From Balneolaceae bacterium (GTDB taxonomy: Bacteria; Bacteroidota; Rhodothermia; Balneolales; Balneolaceae), in contig CP030887.1 of the NCBI GenBank assembly GCA_006969905.1, positions 3,398,730-3,462,729 of the forward strand: 64,000 nt of DNA, written 5' to 3'. The notes beneath the pieces are model-generated. The model made no database searches. It was not told where the DNA came from and saw only the letters and a list, made by a program, of their open reading frames with translations. Shown in pieces: positions 1 through 64,000 of this stretch. Numbering within the stretch: the stretch's first letter is position 1; each line of letters opens with the position of its first letter. Both the position numbers and the translations under genes were made by a program.

Positions 1-69
1 AGAGTTGAAGTAGCAATTTGGGCTAATGAAAAGCTTAAAGAAGCAGCCGAAAAAGGTGAAATCGAATAA
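1..69 (+). CDS. 3' end of an unidentified gene
   Basis: The window opens inside a reading frame that stays open for 22 codons and ends in TAA. The visible residues are hydrophilic and probably helical, ending in a charged KEAAEKGEIE tail. That is too little to name a family. A convincing hairpin terminator follows 20 bases later, so this is probably the last gene of its transcription unit. Confidence 0.6.
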   Translation, partial: RVEVAIWANEKLKEAAEKGEIE

Positions 70-90
70 AATTTTCTTTGCTAAACTATT

Positions 91-127
91 AATCCCTGCG
101 CATGTTTTTGTACAGGGATTTTTTGTT
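91..127 (+). terminator. Rho-independent terminator
   Basis: AATCCCTG and CAGGGATT form a perfect 8-bp stem around a 14-base loop, and a T-rich run follows directly. It ends the unit of the truncated upstream gene and separates it from corA. Confidence 0.8.
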
Positions 128-153
128 TCTTATGGCAACTAAAAAAGCCTTTC

Positions 154-1239
154 ATGAACCTGAGAAAAAAACTTTCCCCAACTAGTATCGGAAACAGTTT
201 CAAAAAGAAAGCAATAGGTAGTGCACCAGGTACACTAGTACATGTAGGTATACAAAAACTGGAAGAAGCTACCATTGAGATTCATGATTACAGTAATGAA
301 CACTTAACTATCCAAAAAACTACTTCTGTAGCAGAGTGTGAACCTTTTGTGGATACCTCTAATCCTACATGAATTCAGGTAAAAGGACTTCATGATATAC
401 CCCTGCTAAAAGAACTTTGGGATAAATTTGGGTTTCATTTGTTGATCCAGGAGGATATCCTTAACACAGATCAACGCCCTAAAATTGAAGATTATGGTTC
501 CCAGATCTTTATAGTTTTAAAGATGTTCTATTTCGAAAATGGCCTGTTACAGCAAGAGCAGGTAAGTATTGTGTTTACAGAAAAGTTTATTTTCTCCTTT
601 CAGGAATCAGACCGGCAAATATTTTCACCCATAAAAGACCGGTTGCAGGTTCTGAATACAAGAATGAGAAAAGGCGGGCCTGATTATATGGCTTACGCCT
701 TATTCGATATTATCATTGACTACTATTTCGATATAGTAGAGAAATTAAATGATGAGCTTGAAGAAATTGAAGAAGAACTTTGGAAAGAAAACGTACAAAC
801 CTCTCTGCCAAGAATCCACAGAGTCAAAAGGCGGCTTACCAGGTTTAGAAAACTCGTCTGGCCTCTAAGGGATAATATAAATTCTTTACTCAGAGATGAT
901 TCCATTTTAATTCAGGATGAAACAAAGCTTTTTTTGAGAGATGTTTACGATCACCTCTTCCAGGTTATTGACAATATTGATGCGCAGAGGGAAATGGTTT
1001 CAAGCCTGCATGATATGCATATGACAACCCTCAGCAATAAGATGAATGAGGTAATGAAAGTACTTACCATCATTGCCACCATATTTATACCCTTAACATT
1101 TATCGCCGGTATCTACGGAATGAATTTTGAGTATATGCCCGAGCTGCAATGGAAATGGAGTTACCCGGTTGCATGGCTGGTAATGATTTGTGCCACAATT
1201 GGAATGGTTATCTTTTTCCGCAAAAAGAAATGGCTTTAA
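154..1239 (+). pseudogene. corA: CorA Mg2+/Co2+ channel gene with an in-frame TGA
   Basis: Two open segments in one frame (154-372 and 439-1239) together encode a 361-codon CorA, close to the 351 residues of the Thermotoga maritima protein. The N-terminal part has the cytoplasmic-domain start (GTLVHVG). The C-terminal part carries the long stalk helix, the NEVMKVLTIIATIF inner helix, the YGMNFEYMPEL loop with the selectivity GMN motif (1117-1125), and a basic KKKWL end. CorA forms a pentameric inner-membrane Mg2+ channel. Codon 73 (370-372) is TGA between SNPT and IQVKGLHDIP. The Thermotoga protein has TPTWINITG here, so a Trp TGG has apparently become TGA. Other genes in the window use TGA as a stop and TGG for Trp, so code reassignment is not supported. 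Restart at TTG 439 would lose much of the N-terminal domain. It may be a pseudogene, a strain polymorphism or a base-call error. Confidence 0.85.
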
Positions 1240-1244
1240 AATAG

Positions 1245-1270
1245 AAAGAGCCTCTTTCACAAGGCTTTTT
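1245..1270 (+). terminator. Terminator after corA
   Basis: AAAGAGCCT pairs with AGGCTTTTT (one G-U pair) across an 8-base loop, and the right arm itself is T-rich. It lies between corA and the convergent outer-membrane protein gene and could act in both directions. Confidence 0.6.
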
Positions 1271-1312
1271 CTAAACTAACTACGGAGGTATTTGGGTATT
1301 TATCCTCTACAA

Positions 1313-2845
1313 TCAAAAAAACACTTTTAAACCTGCCACCACATTTAAACTCTCTATTGTTTTATCAACCACAGAATTCGTTTCAAGGTTTGTTGCAGGA
1401 TCAGTATAAGTGTACAGAACAGAACGGTCATCCCATTTTGAATATTGTGCGGTTACATCCAGCATCATATTCTCCATTATAAATAACCCAAACCCTCCGC
1501 TGATGACATTCCTGTCTTGTTCAAAAATCTTTGTAACAGAAGGGAAATAAGCATATCCACCTGTAAGTTTGAATCTATCATTTACTTTGAAAGCTATTCC
1601 TCCTTTCAAATTCATCACTGAATTGTAATCGTTCTGTATAGAAGAATTAATCAGTGTTTCATTATCTCTTAGATTCCCCTCTTCCACCGGATCCAGGTTG
1701 TTTGATCTTGTCAGGTCTATTTTTATGTCACTATAATCTATCATTTCAATTGAACCTGTAAAGCTTAGTGGGCCAATATCACTTAACGATACACCCAGGT
1801 TAATTTGGCCTGGCCTGGTGATACTGTAATCAAATTCAGTATCTAGCCTTTCTGTATTGGTAGTGCTTTCATCATCAAATTCGGTACTCATATATGCTGA
1901 ATAGTTTTCGCTTACATGCAACTGGCTCGGGAAAACAACTCCTGCTCCAATCTGAATATTTTTAGATATCGAATAAACAAATCCACCGCGTACACTCAGT
2001 GCAATAATATCAGAAGATAGCTCATCACCAATTGAGATGGAATGGATGTCAGTTCCACCATTTCCTGAATTATCAGCGAAAAGTATTCCGTCATTATAGT
2101 TGCCCTGGTCATCCAATTCTATAAGATCCCGGGTAAACCTTGAATTTCCAGCTATTAAACCTATCGATGCCCCTATATATAAATTCTTTTGAAATTCTGT
2201 AGCTCCGAATAAAGAATACTCCGCAAGATTCTGCCTGTTATTTACATCACCAATTTGGGTGATTCCCCTGTATTGATTTGGATTCAACCCTAAACGAAAG
2301 ATTGATTCATAATAACTCTCAGAATCATCGCCGTACTCGATCGCATACACTTCGTAAGCCAGGCTATTAAAATCACTTGTAGGATCGGTAAAAGCATCCG
2401 TAATAGTGCTGGAGCCATTAAAGGCATCAACGAAGATCCGGGAATCGTAGTTAGAGATCACATTATATCCGCCACCAAATACTAGGCTGCCTTTCTGAGT
2501 TGGAAGTTTATAAACCATTCCAAGATTGCTAAACCTTGTGTTGCCGAAAGTATCTGTCTCTTGATTAAGCTGGTACAGTGAATTCTGATTCCTGTTGTCA
2601 TTGAAAAAACCCAAACTGTAAAAACTCTTATCGGCTAATGCCATAACTGCAGGGTTGTCCAGGTAACTTGCAAACCCGTTTAGAGTAGTAACAGATGGTA
2701 AAACTGAAGATGATGCATCTCCGTTTTGCTGAAACAAACTAAATCTTAGCGCAGTGTTTTGATAGCTCAAAGGGGACTCACCGAACTGTGCGAAAGCAGA
2801 CGACCCTACACACAACAATACCATTATGAAAGCTAATTTTTTCAT
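1313..2845 (-). CDS. Predicted outer-membrane beta-barrel protein
   Basis: This 510-residue protein has a clear Sec signal peptide ending in SSAFAQ, and its early residues (a strand, then a short segment with NPAVMALADK) resemble the plug region of FadL/OmpP1-like transporters. Alternating amphipathic strands rich in Tyr, Gly and Asn run to a terminal hydrophobic residue pair (VFF), typical of BAM-inserted barrels. Substrate is unknown. It lies 29 bases after the Ser/Arg-rich lipoprotein gene and is probably co-transcribed with it. The barrel assignment comes from composition and ending, not from a named motif; FadL membership is a guess. Confidence 0.6.
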   Translation of the reverse strand: MKKLAFIMVLLCVGSSAFAQFGESPLSYQNTALRFSLFQQNGDASSSVLPSVTTLNGFASYLDNPAVMALADKSFYSLGFFNDNRNQNSLYQLNQETDTFGNTRFSNLGMVYKLPTQKGSLVFGGGYNVISNYDSRIFVDAFNGSSTITDAFTDPTSDFNSLAYEVYAIEYGDDSESYYESIFRLGLNPNQYRGITQIGDVNNRQNLAEYSLFGATEFQKNLYIGASIGLIAGNSRFTRDLIELDDQGNYNDGILFADNSGNGGTDIHSISIGDELSSDIIALSVRGGFVYSISKNIQIGAGVVFPSQLHVSENYSAYMSTEFDDESTTNTERLDTEFDYSITRPGQINLGVSLSDIGPLSFTGSIEMIDYSDIKIDLTRSNNLDPVEEGNLRDNETLINSSIQNDYNSVMNLKGGIAFKVNDRFKLTGGYAYFPSVTKIFEQDRNVISGGFGLFIMENMMLDVTAQYSKWDDRSVLYTYTDPATNLETNSVVDKTIESLNVVAGLKVFF

Positions 2846-2874
2846 TTTCTATCTCCTATCGATTATAAGATGAG

Positions 2875-4164
2875 CTAGTTTTTTCTTCCTCTTTTCTTTG
2901 TTGCACTACTCTTTCTACTGCTGTTAGATGAAGACCTCTTAACTGAAGATGATTTTTTTGACGGACTTGATCTCTTAACAGCAGATGACGAACTTCTGCT
3001 CGAACTTGATCTTTTCACACTAGAAGTTCCGCGGCTTGAGCTTTTATTGGAAGATCGCTTTACTGAAGAACTTCGGGAGCCAGAAGAAGTATTCCTTTTT
3101 ATTTTAGTAGAAGAGCTACTCCTCTTAACTGCATTAGAATTACGTTTTACATTACTTGATGTTGATCTTGATACTGTCCCAGAATTTCTTTCTGTGGAGG
3201 AGCTTCTGGTGTACCCAGAGCGTGAGGTTCTGGATGAATTGCCACTTCTAACTGAAGAACTTGAATTACGTGTTCGTGTGCTACGGACTGATGAATCAGA
3301 AGTTCTTTTACTAGCAGTTCTTGAACGAACCGTATTACTACTTCTGGTTGTGCTTGAACGGCCATCTCGGGTTACAGTATTCCTGGTTCTTTTGTTAGTA
3401 TAATCAGTACCGCTTCCAGTTCTGGACCGGGTAACTGACGAGTTACCGGAAGTCCTGGTTCGCTTGGTGTATCCACTTGCTCCGTTTCTTAAACCTGAAT
3501 TTCCGGATCGGGATCGAACAGTGTTGCTATTCCTGGAACGGTAATCTTTTTGTAAACCATTGTTCCTTGCTCTGTATGTGATACTTCTGTTGTTGTAATA
3601 ATTATTATATACAATCAGATTTCTATGATATGGCCATCGGTAACCATAATCCCAGTAGTAGCCTCCCCAAGGGTTTCCCCAGGCATAGTAGTTATAGAAA
3701 AACGGGTCGTAATATCCATAATGAAAAGAGTTATACCACCCAAACCCTATATGAAACCCAAAGTGTCTATTGAAATGGCGGCGGTAATTCCAGTGGTTTA
3801 TTCCAGAATAAAACCAAAAATTATTGTCATAGAAACCTTCCCTGTAACCATCTTCGAAACCATCATCATACCCATCCCAATACACATTATTTAAATGTCT
3901 TTCACTATACCATTGTTTGGCGTCGTAGTCTTTATAATACAATCCCATTTCTGAGGCAGGTGGCAACTCTTCCTCACCTTCCTCATAGTATTCATCATCA
4001 TAGTACTCTTCAGCTTCTGTTGAAGCATAACCTCCATAATATTCTGAAGGTCTTTGTGAGTTACGCTCGTAACGATCTACTGTGTGTAATTGTGTATAGC
4101 AGCCGGAAAGGAAAAGGCTTATGATTGAAAGGGTACTTAAAGAAAATATTTGGGAACGTTTCAT
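2875..4164 (-). CDS. Tyr-rich lipoprotein with long Ser/Arg-rich tail
   Basis: I recognise no family. The chosen ATG (4162-4164) has AGGAG six bases upstream; a TTG two codons earlier is less likely. A lipoprotein signal ends in the lipobox LSGC. An acidic stretch (EEYYDDEYYEEGEEE) follows. A middle region is rich in Tyr, Trp, Gly, Phe and His (roughly residues 90-190). The last ~240 residues are low-complexity Ser, Arg, Lys and Thr with short recurring units such as VKRSSS and RSRTGSG. The order acidic, aromatic, strongly basic suggests an envelope-anchored protein with a disordered cationic tail that could contact polysaccharide, nucleic acid or LPS. That function is inference. Long antisense open frames over the tail are composition artefacts. 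Confidence 0.7.
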   Translation of the reverse strand: MKRSQIFSLSTLSIISLFLSGCYTQLHTVDRYERNSQRPSEYYGGYASTEAEEYYDDEYYEEGEEELPPASEMGLYYKDYDAKQWYSERHLNNVYWDGYDDGFEDGYREGFYDNNFWFYSGINHWNYRRHFNRHFGFHIGFGWYNSFHYGYYDPFFYNYYAWGNPWGGYYWDYGYRWPYHRNLIVYNNYYNNRSITYRARNNGLQKDYRSRNSNTVRSRSGNSGLRNGASGYTKRTRTSGNSSVTRSRTGSGTDYTNKRTRNTVTRDGRSSTTRSSNTVRSRTASKRTSDSSVRSTRTRNSSSSVRSGNSSRTSRSGYTRSSSTERNSGTVSRSTSSNVKRNSNAVKRSSSSTKIKRNTSSGSRSSSVKRSSNKSSSRGTSSVKRSSSSRSSSSAVKRSSPSKKSSSVKRSSSNSSRKSSATKKRGRKN

Positions 4165-4254
4165 GATCAACTCCTAGACAGCTAGGTTAAGATTTCATGT
4201 TTAAAATCTATAAATAACATGCTGGCTTCTATCACATGATAATGTTAGCACACT

Positions 4255-4887
4255 TTAAATCTCTCCGCGAAGAGATTTTGCTATGACTTCAGCCTTTGAA
4301 TTAACATGAAGTTTTTTGTAGATGTTCCGTATATGAGCGCGAACCGTATCTATAGAAATATCAAAGCGATCAGCGATCATCTTATAACTGAGTCCGTCTA
4401 CCAATCCGTTAACTATATCCTGTTCGCGATCCGTTAGCATACTATCCGGATTCTTTTGGGGAGCCTGATCGTTAAAATGAGTGATTACTTTCCTTGCTAT
4501 TTGCGGAGACATTGGTGCACCACCCTTCAGTAAATCTTCAATTGATTGCTTTATTTCTGGAAGAGATGTGTGCTTTAAAAGATAGCCCGATGCGCCGGCT
4601 TTGAGTGAATCAAAAATCTTGTGTGAATCATGGTATACAGTTAGCATAATTATATCCACTTCAGGATATTTCGCCTTGATAATTTCCATACCCTTTATAC
4701 CCGACATTCCCGGTAATTGTATATCCATGAGGATTACATCCGGCTTAGCATGATCCTGAAGAAACTCTAACATCTCTTCCACACTATCTACGGCAACAGG
4801 ACATTCCATCTCTTCCTGCATGTCAAGATAACGTTGTATTAAATCCCTGATTTTTACATTGTCTTCAACAATCCCAATTACTGCCAT
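4255..4887 (-). CDS. NarL/FixJ-family response regulator
   Basis: A 210-residue two-domain regulator. The receiver domain has the acidic pair ED (residues 8-9), the phosphoacceptor Asp55 in ILMDIQLPG, a Thr in MLTVYHD and the conserved Lys in YLLKHTS. The C-terminal LuxR-type helix-turn-helix begins at LTDREQDIVNGLVDGLSYKMIADRF and ends in IRNIYKKLHVNSKAEVIAK. It lies 10 bases downstream of the propeller histidine kinase on the same strand, so the two form a probable cognate pair. The target genes are not evident; the adjacent lipoprotein/barrel pair is one possibility. Confidence 0.93.
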   Translation of the reverse strand: MAVIGIVEDNVKIRDLIQRYLDMQEEMECPVAVDSVEEMLEFLQDHAKPDVILMDIQLPGMSGIKGMEIIKAKYPEVDIIMLTVYHDSHKIFDSLKAGASGYLLKHTSLPEIKQSIEDLLKGGAPMSPQIARKVITHFNDQAPQKNPDSMLTDREQDIVNGLVDGLSYKMIADRFDISIDTVRAHIRNIYKKLHVNSKAEVIAKSLRGEI

Positions 4888-4897
4888 AATGCTTACG

Positions 4898-7771
4898 CTA
4901 GTTCAATTTTCCTGTTACAGTGATAGTAAAACCATTTTCTGTGTTAACATCAACGGATGCACCAATACGTTTGGCCCTCATTTCCATGTTTCTTAGTCCA
5001 TGACCTGTTTTTTTGACTCCGTTATTGGATGTACCATTATCATGAATTCTAAACTCAAATACTCCATTTTCAACTGACATTTTAATATTTACTTCATCTC
5101 CATTTGAATACTTAGATATATTATTAACTGCCTCTTTAAAAATAAGGTACAAATTCTCTTTTAAGGGTACTGCAAGCTTGTTTCCCATTTTCAGGTCTTC
5201 AAAGTCATACTCAACCTGAAAGTTTCTAGGACCCAGTACATTTATTATGTAATCCTGCATCCGGTCAGTTAAGTCCCCCACCGTATCGTTACGTGCATCA
5301 ATAGACCATACAATATCGTCCAGGCTTGTTACTATTTTCCTGCACTGCATACCAATCTGGGTTAATGACTTCCTAAATTCTGAATCCACGTTACTTGCCT
5401 GTAAGAAATCTGACTGCAGAGCAATTTCTGTAAGGCTTGCGCCCACATCGTCATGCAGATCACTGGCAATTCGTACACGTATTCGCTCAATATCAACAAG
5501 TTTTGTAACTCTATAGTAATTATAGAAAAGCAGAATAATGCTTAATACAACAATCAAAACTAACAGTAAAAACCACCATTGCATCCAATAAGGAGGCTTT
5601 ACAATAAAAGTAGTTGTAGTGATCTCATCACTCCATGCACCATTCGTATTGCGTGCATGAATCTTAAACACATACTCCCCGCTTGGTAATGAAGGGTACC
5701 GAACCGAACGCTCTATCGTTCGCTGCCAGACTGGATCCACCCCCTCCATTTTATACTCATAAACAACCTGGTTAGGAGCTGTAAAATTGATTCCTGAGTA
5801 ATTAATCTCCACAAAATTCTGATCATAGGATAATCTAAACTCCTTCCTAAATGAATAGGATCGGCCGGACGCTACTATTTGGTCAATCTTAACCTCAGGA
5901 GATACGGGATTACCTTTATACTTAGCTGGATCGAAGTGGCTTACACCTTCAACTGTACCAAACCAAAGATGGCCTTCATTATCTTCAAATACGGCCCCAA
6001 GGTTCATTTCATCAGATACCAGACCCTGTTCCCTGGTAATAACCTGGAAGGCTTCATCCTTTAAAGAGGGATCTTCACTGAAGTATTTATCCGCATCAAA
6101 TTTTACCACCCCATTGTTTGTGCCAATCCAGTACGAGCCATCGTCAGACTGTGTGATGAAATAGCAAACCCGGTTCGGAAGGCCATCTTCTGTAGTAATA
6201 CTCTGAAAGCGCTGCCCGTCAAACCAGGCAATGCCGCCAAAAGTAGATGCCCATACAACACCGGCATCATCAATCAATACTGTCATCACCGCTGTATTTG
6301 GTAAACCCTCCTGAAGGGTATAGTTCGTGATTTCCCCATCTTTGATATTGCTTACCCCTCCATAAGTAGCAATCCAAATACTTCCATCTTTACCCTCCAC
6401 AGCTCCTAATACTGTATTATCTGCAAGTCCGCTTTCGATATTAATTAACTCAAACCGGTTTCCATCATAGCGAACCATACCATCATCATAAGTACTTATC
6501 CAAAAGTCTCCTCTTGAGTCTTCAAATATCTGCCTGATTTTACGATAAGGGAATTCCTCTTCTGAAAATATTTTTAGCTTTTCACCATCAAATCTCGCCA
6601 TACCGTTTCTCATGCCTACCCAGATTCTTTCTTTTGAATCAGTGAACAGATTGAACACCTTGTCATCCAGTAAACCCTGATTCATCGTGTGGGTAGTAAA
6701 ACCTTCCCAGTTATATTTCGAGATTCCTCCGCCATAAGTTCCTATCCAAATATTGTCGTCCTTATCCTGAGTTATGGAGGTGACTACATCATTCATAAGA
6801 CCTTCGGCAACCGTATAATTTTCAAAATAATCGCCCATGAACAGGTTTACACCTCCACCAAAAGTGCCGAACCAAAGATTCCCCTCCTGGTCTTTAGTAG
6901 TGGAATAGATAATGTTATTAGATAAACCGTTTGCAATGGTGAAATTTTTGAAGGTTCCATCTTCCTGGAGAAGGCTTACTCCACCCTCAGTTCCTAACCA
7001 TAATCGATTGTCATTGTCGAATATCAGTGTCTGTATCCGTACGTTTAATAAACCACGATCTTCCCCATAAGTAAAAATAGTATCATTTTGCATGCTTGAG
7101 AGACCTTCCCGGGTACCGATCCAAAGAACACCTTCTTCGTCCAAAACTATATCCCTGATCCGGTTTTCCGGTAAGCCGTCTTCGGTAGTATATGTCCTTA
7201 TGTTGCCGTTTTTAAGTTGGGTAAGGCCTCCCCGGGTGGCAAACCAGATGGTACCTTCATCGTCTTCCAGTATCTTTCTAACACGGTTATTACTCATTCC
7301 CTGCGACGTTGAGTACTGAAATAACTCGTCATCTTCGGCTAATAACCATACACCATTACCATCTGTACCAAACCATAAATCGCCTCGTGAATCTTCAAAA
7401 ATGCTGATCACAACCATGTTATCCAATTCAGATAACTCCGGTTTGTAATATATACTGTCGCTTTCCCAATAATTAACCCCGGCCTGAGAACCAATCCAAA
7501 TACGGCCTTTTGAGTCTTCATACAGAGATTGGATCTTTGTGTTGTTTAATCCCTGATCATCGAAGTAGTTTTCAAATTCGATCCCATCAAAACGATTGAG
7601 GCCAAACCCGGTTCCCAGCCAAAGATATCCCTCCCTGTCCTGTATCACCGCATGGACTACCGACTCACTCAAACCATCTTCAATGGAATATGTCCGGAAT
7701 GGATATTGTTGCGCGATTAGTACTTCTGAAAAACACAGAGCCAGTACTAAGTAGGGAATTATTTTTCTCAT
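4898..7771 (-). CDS. Two-component sensor: Reg_prop propeller, Y_Y_Y, histidine kinase
   Basis: ATG at 7771 gives 957 residues starting with a Sec signal (MRKIIPYLVLALCFSEVLIAQ); an upstream TTG is less likely. The periplasmic part is a long series of ~40-residue two-component-propeller repeats, each with a D..G.LW.GT..G signature. It is followed by a Y_Y_Y immunoglobulin-like domain (VVYEYKMEGVDPVWQ). One transmembrane helix (WWFLLLVLIVVLSIILLFYNYY) leads to a HisKA_3 dimerisation domain with His773 in DLHDDVGASLTEIA, then a HATPase with N and G boxes (EAVNNISKYS, GHGLRNM). The architecture resembles Bacteroidota polysaccharide sensors. Unlike classical hybrid sensors the regulator is a separate gene. 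The ligand is unknown. Confidence 0.92.
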   Translation of the reverse strand: MRKIIPYLVLALCFSEVLIAQQYPFRTYSIEDGLSESVVHAVIQDREGYLWLGTGFGLNRFDGIEFENYFDDQGLNNTKIQSLYEDSKGRIWIGSQAGVNYWESDSIYYKPELSELDNMVVISIFEDSRGDLWFGTDGNGVWLLAEDDELFQYSTSQGMSNNRVRKILEDDEGTIWFATRGGLTQLKNGNIRTYTTEDGLPENRIRDIVLDEEGVLWIGTREGLSSMQNDTIFTYGEDRGLLNVRIQTLIFDNDNRLWLGTEGGVSLLQEDGTFKNFTIANGLSNNIIYSTTKDQEGNLWFGTFGGGVNLFMGDYFENYTVAEGLMNDVVTSITQDKDDNIWIGTYGGGISKYNWEGFTTHTMNQGLLDDKVFNLFTDSKERIWVGMRNGMARFDGEKLKIFSEEEFPYRKIRQIFEDSRGDFWISTYDDGMVRYDGNRFELINIESGLADNTVLGAVEGKDGSIWIATYGGVSNIKDGEITNYTLQEGLPNTAVMTVLIDDAGVVWASTFGGIAWFDGQRFQSITTEDGLPNRVCYFITQSDDGSYWIGTNNGVVKFDADKYFSEDPSLKDEAFQVITREQGLVSDEMNLGAVFEDNEGHLWFGTVEGVSHFDPAKYKGNPVSPEVKIDQIVASGRSYSFRKEFRLSYDQNFVEINYSGINFTAPNQVVYEYKMEGVDPVWQRTIERSVRYPSLPSGEYVFKIHARNTNGAWSDEITTTTFIVKPPYWMQWWFLLLVLIVVLSIILLFYNYYRVTKLVDIERIRVRIASDLHDDVGASLTEIALQSDFLQASNVDSEFRKSLTQIGMQCRKIVTSLDDIVWSIDARNDTVGDLTDRMQDYIINVLGPRNFQVEYDFEDLKMGNKLAVPLKENLYLIFKEAVNNISKYSNGDEVNIKMSVENGVFEFRIHDNGTSNNGVKKTGHGLRNMEMRAKRIGASVDVNTENGFTITVTGKLN

Positions 7772-7860
7772 GATTGAAAAGTAACGCAAAACCTTAAAGA
7801 ATAGTAACTGTTGATCTGTCTTTTATTATTGATTCTTTTTAATAGATTTTAGGGCAATGA

Positions 7861-8964
7861 ATGTATTCTATGATTGAAGAAAAAAAGACAGTTTATTCTG
7901 ATTTGATGGTACAAACTGTCCCGGAAGTATCCGAAGAGATTTTAGAACTACTCAAAAACACAGTCTTCGGAGTAGAGGGCAAGCTCAGGTATCGTCAAAA
8001 AGAGATTGAAAAAGGTTTAAGGCTTCTCGAAAAGCTCGAATTCATCCATGTAAAAAAGAATGATCGGCTACTGGCCACCACAGGAGTAATTCGCAGGGAA
8101 ACTAATAATGGCAACTCTCTTTATGTACGCTACCTCTCTGCATATAACCCTTTCAAAACCAGTAGCAAGAAAGACTTTAACAAGAAAATCTCAAAAAAAG
8201 GGATCATCCGGGAGCAGATCGGAGAGGTTTTTACTAATCACTTTGAACAACCTTTTATAGATGAGAACAAAAAGGGCTGCTTCTATGCGTATGTAGAATC
8301 AGACAATATATACTCCCGAAATCTGGGCCTTTCTTTTGGCTTCCAACCCGTCAGAAAAATCAATACTCTTGTTTTTAGCAGGCTTTCACCCAAAAAAGCT
8401 ACCGGGATTAAAGAACTACCTCCTGACCAAGTAGATCAATTTAAAACCGGTATTCGTGATTATTATAAAGACCATACTTTTGTTTTTACTGAAGGACTGG
8501 AAAACCGGGGAAAGCTGTATTCATTTTTTGAGGGAAATGAAATGGTAGCTGGGATAAGAACCTATCCTGTATTATGGGAAATTGTTGAAATGCCCGGAGT
8601 TACAGGGTTCTTAATGCAAAAAATGCTTCCCTACCTGCCTTATACTAACCGATTGTTCAGCCCAAGAAACATGAATTTCCTGGCTTTTGATTCAGCCTGG
8701 CACAAGGATGGCTATGAACATGCTATTCCTTTTATGATGGAGCATCTTTGCGCCATTTACAAGATCAATATGGGTATGTTTTGGGGAGACCAGGAATCTC
8801 ACCTCATAAAAAGCCTGTCTAATTCAGGGAAAATGGGGCTGCTTTATACACTCAATAAAAATATTACGGCTGATATAATAATTCGCCCTATCAATATGAA
8901 TGAAACCAGCCTGAAGGAGCTGGTAAAAAAACCACTTTTCGTATCTGCTGAAGATATGACCTGA
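7861..8964 (+). CDS. GNAT-like acyltransferase protein, function unknown
   Basis: A 367-residue soluble protein without a signal peptide. Residues ~130-180 (FYAYVESDNIYSRNLGLSFGFQPVRKINTLVF in part) read like the end of a GNAT fold, where an Asn/Tyr helix precedes a G-F-x-P strand. A second half with similar length hints at a tandem GNAT arrangement, but I cannot show the acetyl-CoA loop clearly. It is divergent from the sensor kinase gene and ends only two bases before the 3' end of nosY, so no terminator fits between them. The family call is tentative. Confidence 0.45.
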   Translation: MYSMIEEKKTVYSDLMVQTVPEVSEEILELLKNTVFGVEGKLRYRQKEIEKGLRLLEKLEFIHVKKNDRLLATTGVIRRETNNGNSLYVRYLSAYNPFKTSSKKDFNKKISKKGIIREQIGEVFTNHFEQPFIDENKKGCFYAYVESDNIYSRNLGLSFGFQPVRKINTLVFSRLSPKKATGIKELPPDQVDQFKTGIRDYYKDHTFVFTEGLENRGKLYSFFEGNEMVAGIRTYPVLWEIVEMPGVTGFLMQKMLPYLPYTNRLFSPRNMNFLAFDSAWHKDGYEHAIPFMMEHLCAIYKINMGMFWGDQESHLIKSLSNSGKMGLLYTLNKNITADIIIRPINMNETSLKELVKKPLFVSAEDMT

Positions 8965-8966
8965 TA

Positions 8967-9749
8967 CTAGAAATCTTTCTTTTTACATACTCTCAGTATA
9001 ATGCCAACCGGAAGCACACACCAAAGTACCAGCATGAAAGTTGATAGGAAAAGCCCCATTGCAGTGCCGAAAAACTGTTGAAATACAGCCCCGGTATAAC
9101 CCAGTAAAGCTGAGATATCCAGCTTAAGCAGAACCAGAATTCTTGAAAGATCAATTGGATTAAGCATAGTTGCTGCTAATGAGAATTTATCTAATGGATA
9201 ATTTTCAAATACCAACAGAAAAATCAGAAATAAGCCATCGTAGATCACTGCAAAAAAGAGCCATATCAAAATCGCATACCCGAAACCTTTAATTCGATTT
9301 TCATTGTAGAGTGAGAGGATAAAAGCCAGGGCCACAAAGATAAAAGTGAGTAATGCCCCGTCAATCAGCAGAAATATAAAATTGGTGATTTCCCCTGATA
9401 ACATTACACCGTACGCAAGAAATGGGATACCCAAACCCAGGACAAGGCTTAAACTGAGTGAACCTGCTATACCCAGATATTGCCCCATAAAAATGGTGCT
9501 CCTTTTAATCGGCTGGGCGAGCAGTAGTTCAGTAAACTCCCTGGAGTTGTAGAAATACATTACCCCAAAAACTGTACCTATAAGTGGGGTTAGCACAACA
9601 ATCAGGTTCATGAGGGTTATGATCGCTTTGGGCAGGCTGTTATTCAGGAACAACAAAGCAAAACCCAGTGCTAAATAAAATACAAAATAGAAGTAACTCC
9701 ATCGGCTCCGCATCAAATCAAAGAAGCTATATCTCAGGATGTTAAGCAT
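8967..9749 (-). CDS. nosY: NosY, ABC permease for NosZ maturation
   Basis: A 260-residue polytopic membrane protein with about six hydrophobic helices, including YFYFVFYLALGFALLFL near the start and FLSTFMLVLWCVLPVGIIL at the end. NosY is the transmembrane part of the NosFY exporter that, with NosD and NosL, delivers copper to the catalytic site of nitrous-oxide reductase. Its start overlaps the end of nosF by eight bases. It is the last gene of the nos operon. Assignment depends mainly on position after nosD and nosF and on topology. Confidence 0.88.
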   Translation of the reverse strand: MLNILRYSFFDLMRSRWSYFYFVFYLALGFALLFLNNSLPKAIITLMNLIVVLTPLIGTVFGVMYFYNSREFTELLLAQPIKRSTIFMGQYLGIAGSLSLSLVLGLGIPFLAYGVMLSGEITNFIFLLIDGALLTFIFVALAFILSLYNENRIKGFGYAILIWLFFAVIYDGLFLIFLLVFENYPLDKFSLAATMLNPIDLSRILVLLKLDISALLGYTGAVFQQFFGTAMGLFLSTFMLVLWCVLPVGIILRVCKKKDF

Positions 9750-10449
9750 GGTTTACCTCCAGCAATGTGGCTATAGCATGTTCCAGGTTTTTGGAATTGT
9801 TTTTGGCTCTCAACTCCTCATTGGTTCCTTTGAAATAGATTTTCCCTTCCAGCAGAAATATGATCTGATCAGCCATTTCTTCCACAAAACTCATAATATG
9901 TGTGGTGACTAAAATGATTTTACCTTTTAGCCGCTCTTTTCTTATCAGTTCTTTAAGGTGCACCACAGCAACCGGATCAAGCCCTGTAGTTGGCTCATCT
10001 AAGATGATGATCCTACTATCGAACATAAAAGCTAATACAAGGTTTACTTTTTGCCTTGTGCCCCCTGAAAGGTTGCCCAACTTTTGATCTAAAAAAGGTT
10101 CTAGCTTAAATAAGCGAATCAATTCTTCTGATCGGTTGGATTTTTTCCGCAAATGAATAATCATTTTTATCAACTCGGAGACACTCAGGTTATCCGGAAA
10201 ACGAGCTATTTGAGGTAAATAATCGATATCATTTCGGTATTCCCATTTCCCATTCACAATCTTGCTGTCAATTACCACTTCCCCTTTTTGAGGAATGACC
10301 ATGCCTAACAGAATCTTGATAAGAGTTGTTTTACCGGAACCGTTTGGCCCGAGGATAGTATGTACCCCGCCACCGGATAACCCAAGATCTACCCCATTTA
10401 GCACTTTCACGCGCCCATACTGCTTATGAATATTTTGAAAACTGATCAT
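9742..10449 (-). CDS. nosF: NosF, ABC transporter ATPase
   Basis: The 235-residue ATPase has Walker A LGPNGSGKTTL, the ABC signature LSGGTRQKV, Walker B IIILDEPTTGLDP and the switch His in VTTHIMSF. It energises NosY in the NosDFY complex that conditions apo-NosZ for copper-site assembly. Its start codon overlaps the nosD stop (four-base overlap at 10446-10449) and its end overlaps nosY, so translation of the three is probably coupled. Confidence 0.92.
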   Translation of the reverse strand: MISFQNIHKQYGRVKVLNGVDLGLSGGGVHTILGPNGSGKTTLIKILLGMVIPQKGEVVIDSKIVNGKWEYRNDIDYLPQIARFPDNLSVSELIKMIIHLRKKSNRSEELIRLFKLEPFLDQKLGNLSGGTRQKVNLVLAFMFDSRIIILDEPTTGLDPVAVVHLKELIRKERLKGKIILVTTHIMSFVEEMADQIIFLLEGKIYFKGTNEELRAKNNSKNLEHAIATLLEVNHA

Positions 10450-11696
10450 TGGTATGGCTTCATTAAAGGTTTGGAATCTGCAAGGTTATCAGGGGTAAAA
10501 ACAGGGGAAACACTTTCTGAAAAATTGAGAATATCAACGAAGAAGCTCCGAAGCAGGATTACTGTTTCCGGGGTTCTGTTCACAACATACGAAAAAAGCT
10601 TTACGGGCCTGAAAGGTAAATCCCCTATTCCGTCTTTATCCAGATCGTACCCCGTGTATGAACTCCAATAATTTTCATAAAACTTATTGTCATTCATCTT
10701 ACTGTTGTAGGACAGATCAAAAGAGTTGTACGAGAAGTTATTCTGTGTAAAAATATTGGTATAACAGCCCCCCGCAATTTTTACTGCCCATCCGTTTTCG
10801 CGGATATTATTCCTTTTATAGCTTATGCGTGTAGACCCGTCAACTTTTATGCCTACTGTGTTTTGGTAAAAGTCGTTTTCTTCAATTTCGGCATCATAAA
10901 TCTCTTTTAGCAGTAAACCGAATGAGGCTGTGCCCCAGTTTTTGTAAAAACGGTTTCCTCTCATATTTATGAATTTGGAAAACATTACTGCTACCCCTGA
11001 TCCGTTTTCTCTAAACTCATTGTTGTAGTAATTATCCCTGTTCGAAAACATAAAGTGCAACCCATACCTCACATTACCCCAGCTTTCGTTTTCAGCTATC
11101 TCACTATCATCCACAAACTCAAGGTAGATACCATCCCGCAAAGCAGTAATCTTATTATTAAAAATCATGAGGTGAGAGCTGTTCCAACCGTGAATACCAT
11201 TTCCTGAATAAAATTCTGCATCCGATTCACCCGAAATCATATTCCCATTGATCTCTCCATGTTTTGAACGCTCAATCAGTATCCCAAAGAACACATTTTC
11301 CATTATATTTTTGGAAATTGTGAAATCAGAGCTTTCAAATACATGTACAGCGGCATAATTGGTAGTATGGCTGAAACCCACATTCTTTAGCCTGAAACCG
11401 GAAATCATCACACTATCGGCATTAACTCTGAAGATGCTCCCTTTTTCTTCGCCATCTATAGTAGGAGTATCCTGGCCGATGATGGTAATTGGTTTTGTTA
11501 TTGCTATATCATGCTCCTGGTACGTTCCGGCTTTCACCAATATAGTAGCTCCGGCTTCCGCTTTGGAAACAGCAGCTTCAATGGACTGTAGAGGACATGT
11601 TGAACAAACCGTGATGGGCTGTGATGTACCTAATATGGGATACAGGATAAATAATAAGATAGTGCAACAGCTTTTAAAAAAGTTCATAGTTATCAT
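10446..11696 (-). CDS. nosD: NosD, periplasmic beta-helix copper-maturation protein
   Basis: A 416-residue exported protein with a signal peptide ending near LGTSQ. It has the parallel beta-helix pattern of the CASH/NosD family: repeated short strands with N, G and D turns (ISKNIMENVFFGILIERSKHGEINGN in part). The ending GDLPFRP and a hydrophobic VVNRTPETVILLRSF segment are usual in NosD. NosD is the periplasmic partner of NosFY in assembling the copper-sulfide centre of NosZ. Two nearby ATGs (11696 and 11687) could start it; the longer form is listed. Confidence 0.92.
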   Translation of the reverse strand: MITMNFFKSCCTILLFILYPILGTSQPITVCSTCPLQSIEAAVSKAEAGATILVKAGTYQEHDIAITKPITIIGQDTPTIDGEEKGSIFRVNADSVMISGFRLKNVGFSHTTNYAAVHVFESSDFTISKNIMENVFFGILIERSKHGEINGNMISGESDAEFYSGNGIHGWNSSHLMIFNNKITALRDGIYLEFVDDSEIAENESWGNVRYGLHFMFSNRDNYYNNEFRENGSGVAVMFSKFINMRGNRFYKNWGTASFGLLLKEIYDAEIEENDFYQNTVGIKVDGSTRISYKRNNIRENGWAVKIAGGCYTNIFTQNNFSYNSFDLSYNSKMNDNKFYENYWSSYTGYDLDKDGIGDLPFRPVKLFSYVVNRTPETVILLRSFFVDILNFSESVSPVFTPDNLADSKPLMKPYQ

Positions 11697-11722
11697 CTTT
11701 TAGTTGCCACACTACCCTTCTT

Positions 11723-12145
11723 TTAGTTTAAGTGGTCTTGAATTGACCTCCAATCGAAAATGGAACCACTCTTATTCAGTGTAGTAATCGCTTCTTCATT
11801 TTTGAAAACTGATAAATTAGCCCCCATAGGGCTTTTGATATCCTCGCTTACCAAAAATACAGCATCTTTAGCATTTATTAATGAACCCGGCTCCATATAG
11901 TCCATTACCAGGATCAGTTCGGGTTCTTCATCGAAAGTTTTTAAATGGCGAATCATACATTCTGCTGCATCATACTTATATGCTTTACCCGTTTTGGTCA
12001 CAATCTGCGCAGCAAATTTGTTATCCATAATTTTCATGCTACAGAAATGACATTCATCATGGCCGATATTGATCGGTTGGGGTTTGATTTCACAAGCAAT
12101 GAGAAAAAAGCCCATTATCAAACTCATGCTAAGAAACCGTCTCAT
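11723..12145 (-). CDS. nosL: NosL, copper chaperone lipoprotein
   Basis: I chose ATG 12145, preceded by a strong GGAGGAG, rather than the longer open frame that runs back into the upstream gene. The stop of that gene and this ATG overlap as ATGA. The signal MRRFLSMSLIMGFFLIAC ends in a lipobox. The next segment has CHFCSMKIMDNKFAAQIVTKTGK, the Cys/Met Cu(I)-binding region of NosL, followed by YKYDAAECMIRHL. NosL delivers Cu(I) to NosZ at the membrane. The length (140 residues) is normal for the family. Confidence 0.93.
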   Translation of the reverse strand: MRRFLSMSLIMGFFLIACEIKPQPINIGHDECHFCSMKIMDNKFAAQIVTKTGKAYKYDAAECMIRHLKTFDEEPELILVMDYMEPGSLINAKDAVFLVSEDIKSPMGANLSVFKNEEAITTLNKSGSIFDWRSIQDHLN

Positions 12146-12720
12146 TTCTGCTCCTCCTTTTCTTTGCCTGCAACAAAGTAGGCAGCTAACGACATAAACA
12201 TACCAACAAATAAGAAATAGGCACCTATATGAGGCCACGAATTGGCTTTAAAGTTTAGTATCTGCTTAGAGCCTATCAATGGGGGTTGGTATCCTTGTCC
12301 CGGTATCTTAATAGCAGCCTTAGGATCAAGATTATGGCCGTACTCGTACTCCCAAAGGTAAAAATCGTACATCCCAATGGCACCAAGAATGGCCATTAGT
12401 ACAAACCAGGCTATAAAAAGCTTTCTGTTGCCAATTATTCCAAATACTACTCCTAAAAAACTCATCCCTCCTATAACCCATGGAAAAACATCAAATTCTT
12501 TCATGTGTGTTGGTATTGACTTCATTCCCACATAATGATTCATCAGGTTGATGTTTTTTATATCGTGTGGGTTATGATCTGTAATTTTGTTTATCCATAT
12601 TTCCATCCCAATCGGTTCGGGGTATTGTGGTGCTTCAAGCGTAATTAGCCACATTGGAAAAATGAATAGAGCAAGCAGCATGATGGAACCCGTAATCATG
12701 AGAATCTTTGACTTTTTCAC
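12142..12720 (-). CDS. Conserved-looking nos-operon membrane protein
   Basis: This 192-residue protein has an N-terminal helix (ILMITGSIMLLALFIFPMWLI), a periplasmic loop (EAPQYPEPIGMEIWINKITDHNPHDIKN in part), then three more helices; loops carry several His, Met and Trp residues. It lies between nosZ and nosL and overlaps nosL by four bases, so it belongs to the nos operon. I do not recognise a characterised family. His/Met-rich loops make copper handling or electron input to NosZ reasonable guesses, but neither is shown. Similar small membrane proteins accompany nos clusters of Bacteroidota, to my knowledge without assigned function. Confidence 0.75.
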   Translation of the reverse strand: MKKSKILMITGSIMLLALFIFPMWLITLEAPQYPEPIGMEIWINKITDHNPHDIKNINLMNHYVGMKSIPTHMKEFDVFPWVIGGMSFLGVVFGIIGNRKLFIAWFVLMAILGAIGMYDFYLWEYEYGHNLDPKAAIKIPGQGYQPPLIGSKQILNFKANSWPHIGAYFLFVGMFMSLAAYFVAGKEKEEQK

Positions 12721-12749
12721 TGCTACTTAGTTTTAAATGTTAAAAGAAA

Positions 12750-12774
12750 CTACCCCGCAAAATTTGCGGGGTAG
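12750..12774 (-). terminator. Strong hairpin just after nosZ
   Basis: CTACCCCGCAAA and TTTGCGGGGTAG form a 12-bp inverted repeat around one base, 11 bases after the nosZ stop. On the minus strand it is followed by a T-rich stretch (GTTTCTTTTAAC). It is either a partial terminator or an mRNA 3'-end protector, leaving nosZ more abundant than the maturation genes that follow in the same operon. Confidence 0.75.
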
Positions 12775-12785
12775 ATGTTAAAATT

Positions 12786-14747
12786 TTATTCGCCGTCCAA
12801 CGACCAGCTAAGCTGGATGTTAGAGTTACGAGGAGATACACGGACATAGCCCTGCATTTCCTGGTGTAGTGCTGAACAGAAGTCAGTACAGTAGAATGGC
12901 CATACGCCAACTTTATCAGGATCCCAACGGAATGTTTTGGTTTGGCCAGGCATGATGAGTAACTCGGAAGTATTGGCTCCGATCATGGCAATTCCGTGAG
13001 GTACATCAAAGTCTTGCTCGAGGTTTGTAACGTGGAAGTACACCACATCACCTACTTTAATACCTTCAATGTTATCAGGTGCGAAGTGGCTTCTGATAGA
13101 GGTCATATAGACATGGACTACATTCCCTTGACGCTCTACGCGGGTATCAGCTTCAGTCTTGACTGCGTATGGGTGATTGTTTTCTTCCAAAGAATAGAAT
13201 TTTTTAGACCTTGGGGCAATCAATTCTGCAGGAGCTCCTGCCGCATAGTGAGGTTCACCGTGAGTTGGGAAGTCCAACAGCAATTCCATTTTTTCACCGG
13301 AAATGTCGTACAACTGGGCAGAGTGTTCCATTTCAGGGCCTGTTGGCAGATAACGGTCTTTGGTAATCTTGTTCATTGCAACAACATACTTACCAAAAGG
13401 CTTCCTGGAATTTCCGCCGGGTATCATTAAGTGACCTACAGAGTAGTAAGTAGGCTTGCGATCAATTACCTGCCAGCTTCCTAATTCCCACTTCACAACT
13501 TCTGAAGAAATAAAGAACGTGGTGTATGCATTACCTTTGCCATCAAATTCGGTATGTAATGGCCCGAGTCCTGCAGACTCAACGGTTCCGGCAACCACAT
13601 TGTCGTAATTAAGAATAGGTATACCATATGCGTCACCTTCGAAATCTTCATTTTCGATAGCTTCAAGCATTTTTGTGAATGAATGAGCTGTCAAAGAAGC
13701 AGAAAGCTTACCACTACCAATAATATATTCTCCGGATGGGTCAACATCACAACCGTGTGGTGACTTAGGAGTTGGTAACAGGTAAACCAAGCCGGGAAGG
13801 TCTTCAGGGTCTAATACTCTTACCGTTCTCTTCATAGTAGAAGTAGAAGTATGGGTAGCCTCATCGTGTACATTATGAGCATATTCAGCGGGTATTTCTC
13901 TGAACCCGCCTTGTGCCATATATTCTTCAGCCTTTTTCCAGTTTATTGCTGCAATAAAGTCTTTATCATTTTGAGAGGCATTTACTTCCAACAATGTGCT
14001 GGCTTCTTCTGAATTGTACGTTGAGAAGAACATCCATCCGTGCGATTTACCCCGACCAGGGTGAGCAAGGTCGTAATTGAATCCGGGCATTAAAACCTGA
14101 AATTCAAGATTCATGTGTCCGTCTTCCGGATCAACTTTGATAAAGGAAACAGCACCTTTAAAGTTGCCTTTATACTCGTCAATAGACATATCCCGTTGCG
14201 GAACAGGAACACTAAAACGAGTACCTGCAACCACGTACTCGGTATTTTCAGTTACAAAAGATGAACTATGATTACCTGCACTGTTCGGAATTTCGATCAC
14301 TTCTTCAGTTTCAAAAGTTTCCAAACTGATACGGGCAATTCTTGGTGTGTTATTCGCATTTACAAAAATCCACCTGCCATCCAACTCACCATTAGTTTGT
14401 GAGATATCAGGGTGATGAAGATCATCCCAGGGTATAAAACCATGAGAAGTATTTAGTAAGGGCTTTGATTCTTCAGAATATCCATACCCGGAAGTAGGGA
14501 ACTGTGAGAAAACAGGAATTTCCTTGAGCATTCGCCCTGAAGGCAATCCGTATACAGTGAGGTTACCACTGTACCCTCCAGATAAAAAAGCATAATAATC
14601 GTCATGCTCTCCGGGTGCAACATACACTCGCTCTGCAATATTACCACTTAACGCCCCTTGCTTGCCTCCGTTAAAGGAACAAGCAGACACTAATACCGCA
14701 GTAATAATGAACAAGCTTACAGGAATAAAGTATTTTGTAGGTTTCAT
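12786..14747 (-). CDS. nosZ: Nitrous-oxide reductase NosZ (clade II, Sec-exported)
   Basis: The 653-residue enzyme reduces N2O to N2 in the periplasm. An N-terminal seven-bladed propeller carries CuZ-site His motifs (DDLHHPD, EATH, SPHGCDVDPSGEY, GPLHTEFDGKG). The C-terminal cupredoxin domain has the CuA motif with Cys620, Cys624, His628 and Met631 in FYCTDFCSALHQEMQGY. The signal MKPTKYFIPVSLFIITAVLVSAC is a Sec-type sequence ending in a lipobox-like SAC, with no twin-arginine motif. That places it with clade II enzymes and suggests lipid anchoring. It is the third gene of the operon. No nosR or nosX lies in the cluster; electrons may come through the co-encoded cytochrome c. Confidence 0.97.
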   Translation of the reverse strand: MKPTKYFIPVSLFIITAVLVSACSFNGGKQGALSGNIAERVYVAPGEHDDYYAFLSGGYSGNLTVYGLPSGRMLKEIPVFSQFPTSGYGYSEESKPLLNTSHGFIPWDDLHHPDISQTNGELDGRWIFVNANNTPRIARISLETFETEEVIEIPNSAGNHSSSFVTENTEYVVAGTRFSVPVPQRDMSIDEYKGNFKGAVSFIKVDPEDGHMNLEFQVLMPGFNYDLAHPGRGKSHGWMFFSTYNSEEASTLLEVNASQNDKDFIAAINWKKAEEYMAQGGFREIPAEYAHNVHDEATHTSTSTMKRTVRVLDPEDLPGLVYLLPTPKSPHGCDVDPSGEYIIGSGKLSASLTAHSFTKMLEAIENEDFEGDAYGIPILNYDNVVAGTVESAGLGPLHTEFDGKGNAYTTFFISSEVVKWELGSWQVIDRKPTYYSVGHLMIPGGNSRKPFGKYVVAMNKITKDRYLPTGPEMEHSAQLYDISGEKMELLLDFPTHGEPHYAAGAPAELIAPRSKKFYSLEENNHPYAVKTEADTRVERQGNVVHVYMTSIRSHFAPDNIEGIKVGDVVYFHVTNLEQDFDVPHGIAMIGANTSELLIMPGQTKTFRWDPDKVGVWPFYCTDFCSALHQEMQGYVRVSPRNSNIQLSWSLDGE

Positions 14748-14786
14748 AGATTTGATAGTTAGTTGGTTAGAATTTCTTTTGCAGAC

Positions 14787-15341
14787 TTAAGGCAGAATGA
14801 CCTTGTCCACCACATTTATGACACCATTTGAAGTTTGAACAGTAGCCAGTATTTTTGCGCCACCCACAAATATATCGTCGCCTTCAATCTTTATATCCAG
14901 GTAATCTCCGGTTGCCATATATAATTTTCTTCCCTTGTCGGCATTTTTTATCAAGGACTCCTGGTTATAGGAACCCGGGGCTGCGTGGCGGGTTAAAATA
15001 GTAGCCAGTTGCTGTTTATTTTCAGGTTTCAGCAGGTTTTCGACCGTGCCTTCGGGTAATGCATCAAATGCAGAGTTTACCGGTGCAAAAACAGTTAACG
15101 GGCCGGCATTAACCAATACATGTTCAATTTGAGCAGCCTGTACTGCTGCAACAAGTGTAGTATGGTCTTTTGAGCCGATTGCGACCTGAAGGATATTCTT
15201 CTCAGAATCATTATCTACAACTGAGGCCTGTCCCTTAGGTGTATTGTTAGGTAACTCGGAGTCTACCCTTTCTGCTCTGGTACAACTTAAAAGTAGCACC
15301 AAGCACAATCCTATTGATATTGTGAAGTGTTTTTTAATCAT
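14787..15341 (-). CDS. Fasciclin-domain lipoprotein in the nos operon
   Basis: ATG 15341 gives 184 residues; the open frame also allows a TTG nine bases earlier. A lipoprotein signal ends in LLLSC. One fasciclin (FAS1) domain fills the rest: ATLVAAVQAAQIEHVL, then GPLTVFAPVNSAFDALPEGTVENLL (H1-like motif), and the ending NGVINVVDKVILP (H2-like motif). FAS1 proteins usually mediate adhesion or protein contact. Here it sits between a cytochrome c and nosZ, so it may hold the electron-transfer partners together or on the membrane. That role is inference from position. Confidence 0.88.
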   Translation of the reverse strand: MIKKHFTISIGLCLVLLLSCTRAERVDSELPNNTPKGQASVVDNDSEKNILQVAIGSKDHTTLVAAVQAAQIEHVLVNAGPLTVFAPVNSAFDALPEGTVENLLKPENKQQLATILTRHAAPGSYNQESLIKNADKGRKLYMATGDYLDIKIEGDDIFVGGAKILATVQTSNGVINVVDKVILP

Positions 15342-15355
15342 AATTTTCAATTGGT

Positions 15356-15811
15356 TTAGAGAGTTCTGAAATATTCTAGTATCGCTCTTGCTTCCGCCTC
15401 ACTCAGGTTCTGATTAGCCATAGGAGTACCATTGAATTCTATAAGTAGTTGTTTGGCAATCGGGTCTTCTTTTACCATTCCATCCGGGTTTAGAATCATG
15501 TTCATGATCCATTCGGGAGTTCTGTTTTCAAGAATGCCTTTTGGGGATGGACCGATATATTTTTTATCTACTTTATGACATGCCGAACATTTGGCGGAAA
15601 ATATCTCTTCTCCTTTGGCCGCAAGTTCGGCATCAATTTCATCAGCAAGTTCCACATTGGTTATTGGCCCAATGCCTTTATTGGTTCTCCAGTCATCAAC
15701 AGCTTCTGCAGCCGTTTTGCCAGTTGCCTGATCTGTCTTGTTCTCTTCAGTTTTAGAACCACAAGCCAGTACAACAATCATTAAAAAAATAAAGGTGGTA
15801 GTCAGTTTCAT
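15356..15811 (-). CDS. Class I cytochrome c lipoprotein, probable NosZ electron donor
   Basis: This 151-residue protein starts with a lipoprotein signal (LMIVVLAC, lipobox Cys17) and a flexible Lys/Thr/Ala-rich spacer. It then carries one heme-binding CSACH (Cys75, Cys78, His79) and a probable axial Met131 in NGTPMANQNL. Single-heme c-type cytochromes pass electrons to the CuA centre of NosZ. It is the first gene of the nos operon, next to the divergent Rrf2 regulator, so it is made whenever nosZ is. A parallel role with other terminal oxidoreductases is possible. Confidence 0.92.
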   Translation of the reverse strand: MKLTTTFIFLMIVVLACGSKTEENKTDQATGKTAAEAVDDWRTNKGIGPITNVELADEIDAELAAKGEEIFSAKCSACHKVDKKYIGPSPKGILENRTPEWIMNMILNPDGMVKEDPIAKQLLIEFNGTPMANQNLSEAEARAILEYFRTL

Positions 15812-15863
15812 GATAGAATTAGTTTTAACCGTTTTAAGTAGTATAGGATTAATATGTGAAGAA

Positions 15864-15887
15864 AAGATAAAGAGACTTTTTTATCTT
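15864..15887. promoter_or_regulatory. Candidate Rrf2/NsrR-like operator
   Basis: AAGATAA and TTATCTT form a perfect 7-bp inverted repeat with a 10-base spacer in the shared promoter region of the nos operon and the Rrf2 gene. NsrR sites in proteobacteria are dyads beginning AAGAT and ending ATCTT over about 23 bases; this one spans 24. Autoregulation and control of both units would follow from this position. Confidence 0.5.
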
Positions 15888-15924
15888 ATTAAAAATTATT
15901 GCAAAAAATCCCTACTTTTGTTCC

Positions 15925-16356
15925 ATGTTTTCAAATTCAACAAAGTATGCAATAAGGACGGTTATTTACCTGGCTCACAATCAGGGGGGGCAAAAGTATA
16001 CGGTAGTAGAACTTGCCGATAAATTGGATATTCCCAAGCCTTATCTAAGTAAAATTTTACAACAGCTTTCCCGAAGTAAGATTATTTCTTCTGCAAAAGG
16101 AAGGGGCGGTGGTTTTTACATGACTGAAAAAAACCTACAGCAGCAATTAATTGATATTATTATTTGTATAGAAGGTCACAATATCTTTGATAAGTGTGTA
16201 CTTGGTTTACCACATTGCAATCATGATAACCCGTGTTTTTTGCATACTCAGTTTTTTGAGTTCAAAAACGGGCTCAATGCTTCTTTACATGAATACACAT
16301 TAAAAGAGCTTATTGAGAAAGAAGCTGATTACATGGAAAACATTATGAAGTTCTAA
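15925..16356 (+). CDS. Rrf2-family regulator, NsrR-like
   Basis: A 143-residue winged-helix protein: KYAIRTVIYLA at the start, the recognition region LADKLDIPKPYLSKILQQLSRSKIISSAKGRGGGF, and three cysteines spaced C-x6-C-x5-C (KCVLGLPHCNHDNPCF). The cysteines fit the Fe-S cluster of NsrR/RsrR-type Rrf2 proteins, which sense NO or redox state. It is divergent from the nos operon, with the dyad described above between them, so it is the likely nos regulator. A TACTTTTG (15913-15920) just before the ATG resembles a Bacteroidota -7 box, though it would leave almost no leader. Confidence 0.88.
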   Translation: MFSNSTKYAIRTVIYLAHNQGGQKYTVVELADKLDIPKPYLSKILQQLSRSKIISSAKGRGGGFYMTEKNLQQQLIDIIICIEGHNIFDKCVLGLPHCNHDNPCFLHTQFFEFKNGLNASLHEYTLKELIEKEADYMENIMKF

Positions 16357-16360
16357 AAAA

Positions 16361-16386
16361 AAGCCTCGTTTGTTCAAACGAGGCTT
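16361..16386. terminator. Bidirectional terminator
   Basis: AAGCCTCGTTT and AAACGAGGCTT make a perfect 11-bp stem with a 4-base loop, flanked by an A-run on the left and AAATTTT on the right. It lies between the convergent Rrf2 and sigma factor genes and serves both. Confidence 0.9.
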
Positions 16387-16399
16387 AAATTTTAAGATT

Positions 16400-17254
16400 T
16401 TAACCTAAATAGGCTCTTAGTGCAGCACTTCGGTTATGATGGCGAAGCTTACGTAATGCCTTCTCTTTGATCTGACGAACACGCTCCCGTGTTAAGTCAA
16501 ACCGCTCCCCTATTTCTTCAAGAGTAAGCGAATGCTCGCGTCCGATCCCGAAGTACAAGCGAATAACTTCAGCTTCGCGTTTGGTAAGTTTTGAAAGTGC
16601 GCGCTCAATCTCCACCTTCAAAGATTCACCCATTAGTTCAAAATCAGGATTGGGTATCTCTTCGTTTTCAAGAACGTCCAGCAAGCGATTGTCTTCACCC
16701 TGCGCAAAAGGAGCATCCATAGACAAGTGACGACCGGAAATTTTCAAGGTATCCGCTACTTCTCCTACGGTCATCTCAAGACTTTCAGCAAGCTCATGCG
16801 CAGAAGGAATACGCTCATACTCCTGTTCCAGTTTAGAAAGCTCTTTTCCAATTTTATTTAGTGCCCCTACCCTGTTTAAAGGAAGGCGAACAATCCGGCT
16901 TTGCTCTGCAAGGGCCTGAAGAATAGACTGACGAATCCACCAAACGGCGTATGAAATAAACTTGAAACCACGGGTTTCGTCAAATCGCTTAGCTGCCTTA
17001 ATCAAACCGAGATTTCCTTCATTGATCAAATCTCCCAATGATAATCCCTGGTTTTGATATTGTTTTGCTACAGAAACAACAAATCGAAGGTTTGCTTTGG
17101 TGAGATCCTCTAATGCGCGCTGGCTTCCTTTTTGAATTTCTTTTGCCAGACGAACTTCATCATCAGGGGTTATTAGTTTCTCTTTTCCAATCTCGTGAAG
17201 ATAACGATCTAAAGACTCCGACTCACGAGTAGAGATTCCTGAACTTTTGGCCAC
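16400..17254 (-). CDS. rpoD: Primary-type sigma-70 factor
   Basis: The 284-residue sigma factor lacks the long N-terminal region 1.1 of enterobacterial RpoD, as usual in Bacteroidota. Region 1.2 ([23 protein letters not shown] in part) leads to region 2 with [39 protein letters not shown] and the -10 recognition helix [13 protein letters not shown]. Region 3 and region 4 follow, with [29 protein letters not shown]. Such factors recognise TTG-N~20-TAnnTTTG promoters, which matches boxes seen at several sites in this window. Confidence 0.95.
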
Positions 17255-17445
17255 AATTAATAAATGGTTTAATGAATGTTTTGTGCGTACGCTACAAAGG
17301 GCACAGATTGCTAACAGTTAAGCTGATTGGTTGCAACCTTTAATCTAAGCTTCTTTATGTCTGTGCTCCTGATGAAAGCAAAATCAGATTAATATACGAA
17401 AACAAATGGATATTTATTATAGTTTCCTCGTCGGGAAATCCCTCT

Positions 17446-18618
17446 CTAAGATGATTCTTTTAAAAAAGATGTCCCTGCAAACAAATTTTTTCTCTTGAAA
17501 AACTCAGCTATTGAAACTGCTACATCTGCAAAGGTTTCCCGCATTCCTAAATTTTCTTTATCAGCATGTTCTTTAGGATAGACCAATAGCGGTACAAACT
17601 CCCTGGAGTGATCTGTACTGGTTGAACATGGATCATTGCCATGATCTCCGGTAATGATCAAAAGATCGTCTTTCTGAACTTTAGAAAGAATGGCAGGCAG
17701 CGCCCGGTCAAATTCTTCCAGGCTTGAGGCATAACCTTCAGGATCCAATCGGTGCCCGTAGAGTTGATCCGTATCAATCAGGTTTATAAATACAAAACTA
17801 TTTTCTACAGCCGACATAGCAGAAAGTAACTGGGATATCCCTTCGGCATTACTTTTTGTTTTCCGGTATTGGGTAAAGCCTCTTTCTGCAAACAAATCAA
17901 CTATTTTACCTATGGAATAGGTTTTTATTCCTGAATCATACAACAATTGAACAATATTATCTTTGGGTGGAATGGCTGAGAAATCACGCCTTTCATTAGT
18001 TAAACGTTCAAAAGCGCCGGGCTTCCCGGTAAACGGCCTTGCAATTACCCTTCCCACTTCGTGCTCACCAACACAAATTTCTTTCCTGGCAAACTCACAC
18101 CATTCATGTAGCTTTTTTACTGAAGTCACTCCATCGTGGCAGGCAACCTGGAATACACTGTCTGCGGATGTATACACAATGAGAAATCCGGTTTCAAGAT
18201 GCTCATTACCATAATCACGCATTGCATCTGTTCCTGAGTAGGGCAGATTGCATAAGGCTTTTTCCACCCCGATTCCCTCACAAAAAGCATCTATAACATA
18301 CTGGGGAAAACCATTTGGATAGGTCGGGAAAGGTTTATCCAGATGGATACCGGCTATTTCCCAGTGCCCGGTGGTAGAATCCTTCCCTCCAGAAACTTCC
18401 CTCATCTTTCCATAAGCGCCAACCGGGGTGGGTTCTTCGGGTACAGATTTCAACGGGATAATATTCCCAATCCCCATTTTGCCAAGGTTTGGTAGTTTAC
18501 ATCCTGTTTGCTCCGAAACATGCCCCAGTGTATTCATTCCTTCATCGCCATATAAATGGGCATCTTCCTGGGCTCCTACCCCAAGTCCGTCAATAATTAT
18601 GAGGTAACAATTCCCCAT
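17446..18618 (-). CDS. deoB: Phosphopentomutase
   Basis: A 390-residue enzyme of the alkaline-phosphatase superfamily that interconverts (deoxy)ribose 1- and 5-phosphates in nucleoside salvage. The metal and phospho-Thr sites are visible: IIDGLGVGAQEDA at the start, SGGKDSTTGHWEIAG (catalytic Thr), NLIDTDQLYGHRLDPEGY and ITGDHGNDPCSTSTDHSRE near the end. Its ATG shares one base with the stop of the upstream GAF-protein gene (TGATG), so the two are translationally coupled. Confidence 0.96.
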   Translation of the reverse strand: MGNCYLIIIDGLGVGAQEDAHLYGDEGMNTLGHVSEQTGCKLPNLGKMGIGNIIPLKSVPEEPTPVGAYGKMREVSGGKDSTTGHWEIAGIHLDKPFPTYPNGFPQYVIDAFCEGIGVEKALCNLPYSGTDAMRDYGNEHLETGFLIVYTSADSVFQVACHDGVTSVKKLHEWCEFARKEICVGEHEVGRVIARPFTGKPGAFERLTNERRDFSAIPPKDNIVQLLYDSGIKTYSIGKIVDLFAERGFTQYRKTKSNAEGISQLLSAMSAVENSFVFINLIDTDQLYGHRLDPEGYASSLEEFDRALPAILSKVQKDDLLIITGDHGNDPCSTSTDHSREFVPLLVYPKEHADKENLGMRETFADVAVSIAEFFKRKNLFAGTSFLKESS

Positions 18619-20078
18619 CAGGCAATTACCGAGACAGCATCTTCATTATTGATGGCTTCGGCATGAGCTTTTTTAGCTTTGGTCAGCAATTGATAGGAGT
18701 TTGCAGCATCCCCGTCAATAAGAGTATAGCCAACCTTAAATCCTACATTCAGCGTATGCCCGTTTGAAAGCCGTAATCCGTGAGCTAAGCGTGACTTAAA
18801 CTTGTCTACCCACTCGTCTACAATCTCATCACGTTCTCCCTGTATCACAAATGCGTACACATAGTCCGAGTGGAAACCCATGTATCCTGCAAAACCGTAT
18901 AAACTTGGATTCAAAAATTTCACAAAATCTTCCTGGATTTTCTGAAGTTCTTCTAACCGGAACTTGGTCCGTAAAGATGAAATTTCATCAGGAGAAACCA
19001 ACCCGAACCAGGTTTTGAAACGACCATTTAATCCACTTTTGATTTGGCTGTCAACTGCGGCCTCCCAAACTTCCGGCATAAATGCGCTGAATCCCTGCAC
19101 CATTAAATCCTGGGCCATCGAACTCTTTTTTACCCCTGCCTGGATATTAAGTCCGGCAACCCGTGCAAGATTAATTAGTTTATGTTTGGTTGATTCTTTG
19201 AAACTCAGTGGATCATCGTCATAAGCAACCACCAGTGCCTGCCTTCGGTCATGAATAATAACCGGGATAGCAAACGTAGCCCCTTCGGTTCTCCCCTCTC
19301 CTGCAGAAATACGTTTTGGACTGTTATTGAAATGCATAGAAAAGAAAGGTTCTCCTTTTTCCAGTGCTTCATGTGCCACACTTTTATCATCCATTTTTAA
19401 CCCGAGGCGAACAGGGTTTGAACTTCCCGAAGCGTTCAGGATCACATTCCAGGTTTCCATCCCGTGTGCCAGAAGTGATACGTTACCCCTGGGTATGCAC
19501 GCCTGCATCTCGTTCAACATGGTTTTAAATATCTCGACCCGGTGCTGGCGGTGGCTCATTTTGTTCAGAGACTCTTCATACTCTTCCCACTCTTTTTGCT
19601 GCTCGTGTAAATCCACCACTTCCAGGTAAGTATCCAGTACATTTACCAATGCGTTGTTGTAGGCCAGGATCTGATCATGAATACGCTCCAGTTCAATATC
19701 ATTTTCGCTTTCCAAAACGGTAATAGCTACTGTTTCTCCTTTATTGATGAAAGGGATAAGCAGCATTGATTTTGCCTGCACAAAATCAAAGTAGTGCATC
19801 AGCTTTGCCTTGGGGATATCCTCACCAATTTCGAGCTGTCTTATCTCTTTAATGTCTTTGTAATCATTTAAAAAATGATGATCGAAGTTCACCCGGTCCT
19901 GGAACATCACATTTGGCAAGCTGGAATTGTTTGTTTCCCACACAAATTGCTGCCTGGCATAATTAACCCAGCACATATAGGCCAATTGTACCCGGGTTGA
20001 AGTTCGTAAAAGATGCACCAGATCTGCCATTATCTGTTTAAACTCACGTAATGCTTTGTCTTGTCTGTCCAGTGCCAT
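18618..20078 (-). CDS. GAF-domain protein with degenerate GGDEF-like end
   Basis: A 486-residue cytoplasmic protein. An N-terminal helix (LREFKQIMADLVHLLRTSTR) leads to a GAF-like domain (residues ~30-160, with FVWETNNSSLP and KSMLLIPFINKGETVAITVLES). A second GAF-like segment follows (~200-310). The C-terminal ~120 residues resemble the end of a GGDEF fold: FAGYMGFHSDYVYAFVIQGE, then HTLNVGFKVGYTLIDGDAANSYQLLTKAKKAHAEA. No GG(D/E)EF active loop is present, so diguanylate cyclase activity is unlikely. It may be a regulatory ligand sensor. It lies between pepF (six-base gap) and deoB (one-base overlap). Confidence 0.65.
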   Translation of the reverse strand: MALDRQDKALREFKQIMADLVHLLRTSTRVQLAYMCWVNYARQQFVWETNNSSLPNVMFQDRVNFDHHFLNDYKDIKEIRQLEIGEDIPKAKLMHYFDFVQAKSMLLIPFINKGETVAITVLESENDIELERIHDQILAYNNALVNVLDTYLEVVDLHEQQKEWEEYEESLNKMSHRQHRVEIFKTMLNEMQACIPRGNVSLLAHGMETWNVILNASGSSNPVRLGLKMDDKSVAHEALEKGEPFFSMHFNNSPKRISAGEGRTEGATFAIPVIIHDRRQALVVAYDDDPLSFKESTKHKLINLARVAGLNIQAGVKKSSMAQDLMVQGFSAFMPEVWEAAVDSQIKSGLNGRFKTWFGLVSPDEISSLRTKFRLEELQKIQEDFVKFLNPSLYGFAGYMGFHSDYVYAFVIQGERDEIVDEWVDKFKSRLAHGLRLSNGHTLNVGFKVGYTLIDGDAANSYQLLTKAKKAHAEAINNEDAVSVIA

Positions 20079-20084
20079 TGTACT

Positions 20085-21881
20085 TTATATCTCCTTAGCT
20101 AGTTCTTCTGCCTCTTCTACCATACGTTCAAATGCAGCAAGGCCTTTATCCCAAAATCCCGGATCGGTTATATCCAATCCCATTTTGGCTACCAGGTCTT
20201 CCGGCCACTCCGAACCTCCCGCACTTAATAACTCCATATATTTATCTGCAAAACCTTCCGGGCGCTGAGTATATTCTTCATACAAAGCAAGCACCAAAAG
20301 CTCCCCAAAAGCATACGCGTACACATATCCCGGGGTATGCAGGAAATGTGGAATATACGACCACCAAATACCATATTCATCTGTAAGCTGTACTGAATCT
20401 CCATAGAGCGCTTTTTGTTGATCCATCCAAAGCTCAGAAAAACGTTCTGTGGTTAACTCACCTTCTTCCCTGCGGGCAGTATGCATCGCATTTTCAAATC
20501 GATTCATAGAAATCTGTCGAAAAACCGTTGCTATAGTGTCGTCAATTTTCCCGATAATAAGAGCGAGGCGTTCTTGAGGATCATCCAGTTCTTTAAGCAG
20601 TTTTTGGAAAACAAGCATCTCTCCAAAAACCGAAGCCGTTTCGGCAGTGGTAAGTGGTGTACTTGCCTGTAAAGGGCCTTGCTGCCTGCTCAGGTATTGA
20701 TGTACACCATGCCCCAGTTCATGGGCCAGCGTTTGTACATCCCGGATTTTCCCGTCAAAATTCATGAATACATAGGGGTGAACCGATGGAACTGTGCCTG
20801 CTGAATACGCCCCGCCCCGTTTTCCTGGCTTTATAGCTGCATCAATCCAGTTTTTTTCGAAAAAGTAACCGGTAATTTCTCCCATTTGTGAGTTAAAGTT
20901 AGTATATGAATCCATCACCATTTCTTTGGCCTCATCCCACGTAATGGTAGCTTCATTCTGCATCATCGGGGCATAACGGTCGTAATCCTTCATTTCATCA
21001 AGCCCAAGCAGCCTGGCTTTTAGCTTGTAATAGCGTTGCACTAAAGGATATTTCGAAGTCACTGAATCAACCAGTGCATTTACTGTTTTGCCATCGGTTT
21101 CATTTGCCAGGTTCCGTGAAGTAATCCAGCTGGGATACTTACGAAGCTTATCGGTGGTAGATTTATCTGCTAATAGAGTGTTGAATACAAAAGTAAGAGG
21201 ATGCGCCAGCTCTTTGAACTTTTTAGTGAGAGAAGCATGTGCCCTGATTCGCAAGTCACGATCGCCATCATGCAATTTGCTCAATACTTCCTGCTCCGAA
21301 TATTCTTTCCCATCTAACTCGAACTTAGCCCGCCCCAGTGTTTCATCAAAAAAACGAACCCAGGCATTTCTGCCTGTTACGGCCGTAGCTGACAAAACCT
21401 GCTCCTGCTTTTCTTCCAATACATGCTCTTTGTACCTGCGGGAGGATTCCAGGTAATGCCGGTAAAAAGCTAACTCCGGGGCTTCAATTAGTTGCTGAGC
21501 CTGCTCATCAGGGATCTTCAACCATTCCACATTCAGAAAAACCAGCTTTTGACTCAGTTCTGATGACAGCTCATTAGCCTCCTGCACCAACTTTCCAAAA
21601 GCCGCGTTGCCGGTATCTGTACTCCACTGTAAATATGCAAAAGAACCAATTTTACCTCCCTTATCCTGGAGCGCTTCGTATTGCTCAAACATACCTTTGA
21701 ATTCTGATGCATTTAACTCAGCAACCCTCCCTTTGTATTGATCTGCGAAAGCATCTGCTTCTTTCAGGATGTCTTTTTTGTCTTTAGCCAGCTGCGGGTC
21801 TTCACTTGATGCATAGAGATCACTCAGATCCCAGTGTATTTCTTCAGCTCCGGTTTTAACCTGGGTTGCGGTATCGCTCAT
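20085..21881 (-). CDS. pepF: Oligoendopeptidase F (M3 family)
   Basis: The 598-residue cytosolic zinc peptidase has HELGH in LAHELGHGVHQYLSRQQG, with a downstream Glu in TAETASVFGEM as third ligand. This is the M3B oligoendopeptidase arrangement. Length fits PepF (~600). It degrades peptides of about 7-17 residues. The FAYAFGELLVLALYEEY segment near the C-terminus is typical. It begins the pepF-GAF-deoB unit, and a perfect dyad lies just upstream of its start. Confidence 0.95.
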   Translation of the reverse strand: MSDTATQVKTGAEEIHWDLSDLYASSEDPQLAKDKKDILKEADAFADQYKGRVAELNASEFKGMFEQYEALQDKGGKIGSFAYLQWSTDTGNAAFGKLVQEANELSSELSQKLVFLNVEWLKIPDEQAQQLIEAPELAFYRHYLESSRRYKEHVLEEKQEQVLSATAVTGRNAWVRFFDETLGRAKFELDGKEYSEQEVLSKLHDGDRDLRIRAHASLTKKFKELAHPLTFVFNTLLADKSTTDKLRKYPSWITSRNLANETDGKTVNALVDSVTSKYPLVQRYYKLKARLLGLDEMKDYDRYAPMMQNEATITWDEAKEMVMDSYTNFNSQMGEITGYFFEKNWIDAAIKPGKRGGAYSAGTVPSVHPYVFMNFDGKIRDVQTLAHELGHGVHQYLSRQQGPLQASTPLTTAETASVFGEMLVFQKLLKELDDPQERLALIIGKIDDTIATVFRQISMNRFENAMHTARREEGELTTERFSELWMDQQKALYGDSVQLTDEYGIWWSYIPHFLHTPGYVYAYAFGELLVLALYEEYTQRPEGFADKYMELLSAGGSEWPEDLVAKMGLDITDPGFWDKGLAAFERMVEEAEELAKEI

Positions 21882-21914
21882 TAAAAATATCTTTTTGGTT
21901 GATGGGATTAGAGA

Positions 21915-21935
21915 TGCAATATAGGGGATATTGCA
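21915..21935. promoter_or_regulatory. Perfect dyad upstream of pepF
   Basis: TGCAATAT and ATATTGCA surround AGGGG. The symmetric 8-5-8 layout, 34 bases from the pepF ATG, fits an operator for a dimeric repressor. No T-run follows on either strand, so it is not a terminator. The binding protein is unknown. Confidence 0.45.
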
Positions 21936-22164
21936 AAGAGTTTTGAGTAAGTAATCTTAATAATAATTACCCTCTATAGTCCTTCCGAAAGTTGGAAAAA
22001 TACCTGGTAAACATTCACGAGTGAAGCGATCTCAGGATACCAACTAGAAAACGTGTTAATATCAATATCCTCTTCTTGATTTAATGTTCATTAGAAAACG
22101 TAAGCAATCACATTCTTTATTCTATACTATTAACTATATCCCTGTTTTTTTATCCCCGAATCCG

Positions 22165-22172
22165 TAATTTTG
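22165..22172 (+). promoter_or_regulatory. odhA: Candidate -7 box for odhA
   Basis: TAATTTTG matches the TAnnTTTG Bacteroidota -7 consensus; a TGTTTTTT stretch lies 17-20 bases upstream in place of a clear TTG. It would give a leader of roughly 95-100 bases. Confidence 0.4.
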
Positions 22173-22276
22173 GAACCGCTTTTTGAATTGTTAAAACCTT
22201 GATTTGAACCTTTTCAAAGCAATTAGCATTACCCCCTTACAACGTTGCATTAAAACTCACATGAGGTTTACTCCCA

Positions 22277-25200
22277 TTGAAGTCACTTGAAGCCATATTC
22301 GGCCCTAACTCAGCACTGGTTGAAGAGCTTTACAACCAATACAAAACCGATCCTTTTTCTGTACCCGCACACTGGAAACGATATTTTGATGAGTTGGAAG
22401 GCAAGCCTGTTGATGAGGCTCCTGCCCCTGAACCAAGTCAACCCGGGCCTGAAAAACCGGTAGAAGCCAAAGCTACCAACGGTGTAGCTGCTGTCCGTGA
22501 GGCTAAGGCTAAAGAGGAGAAAATTACAGAAGCGCCTAAAAATGCTACACTTGAAAAGATTAAAGGGGTATCCGTCAAGATTGTAGAGAACATGGATCAG
22601 AGCCTGGAAGTACCTACGGCTACTTCTCTACGAGTACTGCCTGTAAAAATGATGATTGAGGACCGTACCATCATCAACAGGCACCTGGAACACAGGCATG
22701 AACCGAAAGCTTCCTTTACACACTTTATTTGTTGGGCAATCATCAAAGCGCTTAAGGAGTTCCCGGGTTTAAATGCATCGTATCATTTTGATGGTAAAGA
22801 TCATTTTAAGGTAATTCCCAATGATGTAAACCTGGGTATTGCAATAGACCTGCCTAATAAGGATGGTTCACGAAATCTTGTGGTACCTAATATTAAGGGT
22901 GTAGACAAAATGAACTTTAAAGAGTTTCTCTATGCCTACACAGAATTGATTGACAAAGCCCGAAACGGAAAGCTGGAAATTGAAGACTTCCAGGGAACCA
23001 CCATCAGCGTTACCAATCCCGGAACTATTGGTACGGTCTCTTCTGTGCCCCGATTAATGCAAACGCAAGGTTCCATTATTGCAACCGGAGCTATTGACTA
23101 CCCTGCTGAATACCAGGCCATGTCAAAAGAAGTACTCGATCAATTAGGTATCAGCAAAGTAATGACGGTGACTTGTACTTACGATCACCGGGTAATTCAA
23201 GGGGCTGAGTCCGGATCATTCCTGAAGATGATTAACGATTTGCTGACAGGAAAAGAAGATTTTTACGATGATATTTTTGCTGATCTCGAAATTCCGTATG
23301 AGCCGATTCCTTATGGAACAGATACCTACTCGTCTCTTTCTGCAGGTGGTGCGAACACACTGGAACAAGACCGGAGGGCAATTGGAGTATGGAGGCTCAT
23401 TAACATGTACCGCATTCGTGGACATGTACTTGCCAACCTGAATCCGCTTGGAAAAGAACCCGGGCATAACCCCGAGCTTAACCTGGATTACTACGGACTT
23501 TCCCTTTGGGATTTAGATCGAGAATTTTATTGTGGAGGTGTTGGCGGCAAAGAGAAAGCCTCGCTTCGTGAGATTATTAAACGGCTCAGGGATACCTACT
23601 GTGGTAACATTGGTGCCGAATACATGCACCTGCTTGACCTGGAAGAAAGAAAATGGCTCAGGGAAAGAATGGAGTCTTCTTTAAACCAGGCTGATCTTAC
23701 CAAAGAAGACAAAGGGGAAATTCTCCATAAGCTGAACCAGGCTATGGCTTTCGAGGAATTTCTGCACAAAAAATACGTAGGCCATAAGCGCTTCTCCCTT
23801 GAGGGTGCAGATACATTGATCCCTATGATTCATTTCCTTCTTGAACAAGCCGGAGATGATGACATAGAAAAAGTATTTATGGGTATGGCTCATCGTGGCC
23901 GTTTAAACATCCTTGTAAACATTATGGACAAGCCTTATCACCGGGTGTTTGCAGAATTCGAAGGCAATGTTGACCCGAATTCCATACAGGGTTCCGGTGA
24001 TGTTAAATACCATCTGGGAGCTAAGAGTGTTCATAAAACAAAAAGCGGCAAAGAAGTAAAGCTGGAACTAATGCCCAACCCGAGCCACCTGGAAGCGGTG
24101 AATCCCGTGGTGGAAGGTGCAGTGCGTGCTATGCAGGATCATCATGAATCGGATGAAGCTGCAAAAAAAGTACTGCCTGTACTTATGCATGGAGATGCTG
24201 CTTTTGCAGGACAAGGGGTAGTTGCTGAAACTTTGAATATGTCTCAACTGGAAGGATATAAAACCGGTGGGACTATTCATATTATCATAAACAATCAAAT
24301 TGGTTTTACTACCCTGCCAAAAGATGGGCGTTCAACAGAATATGCCTCTGATCTGGCTAAAATGATCCTGGCACCTATTTTCCATGTGAATGGTGACAAA
24401 CCTGAAGCTGCCGTGCATGCTATTCAGATGGCTCTTGAGTACAGGCAGCAATTTGGTAAAGATGTAGTAATTGATCTGATTGGCTACCGCAAGCATGGCC
24501 ATAATGAAGGTGATGAACCGGCATTTACCCAACCGGATATGTATAAAGAGATTAATGATCAGCCTCCGGTTCGTGATATATACACAGAAAAGCTGGTGAA
24601 AAGAGGTCAACTTACTGAAGAAGAAACCCAGGAAATCTTTACTGAATTCGATCAACTCCTCCAGGATGCTTTTGAGGACGCCAAAAAGGCACCAAAATTA
24701 AATGTTACTGAGGACCTAATCGACCGCTCTGAAACTCCCCAGGGAAAAAGAGCTGAATTCCCTGATACAACCTATCCGGTTGAAGAGTTAAAAGATATAG
24801 CTGTTAAACTTAACACCGTCCCGTCAGATTTTGATGCTAATCCAAAATTGCTTCGTCAACTCGCCAAGCGTGCTGAAATAGTAGAAAAGGATGAGAAGAA
24901 AATAGACTGGGGTTTTGTGGAAGCATTGGCATTTGGTTCGTTACTTAAATCGGGTACTACAATCCGTGTTACCGGGCAGGATGTTGAAAGAGGTACCTTC
25001 TCTCATCGTCATGCTGTACTACACGGAACGGATACCAACCAGACTTTCACTCCACTCAATAATCTTTCTGAAGACCAGGGATATTTCCATATCCATAACA
25101 GTTTATTGAGTGAATATGCAGCCCTTGGGTTCGAATTTGGATATAGTGCACAAGAGAAAGGGGCTTTGGTAATATGGGAAGCCCAATTTGGAGACTTTGC

Positions 25201-25930
25201 CAACGGTGCCCAAATTATCATCGATCAGTTTATCGCTTCCAGTGAAGCAAAATGGGGGCAAACAACCTCATTAGTGCTGAACCTTCCTCATGGGTATGAA
25301 GGCCAGGGGCCTGAGCACTCTTCAGCCCGGTTGGAACGCTTTCTACAGCTCTGTGCTGAAGATAACATGTACGTTATGAACCTGACCACCCCGGCCCAGT
25401 ACTTCCATATGCTCCGTAAGCAAACTCTCCAGGAAGCTAAAAAGCCGGTTATTTTAATGACTCCAAAAAGTTTATTGCGCCATCCGTCAGCGACCTCAAG
25501 CACATCAGAACTGGCAGAAGGAAAATTCCAGCCTTTTATTCCGGATGAAGAAATTATGGATGCAAGCAAAATCAAACGCCTTGTAATATGCTCAGGTAAG
25601 GTTTACTATGACCTGCTTAAATACCGGAAAGAGAATGATATCAAAAACGTAGCCATTGTCCGGCTGGAACAGATTTACCCTTTCCCCGATAATGATGTTG
25701 CTGATGAATTCAAGAATCTTTCAAAAGCCAAAGAGATTGTCTGGTGCCAGGAAGAACCTAAGAATATGGGGGCCTGGTTCTTTGTATCACCCCGCATCCA
25801 GCAACTACTTAAAGGTGATCAAAAGCTGGTTTACGCTGGGCGACAGGCAGCTGCCTCGCCTGCTGCCGGACAGAAAAAAATGCACGATACTGAGCAGGAG
25901 CGCTTAGTTGAAGAAGCCATTACAGGCTAA
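22277..25930 (+). CDS. odhA: Fused 2-oxoglutarate dehydrogenase E2/E1 (OdhA/Kgd type)
   Basis: TTG 22277 is the first possible start, since the frame has a stop at 22262. The 1217-residue protein opens with the short E1 N-terminal helix (FGPNSALVEELYNQYKTDPFSVPAHWKRYF) and a Pro/Ala/Glu-rich linker (~42-90). A dihydrolipoyl succinyltransferase catalytic domain follows (~100-330) with His304 in YDHRVIQGAESG. A full thiamine-diphosphate E1 fills the rest (~360-1217), including MAHRGRLN, HGDAAFAGQGVVAE and INNQIGFTT. There is no lipoyl domain. This is the arrangement of actinobacterial OdhA/Kgd, which needs a lipoyl domain supplied by another E2. It converts 2-oxoglutarate in the TCA cycle. Confidence 0.95.
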   Translation: MKSLEAIFGPNSALVEELYNQYKTDPFSVPAHWKRYFDELEGKPVDEAPAPEPSQPGPEKPVEAKATNGVAAVREAKAKEEKITEAPKNATLEKIKGVSVKIVENMDQSLEVPTATSLRVLPVKMMIEDRTIINRHLEHRHEPKASFTHFICWAIIKALKEFPGLNASYHFDGKDHFKVIPNDVNLGIAIDLPNKDGSRNLVVPNIKGVDKMNFKEFLYAYTELIDKARNGKLEIEDFQGTTISVTNPGTIGTVSSVPRLMQTQGSIIATGAIDYPAEYQAMSKEVLDQLGISKVMTVTCTYDHRVIQGAESGSFLKMINDLLTGKEDFYDDIFADLEIPYEPIPYGTDTYSSLSAGGANTLEQDRRAIGVWRLINMYRIRGHVLANLNPLGKEPGHNPELNLDYYGLSLWDLDREFYCGGVGGKEKASLREIIKRLRDTYCGNIGAEYMHLLDLEERKWLRERMESSLNQADLTKEDKGEILHKLNQAMAFEEFLHKKYVGHKRFSLEGADTLIPMIHFLLEQAGDDDIEKVFMGMAHRGRLNILVNIMDKPYHRVFAEFEGNVDPNSIQGSGDVKYHLGAKSVHKTKSGKEVKLELMPNPSHLEAVNPVVEGAVRAMQDHHESDEAAKKVLPVLMHGDAAFAGQGVVAETLNMSQLEGYKTGGTIHIIINNQIGFTTLPKDGRSTEYASDLAKMILAPIFHVNGDKPEAAVHAIQMALEYRQQFGKDVVIDLIGYRKHGHNEGDEPAFTQPDMYKEINDQPPVRDIYTEKLVKRGQLTEEETQEIFTEFDQLLQDAFEDAKKAPKLNVTEDLIDRSETPQGKRAEFPDTTYPVEELKDIAVKLNTVPSDFDANPKLLRQLAKRAEIVEKDEKKIDWGFVEALAFGSLLKSGTTIRVTGQDVERGTFSHRHAVLHGTDTNQTFTPLNNLSEDQGYFHIHNSLLSEYAALGFEFGYSAQEKGALVIWEAQFGDFANGAQIIIDQFIASSEAKWGQTTSLVLNLPHGYEGQGPEHSSARLERFLQLCAEDNMYVMNLTTPAQYFHMLRKQTLQEAKKPVILMTPKSLLRHPSATSSTSELAEGKFQPFIPDEEIMDASKIKRLVICSGKVYYDLLKYRKENDIKNVAIVRLEQIYPFPDNDVADEFKNLSKAKEIVWCQEEPKNMGAWFFVSPRIQQLLKGDQKLVYAGRQAAASPAAGQKKMHDTEQERLVEEAITG

Positions 25931-25951
25931 GATTTAGTAATCAAATTATTG

Positions 25952-25982
25952 AGCCCAATTGAATTTCAGTTGGGCTTTTTTA
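25952..25982 (+). terminator. Terminator of odhA
   Basis: AGCCCAATTG pairs with CAGTTGGGCT (one G-U pair) across a 5-base loop and is followed by six T. It closes the odhA unit. Confidence 0.88.
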
Positions 25983-26029
25983 TTTGACAGAATTTTTTTC
26001 AAAAAAGTACCATCGAAAAAAAATTCTCA

Positions 26030-26054
26030 CTAATTTAGAATTAGTCTAAATTAG
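26030..26054. promoter_or_regulatory. Fur-superfamily-like palindrome
   Basis: CTAATTTAGA and TCTAAATTAG are perfect inverted repeats with a 5-base ATTAG centre, 22 bases upstream of the TTG start of the exported CbiX-like gene. The core TTTAGAA-TTAG-TCTAAA closely resembles Irr iron-control elements (TTTAGAA-N3-TTCTAAA) and other Fur/PerR boxes. Binding here would overlap the promoter and repress. Confidence 0.6.
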
Positions 26055-26076
26055 AATAACCAAAATTCTTAGTCTC

Positions 26077-27021
26077 TTGAAAAACAAAATATCTGTCTTC
26101 ACACTTTTAGCAATATTCATCTCTTTTTCTACATCTTCTTTCTCCCAGGAGGTAACCCCCAATTATCCCGACATAGGTATTATGATTCTTGCTCACGGTA
26201 GTATGGATAAGGAATGGAACTCTGCCATCCAGGAAGTTACATCTCCCATCAAAGAGGATTATCATGTTGAAATAGCATGGGGAATGGCAAATGCCTTAAA
26301 CATGCAGCCTGCAATTACTAAACTGGAAGAAAAAGGAGTTAGCACAATTGTAGCTGTACAACTGTTTATTTCTTCATACAGCCCGATTATACGCCAGAAT
26401 GAGTACCTGCTTGGATTCAGGGATTCTCTTGCCGACGCCCCAATGCCAATGATGATTCATGATATGGAGAATCATCGTATGACTATGAAGATGCCTGAAA
26501 ATCTTCAACCATTAGAAATTAATGCTGATGTAATTCTTACCAAACCTCTTGATGATCATCCGTTTGTTGCAGAAATATTACTTGATCGTATTGAAGAACT
26601 GAGTATAGCCCCGTATAAAGAATCAGTGCTGCTCGTTGCACATGGCCCAAATAGTGAAAGTGATAATGATATGTGGATTCGTACCAGCAATAACCTTGCT
26701 GAACAAATTAAGGAACTCCAAAAAAAGAACGGAGAGGCCTTTAAAAATATCATTTCGCTCACAGTAAGGGATGATGCGGATGAGGAAACACATGAAAAAG
26801 CGCGGCAAGAATTCCGCAAAAAAGTAATCGAAGCTGATAATGAAGGTGATGCCATTGTTATTCCCTTACTACTTTCACAAGGTGGTGTAGAGAAAAAATA
26901 TCTCACAAGGCTGGAAGGATTGAATTACAAATGGAATGGAGAAACCCTTTTGCCTCACTATAATATCTCAAGGTTCATTCAGGTTTCGATCGAGGATGCA
27001 TTGAACAAAGAATTAAATTAA
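26077..27021 (+). CDS. Exported CbiX/sirohydrochlorin-chelatase-like protein
   Basis: TTG start; the 314-residue protein begins with a Sec signal (KNKISVFTLLAIFISFSTSSFSQ). Two CbiX-like halves follow. The first has IGIMILAHGSMDKEWNSAI with the chelatase His, and VQLFISSYSPIIRQNEYLLG. The second has VLLVAHGPNSESDNDMWI and IPLLLSQGGVEKKYLTRL. CbiX-family proteins insert Co2+, Ni2+ or Fe2+ into sirohydrochlorin in the cytoplasm, so periplasmic location suggests a changed role such as metal or tetrapyrrole binding. The Fur-like palindrome upstream supports iron or heme control. The family call is good; the activity is unproven. Confidence 0.8.
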   Translation: MKNKISVFTLLAIFISFSTSSFSQEVTPNYPDIGIMILAHGSMDKEWNSAIQEVTSPIKEDYHVEIAWGMANALNMQPAITKLEEKGVSTIVAVQLFISSYSPIIRQNEYLLGFRDSLADAPMPMMIHDMENHRMTMKMPENLQPLEINADVILTKPLDDHPFVAEILLDRIEELSIAPYKESVLLVAHGPNSESDNDMWIRTSNNLAEQIKELQKKNGEAFKNIISLTVRDDADEETHEKARQEFRKKVIEADNEGDAIVIPLLLSQGGVEKKYLTRLEGLNYKWNGETLLPHYNISRFIQVSIEDALNKELN

Positions 27022-27163
27022 ACCTTGGTTTATACGAAATTCAACGAATGCTTGGGATCTAGATAAGGGCACATAAATACGATGAAAGCTGATTGAAAAC
27101 AATAAGATCGCTTGGGAAGGTACCCAGCTACTTAACAATACCTCCAACAGATTAAAGTACCAG

Positions 27164-27199
27164 ATCAGTAGCCCGTTACACATTGAACGGACTACTGAT
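27164..27199. repeat. Long hairpin without U-tract
   Basis: ATCAGTAGCCCGTT and AACGGACTACTGAT pair over 13 of 14 positions across an 8-base loop. It lies between the convergent CbiX-like and FadL genes. No T-run follows on either strand, so it could be a terminator of weak type, an RNase-protection structure or the remnant of a small repeat. The rest of 27022-27207 shows nothing else I recognise. Confidence 0.6.
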
Positions 27200-27207
27200 A
27201 GTTTGAA

Positions 27208-28515
27208 TCAATTAAACCTGTAGGTTATTCCCGCCATGATCATACTGGTAGTCATATCATAAGATACTTTGCTGCCCGGAATAGCTCCGTAAGGTGGATA
27301 CTGGCCAATAAACATAGGATTGAGTAGCTGACCTTCAGTACTACCACTACTGGTTCCGTAATGATAAACTACATCTAAATTGATTAGTTCGCTTAACTCA
27401 AATGTAAAACCAAACTGGAAAGCATTTTTAATAATGGCTGTAGCAGGTACATTAAAGAAAGCAACATCCTCATCTATTGGATTCCCACTGAAGGTATACC
27501 CTATTCGAACCGGAAGCTTTTCAACGCCTTTGTATTGAATTCCGGCAGAAAGTACAGAAATACTATTCCAGCCAAACCCGGCAACAGCAGCAGCAGGAGT
27601 CCAGCCTGTTTCTGAAAAACCCTCAGTATTTTCATAATCTATATACCGGTAATCTACCGCCAGATCCATATTCTCTAATGAGTAGCCTATGCCTGCAGAA
27701 TAGATGGCAGGATAATCCATTTGAAATTCAGATACACTTGTACTGCCGTCCAGGTATGTATTGTCAAATTCAAATTCATTGAATTTCTGAGGAGTTTTAT
27801 AGGATATACCCAGCTTAATCCCACTACCTGAATCAAAGAAAAGCCCGATTTGTGCCCCATAACCAACAGAAGATGCCTTATCTGTAGAAGGATAGCCTGC
27901 AGAATTTGGATTAGCCGTAGGGTTAGGCATTAATTCCAGTGTTGCATAATTAAGCGTGGGCTCTACCCCAACAGACAACTTTTCGTTAATTGCATAAGCA
28001 TAAGTAAAGCCAACTTGCAACAGGATATAATCAGATTCGATTCTTCCAAAACCGCCCATGCTTTGGGGCATATTTATCGGGTTTGTATTGCTTTGAGGAA
28101 AAGTTACCCCAAAACCACTTATGCCGAAGGCAGAAGCTCCAAAAGTATGGGCGCTTCCTTCTTTCCCCCAAACCACGGCCAGTGCCGGCATGGGCGATAC
28201 ACCCCTGTCATCTTTAGTGATACCACTGATAAAGTTGCCTGTAGGCTGCCCCATATTATCGAATTCGGGAACAGTTGATTTTAGCTCAGGAGATGAAAAG
28301 AAAAGCCCGATATCGAATTTTAAAATGGTTCCATCAAACGTGGAGATAGAAGCCGGGTTCCACTGCAAAGCACCTGAGATATCCAGGGGTTGAGCGGTAG
28401 CTGCCCCACCCATCGACATATTCACTGCCCCTGTACCTTGCATAACGTGGCCTACTTGTGCAAAAGTAAAAGTTGAACACAATATGAAAGCTATAATGAA
28501 ACTGAATATTTTCAT
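27208..28515 (-). CDS. FadL/OmpP1-family outer-membrane transporter
   Basis: A 435-residue protein with a signal ending FTFAQ. The family's N-terminal plug signature follows directly: VGHVMQGTGAVNMSMGGAATAQPLDISGALQWNPASIS. A 14-strand barrel with Tyr/Gly-rich strands ends in MIMAGITYRFN, a BAM signal with terminal aromatic. FadL proteins let hydrophobic compounds cross the outer membrane. It stands downstream of the sulfur operon but behind a strong terminator, so it probably has its own promoter. Confidence 0.88.
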   Translation of the reverse strand: MKIFSFIIAFILCSTFTFAQVGHVMQGTGAVNMSMGGAATAQPLDISGALQWNPASISTFDGTILKFDIGLFFSSPELKSTVPEFDNMGQPTGNFISGITKDDRGVSPMPALAVVWGKEGSAHTFGASAFGISGFGVTFPQSNTNPINMPQSMGGFGRIESDYILLQVGFTYAYAINEKLSVGVEPTLNYATLELMPNPTANPNSAGYPSTDKASSVGYGAQIGLFFDSGSGIKLGISYKTPQKFNEFEFDNTYLDGSTSVSEFQMDYPAIYSAGIGYSLENMDLAVDYRYIDYENTEGFSETGWTPAAAVAGFGWNSISVLSAGIQYKGVEKLPVRIGYTFSGNPIDEDVAFFNVPATAIIKNAFQFGFTFELSELINLDVVYHYGTSSGSTEGQLLNPMFIGQYPPYGAIPGSKVSYDMTTSMIMAGITYRFN

Positions 28516-28580
28516 GTTTTTTCCAATTGGTTAATAAATTAAAAACAGAGTGTTGATGATGGGTAGGTTCTATAAAACAC

Positions 28581-28611
28581 CAAAACCCACCGGAAAAGCC
28601 GGTGGGTTTTG
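28581..28611 (-). terminator. Terminator of the sulfur operon
   Basis: AAAACCCACCGG and CCGGTGGGTTTT form a perfect 12-bp stem with a 5-base loop. T residues flank it on the minus strand, where it ends the sqr-tusE-dsrE2 transcript. Confidence 0.88.
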
Positions 28612-28658
28612 ATCATAAGTTTAGTTATCCGGGATTTTACTCTCTCTTTAAAATCCTT

Positions 28659-29180
28659 TTAAGTAAAGATGATCTCTGCACCGGCTGATTTCTCGTAAAA
28701 CTCCCCGACAGAAATGATACCATCCAATTGATCGCAGAAGTCTTTTTCTTCTAAATGGAACATATCTACAGTGGCTTTACATGCATAGATTTCAGCACCT
28801 GTATCATGGATCATTTCAACAAACTCACGAACCGGAGGAATATCCAGTTTTTCCATTTCGTCCTTCATCTTTTTAGTAGCAAAAGCAGACATGCCCGGTA
28901 TTGCACCCAGTATAGTAGGCATATGCATGGCCGGATTACCTACGGTTGCTACTTTCAGGTTATCCATACGCTTGTTTATCACAGCTTCTAAACCAAAAAA
29001 TGTAAAGAACAATGTAGCTTCCATTCCTTCCATTCTGGCTCCGTTTGCCATAATTAAACCAGGGTAAACCCCTTCCAATGATCCTTTGGATATGATTATT
29101 GAAACTTTCTCAATAGGTTTCGGAGTTGTTTCAGCATCCGTCAGACCTGTTGTTTCTGTATTAGCATCTGTTGCAATCAT
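28659..29180 (-). CDS. DsrE2-like sulfur carrier protein
   Basis: A 173-residue DsrE/F/H-like protein with a short Thr-rich N-terminal extension. Core strands are IEKVSIIISKGSLEGVYPGLIMANGARMEGMEATLFFTFFG (in part). The conserved cysteine region is IYACKATVDMF (Cys134), with a second Cys149. DsrE2 proteins, known from sulfur-oxidising bacteria, move persulfide sulfur from a membrane or rhodanese donor to DsrEFH or DsrC. Here it is 15 bases downstream of the DsrC/TusE-like gene and in one operon with sulfide:quinone oxidoreductase, matching that role. Confidence 0.85.
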   Translation of the reverse strand: MIATDANTETTGLTDAETTPKPIEKVSIIISKGSLEGVYPGLIMANGARMEGMEATLFFTFFGLEAVINKRMDNLKVATVGNPAMHMPTILGAIPGMSAFATKKMKDEMEKLDIPPVREFVEMIHDTGAEIYACKATVDMFHLEEKDFCDQLDGIISVGEFYEKSAGAEIIFT

Positions 29181-29195
29181 AATTATCTCCTCGGA

Positions 29196-29513
29196 TTAAA
29201 TACATCCTTTTGGTTTGGGAAGGCCGGCAATTTTAGCTGCCTTTTTAGCCGGACCTTTTGGGAATAAGGCATAGAGTTCTTTGGTAGAAACTCCGCTTTC
29301 TTTGGTAAGCTTACGGATAGAGGGTGCGTCACCTTTTGCGTCAAATTCTTTGCGCATAAAATTGATTACAATCCAGTGGCGCTCATTAAGCTCTCCCACC
29401 CCTTCCATGTTGGCGAATTCCTGTGCAATATTTTCGTTCCAATCGTCACGATTTGCAAGGTTCCCATCTTTGTCAAGTTCAATGGTTCTGTTGTCTAATA
29501 CTGCTGTTTCCAT
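29196..29513 (-). CDS. DsrC/TusE-family sulfur carrier, single terminal Cys
   Basis: The 105-residue protein has the DsrC fold signatures: LDKDGNLANRDDWNENIAQEFA, LNERHWIVINFMRKEF, and a C-terminal arm LFPKGPAKKAAKIAGLPKPKGC. The penultimate Cys104 (CysA) is present. The second arm cysteine of true DsrC, eleven residues earlier, is Ala93. One-cysteine forms act as persulfide carriers (TusE or DsrC-like) rather than as trisulfide partners of sulfite reductase. It lies between sqr and dsrE2, so the substrate sulfur probably comes from sulfide oxidation. Confidence 0.9.
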   Translation of the reverse strand: METAVLDNRTIELDKDGNLANRDDWNENIAQEFANMEGVGELNERHWIVINFMRKEFDAKGDAPSIRKLTKESGVSTKELYALFPKGPAKKAAKIAGLPKPKGCI

Positions 29514-29555
29514 AACAATAGATTTTGTTTTCTTATTAAGTTCTTAGTAATTCAT

Positions 29556-30812
29556 TTACACTGTTTCAGCTTCTTCTTCGGGAATATATTTACCGGCCAT
29601 ACTCATGTGTGGCTCTAAAGGAAGATCCCTACCCTTAATTAACATATTCCAGTATAACCAGCGAAAGCCCATTTTCCCTAAATGATTCATTCGTGTTTCT
29701 TTTAAAAGTGCGAATGGCCCTATTCCCGGAAATGGAAATTTACCGGGCAAAGGCTCGGTTTCATAGTTAAAATCAATCAACAAACCTTTACCACCGCCTG
29801 ATTCGATAAAGCAATTGGCATGTCCGTCAAAGTTTGCTTCTAATGGCTTGCCTGCAATGGCAGACATCATGTTTTCAAACAAAATATCTGCCTGGAAATG
29901 AGCCACTGAGCCTGCTTTAGAGGATGGTAAATCAGTAGCATCGCCGATTACAAACACATTTTCCCAACCATTCGATTGTAGTGTATGTTTGTCAGTTGGG
30001 ATGAAGTTCAACTCATCACCCATTTCGCTTCGCTCAATTGCTTTAATACCCATATTGGTCGGTATAGTAACCAAAAGGTCGAATTCTACTTCCCGCTCAT
30101 CCCATGAAACAATCTTTTTTTCTTCATTTTCAACTCTTCCAATGTTGAACTCAGTAACAATGTTGATTCCTTTTTTTTCCATGAAATCACCCAATTCACG
30201 AGCAGCAATCGGTTTGGTAAAGGCGGCATCCAGCGGGGTTACAAGGGTTATATCAACTTTGTCCCGCATGTTTTTCTTCCGGAAGAAATCATCCGCAAGA
30301 AATAAAAACTCTAAGGGTGCCACAGGGCACTTTATTGGCATTTCAGCAATATTAAGTACCAGCTTTCCACCTTCCCATGTTTTTAAGAAGTCGGCCAGTG
30401 CCATAGCGCCTTCCAGGGTATAAAAATCGAAAATGCTTTTGTGCCACAATTCCTCTTTCATGCCTTCTATTTCTTCCGGGCATATTTCTGTACCTGTGGC
30501 TACAACCAGGAAGTCATAATCCAGTGCATCTGCATTTTGCAAATATACTTTGTTTACATCAGGTGCAATGCGATCAATTTCTGATATTATTACCTCAATG
30601 TTTTTGGGAAAAAATTGTCTTTTAGGCTTAATCACATCCTGCTTTCCATAAATACCGAAAGGAATAAAAAGAAAACCGGGCTGGTAGTAATGCGTTTCTT
30701 CTTTATCAACAATAGTGATACTCCAGTCTCCGGGCTTCAGGGCTTTACGAAGTTTGTTGGCCATTATGGTTCCGGCTGTTCCGGCTCCTAAAATCACAAT
30801 TCGCTTCATCAT
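29556..30812 (-). CDS. sqr: Sulfide:quinone oxidoreductase-type flavoprotein
   Basis: A 418-residue FAD protein: dinucleotide motif IVILGAGTAGTIMANKL at the start, HYYQPGFLFIPFG, the second motif VVATGTEICPEEIEGM, and FVIGDATDLPSSKAGSVAHFQ. Candidate redox cysteines are Cys111, Cys162 (PIKCPVAPLEF) and Cys334 (HANCFIES). The C-terminus has amphipathic aromatic helices (MGFRWLYWNMLIKGRDLPL) for membrane binding. SQR oxidises sulfide to polysulfide and reduces the quinone pool. It heads the sqr-DsrC-DsrE2 operon. SQR class cannot be fixed by eye. Confidence 0.88.
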   Translation of the reverse strand: MMKRIVILGAGTAGTIMANKLRKALKPGDWSITIVDKEETHYYQPGFLFIPFGIYGKQDVIKPKRQFFPKNIEVIISEIDRIAPDVNKVYLQNADALDYDFLVVATGTEICPEEIEGMKEELWHKSIFDFYTLEGAMALADFLKTWEGGKLVLNIAEMPIKCPVAPLEFLFLADDFFRKKNMRDKVDITLVTPLDAAFTKPIAARELGDFMEKKGINIVTEFNIGRVENEEKKIVSWDEREVEFDLLVTIPTNMGIKAIERSEMGDELNFIPTDKHTLQSNGWENVFVIGDATDLPSSKAGSVAHFQADILFENMMSAIAGKPLEANFDGHANCFIESGGGKGLLIDFNYETEPLPGKFPFPGIGPFALLKETRMNHLGKMGFRWLYWNMLIKGRDLPLEPHMSMAGKYIPEEEAETV

Positions 30813-31064
30813 AACCTCCTCAATAGATTTCTTTCAATTAATTGCTATATACTAATTCTTTCATGTGAAGAAATTATGAAAAAGCGCTTTTCTGGTATTT
30901 AAAATATGTTAGAGACCAGTTTTTTTTTGAAATTTTGAGAGTTGTAGCTATGTAGACAAATGGTAAGCATGGCATTTTTAGCATATCTGAATATGTAATT
31001 TTTCGTTAGTGCAGAGGCGAGCAAAAGCTGTTTGCTTCAAACTTTAAACACCAATACGTCAAAC

Positions 31065-31562
31065 ATGAATAACATCAAGAGTATCGTGCTCATCCTTACA
31101 ACCTTGTGCCTCATTGCCCTTATAGCCTGTAAAGACAACTCCACTAACCAGGAACTTGTAACCGAAGTTACATTCTTTAAAGTGGGAGAAACTGATTCCA
31201 CTCACGGAGAATCTTTCATACTCGCTTTAGAAAAAACTGAGGATATTGAAAAAGCACGTTCTATAATTAATGACCCAAAAAATGCAGCAGAAAAGATTAT
31301 ATCTGCTAAAATTGTACCCCAGAAAGGTGATGAGGAATATAAAAACCAAGACTTAAATGACGGTACAATCTGGTCTTGGAGAATAGAAGAGTTTCAGGAA
31401 TTCTCATTCAATACAATCGAAATTTTAGACGGATGGCCCGGATATATCGAGGAAGACCTGAATCGTTGGTTTCTTAATACCTCCGGTGATACCACACATG
31501 GTTTTATTGGGTTTTGGGGGTATACAATAATAGAAGAAATAAATCCGGAGGAGTTAAAATAG
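31065..31562 (+). CDS. Lipoprotein with BP74-like domain
   Basis: I start at ATG 31065 rather than the upstream TTG because a lipoprotein signal follows at once (NIKSIVLILTTLCLIALIAC). The rest reads like the BP74 N-terminal domain known from Dictyostelium and bacterial secreted proteins: VTFFKVGETDSTHGESFILALEKTEDIEKARSII (in part), ISAKIVPQKGDEEYKNQ, TIWSWRIEEFQEFSFNTIEILDGWPGYIEEDL and GFWGYTIIEEI. The function of that domain in bacteria is not established. It is divergent from the sulfur operon; the 252-base gap holds a short CATAT/ATATG dyad at 30982-30995 and little else. Confidence 0.6.
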   Translation: MNNIKSIVLILTTLCLIALIACKDNSTNQELVTEVTFFKVGETDSTHGESFILALEKTEDIEKARSIINDPKNAAEKIISAKIVPQKGDEEYKNQDLNDGTIWSWRIEEFQEFSFNTIEILDGWPGYIEEDLNRWFLNTSGDTTHGFIGFWGYTIIEEINPEELK

Positions 31563-31603
31563 AGAAGTAAGCCGCGAAGGCTGAAAATAATTTTAACTTC
31601 TTC

Positions 31604-31636
31604 TTGACTCTCCCCTTACGTCATGCCCTATCTTTG
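31604..31636 (+). promoter_or_regulatory. MerR-type promoter with 19-base spacer
   Basis: TTGACT (31604-31609) and TATCTT (31629-31634) are 19 bases apart, the over-long spacing typical of MerR-activated promoters. The spacer contains a TTACGTCA core. The second element extends to TATCTTTG, a perfect TAnnTTTG. It drives the MerR/TipAS gene, implying autoregulation. Confidence 0.65.
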
Positions 31637-31655
31637 ATGAAAAGAACGTGAATCC

Positions 31656-32414
31656 ATGGAAAAATACACGGTAAGTCGACTGGCAAGGCTGGCAGGAATC
31701 TCAATCCGTACTCTTCATCATTATGATAAAATCGGATTGTTAAAACCTGCTAAGCGTGCAGAATCCAGATATAGGTATTACGGAAAAGAAGAACTGTACA
31801 GGTTACAGCAAATTCTCTTTTTCAAAGAGCTGAATTTTAGTTTATCCAAAATCCAGCAAATACTGGACGATCCGGATTTTGACCAGATTGAGGCGCTTGA
31901 ATACCAAAGAAAGCTGATTGAAAAACAGTCAGACCGATTGGGCAAACTCCTCACTACTATTGACAAAACTATCAAAGAATTAAAGGAGAACAAGACAATG
32001 TTATCCGATGAACAGCTTTATGAAGGGTTCTCAAAAGAACAAATAGAAGCCTGGAATAAAGAAATAGATGAGAAATATGATCCAAAAGTGGTGGCAGAAT
32101 CCCGTGATAATGTCAGCAAAATGACGAAACCGGAAATGGATGCTATCAAACAAGAACAGGAAAACCAGGCTAAAGAACTTGCTGAATTAATGGGTAAATA
32201 CACTATTGATTCAGAAGAAGTGCAAGCCATAATCAAACGCCACCACCAAACCAACGAGAAGTTTTATAAAACTTCTGCCGAGGTATACAAAGGCTTAGGC
32301 GACATGTATGTTTCAGATTCCCGGTTTGCTGAGTTTTATGATAAATACAAGCCCGGATTATCCGAATTTCTTCGGGATGCAATGCACCACTTTGCAGATC
32401 ATTATCTCGAATAA
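31656..32414 (+). CDS. MerR-family regulator with TipAS domain
   Basis: A 252-residue TipAL-like activator. The N-terminal MerR winged helix is VSRLARLAGISIRTLHHYDKIGLLKPAKR, followed by YRYYGKEELYRLQQILFFKELNFSLSKIQQIL and a coiled-coil dimer helix. The C-terminal TipAS ligand domain is recognised by LSDEQLYEGFSKEQIEAWNKEIDEKY at its start and FAEFYDKYKPGLSEFLRDAMHHF at its end. TipAS domains bind thiopeptide antibiotics and other small molecules. No target gene is adjacent, so it may regulate itself and distant genes. Confidence 0.93.
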   Translation: MEKYTVSRLARLAGISIRTLHHYDKIGLLKPAKRAESRYRYYGKEELYRLQQILFFKELNFSLSKIQQILDDPDFDQIEALEYQRKLIEKQSDRLGKLLTTIDKTIKELKENKTMLSDEQLYEGFSKEQIEAWNKEIDEKYDPKVVAESRDNVSKMTKPEMDAIKQEQENQAKELAELMGKYTIDSEEVQAIIKRHHQTNEKFYKTSAEVYKGLGDMYVSDSRFAEFYDKYKPGLSEFLRDAMHHFADHYLE

Positions 32415-32416
32415 TA

Positions 32417-32452
32417 AAAAGGGTGGTTGAGAATTATTAACCACCCTTTTTT
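32417..32452 (+). terminator. Terminator of the MerR gene
   Basis: AAAAGGGTGGTT and AACCACCCTTTT form a 12-bp stem with a 10-base loop ending in a T-run. It begins two bases after the MerR stop. Confidence 0.88.
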
Positions 32453-32534
32453 GGTAATCAAAAAGTGAACACCTGTTTATCCCACTTTTGAGTTTTCTAA
32501 ATTTGGCCTGAACGTCATTTTTAATAATCAGCTC

Positions 32535-33452
32535 ATGAGACTTCTGCCCCATATTTTTTCCTGTTGTATTTTCTTAATACTACTGTCGACCTGTAAAAAT
32601 AATACACAGGTAGATATACCTGATGAACCCCTGGAAAAAATCTACAGGATACCTGTTGTAGTTCATATTCTTCATAATGGTGAAGAAACTGGAACGGGAC
32701 CCAACCTGTCAAAAGAGAGAATTGAAAGACAAATAGAAATTCTAAATGAAGATTATCGCAGAAAAGAAGGAACTCCCGGATATAATGAACATCCCGATGG
32801 TGCTGATGCCCGTATCGAGTTTGTTTTAGCAAAAACCGATCCAGAAGGTCTTCCTACAAATGGAATTACAAGAACCGATATTAGTAACGTTGAGAATCCA
32901 ATTGAAAATTGGAGCATGAACTATTTAGCGAATTATCAATACTGGAACCCAGCCGATTATCTCAATATCTGGTTATACCCTCTTGATGAAAGTACAACAG
33001 ACCTTGTTCTCGGGCTAGCTACGGGGCCACAAACAGATTTACCCGGCCATGAATTATTTGGTAAAGGTGAACCTGAATACAGGGAAGGAGTTTTTGTAAA
33101 CTGGATACATTTTGGGGAATCTGAGCTTTCCGAAGTATACAATATGGGCAGGACTCTGACCCACGAAATAGGTCATTACCTGGGAGTACTACACCCCTGG
33201 TCAGGCGGAGATTGTAATGAAAATGACTTTTGCAGCGACACACCTGCGGTAGATAAACCCGTAACAAGTTGTAATGCAGGAACAGGTTGTAATGGAGAAC
33301 CCATTATGACTAACAACTTCATGAACTGGACACCCGATGCCTGCATGAATATATTCACCAAAGAACAAGTAAACAGGATGCATTATGTTCTGGAAAACAG
33401 CCCTTACAGGGTAAGCCTGCTTATTTCACCTGGGCTTACAAGTTCTAACTAA
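32535..33452 (+). CDS. M43-type zinc metalloprotease lipoprotein
   Basis: The 305-residue protein has a lipoprotein signal ending STC (Cys20). The metzincin zinc motif HEIGHYLGVLHPW starts at His210. Cysteines in CNENDFCSD and CNAGTGC suit extracellular disulfides, and the Met-turn is in TNNFMNWTPDAC. Layout and length fit the pappalysin-like M43 family of secreted Bacteroidota proteases. N-terminal strands (YRIPVVVHILHNGEE, DYRRKEGTPGY) are typical. It probably digests protein at the cell surface. A TAAATTTG box at 32498-32505 may serve as its promoter. Confidence 0.9.
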   Translation: MRLLPHIFSCCIFLILLSTCKNNTQVDIPDEPLEKIYRIPVVVHILHNGEETGTGPNLSKERIERQIEILNEDYRRKEGTPGYNEHPDGADARIEFVLAKTDPEGLPTNGITRTDISNVENPIENWSMNYLANYQYWNPADYLNIWLYPLDESTTDLVLGLATGPQTDLPGHELFGKGEPEYREGVFVNWIHFGESELSEVYNMGRTLTHEIGHYLGVLHPWSGGDCNENDFCSDTPAVDKPVTSCNAGTGCNGEPIMTNNFMNWTPDACMNIFTKEQVNRMHYVLENSPYRVSLLISPGLTSSN

Positions 33453-33483
33453 AACTAAATAGTGAAGTCCCTTTTAGTTTTTT
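33451..33483. terminator. Terminator between convergent genes
   Basis: AAAACTAAA and TTTAGTTTT form a 9-bp AT-rich stem. T residues follow on both strands. It separates the M43 protease from the nuclease gene. The AT-rich stem makes this call moderate. Confidence 0.5.
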
Positions 33484-33498
33484 CTAAAGCAGCACATA

Positions 33499-36087
33499 TT
33501 ACTTGATCAGCATCATTTTTCTGGTCAGGCTTACTCCATCCGATGTTTTCAGCTGGTAAAAGTAAATTCCACTGGAAAGAGATGAAGCGTTAAAGTTTAC
33601 TTCCTTCTGTCCTGCTGTTTCTACTCCATCAACCAAAGTGGCTACTTTTCTTCCGGTTATATCAAATACACTTAAACTAACATTGGCTGTACGATCTAAA
33701 GCATAACTGATAATGGTAGTTGGATTAAAAGGATTCGGATAGTTTTGGTTTAGCTGAACAATTTCCGGTAAAGTACTTTCCTCTTCACTACTTACACCCG
33801 GGCCAAACTCGAATCTTACCCAAATAGGAAAGTGGTCAGATGTAGTGCTCAGATAACTCCCGATATAAAATGGATTTTCCACACGTTCAGTACCTGTAAA
33901 ATATTCCTCTGAAAGCTCTGAACTAAAAGTAATGTGATCCAGGAATGAACCGGCAGACTGAGATTCAAAACCCTTTTCTTCCAGGTTTTTGGTAATGATA
34001 GTGTACTCTGGGTCGTCCACGAAGTTTTTATAGGGAGAATCAATGCCATTAAAAGTAGAACTGATTATCTCATCATTATAATCACCCAGCATAATTACAT
34101 TTTTATCATCAAAGTTATTATCCAGGTAGCTTTTTAGTTCGGCAGAAGCTGTTAACCTTTGATTATATGATTCGGAATCACCAAAAGCTTTGGCATGAAT
34201 ATTAAAAACATGAACCTCTTCCTGCTTGTTATTTATGTTAGTTAGGAACTTGAAGTATAAGGGGTACCTCCCATTTGCCCAGTTTTGCTGGGTAAATCCA
34301 TCACTTGAGGATAGTGTTGCACTTTCTAAAGAATCAATACTTGCCCTCCTGAAAAGAAAAGCTGTCTCCTGGGTTTGCGAAAAACTGGCTAAAATACCTC
34401 CATACCCTTCCAATTCTGAAACTAGCTGACTAAAAGTTGATGGACTCGAAACCTCCTGAAGCGCATAGATATCAGCATCAATAGTTTCGATCACCGTTTT
34501 CACATTTTGAAGCTGTAAGTTTTCGTCTTCAGGACCGTTTCCGGTATTGCCAAACCATTCAACATTCCATGTCACCACTTCTAATGTGAGTTCTTTTGAA
34601 ACATCATCACCCGGATATGTTACAGCTTCTACTCCTACATCTTCTGTAGTTCTGGGCAATAACTGAAATACCCCATTAAACTGTCCAACTACCCCTACCA
34701 CATTTGTAGGGCTATCCGGTGCATTGGCCCCTACTAAATTGGTGTTGTTATCAATTCGAAGTTCTGCCGTGCCAATTCCATCCGAAATATCGTAATTAGT
34801 ATTTGCCTGGAATGCCCCGGTATGGTCAATATCCACATTTTGGACTGCTACCAACTGCCCTTCAATATCCTTTGAATTAAGCTCTAAAAGGGTAATAATT
34901 TTGGGTATTGGCTCTTTAGCAGACACATCAAAAATCTCGAATACAATATTATTATCTGTGTCCGTATCTGATATCTGAAGCAGAAAGTCTTCATCTGCAC
35001 CAGCAATTGGCTTGAATACAGTTAATGGCCCGGAAACCTGCACAGAATCTCCCACTTTAGCAACGGTGTGTAAAGCCTCCCAGAAAACAGCAATACCAGC
35101 TGTTTGGTCTTGCATATATAGCGGACCTCCAAATTCATTTCCAACAGTAACCCTGCCTGCCACTGTAACCCTTGTACCTAAAGGAAGTTTCCTGGCATCT
35201 GCAATGGGTATTAAGGCTCCTTCCGCAAAGCCTTCTCCACTTAATGAAAGATTAAAGGGTGATACATTAACTGCATTACTTGTAATACTGAAACTCCCCT
35301 GGAATTCTCCTTCTCCGGTAGGTTCAAAATCAATGGTAATGGATGTTTTTTCATTAAACGCCAATGTATCGTCGTACTCCATAGTTTGAGAGAAACCCTG
35401 CCCGGAAGTAGTAATACTAGTAATAACCAGATTGGGGTTACCTGTATTCTTGATCTCTATGGTTTTCGAAATCTTAGTTCCCTCAAGTGTAGCACCAAAA
35501 TCTATCGCATCTTCTGAGTTAGCAGTTACATCATTAACCGTTACTGCTATAGTTGGATCATCGGCTGCTACAACAAAATCTGAAATGCTGACATCATCAA
35601 TATTAAGACGGTCTCCCCCATCCGAATGAATAAATTTAAAACGGATATTTCCCGGCATGTTAACAGGTAATGTTATTTCTTCAAGTGTTCCTGAAGCAGT
35701 TAATTCATCCCCAAGATTGGTCCAAGTGCTTCCCTGGTTTGTGGAGTATTGCACCTGTAGTTTATTTCCTGAACTACTGCCATAATTAGCAAACTTGAAT
35801 GACAGTTCATCAGCTCCCCCTGTTTTGTCAAACAGCATATACATATTGCCTAACCGGCCATTTCTCCTATCCATTCGAACACTTTGAGAGCCATTAAATT
35901 TGTCATTTGAAAGACTACCCAGCAACGCATCATCCAGAAACCAATCACCGGTTGATAAGGTCACAGATCCTGCTGAATAACTTCCTTTATCTCCGGAATC
36001 AAAATTCTCAAAAAACTGGCTGTGTGTGGTTCCTGTAAAAACCAATGTTAAAACAAATGACAGAAGTAATGCTTGAAGAAGTCTCAT
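33499..36087 (-). CDS. Secreted endonuclease/exonuclease/phosphatase with T9SS tail
   Basis: An 862-residue modular secreted protein. A signal ends TTHSQ. A carbohydrate- or lectin-like beta domain follows (~24-170). Then comes an Ig-like choice-of-anchor segment (IKNTGNPNLVITSITTSGQGF in part) and an OB-like nuclease N-domain (IPIADARKLPLGTRVTVAGRVTVG). The catalytic EEP domain (~490-760) shows TWNVEWFG, DIYALQEV, MLGDYNDE and TSDHFPIWV. The end is a T9SS type A sorting domain (NQNYPNPFNPTTIISY to LTRKMMLIK). It resembles ExeM/NucH extracellular DNases and probably degrades external DNA for nutrients or biofilm release. Confidence 0.9.
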   Translation of the reverse strand: MRLLQALLLSFVLTLVFTGTTHSQFFENFDSGDKGSYSAGSVTLSTGDWFLDDALLGSLSNDKFNGSQSVRMDRRNGRLGNMYMLFDKTGGADELSFKFANYGSSSGNKLQVQYSTNQGSTWTNLGDELTASGTLEEITLPVNMPGNIRFKFIHSDGGDRLNIDDVSISDFVVAADDPTIAVTVNDVTANSEDAIDFGATLEGTKISKTIEIKNTGNPNLVITSITTSGQGFSQTMEYDDTLAFNEKTSITIDFEPTGEGEFQGSFSITSNAVNVSPFNLSLSGEGFAEGALIPIADARKLPLGTRVTVAGRVTVGNEFGGPLYMQDQTAGIAVFWEALHTVAKVGDSVQVSGPLTVFKPIAGADEDFLLQISDTDTDNNIVFEIFDVSAKEPIPKIITLLELNSKDIEGQLVAVQNVDIDHTGAFQANTNYDISDGIGTAELRIDNNTNLVGANAPDSPTNVVGVVGQFNGVFQLLPRTTEDVGVEAVTYPGDDVSKELTLEVVTWNVEWFGNTGNGPEDENLQLQNVKTVIETIDADIYALQEVSSPSTFSQLVSELEGYGGILASFSQTQETAFLFRRASIDSLESATLSSSDGFTQQNWANGRYPLYFKFLTNINNKQEEVHVFNIHAKAFGDSESYNQRLTASAELKSYLDNNFDDKNVIMLGDYNDEIISSTFNGIDSPYKNFVDDPEYTIITKNLEEKGFESQSAGSFLDHITFSSELSEEYFTGTERVENPFYIGSYLSTTSDHFPIWVRFEFGPGVSSEEESTLPEIVQLNQNYPNPFNPTTIISYALDRTANVSLSVFDITGRKVATLVDGVETAGQKEVNFNASSLSSGIYFYQLKTSDGVSLTRKMMLIK

Positions 36088-36112
36088 ATAAAAAACAAAA
36101 TTTGGTGAGCAG

Positions 36113-36120
36113 TAAAGATA
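36113..36120 (-). promoter_or_regulatory. Candidate -7 box for the nuclease gene
   Basis: Read on the minus strand this is TATCTTTA, one base from TAnnTTTG, 26 bases upstream of the nuclease ATG. No clear TTG was found at the usual distance. Confidence 0.35.
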
Positions 36121-36214
36121 CGATTATGCTGTTAACTCTGTGTGAAATTACCGTATTCAAAGATATTCTAATTTTAGCTATGTTAGACTGCCTGTCAATA
36201 ACCAACTACTGTAT

Positions 36215-37081
36215 ATGAAGCACTTTTTAGGCGGACTCATTCTCTCCTTGCTCCCAGGAGCCATCCTTTCCCAAACGGGCACCGAGGTATATCTTTTTGA
36301 ATTGGCGCATACAGCAACTGGGTATGAAGTATCTGCACCATTGAATATTTCAGATAATGAAGGATATGATAACCAGCCTTCATTCACAAAAGACGGCAAA
36401 GCCATCTTATTTGCATCAACCCGAAACGGACAAACTGATATTTTATGGTACAATATTGAAACAGACACTAAAAAATGGATTACTGATACACCCGGTGGTG
36501 AGTACTCCCCTTTGTTAATGCCTGATGAAAAATATATTTCAGCTGTACGCCTTGATCCCGACGGGCTTCAGCTTCTCTACAAATATTCTGTTAAAGATGG
36601 GAGCTATGAACCATTGTTTGAAGACCTTGTTGTGGGCTACTACACATGGTTCTCAGATAACACTGTCTTTTCATTTGTTTTAGGTGACCCTCAAACACTT
36701 CGAGTTTTAAATATCAATGAAAAGCATACAACTATCCTGGCAGAGAATCCGGGACGTTCTATCCATCGTATTCCTTCTTCCAAATCAATAAGTTTTATTG
36801 ATAAGAGTGATGCTGATACGTGGATAATTAAATCCATTACCCCAGGCAATGAAAACCTGATTGAGGTTATTGCTGAGACATTACCTCAAGTCGAGGATAT
36901 GGTTTGGCTGGATGGTGAAACCGTACTTATGGGTAAGGAAAGTCAACTATACGTTCTGAATACGCAGGCAAAAACCAAACAATGGAAATTGATTGCAGAT
37001 CTTTCCAAACATGGTGTTTCCGGAATCACCCGTTTGGCTTTCAATAATGGTAAACTGGCGTTGGTTGCTTCGGGTAAGTAA
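36215..37081 (+). CDS. Exported PD40/TolB-like beta-propeller protein
   Basis: A 288-residue protein with a short Sec signal ending AILSQ. Repeats of the WD40-like PD40 type follow, such as DNQPSFTKDGKAILFASTRNGQTDIL and GEYSPLLMPDEKYISAVRLDPDG. Such propellers bind partner proteins or peptides in the periplasm. It has about five to six blades, so it is shorter than TolB, and lacks the TolB N-terminal domain. It is followed by a VOC gene 58 bases on. No specific function can be named. Confidence 0.75.
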   Translation: MKHFLGGLILSLLPGAILSQTGTEVYLFELAHTATGYEVSAPLNISDNEGYDNQPSFTKDGKAILFASTRNGQTDILWYNIETDTKKWITDTPGGEYSPLLMPDEKYISAVRLDPDGLQLLYKYSVKDGSYEPLFEDLVVGYYTWFSDNTVFSFVLGDPQTLRVLNINEKHTTILAENPGRSIHRIPSSKSISFIDKSDADTWIIKSITPGNENLIEVIAETLPQVEDMVWLDGETVLMGKESQLYVLNTQAKTKQWKLIADLSKHGVSGITRLAFNNGKLALVASGK

Positions 37082-37139
37082 CATTTACATTCGTGTATTT
37101 TCTTATCCTCCTGCAATCAATAGTAAATAATATTTGAAA

Positions 37140-37553
37140 ATGAGCTTAGATAATAACAATCCTTTCATTGATTCAGAATTAACTACCATCCTGGTGGTAT
37201 CTGATATGGAAGTATCGAAAAAATTTTATCTCCATACACTGGGAGCCGAACTTTTCAGAGAATACGGGGGTGACTCTGTAGTTTTGAAGTTTCTGAATAA
37301 CTGGATCCTATTGGTGACAAGCGGCGATCCAACTAAAGACAAGCCCCAAACAGAATTTTTACCACCTATTGACAAGAATAAAGTAAGTCACTCTTTTACA
37401 ATCCGGGTTAAAGACTGCCAGCAGTCTTACAGGCTGCTTAAAGAAAAAGGTGCAGAGTTTATCACTCCTCCGTTAAATTGGGGAGCGGAAACGCGATGTT
37501 TCTTTCATGACCCGGATGGCCACCTGTTTGAAATAAGTGAATATCGTAGCTAA
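37140..37553 (+). CDS. VOC-fold (glyoxalase/dioxygenase superfamily) protein
   Basis: ATG 37140 is preferred over an upstream TTG. The 137-residue protein has two beta-alpha-beta-beta-beta units: TTILVVSDMEVSKKFYLHTLGAELFREYG, then HSFTIRVKDCQQSYRLLKEKGAEFITPP and the closing FFHDPDGHLFEISEY. His and Glu in the last segment are usual VOC metal ligands. Substrates of this superfamily vary (methylglyoxal adducts, antibiotics, aromatic compounds), and nothing here decides among them. Confidence 0.85.
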   Translation: MSLDNNNPFIDSELTTILVVSDMEVSKKFYLHTLGAELFREYGGDSVVLKFLNNWILLVTSGDPTKDKPQTEFLPPIDKNKVSHSFTIRVKDCQQSYRLLKEKGAEFITPPLNWGAETRCFFHDPDGHLFEISEYRS

Positions 37554-37606
37554 AAAATGTACTAAGCTGAGTTCTAGATAGGAATATTCTCAATATATCT
37601 AAAAAG

Positions 37607-37702
37607 GTCATTCCGCAGCGAATGCCGGAATCCAGAATTGTACAAAGAGCAAAGTCCCGTTGCTAAAAGCCAAATTGGGATTCCCGTCTGCACGGGAATG
37701 AC
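37607..37702. repeat. REP/MITE-like element
   Basis: The 96-base element begins GTCATTCC and ends GGAATGAC (terminal inverted repeats). The right half contains ATTCCCGT-CTGC-ACGGGAAT, a perfect 8-bp hairpin; the left half contains ATTCCG and CGGAAT around 10 bases. Such GTCATTCC...GGAATGAC units are a common form of dispersed intergenic repeat in bacteria. It lies between the convergent VOC and folE2 genes. No second copy is present in the window. Confidence 0.7.
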
Positions 37703-37756
37703 TTAAAAGTTTGCTTGAGCACTCTATTCACTAATTCTTATCTCGAACTCAGATTA

Positions 37757-38656
37757 CTATCTCAAACCACTAGGCAATCCCTTACAAATACGGCTTACCG
37801 CATCATGGCTATGCAAACTCTCCAGGTGAGCACATCGCACTACAAAATCATGTATGCTGTTGTAGCTGTCCAGTTCTTTGTAGAGTAAACGGGCAGCATC
37901 TTCTACAAATTTCTGGTAAACACCATTAAGCTCTGCGAATGCCTGCTCGTCTTCTCTTTTTACCATAACCTGAGTTTCGGTTTTAAGCGCATGGCGGCAA
38001 ACCTCAACTAAGTCTTCCACAAAAAATTCGTCTTTCAAAGCTACAGTTACATCTGCAACACTCCGTTGGCTGTGTGGAATAGCTGCAACATTTCGGGATT
38101 CACGGGCATGTTCTGCCAATTCATACGAACACGGGCAAGCACTGCTGTACACAAAATTGAGATGCATAAATTTTTGAAACTTCCCATAGTTATCCAACCG
38201 GCCTTCTAATGCTACTTCATAATACTGATATCCTTCCATTTCGGATCGCAGGCTTTTCAAAATCATCGGGTAGCTAAAACTGAGTCTGAGAAACGACTCC
38301 TGGCTATCCAGGTCTTCTTTATAGGCTTTAAGTACTTCTTCGAGCATATCCAGGGAGAAGACCTCATCTTTAAACTTGTAAAAAGTCCTCATGATGCGGC
38401 TCATATTAATACCTTTTTTTCCTGCATCAAGGCTCACATAACCATCTACCGAAACCTCAAGAGTAACAGGTTCTCCATCCCTTTTTTTGATTTTCAGCGG
38501 TAATTTAAAATTGGAAATACCAACCTGTTGAATGGGAACATTTGCTCCTTCGATCAGTGAGGCCGGGCCATTTTGCAGGTCCGGTAAAGATTCTTTGTAC
38601 TCAGGAGAAACGGTGAATGTTGGGTCATAAAAACGACGAACTTGACTGGTAATCAT
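37757..38656 (-). CDS. folE2: GTP cyclohydrolase FolE2 (type IB)
   Basis: ATG 38656 gives 299 residues. Family marks are PIQQVGISNFKLPLKI, VDGYVSLDAGKKGINMSR, FVYSSACPCSYELAEHAR with the metal-binding Cys, and IPHSQRS. FolE2 converts GTP to 7,8-dihydroneopterin triphosphate for folate and queuosine without strict zinc dependence, often replacing FolE under zinc limitation. The queD-like gene ends 31 bases upstream of this start on the same strand, so the pair supplies deazapurine or pterin precursors. Confidence 0.95.
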   Translation of the reverse strand: MITSQVRRFYDPTFTVSPEYKESLPDLQNGPASLIEGANVPIQQVGISNFKLPLKIKKRDGEPVTLEVSVDGYVSLDAGKKGINMSRIMRTFYKFKDEVFSLDMLEEVLKAYKEDLDSQESFLRLSFSYPMILKSLRSEMEGYQYYEVALEGRLDNYGKFQKFMHLNFVYSSACPCSYELAEHARESRNVAAIPHSQRSVADVTVALKDEFFVEDLVEVCRHALKTETQVMVKREDEQAFAELNGVYQKFVEDAARLLYKELDSYNSIHDFVVRCAHLESLHSHDAVSRICKGLPSGLR

Positions 38657-38687
38657 ATCTCTCAATATCTATAAATGAATAGTTTCT

Positions 38688-39122
38688 TTATTTTGTCCAG
38701 CGATAAGGACAATATTCAGCTATGTTTCGTTCGGTTTCAAATAGTTTAACCGAATACAGTAGGCTTCCGTCCGAAGCAGTTTTTTCCACATCTTCTTTGA
38801 GCTCCTCGAAAAATGCCTTCGCCAAATTTTCTGATGTAGGAATTATATCCTTAAGAAATGGCACATCCAGGTTCAGATTTCGGTGATCACAGGGCTCAAG
38901 AATTTTCTTCCTGATTATCGACTTCAGTTTACCAAGGTCAATTACATAGCCTGTATCGGGATCGGGTTCTCCGGCAACAGTAACTTCTATCACATAGTTA
39001 TGCCCATGCCAGTTAGGGTAATTGCATTTTCCATAGGTTTCCTGGTTCCAACTGTCCGGCTTTGATGGATTATGCAACCGATGGGCAGCATTAAAGTGTG
39101 CTTTGCGTGTTACGTATATCAC
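38688..39122 (-). CDS. queD: 6-pyruvoyl-tetrahydropterin synthase/QueD family
   Basis: The open frame runs back to 39248, but that stretch includes a perfect terminator of the neighbouring gene, so I start at GTG 39122 (144 residues). Zinc ligands and catalytic Cys are in HFNAAHRLHNP and GKCNYPNWHGHNYVIEV; CDHRNLN and TSENLAKAFFEEL are also typical. QueD turns dihydroneopterin triphosphate into 6-carboxytetrahydropterin for queuosine. It precedes folE2, which makes its substrate. Classic PTPS activity is an alternative. Confidence 0.9.
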   Translation of the reverse strand: MIYVTRKAHFNAAHRLHNPSKPDSWNQETYGKCNYPNWHGHNYVIEVTVAGEPDPDTGYVIDLGKLKSIIRKKILEPCDHRNLNLDVPFLKDIIPTSENLAKAFFEELKEDVEKTASDGSLLYSVKLFETERNIAEYCPYRWTK

Positions 39123-39202
39123 TTTTTTCTTTTTTGTGATATACAAAACCGAAGAGAATGCGTATGGGTTCCCTGTATAAAAATTTGAAATGCCCGCTGA
39201 AA

Positions 39203-39235
39203 CAAAAAAGAGAACCCCAATTCCTTGGGGTTCTC
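39203..39235 (-). terminator. Terminator of the TonB-receptor/T9SS-protein unit
   Basis: GAGAACCCCAA and TTGGGGTTCTC form a perfect 11-bp stem with a 4-base loop. On the minus strand a T6 run follows. It ends transcription from the large duplicated gene and rules out a queD start upstream of it. Confidence 0.92.
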
Positions 39236-39284
39236 CTGTGATCAGCACACCTCACAAGATTGTGAGACGTAAGTTTTTGAGGAC

Positions 39285-42200
39285 TTATTTAATTAAAGTC
39301 ATTTTTCTAAGCAGAGATATATTCTGGCCTGTTAAGCGATACAGATAGATACCACTTGCTAAGTTAGATGCATCGAATGACACAGTTTTAAGGCCTGCTG
39401 TTACCTGCTCGTTATTAATCAAAGTCGCGACTTCCTGGCCCAGCATGTTATACACCTTAAGAGTAACTCTCTGTGTAGCAGGTAAGCTAAACTCAATGTT
39501 GGTTGTCGGGTTGAATGGATTTGGATAGTTTTGGCTTAAAGAAACCTCAGATGGAAGGTCAATTAGTAACTCATCTTCAATATCTGTTACTAATCCTGTT
39601 CCTAAGAATCCATAAGCATCAAGCGCAGTCCAGCCTTCCAGCCAATTAGATCCGTCAAATGCACCAGCATAGTTTGTACTATAAAACCAGTTATCATCTA
39701 AAGACACAGCTTTTCCATACACGGGACTATCCGGAGAAGGCCTTGGATCAAGTCCGGCATCTGTTGTACGGCTGATCCCACCCAACTGCGGGTCAACAAT
39801 TGTATTGCTATTGGCAGCTAACATGGTGGCTACAAAAGCAGCACTGGAAATATCAGCAATCGTTGATCCGGTACCAAAACTGAAGAACACACTGTTCTCA
39901 ATATTCAGCGAGTCATTCTCCAGGCGGGCACGTGAATCAAAATCTGCCACCCCATCCACATCTTCTACCCGAACCGCAACACCCGGATGATCGGTGAATA
40001 CAGAGTTTGTATACAATGCCCCTGTATTATCACGAAACTCCAGCATTTGCCCGGGATCACCAGACGGTGTTGACGCAACACCAGGGCCAATATAGGTAGC
40101 ATTCGAAATTACAGGATAGGCGAACGGAGTTCCGGTTTCATCGCCCCCAGCTCCATCCATCTCTGCTGAACGACCCGCCTGATCACTGTCCTGGATCACA
40201 AACCAGAATTGGCCTTTACCACGGAATCCCTGATCCCAGTCAAAAGCATCATCATTGTTGAAGGCCGATACCAGGTAACGCGTGTTTACCGTACCACCAA
40301 ACCACTCATAACCATCATCGCCACTGGCAAAAGATTCAATATACTCAATGGTGGTTCCTGCACCTACTCCACCAAGAGTCAGTCCCTGGATCTCGTTACC
40401 ACTGCTGGAACCAATGTTGATCCCTGAATGGCGAATAGATACGTAGCGAAGTACTCCCGAATTGTCCATATCGTCGTTGCCACCGTAGCCAACCAAAGTT
40501 GGGTCGGTCTCGATCTCGTTTACTCCTTCAATGGTCGCTTCAACAGCGTTATTGGTGGTTGCACGTCCCAGAATAACAAGGCCACCCCACTCTCCAACAT
40601 CATCTTTGGTCAGGTTGGCATCATCCTCGGCCGTAAATATAATTGGGTTACTTGGAGAACCTTCGGCAAAGATCTTAGAGCCCCGGGTAATGACCAGGCC
40701 GGTGGCATCCAGGTCCTGGCCAGCGCCTCCACGCACGGTGGTTCCTGCTTCGATGTACAGGTTGGCACCGTTGGTAACGAAAATCATACCGTCCAACAGA
40801 TATTCATTATCCGCTGTCCAATATGTATCTTCGGTTATATTGGCAGTAATGGTTTCCATACCAGCCGTTCCTTGTGCAGCAAGATGACCATAAGCGTCAA
40901 GAGCTGTCCACCCTTTCAACCAATTGTTTCCTCCAAATGCTCCTTTGTAAGAAACTTCACTAAAGAATGAATCATTTGGTATAACAGCGCCACTAAGAAG
41001 AACACTATTTCCAGGCCTTGGATCAAGTCCGGCATCTGTTGTACGGCTGATCCCACCCAATTGTGGATCAACAATTATATTATTGTTGGCACTTAACATG
41101 TCAGCCACAAATGTAGCACTGGAAATATCAGCAATCGTTGATCCGGTACCAAAACTGAAGAACACACTGTTCTCAATATTCAGCGAGTCATTCTCCAGGC
41201 GGGCACGTGAATCAAAATCTGCCACCCCATCCACATCTTCTACCCGAACCGCAACACCCGGATGATCGGTGAATACAGAGTTTGTATACAATGCCCCTGT
41301 ATTATCACGAAACTCCAGCATTTGCCCAGGATCACCAGACGGTGTTGACGCAACACCAGGACCAATATAGGTAGCATTCGAAATTACAGGATAGGCGAAC
41401 GGAGTTCCGGTTTCATCGCCCCCAGCTCCATCCATCTCCGCAGAACGACCCGCCTGATCACTGTCCTGGATCACAAACCAGAATTGTCCTTTACCACGGA
41501 ATCCCTGATCCCAGTCAAAAGCATCATCATTGTTGAAGGCCGATACCAGGTAACGCGTGTTTACCGTACCACCAAACCACTCATAACCATCATCGCCACT
41601 GGCAAAAGATTCAATATACTCAATGGTGGTTCCTGCACCTACTCCACCAAGAGTCAGTCCCTGGATCTCGTTACCACTGCTGGAACCAATGTTGATCCCT
41701 GAATGGCGAATAGATACGTAGCGAAGTACTCCCGAATTGTCCATATCGTCGTTGCCACCGTAGCCAACCAAAGTTGGGTCGGTCTCGATCTCGTTTACTC
41801 CTTCAATGGTCGCTTCAACAGCGTTATTGGTGGTTGCACGTCCCAGAATAACAAGGCCACCCCACTCTCCAACATCATCTTTGGTCAGGTTGGCATCATC
41901 CTCGGCCGTAAATATAATTGGGTTTTGAGCTGTACCTTCGGCAAAGATTTTAGAGCCCCGGGTAATGACCAGGCCGGTGGCATCCAGGTCCTGGCCAGCG
42001 CCTCCACGCACGGTGGTTCCTGCTTCGATGTACAGGTTGGCACCGTTGGTAACGAAAATCATGCCATCCAGCAAATATTCGTTATCAGCAGTCCATTCAG
42101 TATCAGTTGTAATATTTGAGTTTACAACTACAGTTGTTTGAGCCATTGCGAGAAATGGAACAAGCAAAAGAATTGTACTAAGTAGCGTTGTTTTCTTCAT
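39285..42200 (-). CDS. T9SS-exported surface protein with tandem duplicated module
   Basis: The 971-residue protein has a Sec signal (ending AMAQ), two ~425-residue modules, and a T9SS type A sorting domain (SQNYPNPFNPTTNIEFSLP to LLRKMTLIK). Each module starts NITxDTxWTADNEYLLDGMIFVTNGANLYIEAGTTVRGG (in part), continues with WGGLVILGRA, SIRHSGINIG and FASGDDGYEWFGGT, and looks like a right-handed parallel beta-helix. Asp/Asn-rich turns could bind Ca2+. It follows the TonB receptor by 42 bases, the arrangement of a surface binding protein and its outer-membrane transporter. The ligand is unknown. Confidence 0.85.
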   Translation of the reverse strand: MKKTTLLSTILLLVPFLAMAQTTVVVNSNITTDTEWTADNEYLLDGMIFVTNGANLYIEAGTTVRGGAGQDLDATGLVITRGSKIFAEGTAQNPIIFTAEDDANLTKDDVGEWGGLVILGRATTNNAVEATIEGVNEIETDPTLVGYGGNDDMDNSGVLRYVSIRHSGINIGSSSGNEIQGLTLGGVGAGTTIEYIESFASGDDGYEWFGGTVNTRYLVSAFNNDDAFDWDQGFRGKGQFWFVIQDSDQAGRSAEMDGAGGDETGTPFAYPVISNATYIGPGVASTPSGDPGQMLEFRDNTGALYTNSVFTDHPGVAVRVEDVDGVADFDSRARLENDSLNIENSVFFSFGTGSTIADISSATFVADMLSANNNIIVDPQLGGISRTTDAGLDPRPGNSVLLSGAVIPNDSFFSEVSYKGAFGGNNWLKGWTALDAYGHLAAQGTAGMETITANITEDTYWTADNEYLLDGMIFVTNGANLYIEAGTTVRGGAGQDLDATGLVITRGSKIFAEGSPSNPIIFTAEDDANLTKDDVGEWGGLVILGRATTNNAVEATIEGVNEIETDPTLVGYGGNDDMDNSGVLRYVSIRHSGINIGSSSGNEIQGLTLGGVGAGTTIEYIESFASGDDGYEWFGGTVNTRYLVSAFNNDDAFDWDQGFRGKGQFWFVIQDSDQAGRSAEMDGAGGDETGTPFAYPVISNATYIGPGVASTPSGDPGQMLEFRDNTGALYTNSVFTDHPGVAVRVEDVDGVADFDSRARLENDSLNIENSVFFSFGTGSTIADISSAAFVATMLAANSNTIVDPQLGGISRTTDAGLDPRPSPDSPVYGKAVSLDDNWFYSTNYAGAFDGSNWLEGWTALDAYGFLGTGLVTDIEDELLIDLPSEVSLSQNYPNPFNPTTNIEFSLPATQRVTLKVYNMLGQEVATLINNEQVTAGLKTVSFDASNLASGIYLYRLTGQNISLLRKMTLIK
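39739..40785. repeat. Tandem repeat copy A (1275-bp period)
   Basis: This segment matches 41014-42060 base for base at an offset of exactly 1275 bases (425 codons), with only scattered substitutions. The most uniform part is about 39841-40655. It encodes the second beta-helix module of the T9SS protein. Confidence 0.95.
41014..42060. repeat. Tandem repeat copy B (1275-bp period)
   Basis: Partner of the preceding copy, encoding the first module. Many of the few differences are silent (for example TCTGCT versus TCCGCA), while divergence rises in the flanks where each module meets its neighbour. Confidence 0.95.
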
Positions 42201-42242
42201 GTACTTTTTTATTTATTGTTAGGATTAAAGGATTGCATTCTT

Positions 42243-45107
42243 CTAAATTTTATATTTGATACCCAAAGAAAAAGTCCTGCCCCGTTTGTACTTTTGATAA
42301 ATGTATTCATCACCATTAAATAATTGTGATTGCACAATATCAGGGTCAAGTATATTGCTGACTTTGAAACTGAGTTCATAGTTCTTCCAGAGTGTTTTAC
42401 TTGAGGTAAAATTCAACGAACTGTATCCTCTTTCAAAAATATCCGGAGTAGCCCCTTCGGCTACAATTGAAAGCCGATCTGCAAAATAGTTATAGCTAAT
42501 TGATGAGTTTAAACCATTTTCAGGGTTAGAGTACCCCAGATCAAAATTGAATAGATAGGGCGACTGTCCCTGAAGCTCTCTTATTGGTTCAGCACCTTCT
42601 TTTGCATTACGGATCACTATTAATTCAAGCTCAGGTATATCAACCTCGGAATGTACTAATGTGAAGTTCGTTGCCATAGAAAAGTTTCTAATCGCATCAG
42701 CTATGAAACCCAGGTTTTTCCGTACTTCTATTTCAACACCGTATACTCTTCCTTCTTCTACATTTTGAATGGATAGTGCATCGTTTCCAAGGTCAGTTCG
42801 GATAACGCGTTCAATAGGGTTTTCCAAGTTTTTATAAAAACCACTTATCGCCAGAATCTCACCAATCCCAGTAAAATATTCCCATCTTAGATCATAATTA
42901 GTGATCAGAGTTCTTTGCAGATTCGGGTTACCCTGAAACAATAATCCGCCTACATAATCAAATGTTATATAAGGGGCCAACTCCCTAAAAGTAGGCCGGG
43001 CTATAGTTTTTGTGAATGCAGCACGAACATTCATATTCTCTGACAGACTGAATATTCCATTAATTGAAGGCAGATAATCAGTATTAGAAAGTGAACCTAC
43101 CTCCATAGAAGTATCCTGACTAATCACTTCTATTTCTGCTTTTTCGGCTCGAACACCACCAATTAACTTAAACCAATCAGTAATTGGCAATTCTGACATG
43201 ATATAGGCCGCAGAGACATTACTTGTTGCATCATAATTACTTCTCGGTGCTGAAGCATCTTGTACATAGTTTCCGAACTGAGGCCTTCCACTATTGCTAT
43301 ACCCCAATATACCTAAGGAGTCAAAAAATGCATCCACATCACCTTGTACATCATTAAATGTCAAGTTTTGAGTATCTGTGTAGAAGTCAAATCGTTTCTC
43401 ATTAAAATCTCGTTCAACATCTACTATGTTACCTCCAAATTTGACATTTCCTGCTGCTCCATTTACTGAATTAAAAGGTATCGTAATATCTAGTCCTAAG
43501 GTGGTATTGGCTTCTTCAAGATCCCGGTAAAAACGACCCGGTCTCTGAAAATTATTAGTTGGGCTTGAGTATAAAACAGCACCTGAAGGAAAAGTATCTA
43601 CCTGAGTAGTGAAATATCGTAAATCAGGCTCATCTTGAGTGTTAGTCGCACTTGAAGCTTTCCATTCAATAGTAGTTTTCAAAAGATTTTCAAAATAGCT
43701 CTTCCCACTTAGTTGAAAAGAAGTAAGGCTCCGTTCTGTATACTGAACAACCCTAGTTTGAAAAACACCATCCGGTATATCAAATTGAAACCCTTCCAAA
43801 TACCTGCCTGATGCAGTACCACTTTGGGTTCTAAGAAAACGCGCAGATATTTTATGATTTTCTGTAAGCCTGTATGAAAGGGTTGCCATACCTCCCCAAT
43901 CCACATTCCGTTCCCCTTTACTATCCCCAACATCTAATCTCCTAAACAGTAAGTCAGATTCAAAAAAGTTTCCAACCAGATCATACCTGGCAACATTACC
44001 ATCATTATAGCCCGAGTAACTTTGACCGTAAGAAAAACTTGCCGTGTAGCCTAAATCATTACCCAAAAAGGAAAGCTGATTTCCAATGGAAAAGCCATAG
44101 CTTTGGTTCATTGAGCCATACTGCTCTCTTGGACGAAACTCATTATTAAATGATTTTGACAACCTGTCTAAAGTTTCTGCAGCCTGTGGGTCACTTCTTG
44201 TATCTCGTAATGCCGGAAATTCTTGGCCTGAAGCAAGGAAATCTTGTACTTCTTTCGGGATTTCTCTCCTTCCCCCATCAAAACCCAAAAAATCTGTATC
44301 GCTTGGATCGCCAATCAATAGGTCATTAAAAGTCGCTTGTGTGTTGAACCCCGTAGAAGCAGAAAGCTGAAAAGAGAATGTCGTTGGAAAATCTTTAGTT
44401 GAAATATCAACCAAACCACCACTAAAATTCCCCGGTTTATCAGGAGTAAAAGTTTTTAGTGTTACAATATTCTCTAAAAGATTACTGGGAAAAATATCGA
44501 GCTGAAATGATTTTCTGTTTGGATCAGCAGAAGGAAGCTCAGATCCATTTAGGTGAGTACTGGTATACCTATCACCAAGCCCTCTTATGTAAACATATTT
44601 ACCGTCTACAACAGAAGCACCAACTACCTTTTTTAAAGCTCCGGCAGCATCGCCACTACCAGAGTTGGAAATAGTTTCTGCGCTAATTGCATCGCTAAAG
44701 GCAATTGATTTCTGCCTTTGACGAAGTAGGCCGGCTTCATTATTTAGCACTGCTTCTGCAGTAACTGTTATTTCACCCAAAAGCTCGGTTTCTGGTTGTA
44801 AAGCAATATCCAGTTTTAAAACCTGACCACTTTCCAGAACTACGTTTGTAATTCTTTGAGTGGAGTAAGAAATATAGCTTACAACCAATACATAGGTACC
44901 GGGATCTACACTTCGTATCGTATAATTCCCGTCAATGTCAGAGGCTGCGCCTTTTGAAGTACCTTCTATAAAGATACTTGCCCCGATAATAGTTTCGCCA
45001 CTTTCGGCGTCAACCACAGTTCCTGTGATTTGTCCTCGTTGTTGTGCAAAAAGACTCGTGCTAAATGCAAAAACGAGAATAAAGATAAGTATGTTTAGAG
45101 TTTTCAA
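42243..45107 (-). CDS. TonB-dependent receptor with carboxypeptidase-regulatory-like domain
   Basis: A 954-residue outer-membrane receptor. A signal ends SLFAQ. The CarboxypepD_reg-like domain follows (GQITGTVVDAESGETIIGASIFIEGTSKGAASDIDGNYTI in part). The plug (KSIAFSDAISAETISNSGSGDAAGALKKVVGASVVDGKYVYIRGLGDRY in part) and a 22-strand barrel end in GIKYKI. The plug wording (IRGLGDRYTSTHLNG) is typical of a widespread Bacteroidota group whose ligands remain mostly undefined. It precedes the duplicated T9SS protein and lies behind a perfect dyad. Confidence 0.93.
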   Translation of the reverse strand: MKTLNILIFILVFAFSTSLFAQQRGQITGTVVDAESGETIIGASIFIEGTSKGAASDIDGNYTIRSVDPGTYVLVVSYISYSTQRITNVVLESGQVLKLDIALQPETELLGEITVTAEAVLNNEAGLLRQRQKSIAFSDAISAETISNSGSGDAAGALKKVVGASVVDGKYVYIRGLGDRYTSTHLNGSELPSADPNRKSFQLDIFPSNLLENIVTLKTFTPDKPGNFSGGLVDISTKDFPTTFSFQLSASTGFNTQATFNDLLIGDPSDTDFLGFDGGRREIPKEVQDFLASGQEFPALRDTRSDPQAAETLDRLSKSFNNEFRPREQYGSMNQSYGFSIGNQLSFLGNDLGYTASFSYGQSYSGYNDGNVARYDLVGNFFESDLLFRRLDVGDSKGERNVDWGGMATLSYRLTENHKISARFLRTQSGTASGRYLEGFQFDIPDGVFQTRVVQYTERSLTSFQLSGKSYFENLLKTTIEWKASSATNTQDEPDLRYFTTQVDTFPSGAVLYSSPTNNFQRPGRFYRDLEEANTTLGLDITIPFNSVNGAAGNVKFGGNIVDVERDFNEKRFDFYTDTQNLTFNDVQGDVDAFFDSLGILGYSNSGRPQFGNYVQDASAPRSNYDATSNVSAAYIMSELPITDWFKLIGGVRAEKAEIEVISQDTSMEVGSLSNTDYLPSINGIFSLSENMNVRAAFTKTIARPTFRELAPYITFDYVGGLLFQGNPNLQRTLITNYDLRWEYFTGIGEILAISGFYKNLENPIERVIRTDLGNDALSIQNVEEGRVYGVEIEVRKNLGFIADAIRNFSMATNFTLVHSEVDIPELELIVIRNAKEGAEPIRELQGQSPYLFNFDLGYSNPENGLNSSISYNYFADRLSIVAEGATPDIFERGYSSLNFTSSKTLWKNYELSFKVSNILDPDIVQSQLFNGDEYIYQKYKRGRTFSLGIKYKI

Positions 45108-45126
45108 TTGTGTGCTGATATTTATT

Positions 45127-45158
45127 ATTTGATCACATTCATTTTGATGTGATCAAAT
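45127..45158. promoter_or_regulatory. Perfect 12-bp dyad upstream of the TonB receptor
   Basis: ATTTGATCACAT and ATGTGATCAAAT are separated by 8 bases, 20 bases upstream of the receptor ATG. Each arm contains its own TGATCA palindrome. An operator is more likely than a terminator because no T-run follows on the minus strand. Confidence 0.55.
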
Positions 45159-45240
45159 TTATCAGCTAAGCTTTGCGGTACTGTTACCCCGGCTTAATGC
45201 TTTTGTTACCGCTGTGTTACTCTAATGTTAAGAACAGCCT

Positions 45241-47328
45241 TTAGGATTCTTTTTCGGGCGTTTCGTCCTTTGCCTCTTTTTTATTTTTTATATCAGAAGT
45301 CTCAGAACTTGACTCTTCCTCAGAAATTACCTCGGCCTCTTCAGTCTTTTCTTCTTCCTTCTTTCCATTCTTTCTCTCTGCACCAAACATTCCTTCCGGG
45401 TATTTGCCATGAGGACGATCGCCGAGTAACTCACGAAGCGCATAATGATCTACCACTTCTTTTTCGAGTAAGCTTTGAGCTAAGGCTTCAAGCTTGTCTC
45501 TGTATTTTGTAAGTAACTCATAAGTACGATCATAGTTTTCCTGAATGATCCCACGAACGGCTAAATCAATTTTATTGCTGGTCTCAGGAGAATACTTTCT
45601 ATTAAATCCATAACTATTCTCAGGGTTGTTTGAATCGCGAAGTGAGATATAACCCAGTTCGTCACTCATACCGTACTCAGCAACCATTGCGTATGCCAGA
45701 TTGGTGATACGCTCTAAATCATTTTGTGCACCTGTAGAAATCTTTCCAAATACAATTTTCTCTGCAATTCGACCACCCAATAACCCACAAATTCTATCAT
45801 TAAGTTCTTCGGTATTCATCAGAAAACGATCTTCAAGCGGAGAGTGTAATGTATAACCCAGTGCAGCTAACCCTCTTGGTACAATACTTACTTTAAGAAC
45901 CGGATCAGTATGTTCTAAGTACCAGCCTACTACTGCATGTCCTGCTTCATGATAGGCAACGATCTTTCTTTCTTCCGGGCTTATCAGTTTATTCTTCCTT
46001 TCAAGCCCTGCAATTACTTTCTCAATAGAATCCTGAAAATCAATCATTTCGATTTTTTTCTTTCCACGGCGTGCGGCAATAAGTGCAGCTTCATTACAAA
46101 GATTGGCAAGCTCGGCACCTGCAAACCCAGGGGTTTGAGAAGCCAACACTTTTAACTCGATGTCATCCGATAGAATCAGGTTTTTAACATGAACTTTCAG
46201 CACTTCTACCCTACCATTCAGGTCAGGCTTATCGATAAGTATTTGACGATCAAAACGACCCGGTCGTAACAGTGCGGAATCTAATACATCCGGGCGGTTA
46301 GTAGCTGCCATCAGAATCACCCCTTTATCAGAGTTGAAACCATCCATTTCACTCAGCAACTGGTTGAGTGTGTTTTCCCGCTCATCATTTGAGCCCATCA
46401 TCATACCTTTACCACGACTTCTACCAATAGAATCAATCTCATCAATGAATACGATACAGGGAGCTTTTTCTTTTGCCTGCTTAAAAAGATCACGAACCCT
46501 TGCAGCACCTACACCCACAAACATTTCAACAAAGTCGGAACCACTTAAACTGAAAAAAGGTACATTCGCCTCACCTGCTGTGGCTTTTGCTAAGAGGGTT
46601 TTTCCGGTTCCGGGAGGCCCCACCAGTAATACACCTTTAGGCAATACACCACCCAGCTTGGTAAACTTCTGTGGATTTCTAAGGAACTCTACAACTTCTT
46701 CTACTTCAGCTTTTGCCTCTTCTAATCCGGCAACATCTTTAAAAGTTACTTTTGTGTCTTTCTGTTGATCGTATAAAGAAGCTTTGTTCTTGCCAATATT
46801 AAGGACCTGCTGTCCCGGGTTCATTTTTCGAAGAATGAATACCCAGAATCCAATAGCCAAACCGATCATCAGTAACCATACAAATACACCGCTGAACCAG
46901 TCTTCTTCAATAAGAACTTCATATTCCACATTATTGGCATCCAGGATCGGGCGGATATCATCGTCCCGTAACATAGTGGTAGTAAATATCCTGAACCCCT
47001 GAGAGTCGCTTAAATTGAAACTATTGTTTTGCTCTTCAGCAGGCGGTCGTATGATACCGTCTGCAATAGCTTTATCATTGAATTCTCCACGTATAGTTGT
47101 TCCATTCTTAATAAGAATCTCGTTGATATAGCCTTCCTCTATATACTCAAGAAACTTGCTGTACTTTATATTGGTAGAAGTCTGTACACCGGAATAAATA
47201 AATTGGGCAACTAATAAAGCGAATAAGATCACTAAAAATCCCCATGTCGGAAATTTTGGTGTACCTGTACCAGGCTTCTTAGAAGGTGGTTTTATATTCT
47301 TTTTTGGAGCGGATTTTTTATCTGCCAT
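45241..47328 (-). CDS. ftsH: ATP-dependent zinc metalloprotease FtsH
   Basis: The 695-residue inner-membrane protease has two N-terminal transmembrane helices ([17 protein letters not shown] and [19 protein letters not shown]). The AAA ATPase follows with Walker [14 protein letters not shown], Walker [10 protein letters not shown] and the second-region SRH ([21 protein letters not shown]). The zinc site is [14 protein letters not shown], and an acidic/Lys-rich tail ends the protein ([17 protein letters not shown]). It degrades unassembled membrane proteins and regulators. A 15-base palindrome lies 48 bases upstream. Confidence 0.97.
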
Positions 47329-47375
47329 TCAAATAAACTTATATGCTATGCGTGAAAACGTTCAAATATAATGAT

Positions 47376-47390
47376 TAAAGATAATCTTTA
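47376..47390. promoter_or_regulatory. 15-base palindrome upstream of ftsH
   Basis: TAAAGAT and ATCTTTA flank one base, 48 bases before the ftsH start. On either strand the arm ATCTTTA resembles a TATCTTTA -7 box, so this may be a promoter rather than an operator. Confidence 0.3.
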
Positions 47391-47444
47391 TATGCTCTTA
47401 AATTATTTAACTACTTAGTTTCAAAAAACGTGCCAGTAATCTGT

Positions 47445-48473
47445 TTATGACAAATCATCAAAGGAAATGATTTCTCCCTCTGCGGTTTGCATTTTCATCC
47501 CCTCATTTTTTGGGACCAACCGACCTATAACGGTTAAATCGTTAAAGTGTTCCGCAAATCTTTCTACTTCTTTCTCAGGTAATGTAAAAAGTAATTCTAA
47601 ATCTTCCCCTCCAAAAAGGGCATACCGGTCTACGTCTTCTTCCATCTCATCAGCTACATGCCTGGTTTCTATTGCAATTGGCAGCGCAGCCTGGTACAAA
47701 TAGGCTCCCGTACCAGATGCGCCGGCCAGCTCGCTTACTTCATTAATCAAACCTTGTGTCAGGTCAATCATAGCAGAGGGTTTAATTTCTTCCTCTTTTA
47801 ATGCTTGTATAAGGTCTACTCTTGCTTTGGGAACTAACTGCCTTTTTACTACAAACTCGTATTCAGATAAATCCGGTTGGATGCCATCATCACCATGTTC
47901 TTTCCAAAACTTTTTTTCTCTCATTAATACCCGTAAACCCGCAAGTGCTCCGCCCAAATCTCCGGTTACACATAATGCGTCCCCTTCTTTACCTCCTGAC
48001 CTGAATGCAATTTCATGGGCTTCTGCTTTTCCATAAGTTGCTATAGTGATTACAATATTTGAGTGATTTGCAGTTATATCTCCCCCTACAACTTCTACTT
48101 CATATTCATGCCCCGCAGCATAAATCCCTTTATATAAGTCTTCCACCATTTGCACTGACTGACGGTTTGGCAATGCCATACTGACCAGAACAGAAGTCGG
48201 TTTACCATTCATGGCAAGAATATCACTTATAGCAGCGCTTATAATTTTGTATCCTAAATGGTGGAACGGTGTATAGGTTATATCAAAATGGACTCCCTCC
48301 ACAAATGTATCCAAACTGAGTAATGTGAGATTTCCATTTTCCTCACGTATTACCGCCGCATCATCGCCAATAGCTTTTATAGTTTCCTGATTTGAAAAAC
48401 TTTCAAATTGATCGATAGCTTTAAGCAGGCCATTTCTTCCTACACTTTGGATGGATTTGAATTCTTCACTCAT
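47445..48473 (-). CDS. thiL: Thiamine-monophosphate kinase
   Basis: A 342-residue PurM-like enzyme that phosphorylates thiamine monophosphate to the active diphosphate, needed by the 2-oxoglutarate dehydrogenase encoded in this window. Conserved parts are AIGDDAAVI near the start, LLSLDTFVEGVHFD, GGDITANHSNIVITIATYG, CVTGDLGGALAGL and the ending segment YALFGGEDLELLFT. It stands alone between ftsH and the exbD terminator. Length is typical. Confidence 0.95.
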   Translation of the reverse strand: MSEEFKSIQSVGRNGLLKAIDQFESFSNQETIKAIGDDAAVIREENGNLTLLSLDTFVEGVHFDITYTPFHHLGYKIISAAISDILAMNGKPTSVLVSMALPNRQSVQMVEDLYKGIYAAGHEYEVEVVGGDITANHSNIVITIATYGKAEAHEIAFRSGGKEGDALCVTGDLGGALAGLRVLMREKKFWKEHGDDGIQPDLSEYEFVVKRQLVPKARVDLIQALKEEEIKPSAMIDLTQGLINEVSELAGASGTGAYLYQAALPIAIETRHVADEMEEDVDRYALFGGEDLELLFTLPEKEVERFAEHFNDLTVIGRLVPKNEGMKMQTAEGEIISFDDLS

Positions 48474-48489
48474 TACTTAGTTCTTATAA

Positions 48490-48524
48490 AATAAAAAAGG
48501 CAACCACGCCAAGCATGGATGCCT
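48490..48524 (-). terminator. Terminator of the exbB-exbD unit
   Basis: AGGCAACCA and TGGATGCCT pair at eight of nine positions across a 9-base loop; the minus strand then reads TTTTTTAT. It separates exbD from thiL. Confidence 0.75.
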
Positions 48525-48545
48525 AAATATGAAATTAAATCAGAA

Positions 48546-48992
48546 TTAGTTCTCGTTCTTTGTAGAGTAGTTAATTCTGAATGCGCTGGCCTGTTTCAAT
48601 TCTTCCTGTACATCGGTAAGGAGGCCGAACTCGGAATCTTTATCAACCCGGAGTGATACAATCATTCGTGGTTCTTCTAGAAGTTTGTCATACATAATGG
48701 TTCTAATTGCACCGATATCCGGTTGTATAGAATCATCAATTTGAACTTTATCTTCTCCCAGCCGATTACCTGGTAAACGCTCCGGACCTATGTATATATA
48801 TGAAACAAGGCGCTTCTCTTCAATCTTCTCTATGTTTCCTGCCTGGGTTAAGTCTACCCTTACTTTAAGAGTAACTTCTCGCAAAACGGTAGTTACCATA
48901 AAGAAGAACAGAAGCATGAATACAACATCTGGCATCGCGGATGTAGGAATTTCCTGCTTACTGCCGGCTTGCTTTTTCTTAAAATTCGCCAT
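48546..48992 (-). CDS. ExbD/TolR biopolymer transport protein (second copy)
   Basis: A 148-residue protein with one N-terminal transmembrane helix after a basic cytoplasmic stretch: EIPTSAMPDVVFMLLFFFMVTTVLRE, where the Asp is the proton-path residue of ExbD/TolR. A periplasmic domain follows. It lies two bases after the first exbD. It would work with the ExbB-like channel to energise TonB receptors or a Tol/gliding-type machine. A dedicated TonB was not found here. Confidence 0.9.
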   Translation of the reverse strand: MANFKKKQAGSKQEIPTSAMPDVVFMLLFFFMVTTVLREVTLKVRVDLTQAGNIEKIEEKRLVSYIYIGPERLPGNRLGEDKVQIDDSIQPDIGAIRTIMYDKLLEEPRMIVSLRVDKDSEFGLLTDVQEELKQASAFRINYSTKNEN

Positions 48993-48994
48993 TC

Positions 48995-49534
48995 TTAATC
49001 CTTATCAGGTTCTGCGATTGATATTTTCTTAGGATAGATATCATTGACTGCTTCTTCCTGTTCATCATTCAAAGAAGCATAATCTCTGCCATAATTGGCA
49101 CGAGCTACTTCATTTCTCAACTCACGGTAAGTTCCCATTACTTCATCCAACATATCAATGTAGATACGATATGGGGTCTCGCGTACGGTTTTGATGGATA
49201 CTACCGCAGCTTGTGGGCTTATGGGCAATGTTTCAAGATTATCAGGATTTTTAATAAAGGTTTTTAGCTTTTCCTTTACTTCACTCAATTGCACTAGTTC
49301 CTCATCCATAAGAATCTGCCCTTCTGCACTTACCAGTATTTTCATCAGGTTTCTCTCACGGATGGGTGGAGGCTCCTGAGTTGGATCTAACGGTGGCGGA
49401 AGAACCAATCCTATCCCGGTATCAACATTAATTGTTGTTGTTACGAGGAAGAAAATGAGAAGAAGAAAAGCAATGTCAGCCATTGACGATCCGTTAATGG
49501 TTGCATCTTCTCTTTTTCGTTTTTTTAAAAGCAT
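48995..49534 (-). CDS. ExbD/TolR biopolymer transport protein (first copy)
   Basis: ATG 49534 is preferred over an earlier in-frame start lying in the neighbour gene; the 179-residue product begins LLKKRKREDATINGSSMADIAFLLLIFFLVTTTI, with the functional Asp in the membrane helix. The periplasmic part contains a Pro-rich loop (LVLPPPLDPTQEPPPIRE) and a longer C-terminal end than the second copy. Two different ExbD proteins beside one ExbB are common in Bacteroidota. Confidence 0.9.
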   Translation of the reverse strand: MLLKKRKREDATINGSSMADIAFLLLIFFLVTTTINVDTGIGLVLPPPLDPTQEPPPIRERNLMKILVSAEGQILMDEELVQLSEVKEKLKTFIKNPDNLETLPISPQAAVVSIKTVRETPYRIYIDMLDEVMGTYRELRNEVARANYGRDYASLNDEQEEAVNDIYPKKISIAEPDKD

Positions 49535-49544
49535 AATCGTATGA

Positions 49545-49811
49545 TTAAAACTTGAAGGTTCCGCGCAAACCGGTAAGGGCAATCGAAAGTACCATACCGG
49601 CCATGAGTACTCCTGCCGTCATTACACCTGCTTTTGGAAAATCGCCAAGCAATGCAAAGCTAACTCCAAAAACTATAAAAGGTACCGACATTAAGCCTAT
49701 CCTCTTTACATCTTGCTTACCTTGTGAGAGGCTTTTAATTCCAGACACAATCATTGCAAGTACACCAAGAGCCATCAATCCTATCGCTAGAGCTACGCTA
49801 ATTGTAACCAT
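49545..49811 (-). CDS. Small membrane protein of the exb cluster
   Basis: 88 residues with three predicted helices (ISVALAIGLMALGVLAMIVSG, IGLMSVPFIVFGVSFALLG, AGVMTAGVLMAGMVLSIALTG). It lies between exbB and the first exbD with short gaps on both sides. I recognise no characterised family. Its position suggests an accessory subunit of the ExbB/ExbD motor or a regulator of its assembly; this is inference. Confidence 0.75.
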   Translation of the reverse strand: MVTISVALAIGLMALGVLAMIVSGIKSLSQGKQDVKRIGLMSVPFIVFGVSFALLGDFPKAGVMTAGVLMAGMVLSIALTGLRGTFKF

Positions 49812-49835
49812 AATAGTCTCCGTTTATTGTTAGGA

Positions 49836-50561
49836 TTATTCTGAATCTGAGCTGGTATCTACTGCAGGAGCAACTAATGGCTTACCTTCATTCAAAAGAA
49901 TGATTGAGTCAATAAGAGTTATAGAGCTTTCTTCCATTTCAGCAATCAACCGGTCAATTTTGGATACACAGTAGTTGTAACCAATTTGAAGTATAATACC
50001 TGCAATAAGACCACCTGCAGTTGTTAGAAGTGCCGTTTTAATACCACCGGCTACAATACTTGGGGAGATATCAGCAGCAGCCTGGATGTCGTCAAAGGCC
50101 TCGATCATACCTACTACCGTGCCAAGGAACCCGAATAATGGAGCGATAGCAATAAAGAGAGATAACCAAACCAAACCGCGCTCAAGGAAACTCATCTCGA
50201 TGGAACCGTATGCAGCGATTGCTTTTTCTGCAGCATCAATACCTTCATCTGCACGCATAAGTCCAGCCTGAAAAACAGAAGCAACCGGGCCACGGGTTTG
50301 TGCACAAAGTTCTTCAGCAGCGGGAATACCACCTTCCTGAAGTGCTTCCTGCACATTAACGATAAATTTGCGTGTGTTAATGTCTGCAAGGTTAAGTGTG
50401 ATAATTCTTTCAAGGAAAATTGCGAGACCAAGGATCAGGGTAACCAATACCGGCCACATCCATCCGCCATCATTTCCTTCGTTAAATTTCTCTACGATTA
50501 AGTTAAAAAAGCCTTCATTTGCTGGGGCTTGAAGTAGAAATAGAGCAATCGACGATGCCAT
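49836..50561 (-). CDS. exbB: MotA/TolQ/ExbB proton-channel protein
   Basis: ATG 50561 with GGAG upstream gives 241 residues. A first helix (WMWPVLVTLILGLAIFLERII) is followed by the family core GLVWLSLFIAIAPLFGFLGTVVGMIEAF and GGIKTALLTTAGGLIAGIILQIGYNY, the channel helices around the ExbD peptide. It forms the proton-driven stator of the TonB- or Tol-type complex and is first in the four-gene unit. Confidence 0.92.
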   Translation of the reverse strand: MASSIALFLLQAPANEGFFNLIVEKFNEGNDGGWMWPVLVTLILGLAIFLERIITLNLADINTRKFIVNVQEALQEGGIPAAEELCAQTRGPVASVFQAGLMRADEGIDAAEKAIAAYGSIEMSFLERGLVWLSLFIAIAPLFGFLGTVVGMIEAFDDIQAAADISPSIVAGGIKTALLTTAGGLIAGIILQIGYNYCVSKIDRLIAEMEESSITLIDSIILLNEGKPLVAPAVDTSSDSE

Positions 50562-50729
50562 GTTCACTCCGATAATTATTTAAAGTTATAGTCAAAGATT
50601 AATGAAGCGAAAGGATAGGTCATTTTGCAGTAAATGTCAAAGTAGTAAAGCCTCAAAAAGTTAACTTTGAGTAAAGATCAGCCGTTTTTTACACTATTTC
50701 TTTTTTATTAGCCATTTACAAAAATCAGA

Positions 50730-53700
50730 TTAAAATATTGCATTAACAACCAGTTTAACAGAATGCAAAGCAGGACGGTTTTTTATGGTTCTTCCGTCAT
50801 AATTAAGGCTGAACCTGAGAAGATTGTTTAACCGGTACGTTGCCGACATATTCCATATTAAATTAAACCCTTCGCCTGTTCCTTCTGTAAGTTCAAAAGC
50901 ACCGAATGATGACGAAGCTCCATTGACAATCGTATTTCTTATTTCAAAAAAGGAATTGGATTGAATTTTTTTAAATAAAAATGCCCTGTTTGTACTTCTC
51001 AGTTTAATTATTTTTGCAGTGGTTTTTTCTGTGGGTTCCTTATCTGTTTTAAATGTATAGTTCCCCACTAAGCCTGTTCTCCAGGAGCGATTAATGGTGG
51101 CATCAATACCGAGTTCGATTCCCTGGCTATGTATATCAAAATTTCTGTTGCTGAGTGAAGAGCTTTCTGTTTGATTTGTGGATTGATTAACTCCTGCCCG
51201 TGCCTGAATTCTTGGAGTTACATCAAACATTGTCCTCACTGCAAAAGCGTCAGTAAAGGAACTCAAAATCTCTGAACTCCTCCGGCTTTTGGATCTCAAT
51301 TGATTATAACGTACAAATACATCAATACCTTCCGAGGCCGGAAGTAGATCTATCTCTTTTTCCCAGCTTATGCGTCCTTGTATGGTAGTACTGTCATTTC
51401 TGAAACTATCGAGGCGAAGCAGGTATACATCCCGGAGATCATTTGTAGTTGAATTCTCTTGTATATCAATGCGTGAGCGTATTTTTATATTACCCACAAG
51501 GTTTGAAAAACTATTGTTCTCATTCAGAAAACCAAAGGGATTGAACTCATTTCGAAAGCGGGTTTTTAGATCAATAACCGGGAACAGTTCATCTGAAGGG
51601 AGTAACTGACGAAGATAAATTCCCTCATTAGGAGATAGCTCCGGGAAAAATTCATCTATTTGTTCTACCCCGTCTTCGTTCAAATCGTCCCAGACATATT
51701 GCCCCAGCTCTGGACCAACTTCGATATAAGTTTCCTGAAAAAGGGCCTGCCTCTGGGTATTCGCCTCATATAAAACTTCCCCGTTCCATTTTTCGGATGA
51801 TAATTCGTAATTCGTATTAGATCTAATGAGCAATCCATTTCGATTGGAATTGCCCTTTTGTTGAAAGGATTCTGTAAATGTTTTTGATCGAAATCTTAAC
51901 TGGCTTCTTGACTGAAAAAATGCTGACGGGTTTATATTGAAGAGAAACTTATGCTCAAGAGCATCTGATTCTTTTTGGAGTTCATCATCAAGAACCCTGT
52001 TTTCCTTTCTTATCAGGATGGCATAATCAACGGATAATTTTTCTGTTGTAAACCTAAGGCCGGGACCTACCTCGTAAAAGGAAAAAGAAGTTTGCAACAG
52101 CGAATCAGCTTGAATATTTCTTTCAGTGCGGTTTTCCTGCCAAAAACTCATATATGGGGTCAATGAGTTTTCACTAACCATGAATGAATTACTGACTGAA
52201 CCTATTTGACGAAACCAATTCCCCTCACGGTTCTGAAAATCACTATCACTTAACACCCAATCCTGTTCATAATCTACCTGGACTTTACCTTCCTCTTTTA
52301 GCCCTAATACAAAAGCCTGCCTTGAACTCGAAAAACCCGTTCTGTCTACAAAGCCATAAGAACCTTCCACAAATGACTGCTCTCCAAAATCTAACTTCAA
52401 ATCAGCTTCATTAATGGACTCCCGGGTTCTCTCGTTCGACTGTATGTCCCATTTACGATCAAACTCAATATCGCGTGTACGCTCAAAAAACTCGAAACGC
52501 TCTCCGGAATACCTTCTCTGAATATTGGCGCTCAACATACCCACCCCGGCTTGTACCTGCTTAACTGCAAGCCCGGTTATATACGAATAGTCTACATTAT
52601 CATCATCATCGATAGATGAAAAACGGTTTTGATCATAATCGCTGGCAGCAAATTCGCCATAGAATTGAACTTTATCGGAGAGTGCAAAAGCCCCATTCAA
52701 AGCCGCCATTTGTTGCTTTATAGGAGAAGGGAGTTTTCGGAATGGATCGTAACTTCCCTGCCCCGGCCCAATCCATTCGTATGAAATCCCGTTAACTGCA
52801 TTTCCTGACCGGATGTAGCTTCCGTTTTGATCTCCGACATTCGAAAACCGAACCCTGTAAATATTTTCCGGTGAACCTGGTTTATTCACATAAATTGAAA
52901 AAGTCTCCCCACTCACTGTTGTATCTACTAATGCATACAGAATGTTGGTTTCATCGTCTGTATCAGGATTGTACACTTCCGCGCCTGAAACAACTGCATT
53001 ATCTGTATTATCTCCTACCTGTTTAAGCAGCTCAATATCATCTTCTGTAAGGGTTTGCTGCGATAGTAAATCATTACCATCAGCCTGTCGAATAACAGTA
53101 GCATTTAACTTAAATCGTCCATCTCCTAAAGTTGCACCACCTTCAGCGGCTACCAATGTCCTGTTGAAGTTTTGATCAATGTATTCGTACTCAATTAAAA
53201 TCCTGGTCTCGTCTTTGATTAACAGGTTATTTGTGAAGTAGACTTCCCCAAGCCCATAATCAATGATGTACTCATGCTCTTCTCCTCTTTTCACTTGCTG
53301 GCCATTTATGAATACTCTTTCTGTACCGGCCAGGATAATCACGAATTCTTCTTCCTCATTCCCCGTCAGGCGATACGGTCCCTGAACCCCATCCTGCCCC
53401 TGAAAAAGCCTGCTATTAAAACGCCCCCTTACAACTGAAGCCACTCCGCTGTAATTACCGGCTTTTGAATTGTTATAACCGGCGGCACCTTGCAACCTCC
53501 TATTTAGACGGGCAAACGTGCTTTGCTCAAAGCTCACATCCACATCTCCCATTTGCAGCAGTGTGGTTGGGGATTGTACCTGTATAAACACGCGATCAAA
53601 CTCCCGGAGGTTTTGGGTAGTACCATCGGGCTGGATAGGTATACTTCTATCAGTCAGAGCTGCTTCAATACGAAGATTTTCTGTCAACTCACCGGAGAGT

Positions 53701-54188
53701 TCAAAATTAAGTCCACTCTCCAAAGCAAAATCCTGGTTGGTTCCCACAATTATTCCCCTGCTCAAACTCCCTCTTTGATTCAGGTTTGAATAGTTAACTG
53801 AGGATTGGGCCTGGTTAGAAAAAATCCGGTTTGAAAGTGAATCTTCGTCTGTAGCAATTAAGGATGAATCAAAAACTGAAAAGCTTTCGGGTTCATATAC
53901 CCTCCTCAGAGACAATGGAATTATATCAAATGAAAGGAAAAGACTATCAGTTTGGATGTTTGATAAACCAGTTGTATCCGTCAATGAAAAGAACCCACCT
54001 ATTTCTTTATAGGCCCATTGGTTTTGGGCGAGCAAGGTGTTACGGGTAGTACGAACAACAATTGATTCGGGGATAATCCATTCCCCTATAAAATAGGTTG
54101 AATCCGTTTTTACAGGACTCAGCGTTACTTCGCTTTTCAAGGTTGTTTGTGCCTTTGATTCAAAAACACAAAAAAAGCACAGACTCAA
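50730..54188 (-). CDS. Giant predicted outer-membrane beta-barrel protein
   Basis: A ~1150-residue protein I cannot place in a named family. After an N-terminal region (~30-130), strands rich in aromatic and charged residues alternate for ~900 residues. There is an immunoglobulin-like insert near DYGLGEVYFTNNLLIKDETRILIEYEY, and the end is a short aromatic VNAIF signal. The only conventional start, TTG 54188, cuts the signal peptide. In frame upstream (to 54257) the sequence reads KKHRLLSFLTFLSLCFFCVFESKAQT, a good signal peptide, with CTG at 54236 as the only plausible start. Dimensions suggest a large envelope barrel of the kind seen in this phylum. It stands 108 bases after dsbD. Confidence 0.65.
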   Translation of the reverse strand: MSLCFFCVFESKAQTTLKSEVTLSPVKTDSTYFIGEWIIPESIVVRTTRNTLLAQNQWAYKEIGGFFSLTDTTGLSNIQTDSLFLSFDIIPLSLRRVYEPESFSVFDSSLIATDEDSLSNRIFSNQAQSSVNYSNLNQRGSLSRGIIVGTNQDFALESGLNFELSGELTENLRIEAALTDRSIPIQPDGTTQNLREFDRVFIQVQSPTTLLQMGDVDVSFEQSTFARLNRRLQGAAGYNNSKAGNYSGVASVVRGRFNSRLFQGQDGVQGPYRLTGNEEEEFVIILAGTERVFINGQQVKRGEEHEYIIDYGLGEVYFTNNLLIKDETRILIEYEYIDQNFNRTLVAAEGGATLGDGRFKLNATVIRQADGNDLLSQQTLTEDDIELLKQVGDNTDNAVVSGAEVYNPDTDDETNILYALVDTTVSGETFSIYVNKPGSPENIYRVRFSNVGDQNGSYIRSGNAVNGISYEWIGPGQGSYDPFRKLPSPIKQQMAALNGAFALSDKVQFYGEFAASDYDQNRFSSIDDDDNVDYSYITGLAVKQVQAGVGMLSANIQRRYSGERFEFFERTRDIEFDRKWDIQSNERTRESINEADLKLDFGEQSFVEGSYGFVDRTGFSSSRQAFVLGLKEEGKVQVDYEQDWVLSDSDFQNREGNWFRQIGSVSNSFMVSENSLTPYMSFWQENRTERNIQADSLLQTSFSFYEVGPGLRFTTEKLSVDYAILIRKENRVLDDELQKESDALEHKFLFNINPSAFFQSRSQLRFRSKTFTESFQQKGNSNRNGLLIRSNTNYELSSEKWNGEVLYEANTQRQALFQETYIEVGPELGQYVWDDLNEDGVEQIDEFFPELSPNEGIYLRQLLPSDELFPVIDLKTRFRNEFNPFGFLNENNSFSNLVGNIKIRSRIDIQENSTTNDLRDVYLLRLDSFRNDSTTIQGRISWEKEIDLLPASEGIDVFVRYNQLRSKSRRSSEILSSFTDAFAVRTMFDVTPRIQARAGVNQSTNQTESSSLSNRNFDIHSQGIELGIDATINRSWRTGLVGNYTFKTDKEPTEKTTAKIIKLRSTNRAFLFKKIQSNSFFEIRNTIVNGASSSFGAFELTEGTGEGFNLIWNMSATYRLNNLLRFSLNYDGRTIKNRPALHSVKLVVNAIF

Positions 54189-54296
54189 AAAAGTCAGAAA
54201 AGATAAGAGTCTATGCTTTTTATAAAATACCGACAGGAGCGTTGAACTTATTAGTGATTACCTAAGGCTAAAGCTTTCGGGCTTCAGGTTCAACTT

Positions 54297-56189
54297 TTAA
54301 CGATTTTTGAAAGCAGCTATTCCTTCTTCCAAAAATTCAATAAACTTTTCTGCTTTGGTATAACCCAGCACCTGATCAATTACCAGGTCACTGTTTGGAT
54401 CATAGATAACATACGTAGGTAATGCGATATTCCCCGTAAGCTCAAATTGTATCATTTGATTTTTTTGTGCATTAGCACCACCATCTGTATACAACTTTAC
54501 AAGTTCCATTTCCGCGAAACCTGCCTGCACTGCTTCCAGAGGAAATACATTACTTTCCATAGCCCTGCAATTGGTACAAGTGTAACCTGTGAAATCTATA
54601 AATATAGGTTTTCCGGATTCTCTTGCTGCAGCTTTTGATGCTTCAAGATCCTGGCTCCAGCCTTCATCTGCTGAAATAGCAGAGCCTCCGGCCCCGATTG
54701 AAGCAACCAGGCTCACATCAGTTGGTTGTTTAGGGGGAAGCCAGGCATCCCAAATTCCTAAAGAAGAACCCATCAAACCGGGAATTAAATAGAAGCTGAA
54801 TACCAGTAAAGGCATTGCTAAAAGAAGCCGCCCTGTAGAAATATGCTCCGGCTTTTTTTCGTGCTTCAAGGTTATAAACCCTAATACATAGAAACCAGCA
54901 ATCATAAAAATGACGATCCATGCAGCAATAGTAAACGGACGGGACACTAATCCCCACTGCCAAACCAGATCGGCATTTGACAGGAACTTAAATGCAGCTG
55001 CCAGCTCGATAAAGCCCAGCAAAACTTTTACGATGTTCATCCATGAACCACTCTTAGGCAGAGATTCCAGCCATTTCGGAAACATGGCAAACAACACAAA
55101 AGGACTGGCAAAAGCAGCTGAAAAACCGATCATCCCCAGAATGGGATAAAACCATTCCCCACCTACGGTAGCTGTAAATACTACACCAACAAAAGGTGCT
55201 GTACATGAGAAGGAAACCGCACTTATGGTAACAGCCATAAACAGAATACCCAGGATTCCTGAGCTCTCATTGCTTTTCCTGTTCAGGAAGTTCGTGAGTT
55301 GGTGAGGGAGTTGAAGCTCGTACATCCCCAGAAGGCTAAACGCAAACGCAACCAATACCACCGCAATCATCAGGTTTACGAAAGGATTGGATGCGAAATT
55401 CTGAGCCCCTGAAGCCCCCAACAGTGCTGCCAGTACAACACCAATGATGGTAAAGGTCGCTACGATCGCTATCCCAAACCAAATAGCAGCACCTACACCT
55501 CTTTTCTTATCAGATTGTTTTGAGAAATAGGAAACGGTAAGTGGTATCATCGGGAATACACATGGCGTTAACAAGGCAGCAAAACCCGCCAGAATAGCTA
55601 CCCACATAAAAGAGAATACACCTTCACTTCCCAGGCCACCTCTTGAACTGGTTATCTCAGCCTTATTACTGCCTGCCTCAGCACCTTCAGCAATTACATC
55701 CGCCACACCAACTACTTCAACAGCAGCAATAATGGATTTTCTTTTAGGGGGCAAACAAACCCGGTCGTCACAAACCTGGTAAAAAACTTCTATATCCAGG
55801 TTTTGCCTGCCCTGCTGATCTGCCCTGACAGCCACAGGTATTTCAAAGCTGGCATAAGTGGAATGCCAGCCTAATTCTGCCTCAAAATTGGGGTCAAATT
55901 CGATATCCGCTTTCGACTCCACCACATCACCTGCAATAATAAAATTGTCTGATTTGGCTGAAAATTCTGTTGGATAGGGCCCTGCATCCGGATCATTTAA
56001 AACAGAATAGAGGTGCCATTCACCTTCAATAGAGGCTTCAATAATAATAGAAAAAACTTCCCCGGCTTTTACCTGCTCGGGTGCTTCCGCCACATCGTAC
56101 TTAACGGGATCGGGAATCTGTGCATAAATAAAAAATGGGGATAACACCGCTAAGGTGATCCCCATCAAAAAAGTTTTAAATAATTTCAT
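54297..56189 (-). CDS. dsbD: Thiol:disulfide interchange protein DsbD
   Basis: A 630-residue transmembrane reductase. The signal ends FIYAQ. The N-terminal DsbD-alpha domain carries VCDDRVCLPPKR. Eight transmembrane helices follow with LTPCVFPMIPLTVSYF and FSCTAPFVGVVF (the paired membrane cysteines). The C-terminal thioredoxin domain has YTCTNCRAMESNVF, with CxxC. It carries electrons from thioredoxin to periplasmic disulfides, which also matters for cytochrome c heme attachment as needed for the nos operon. Length is slightly above E. coli DsbD. Confidence 0.94.
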   Translation of the reverse strand: MKLFKTFLMGITLAVLSPFFIYAQIPDPVKYDVAEAPEQVKAGEVFSIIIEASIEGEWHLYSVLNDPDAGPYPTEFSAKSDNFIIAGDVVESKADIEFDPNFEAELGWHSTYASFEIPVAVRADQQGRQNLDIEVFYQVCDDRVCLPPKRKSIIAAVEVVGVADVIAEGAEAGSNKAEITSSRGGLGSEGVFSFMWVAILAGFAALLTPCVFPMIPLTVSYFSKQSDKKRGVGAAIWFGIAIVATFTIIGVVLAALLGASGAQNFASNPFVNLMIAVVLVAFAFSLLGMYELQLPHQLTNFLNRKSNESSGILGILFMAVTISAVSFSCTAPFVGVVFTATVGGEWFYPILGMIGFSAAFASPFVLFAMFPKWLESLPKSGSWMNIVKVLLGFIELAAAFKFLSNADLVWQWGLVSRPFTIAAWIVIFMIAGFYVLGFITLKHEKKPEHISTGRLLLAMPLLVFSFYLIPGLMGSSLGIWDAWLPPKQPTDVSLVASIGAGGSAISADEGWSQDLEASKAAARESGKPIFIDFTGYTCTNCRAMESNVFPLEAVQAGFAEMELVKLYTDGGANAQKNQMIQFELTGNIALPTYVIYDPNSDLVIDQVLGYTKAEKFIEFLEEGIAAFKNR

Positions 56190-56217
56190 TGGAAGTAGTT
56201 TAAAATAATTACATGCC

Positions 56218-56664
56218 TTATTCGGCTTTAACTACCCAGAACTTCACTTGAGGTTTCAGATCTCCAACCAGGTTTACAGTAGCCGAAAACTCGCCTAAAG
56301 CTTTTACTTCCTGGTCTAGGGAAATATTCCTTCTGTCTACAAAAATTTCACGTTCAGCCAATGCATCAGCAATTTGTACATTGGTAACTGTTCCGTGAAT
56401 TTTATCGTCCTCTCCGGTAGTTACGGAAATAGTAACTGATGTAGACTCTAAAAGTTGTGCCAATTCTTTAGCTTCCTGAACAGTTAGTTCTGCCCGTGCA
56501 GCCGCTTGTCTCATTCTCATTTCATGCTCTGCAATACTACCCTTGGTAGCCAATACTGCTTTTGCCTGAGGGATAAGGTAATTACGACCGTAACCGTCTT
56601 TTACATCAACAAGCTCTCCGGCCTGTCCTAATTTTTCTACGTCTTCTTTAAGAATTACTTTCAT
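56218..56664 (-). CDS. rplI: 50S ribosomal protein L9
   Basis: 148 residues. The N-domain begins MKVILKEDVEKLGQAGELVDVKDGYGRNYLIPQ (in part), a classic L9 start, followed by the long connecting helix and the C-domain (IHGTVTNVQIADAL, the ending VKFWVVKAE). It ends the rpsF-rpsR-rplI operon, 16 bases after rpsR. Confidence 0.97.
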   Translation of the reverse strand: MKVILKEDVEKLGQAGELVDVKDGYGRNYLIPQAKAVLATKGSIAEHEMRMRQAAARAELTVQEAKELAQLLESTSVTISVTTGEDDKIHGTVTNVQIADALAEREIFVDRRNISLDQEVKALGEFSATVNLVGDLKPQVKFWVVKAE

Positions 56665-56680
56665 GATGGATACTCTTTAT

Positions 56681-56932
56681 TTATCGAAGGTTTTCGGCTA
56701 CATATGGCATTAATGCCAGGAAACGAGCTCTTTTAATAGCTGTGTTTAGCTGGCGCTGATGCTTTGAACTTGTTCCGGTAACTCGCCGGGGAAGGATCTT
56801 ACCCTGATCGTTTGTGAAACGTTGTAAGGTATCTACATCTTTATAGTCGATGTACTCAACACCCGCTTTGGTAAACTTACATTGCTTTACTTTGCGAATG
56901 GCTTTTTTAGGATGCGATGGATTCTTAATCAT
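56681..56932 (-). CDS. rpsR: 30S ribosomal protein S18
   Basis: 83 residues with the S18 core [50 protein letters not shown] (in part), a basic start and KQCKFTKAG. The Cys in KQCKF is one residue rather than a zinc set. It follows rpsF by 26 bases. No ssb lies between, unlike many phyla. Confidence 0.96.
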
Positions 56933-56958
56933 AATAAATCTCTTTTTTGATGAATGGG

Positions 56959-57348
56959 TTAGTCTTGTGCTTCAGCAGCTTCTTCTTCCTCTTCAGCAAC
57001 AGCAAAAATGTCAATCAATTCATTTTTGCGCTGAAGCTCTCTGTGGCGAAGCATCTTTGCGTCATACTTAAGGGTGATGTAGCGTAAAATATCATCATCA
57101 ATCCGTAAGGCACGTTCGATTTTTGCAATCGCTTCGCCCGGAGCAGTGAAGTACATATTTACATAATAACCACTTCTTTTCTTATCGATTTCGTAAGCGA
57201 ATTGTCGCAAACCCCACTCATCGATTTCGTCTATTTCTCCACCGTTATCTTCAATCAGTTTGGTAACTTTGTCAACGGTTGCTTTGAATTTATCCTCCTC
57301 CAGAACAGGATTCAGGATATACGTAAACTCGTAATAGTTTTTACTCAT
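56959..57348 (-). CDS. rpsF: 30S ribosomal protein S6
   Basis: 129 residues: [58 protein letters not shown] (in part), with the [13 protein letters not shown] region. It has an acidic tail ([12 protein letters not shown]). S6 with S18 binds 16S rRNA and, in many bacteria, its own leader. It is first in the operon, and a structured leader precedes it. Confidence 0.96.
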
Positions 57349-57372
57349 GATAGGTATTAGGTTTCTGTGGAT

Positions 57373-57416
57373 GTTTTCAATTGAAAACAGCTACCCCGGC
57401 ACTTTGCCCAAGCAGC
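57373..57416 (-). promoter_or_regulatory. Candidate S6:S18 autoregulatory leader
   Basis: On the minus strand GCTGCTT pairs with GGGTAGC around a GGC-AAAGT-GCC hairpin, leaving a CCG next to the helix junction (57390-57416). A second hairpin, GTTTTC-AATT-GAAAAC, follows at 57373-57388. S6:S18-binding leaders show a CCG near such a stem. The fit is by eye, not by a covariance model. Confidence 0.4.
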
Positions 57417-57425
57417 AGAAGGCGA

Positions 57426-57456
57426 TAAAGATACAGCTTTAATAAATCGTTTACAA
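57426..57456 (-). promoter_or_regulatory. Promoter of rpsF-rpsR-rplI
   Basis: On the minus strand TTG (57456-57454) and TATCTTTA (57433-57426) are 20 bases apart. This matches the Bacteroidota TTG-N~20-TAnnTTTG promoter with one change. The start of transcription would fall just before the leader hairpin. Confidence 0.6.
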
Positions 57457-57458
57457 TA

Positions 57459-58913
57459 TCAGCGAACGGGTAAAGCAGTACCTACAAAAGAATTTAACGT
57501 ATCCATAATCCCATCCAGTGGTAACACCGGCTCAACTCCATAGTAAATGGTCAGAACAGCTAAAATAACCAGTGCTCCTTTGTATAAAAGTGTGGGTGAA
57601 AATAGCTCGGTTTCTTTGTGTGCTTCGCGGAAGTAAAGATATACCATAACCCTTAAATAGTAGTATACTGAAGCAGCACTTGCCAGCACTCCGATAACAG
57701 CCAGCGTTATCATCTCTGCATTTACGGCTGCTGCAAATACATAGTATTTCCCAACAAATCCCACAAAGGGAGGAATTCCTGCCAGCGAGAATAAGAAGAT
57801 GGAGAGCATGATACCCATGATCGGTTGTTTAAAACCCAATCCGGCTAGGTTGTTTACATCAGAGAAATCAAGTCCTTTATTACGCTCATAGTAGGCAACT
57901 ACGCCAAATGCACCCACATTCATCAACGTGTATGCAAACAAGTAGAAGAGTACTGCATTGTAGCCCTCAAAAGTTCCGGTAGCTAAGCCTACCAGTGCAT
58001 AGCCTGCATGGGCAATACTGGAATAAGCCAACATACGTTTCACATTATCCTGTACCAGGGCAATGATGTTACCAAATACCATAGTGAGTATCGCTACAAC
58101 CACCAATACATTTTGCCAATCCAAGCCTTCTACCGTTGGAAGTGCACGTGACAATACCAAAATCATAGCTACAAAAGTGGCTGCTTTTGAAGCGGTGGCC
58201 ATGTAAGCCGTTAAGGTAGTTGGTGTAGCCTGGTACACATCCGGAGTCCACATGTGGAAAGGAACAGCCGAAATCTTGAACAAAAAACCGATGAGTAATA
58301 AAGCTGCACCTGCAACAAAAAGCAGATCTCCACTCGCGGCTGCACCTATTGCAGGAAGGTTGGTAGTACCGGTAGCTCCGTAAAGTAACGCTATACCATA
58401 CAGCAGGAAGCCTGTTGAAAATGCACCTAGTAAGAAGTATTTAAGCGCGCCTTCTGCCCCCGTCTTTTCTTCTTTTATTAAGCCAGCCATTACATATAAA
58501 CAAATAGACATGGTTTCGAGCCCAATGAATAATGAAATCAAATCATTGGACCCTGCAAGGCAGAGCATTCCTGACGTGGCGAACAGGATCATTGCATACA
58601 CTTCACTATAGGCATGATTTATACCCTCCAGGTAATCACTGGAAAGAAAAATACAGAAGAGCGTCCCGGTGAGTATAATCACATTGCCGAAAGCTGCACT
58701 TCCGCCATACACCAGCATCCCGGAAAAAGCTTCCATCATCGGGGCACCCAGATCCTGGATAGCAAAGAATAACGCAGCCAACACAGATAAAGCTGTAATC
58801 CAGAAAACGGATTTATGCCCACTTTTAAGTGCTTCAACGGTTATTACAACCAACCCTGCAACCGCTGTGATAACGCCGGGAAGAAATGCTTGTATGTCGC
58901 TTAAATAATCCAT
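57459..58913 (-). CDS. nuoN: NADH:quinone oxidoreductase subunit N
   Basis: A 484-residue antiporter-like subunit with about 14 helices. Conserved features are LIGLETMSICLYVMAG, the broken helix region around LLIGFLFKISAVPFHMWTPDVYQATPTTLTAYMATASKAATFV (in part) and the proton-path Lys residues in it. It makes up part of the membrane arm of complex I. It lies at the end of nuoL-nuoM-pterin dehydratase-nuoN. Confidence 0.95.
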   Translation of the reverse strand: MDYLSDIQAFLPGVITAVAGLVVITVEALKSGHKSVFWITALSVLAALFFAIQDLGAPMMEAFSGMLVYGGSAAFGNVIILTGTLFCIFLSSDYLEGINHAYSEVYAMILFATSGMLCLAGSNDLISLFIGLETMSICLYVMAGLIKEEKTGAEGALKYFLLGAFSTGFLLYGIALLYGATGTTNLPAIGAAASGDLLFVAGAALLLIGFLFKISAVPFHMWTPDVYQATPTTLTAYMATASKAATFVAMILVLSRALPTVEGLDWQNVLVVVAILTMVFGNIIALVQDNVKRMLAYSSIAHAGYALVGLATGTFEGYNAVLFYLFAYTLMNVGAFGVVAYYERNKGLDFSDVNNLAGLGFKQPIMGIMLSIFLFSLAGIPPFVGFVGKYYVFAAAVNAEMITLAVIGVLASAASVYYYLRVMVYLYFREAHKETELFSPTLLYKGALVILAVLTIYYGVEPVLPLDGIMDTLNSFVGTALPVR

Positions 58914-58923
58914 TCTTGTAGTT

Positions 58924-59208
58924 TTAAAGAATGCCTTCGATGGCTTTCGCTAAGTCAATATCTTTTTGTGTTACCTGGTCTCCGGCGTCATGCGTACTTA
59001 GTTCAATCCAAACAGTATTGTATACATTTGACAATGCCGGGTGATGAACCTGTTTTTCTGCTTCCACCCCTACACGAACTATAAAACCCAAAGCCTGGGA
59101 AAAATCATTAAACTGAAAATGCTTGGTAATTTTTCCTGCACCCTGCTCCCAGCCTTTCAAATCTTTTAAGGCTTCGCTGATTTCATTTTGTGAAAGTGGA
59201 GTAGCCAT
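58924..59208 (-). CDS. phhB: Pterin-4a-carbinolamine dehydratase
   Basis: The 94-residue protein has the PCD motif E-K-x-x-H-H-P in AEKQVHHPALSNVYNTVWIELSTHDAGDQVTQKDIDLAKAI (in part), with His residues that dehydrate 4a-hydroxytetrahydrobiopterin. Its ATG overlaps the nuoM stop by one base and it precedes nuoN by 10 bases, so it is translated as part of the nuo transcript. PCD normally recycles pterin for aromatic amino-acid hydroxylases; no hydroxylase is in the window, though folE2 and queD are. Confidence 0.93.
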   Translation of the reverse strand: MATPLSQNEISEALKDLKGWEQGAGKITKHFQFNDFSQALGFIVRVGVEAEKQVHHPALSNVYNTVWIELSTHDAGDQVTQKDIDLAKAIEGIL

Positions 59209-60824
59209 TATTCTGATGCCGTTAAAAATTCGTTTTCTTGCTGATCTTTGTTCAAGCCATAAAATTCAGCAGTCCAGTCGGGAAGTTCTTCAGTTTTTGC
59301 CTGCTCCAGAACAGCCATGCTCTTTTCCTTGGAGGCAATAATCAATTCGGTAACCTGATTTTCAGAATACTTGGTAAAGTTCACGGGGTGAATACCAATC
59401 CAGAACATAAATATCATCAAGGGAACCAGAAGACCGATTTCACGTGCGTTGAGATCCAACAGTTTTTTGTTTTCCTCTTTTTCAAGCGGACCAAACATTA
59501 CACGCTGGAACATCCAGAGCATGTAAACCGCAGCTAGTATTACACCCGTTGCAGCAAGTATAGCATACACCTTGTTATTGTATAGTTCGGAGAAGAATGA
59601 ACCATTCAAAATCAGAAACTCACCAATGAAACCATTTAAACCGGGAAGTCCGATTGAGGCTAAGGTCGCGATCATGAACATCACCGTGAAGACCGGGAGT
59701 TGCTTAGCAATGCCCCCGAAATCTTTGATCATACGTGTGTGCCGACGATCATAAATCATTCCAACAATAAGGAAGAGCGCCCCTGTTGAAAGCCCGTGAT
59801 TAATCATCTGGATAATTGCACCCTGAACTGCAACTGTATTAAGCGCAAAAATACCCAATACTACAAAACCAAGGTGACTGACCGATGAATAAGCAACTAG
59901 CTTTTTAACATCCTTTTGAACCATCGCAACCAGTGCCCCATAAATAATTCCAATAACAGCAAGTGTTGCCATATAAGGAGCAAACTCCATAAAAGCATTC
60001 GGGAATAAAGGCAGGCAAACACGGATCAAACCATAGGTACCCATCTTAAGCATGATAGCTGCCAGTACAACTGAACCTGCAGTAGGAGCCTCGGTATGTG
60101 CATAAGGCAACCATGTATGGAATGGGAAAAGAGGTACTTTGATACAGAAAGCCAAAGCAAATGCGACAAATAAGTAGGTTTGCTGAACCAGGCCTATCTT
60201 GTATGCATCGCTGGAAAGAAATCTCCAATCAGTTGTAAAGCTGAAACCATTCATGCTCATTCCGGCATCGTAACCCACATAGATTAAACCCACAAGCATA
60301 ATGAGCGAACCTACCAATGTATAAATGAAAAACTTGATGGTAGCCCTGATACGATCTGATCCTCCCCAAATACCGATCAAAAAATACATCGGGATTAACG
60401 AAAGCTCGAAGAACACATAAAACACAATAAGGTCGAGCGAAGCAAAAACCCCTAACGAAGCAGTTTGCAGAAGCAGCAACATCGACAGGTATGCCGAAAG
60501 ATGTTTTGAAACTGAATCCCATGAAGAAAGAATTACAATTGGCCCCATAAAGGTGGTAAGCATAAACAACAGCAAGCTCAAACCATCTAGACCAACCAGG
60601 TACTTAATATCCAATGATGATGAAATCGGGGCTCCTTCTGTTATGTACTGAGCCAGTCCTGAGTTGACTATATCAAAATTAAACATTAGGGGCAGAGAGA
60701 TCAAAAAAGTAGCCGAGGTGATTAACAGTGCTATCCATTTTTTGGCAGTATCGCCTTTAATAAGGGTAACCAACGGGATTCCCAGCAAAGGAAGAAAAAT
60801 CGTGATATTTAGAAGTGTTTCCAT
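59208..60824 (-). CDS. nuoM: NADH:quinone oxidoreductase subunit M
   Basis: A 538-residue antiporter-like subunit. Motifs include VFYVFFELSLIPMYFLIGIWGG with the essential Glu, FALAFCIKVPLFPFHTWLPYAHTEAPTAGSVVLAAIMLKMGTYG (in part) and the C-terminal KKLLDL region. Fourteen or so helices are expected. It follows nuoL by 17 bases and overlaps the pterin dehydratase by one. It is slightly longer than E. coli NuoM because of a polar C-terminal tail. Confidence 0.95.
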   Translation of the reverse strand: METLLNITIFLPLLGIPLVTLIKGDTAKKWIALLITSATFLISLPLMFNFDIVNSGLAQYITEGAPISSSLDIKYLVGLDGLSLLLFMLTTFMGPIVILSSWDSVSKHLSAYLSMLLLLQTASLGVFASLDLIVFYVFFELSLIPMYFLIGIWGGSDRIRATIKFFIYTLVGSLIMLVGLIYVGYDAGMSMNGFSFTTDWRFLSSDAYKIGLVQQTYLFVAFALAFCIKVPLFPFHTWLPYAHTEAPTAGSVVLAAIMLKMGTYGLIRVCLPLFPNAFMEFAPYMATLAVIGIIYGALVAMVQKDVKKLVAYSSVSHLGFVVLGIFALNTVAVQGAIIQMINHGLSTGALFLIVGMIYDRRHTRMIKDFGGIAKQLPVFTVMFMIATLASIGLPGLNGFIGEFLILNGSFFSELYNNKVYAILAATGVILAAVYMLWMFQRVMFGPLEKEENKKLLDLNAREIGLLVPLMIFMFWIGIHPVNFTKYSENQVTELIIASKEKSMAVLEQAKTEELPDWTAEFYGLNKDQQENEFLTASE

Positions 60825-60841
60825 TACTTAATTGAGGAGAA

Positions 60842-62863
60842 TTACATAATCATTAGGTACAGGATGATAATCACCCCAATTACAAAAGCGAGTGCATAGT
60901 TTGAAACCACCCCTGTTTGGGTATAGCGGAACAGGCTTCCAAAAAGCTTAACCGTACCCGCAATGGCATTCACAATTCCGTCAACTACTTTCATATCAAA
61001 AACTGCGAGTACTTTATCTGAGAACTTAACCATTGGCTTCGAAATAAGACCTTCATATACATCATCAAAGTTGTACTTGTCTTTCCAAAGCTTGTACAGC
61101 CCGCCAAATTTGTTCGCAATCAAAGCATCTGATTCTTCCTGCTGATCATTGTTGTACATTCTTAATGCCAATAAAATACCAGAAACAGCTACAATGATGG
61201 ATGCCACTAAAAGAATCCACTTAAAACCTTTACCCAGTACAATTCCATAATCGGCATTGATATTATATAACCAGTCATGTAGCAGGTTTATATGAGCAGG
61301 CTGCCCTGTAAATGTCTCGGCAATAAAATTAGGAACGCCCAGGTAACCCCCGAAAATAGCTAATACTGCAAGTATCCAAAGAGGAACAGTCATAGTCCAC
61401 GGGCTTTCATGCAGGAATTTCTCAGAGCCCAATGCTTCTTTAATTTTGGAGGGAAGCTTAAATGATCCATGGAAAGTTGTAAACGTTAAACGGAACATAT
61501 AGAATGCCGTTAAGAAGGCAGTCATGATACCTACCACCCATAGAGCTATATATAGCCAGCTGCCACCTTCCACAAAACCTGCGTTCATAGTAAATGCAAG
61601 GATCTCATCTTTAGAAAAGAAACCTGACAATAAAGGGAATCCGGAAATAGCGATCGTGGCGATTAAAAATGTTTTGTATGTGGAAGGCATATATTCACGA
61701 AGCCCGCCCATAAACCTCATATCTTGTGGATCGAAGTGGACATCTTTACCTTCTTTATGAAGTCCGTGTTCAACATGTTCCATAGCATGAATTACTGAAC
61801 CTGAACCCAGGAATAAACAGGCTTTGAAGAAAGCATGAGTCATTACATGGAACATAGCAGCCGTAAATCCACCTGCACCCAAAGCCAAAAACATATAGCC
61901 TAACTGAGATACGGTAGAGTACGCAAGTACTGCTTTAATATCATTTTGTGTAATTGCAATAGTAGCTGCAACAATTGCTGTAAGCGCGCCAATTAACGCT
62001 ACAATTAACATCACTTCCGGGATCATCACGTACATGGGAGACATCCTGGAAATCAGGTAAATACCGGAAGTTACCATAGTAGCCGCATGTATAAGTGCGG
62101 AAACGGGTGTTGGGCCTGCCATCGCATCGGGTAACCAAACAAATAGCGGAATCTGTGCACTCTTACCGGTAGCGCCTACAAACATCAGCAAACCAATAGC
62201 AACCTTATACCCTTCTGAAATACCGCCCAGGTTGTTGAAAATGACATCAAAGTTCAAACTTCCAACACTTTGAAAGATCATGAACATCGCTATCAAAAAT
62301 GCAAAATCACCAATACGATTGTAAATAAATGCTTTCTTAGCAGCGTCAGATTTTGCCATATCCTGGTACCAAAACCCAATCAATAAGTAGGAACAAACGC
62401 CTACTCCTTCCCACCCCAGGAATAGCAGAAGTAAGTTGTTACCAAGAACCAGGTTTAACATCGCAAAAATGAACAGGTTCAGGTATGCAAAAAACTTCCA
62501 GTAACCCTCATCATGCGACATGTAACCCATAGAGTACAGGTGGATCAAAAACCCTACCCCGGTTACAATTAAGGTCATCATAACCGAAAGCTGGTCAACC
62601 CGGTAAGCTATATCCACACTAAAAGTACCGGCCTCAATCCAGGTAAAAAGCTTGTAGACAAGGGCGCCGGAATCCGCATTCATGTTTACAAAAAAGTAGA
62701 ATGCCACAATAAACGGAATGAATACAGCCGTATTAGCAATAATTCCGATAAGTTGTTTTTTTGATCTATAGCTCTCAACAAATAGGCCTGTAAGGCCATT
62801 AATGAGAAAACCAGCAAGTGGGAGAGCAATAATGAGAGAAAACAGCGCCGTAGCGGATTCCAT
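60842..62863 (-). CDS. nuoL: NADH:quinone oxidoreductase subunit L
   Basis: A 673-residue antiporter-like subunit. It shows LLLFLGWEGVGVCSYLLIGFWYQ, GATGKSAQIPLFVWLPDAMAGPTPVSALIHAATMVTSGIYL (in part) and a long C-terminal lateral helix with VFDMKVVDGIVNAIAGTV. It begins the nuoL-nuoM-phhB-nuoN operon with a TATCTTTG promoter box 63 bases upstream. The other complex I genes are not in the window. Confidence 0.96.
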   Translation of the reverse strand: MESATALFSLIIALPLAGFLINGLTGLFVESYRSKKQLIGIIANTAVFIPFIVAFYFFVNMNADSGALVYKLFTWIEAGTFSVDIAYRVDQLSVMMTLIVTGVGFLIHLYSMGYMSHDEGYWKFFAYLNLFIFAMLNLVLGNNLLLLFLGWEGVGVCSYLLIGFWYQDMAKSDAAKKAFIYNRIGDFAFLIAMFMIFQSVGSLNFDVIFNNLGGISEGYKVAIGLLMFVGATGKSAQIPLFVWLPDAMAGPTPVSALIHAATMVTSGIYLISRMSPMYVMIPEVMLIVALIGALTAIVAATIAITQNDIKAVLAYSTVSQLGYMFLALGAGGFTAAMFHVMTHAFFKACLFLGSGSVIHAMEHVEHGLHKEGKDVHFDPQDMRFMGGLREYMPSTYKTFLIATIAISGFPLLSGFFSKDEILAFTMNAGFVEGGSWLYIALWVVGIMTAFLTAFYMFRLTFTTFHGSFKLPSKIKEALGSEKFLHESPWTMTVPLWILAVLAIFGGYLGVPNFIAETFTGQPAHINLLHDWLYNINADYGIVLGKGFKWILLVASIIVAVSGILLALRMYNNDQQEESDALIANKFGGLYKLWKDKYNFDDVYEGLISKPMVKFSDKVLAVFDMKVVDGIVNAIAGTVKLFGSLFRYTQTGVVSNYALAFVIGVIIILYLMIM

Positions 62864-62925
62864 TAAATATTGTTTTGATTGTTAACACCCAAAAACCGTG
62901 CCCGCAAGAGGTTACAAACGGTCGG

Positions 62926-62933
62926 CAAAGATA
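62926..62933 (-). promoter_or_regulatory. Promoter box of the nuoLMN operon
   Basis: The minus strand reads TATCTTTG, a perfect TAnnTTTG -7 element, with a TTTAC stretch about 19 bases upstream instead of TTG. It suggests that nuoL starts its own transcript apart from the rest of complex I. Confidence 0.6.
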
Positions 62934-63101
62934 CAAAAAACTGTAGGAAGGTAAAGGGTATTTTCTCTTAAAATCAGGCTTTTCTCTTAAGCGGTTTACA
63001 TTCTTTTTTAAAAAAACTCCTATTCCTGCATGTTATACTTTTTAAGTGTTTGCTCAACTACTATTTTAAGCCGACTTGAAATCACAAAAGAAAATAATCC
63101 C

Positions 63102-64000
63102 GTGAAATTAAAACGCATTCTCTCTGCAGCCAGGTTCATTACCGCACCCTTTTTTGTTTTGCTATTTTCTAACCTTGCTCTCGCTGCCGAAGGATCGGGC
63201 CATGGGATAAACGGAAGTGAACTAAGCCTGTTATGGGTGATTCCATTTGCAGGAATTCTGCTTTCAATCGCTCTCTTTCCTTTATTTGCCGAAGAATTCT
63301 GGCATCATCACTTTGGTAAAATTTCCGCGATATGGGCTTTTATGTTGCTTATCCCCATGATTATAACTTTTGGCTTTAATGCAACACTTTATGAAGTTCT
63401 TCATGCTTACCTTCTTGAATATTTTCCATTCATTATCCTGCTTTTTGCATTATTCACCGTTTCAGGCGGGGTGCGTATTAAGGGATATCTGAAAGGAACC
63501 CCCGAAGTAAACACGGGATTGCTTCTTATCGGAACTATCCTTGCCAGCTGGATGGGAACTACCGGTGCTGCCATGCTTTTAATCCGCCCTATGCTGCGTG
63601 CTAATGCCTGGAGAGACAAGAAGGTCCACATGGTTGTATTCTTCATTTTTCTTGTAGCGAATGTGGGGGGATCTTTAACTCCTTTAGGCGATCCTCCCCT
63701 ATTCCTGGGGTTCTTGCAGGGAGTCGATTTCTTCTGGACCACAACACATTTATTCTGGGAAATGGTTTTTGTAGCAGCCATCCTGCTTGTTCTCTACTAT
63801 TTCTGGGATAAAGCACTGTACAAAAAAGAAACCAACACCCCTCCTGTTGACGATGGCTCAGAACCTCTGGGGATTGAAGGGGGTTTTAACTTATTGCTGC
63901 TGCTTGGTGTTGTAGGGGCCGTTTTGTTTTCGGGCTTGGTTCACCTAGGTGAGTTTGAAGTGTACCACGTGCATGTTACCTACGAAAATCTTGTACGAGA
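63102..64000 (+). CDS. NhaD-like sodium:proton antiporter, 5' part
   Basis: The gene runs off the right edge. From GTG 63102 the frame stays open for about 299 codons. It starts with a hydrophobic signal-like helix (ITAPFFVLLFSNLALAAE), then helices such as LSLLWVIPFAGILLSIALFPLF and ISAIWAFMLLIPMIITFGF. The ion-transporter-superfamily motifs SWMGTTGAAMLLIRPM and NVGGSLTPLGDPPLFLGFLQGVDFF follow; such GS-LTP-GDPP loops belong to the NhaD/CitMHS/ArsB group. A His-rich EEFWHHHFG segment is present. It probably exchanges Na+ for H+. Start choice and subgroup are tentative. Confidence 0.8.
   Translation, partial: MKLKRILSAARFITAPFFVLLFSNLALAAEGSGHGINGSELSLLWVIPFAGILLSIALFPLFAEEFWHHHFGKISAIWAFMLLIPMIITFGFNATLYEVLHAYLLEYFPFIILLFALFTVSGGVRIKGYLKGTPEVNTGLLLIGTILASWMGTTGAAMLLIRPMLRANAWRDKKVHMVVFFIFLVANVGGSLTPLGDPPLFLGFLQGVDFFWTTTHLFWEMVFVAAILLVLYYFWDKALYKKETNTPPVDDGSEPLGIEGGFNLLLLLGVVGAVLFSGLVHLGEFEVYHVHVTYENLVR

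Follow-up and report, generated by a model that had tools for sequence, protein, structure and literature searches.

The 25-bp palindrome that precedes the gene of an exported CbiX-fold protein in this Balneolaceae bacterium is very probably a Fur operator of the Riemerella anatipestifer type, which would place that gene under iron-dependent repression together with a regulon of uptake genes. We read it as a Fur site because the same sequence precedes genes for the uptake of heme and iron and is almost identical to a verified Fur site of R. anatipestifer. These sequence comparisons strongly suggest that Fur binds at the palindrome, and we infer both the identity of the binding protein and the sign of its control.

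The window, by which we mean the whole 64,000-nucleotide stretch of DNA that was analysed, contains at positions 26030-26054 the sequence CTAATTTAGA-ATTAG-TCTAAATTAG, 22 bp upstream of a TTG start codon. It is a perfect inverted repeat with 10-bp arms and a 5-bp spacer, exactly as the original prediction had described it. No second copy was found in the window when up to three arm mismatches were allowed, and 100 shuffled sequences yielded none. Perfect 10-5-10 palindromes of any sequence occur three times in the window (at 12750, 26030, and 28584), whereas 60 windows simulated with its dinucleotide content contained none. The other two, at 12750 and 28584, are unrelated in sequence and are possibly terminator hairpins. 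The core had been proposed to read TTTAGAA...TCTAAA; a conserved core indeed exists, but instead of this asymmetric form it has the symmetric form ATTTAGA-N5-TCTAAAT and spans 19 bp (ATTTAGAATTAGTCTAAAT). Because the conserved core is TTTAGA-N5-TCTAAA, a scan of the window for TTTAGAA-N5-TTCTAAA was uninformative, returning nothing telling.

The features around the palindrome are collected in Table 1. With an intrinsic terminator behind the upstream gene, the chelatase-like gene appears to be a transcription unit of its own, as is also probable from the convergent orientation of the gene on its 3' side. A weak promoter-like element precedes the palindrome; shuffle scans give about four such matches, and the sequence TACCATC is found in the orthologue of genome G039 too. 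If this element were used, the Fur box might lie at approximately +10 to +34 of the transcript.

Table 1. Features of the window at and around the palindrome.
Feature	Position	Strand	Remarks
sucA/kgd-type upstream gene: 2-oxoglutarate dehydrogenase E1 fused with acyltransferase domain, 1217 aa	22277..25930	+	PF00676, PF00198, PF02779, PF16870
Intrinsic terminator of upstream gene: 12-pair stem, 3-base loop, T run	25951..25977	+	
Promoter-like element: TTGACA (25984-25989), 18 bp, TACCAT (26008-26013)	25984..26013	+	tentative, weak
Perfect 10-5-10 palindrome	26030..26054	.	outermost pair C/G; T/A in four orthologous promoters
Putative Fur box core ATTTAGAATTAGTCTAAAT, 19 bp	26033..26051	.	18/19 identical to R. 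anatipestifer Fur box
Exported two-half CbiX-fold protein, 314 aa, TTG start	26077..27021 (stop)	+	Pfam CbiX, signal-peptide-like start
FadL/Toluene_X-type outer membrane protein gene, convergent	27208..28515	-	outside proposed regulon

Several neighbouring genes deserve mention in their own right. The upstream gene encodes a fusion of a 2-oxoacid dehydrogenase acyltransferase domain and E1 in a single protein, an arrangement known from actinobacterial KGD/OdhA. On the minus strand, at 28659-30812, genes for DsrE-type, DsrC-type, and pyridine nucleotide-disulfide oxidoreductase proteins form a compact cluster that suggests sulfur transfer or sulfide oxidation, and at 31656-32414 lies the gene of a MerR-family regulator that carries a TipAS antibiotic-recognition domain.

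In the 3.49-Mb genome, the core pattern occurs in four exact and seven one-mismatch copies, compared with a total of three for the reversed pattern. At two mismatches the 19-mer was not above control (42 matches, 56 for the reversed pattern), and only sites with zero or one mismatch were therefore used. A genome-wide motif search at other iron genes had been proposed as a check, and the absence of the motif there as a refutation; the search instead found the box before many of them: a gene for a FecA-like TonB receptor, which has two tandem boxes 49 bp apart; hmuS (HemS/ChuS-type), whose 3' neighbours are hmuT, hmuU, and hmuV; the gene of the HmuR receptor, upstream of hmuY; genes for an FbpA-like binding protein and for an FbpC-like ATPase, whose ORF as listed starts at the box edge; and feoA-feoB, with the box approximately 240 bp away. 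Boxes also precede genes for an IscA-type protein, an ActA-type cytochrome, and an exported beta-carbonic anhydrase. The last of these has a one-mismatch box approximately 180 bp upstream (L073 at 7293, G000:C1:2913292) and may be under genuine iron control. The hmu genes make up a complete heme-uptake locus, hmuR-hmuY-hmuS-hmuT-hmuU-hmuV (G000:C1:1205000-1222000, L067), with boxes before hmuR and hmuS; its HmuS belongs to the HemS/ChuS type and differs from the CobN-like protein that bears this name in Bacteroides.

The box is widespread in the family. Exact cores number 127 in 75 of 89 genomes, compared with three control matches. When 43 of these exact sites were inspected, 35 were found to precede homologues of FbpA, FbpB, HmuS, HmuR, FecA, another TonB receptor, or CbiX, and three more to precede apparent sufB genes. 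Exact boxes upstream of apparent sufB occur in genus g19 (L114, L122, L125), where iron-sulfur assembly may share the same control.

The CbiX-fold protein has matches in 21 of 92 family genomes, and none of the other seven genomes in the window's genus has the gene, so it is accessory. In five genomes (G000, G039, G032, G031, and G035) it has its own box and lies 3' of sucA, which is its conserved neighbour there, and the box is within approximately 100 bp of the start codon. The palindrome is conserved across these five promoters as [CT]TAATTTAGA-N5-TCTAAATTA[AG], while the flanks differ and the spacers vary (ATTAG, AACAG, AATAG, TGCAG, and AACAG). Even where the outermost pair swaps between T/A and C/G, the symmetry is retained. 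Seven other genomes (G008, G009, G010, G011, G014, G015, and G021) have the gene order hmuR-hmuY-cbiX with one or two boxes before hmuR, the identity of HmuY having been confirmed for samples of these loci. The CbiX-fold gene is the last in a boxed TonB receptor-PepSY cluster in G017, and in G065 it has its own one-mismatch box. Similar associations reach beyond the family: an exact box lies approximately 50 bp upstream of a CbiX-fold gene in a Cyclobacteriaceae contig, exact boxes precede an hmuY-type gene and the CbiX-fold gene behind it in a Flavobacteriia contig, and in an Ignavibacteria contig hmuR-hmuY are upstream of the CbiX-fold gene.

Five orthologues (L062, L063, L065, L066, and L040) are unboxed. 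They resemble a paralogous clade, the two that were read through (L062 and L063) have no signal peptide, and the four whose neighbourhoods were drawn are away from heme genes; they are thus no argument against the heme link. Four of the five (L062, L063, L065, and L066) form a second CbiX-fold clade in genus g3, which perhaps represents a cytoplasmic paralogue; L063, L065, and L066 adjoin a gene for a GTPase-like protein of approximately 706 aa.

In R. anatipestifer (Flavobacteriales), the Fur box was derived as ATTTAGAATTATTCTAAAT, and purified Fur shifts promoters bearing it in EMSA, including that of hmuR (PMC5609570); at the rhuB box, Fe2+ is required for Fur binding (PMC10986502). The core of the window's box is identical to ATTTAGAATTATTCTAAAT at 18 of 19 bases, with one difference. 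The two boxes are alike in their 19-bp length, their arms ATTTAGA/TCTAAAT, and their position less than 100 bp from the start codon, and the R. anatipestifer box controls HmuR and other TonB iron receptors, as the box here probably does (PMC5609570; PMC10986502). In contrast to R. anatipestifer, the host here belongs to Balneolaceae, the symmetry reaches further (25 bp), and the putatively controlled gene encodes an exported CbiX-fold protein, a type of target that does not appear in that species' list of 11 putative sites. The iron or heme control that had been predicted originally is thus supported both by this match to a verified Fur box and by the boxes that precede heme, ferric, and ferrous uptake genes in the genome and the family.

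The canonical E. coli Fur box, GATAATGATAATCATTATC, is likewise a 19-bp dyad that is bound by a FUR-family dimer and stands before iron genes, but its sequence differs, agreeing at approximately 7 of 19 bases in a count made by eye. The rhizobial Irr iron control element, TTTAGAA-N3-TTCTAAA, has nearly the arms and spacing of the window's box, but Irr acts in alphaproteobacteria with a different logic, and it was not found here by the NCBIfam cut-off: the main FUR-family protein reaches 43 bits with the best Irr model, for which the cut-off is 170, and scores higher (84) with a Fur model, while a second FUR-family protein has no Irr match in NCBIfam. Irr is therefore not indicated as the regulator. 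Of the label "Fur/Irr-like" first attached to the palindrome, the Fur-type box stands, and the likeness to Irr is one of sequence only. The second FUR-family protein is short (126 aa); its gene, at L002 1483-1863 (G000:C1:1972208), and that of a small membrane protein are divergently oriented.

The Fur homologue of this genome (168 aa, G000:C1:2140670-2141173) possesses the HDH and Cys motifs and has Glu where PerR has its oxidisable Asp. A Fur homologue is present in 66 of 66 good family genomes; in three drafts that retain boxes (G084, G085, and G088) the fur gene is broken or was not found, which may be due to assembly faults. A check for autoregulation found no box within two mismatches at the fur gene in the own-genome match list. 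It is improbable, in our judgement, that the same box, with the same regulon and iron logic, is instead the operator of a DtxR/MntR-type repressor. Such a protein does exist here: it has 219 aa and carries metal-binding and FeoA domains, and its gene (G000:C1:442591-443247) lies at a distance of 9 kb from the boxed gene for the FecA-like receptor; regulators of this type are encoded in 64 of 66 good family genomes, in several relatives within a few kb of boxes. However, the TonB receptor gene that adjoins dtxR in the window's own genome is without a box within two mismatches, and two draft genomes, G036 (91% complete) and G079 (96%), retain boxes upstream of hmuR and of FbpA-like and ActA genes yet lack a close DtxR relative. 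Moreover, the odd symmetry of a 19-bp site with TTAGA half-sites suits Fur boxes better than DtxR boxes of the TTAGG type. Inspection of the Nramp promoters by eye revealed neither the box nor an evident alternative DtxR box, which does not settle the choice between Fur and DtxR. In R. anatipestifer, it is Fur that binds the box of the same sequence (PMC5609570).

Two other readings have to be weighed against a Fur operator. That a genuine operator serves a predominantly PerR-like or Zur-like role, sensing peroxide or zinc rather than iron, is very unlikely, since nearly all boxed genes belong to iron or heme uptake; the likeness of FUR-family operators to one another speaks for it, as do the 77 bits that the FUR-family protein L001 reaches with PerR models, although this is less than the cut-off, and the boxed gene for the exported carbonic anhydrase, a zinc enzyme. 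For PerR in particular, the Glu of L001 at the position of the oxidisable Asp is a further point against. We give even less credence to the palindrome acting as an RNA hairpin in a short transcript leader and not as protein-binding DNA. The same 19-mer, fixed in sequence besides being symmetric, precedes many unrelated iron genes at varied distances, whereas a hairpin would tolerate compensatory changes along its whole stem, even though a perfect inverted repeat just 3' of a promoter-like element could form one in the leader.

The downstream gene had been predicted to encode an exported chelatase-like product, and indeed its 314-aa protein has a signal-peptide-like N terminus and matches Pfam CbiX (PF01903) with 41.3 bits (cut-off 22). 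Its AlphaFold model is confident (mean pLDDT 92.2) and displays the two-half chelatase fold of the CbiX family. In a structure search, SirB was the best match (Z 20.6, rmsd 2.8 Å, 233 aligned residues), followed by ferrochelatases (Z ~18), Porphyromonas gingivalis FetB (17.1), and periplasmic CbiK (17.0). By sequence, phmmer against the PDB gave only a weak CbiX match, and a profile search was needed.

In CfbA, H9 and H75 are metal ligands. Profile alignment pairs H9 with H40 of the product and H75 with P103, a position occupied by Pro in 31 of 38 relatives and by His in none; in the C-half, the position assigned manually as the equivalent of CfbA H75 holds Ile, Val, Arg, or Pro. The usual single-half His pair is missing, and one His per half stays (H40 and H189). 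Among the 38 aligned relatives, H189 is invariant and H40 is found in all 35 that cover its position; W47, R231, and D233 are invariant and E272 nearly so. Assignment to a tetrapyrrole metal-chelatase family thus holds for the fold, but the second metal-binding His of CfbA has given way to Pro, and chelatase activity is therefore only putative. The product shares with the sirohydrochlorin chelatases SirB/CbiX/CfbA the two-half chelatase fold and the first His of the metal pair; unlike them, it is exported, has Pro for the second His, and is linked to heme uptake rather than to siroheme or cobalamin genes.

A chelatase fold outside the cytoplasm is also found in P. gingivalis FetB/IhtB (PDB 9b86) and in the periplasmic CbiK of Desulfovibrio vulgaris (2xvx, 2xvz). 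Structural alignment to these proteins gives identities of approximately 16-17% (16% for FetB), neither was matched in sequence by phmmer or profile search, and the gene neighbours of the CbiX-fold gene are different. FetB/IhtB has been tied to heme iron and to porphyrin metal exchange, and removal or exchange of heme metal has been proposed for it (PMC13402209, PMC6460266); it is the nearest functional parallel to the exported CbiX-fold protein. Because hmuR and hmuY are in the neighbourhood, heme is the most likely substrate or ligand, and we propose that the protein handles heme or another tetrapyrrole in iron acquisition. A bolder and only tentative idea is that the exported family, which occurs in Balneolaceae, Flavobacteriia, Ignavibacteria, Aquificales, anammox bacteria, and others, comprises heme-iron extraction or metal-exchange enzymes (reverse chelatases) with an altered H40/H189 site, working between capture by HmuY/HmuR and iron import.

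We envisage the following switch. With ample iron, Fur in its Fe2+-loaded form, most probably the homologue of 168 aa, would bind ATTTAGAATTAGTCTAAAT and, sitting between promoter and start codon, block transcription of the CbiX-fold gene. When iron becomes scarce, Fur would be released and the exported protein made together with HmuR, HmuY, HmuS-T-U-V, and the FbpA/FbpC-like, FeoAB, and FecA-like uptake systems. Most likely, heme or another tetrapyrrole would then pass from HmuR/HmuY to the CbiX-fold protein outside the cytoplasm, which would remove or exchange the metal or hold the ring.

In conclusion, a switch of an already known type would connect an exported protein that has been little studied with the use of heme iron. 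Our analysis supplies a probable Fur regulon for Balneolaceae, where a literature search showed none, and suggests that this family, too, uses the Riemerella-type Fur box. Furthermore, an exported protein with the chelatase fold becomes part of the putative heme-iron response, which bears on how such bacteria may extract iron from heme.
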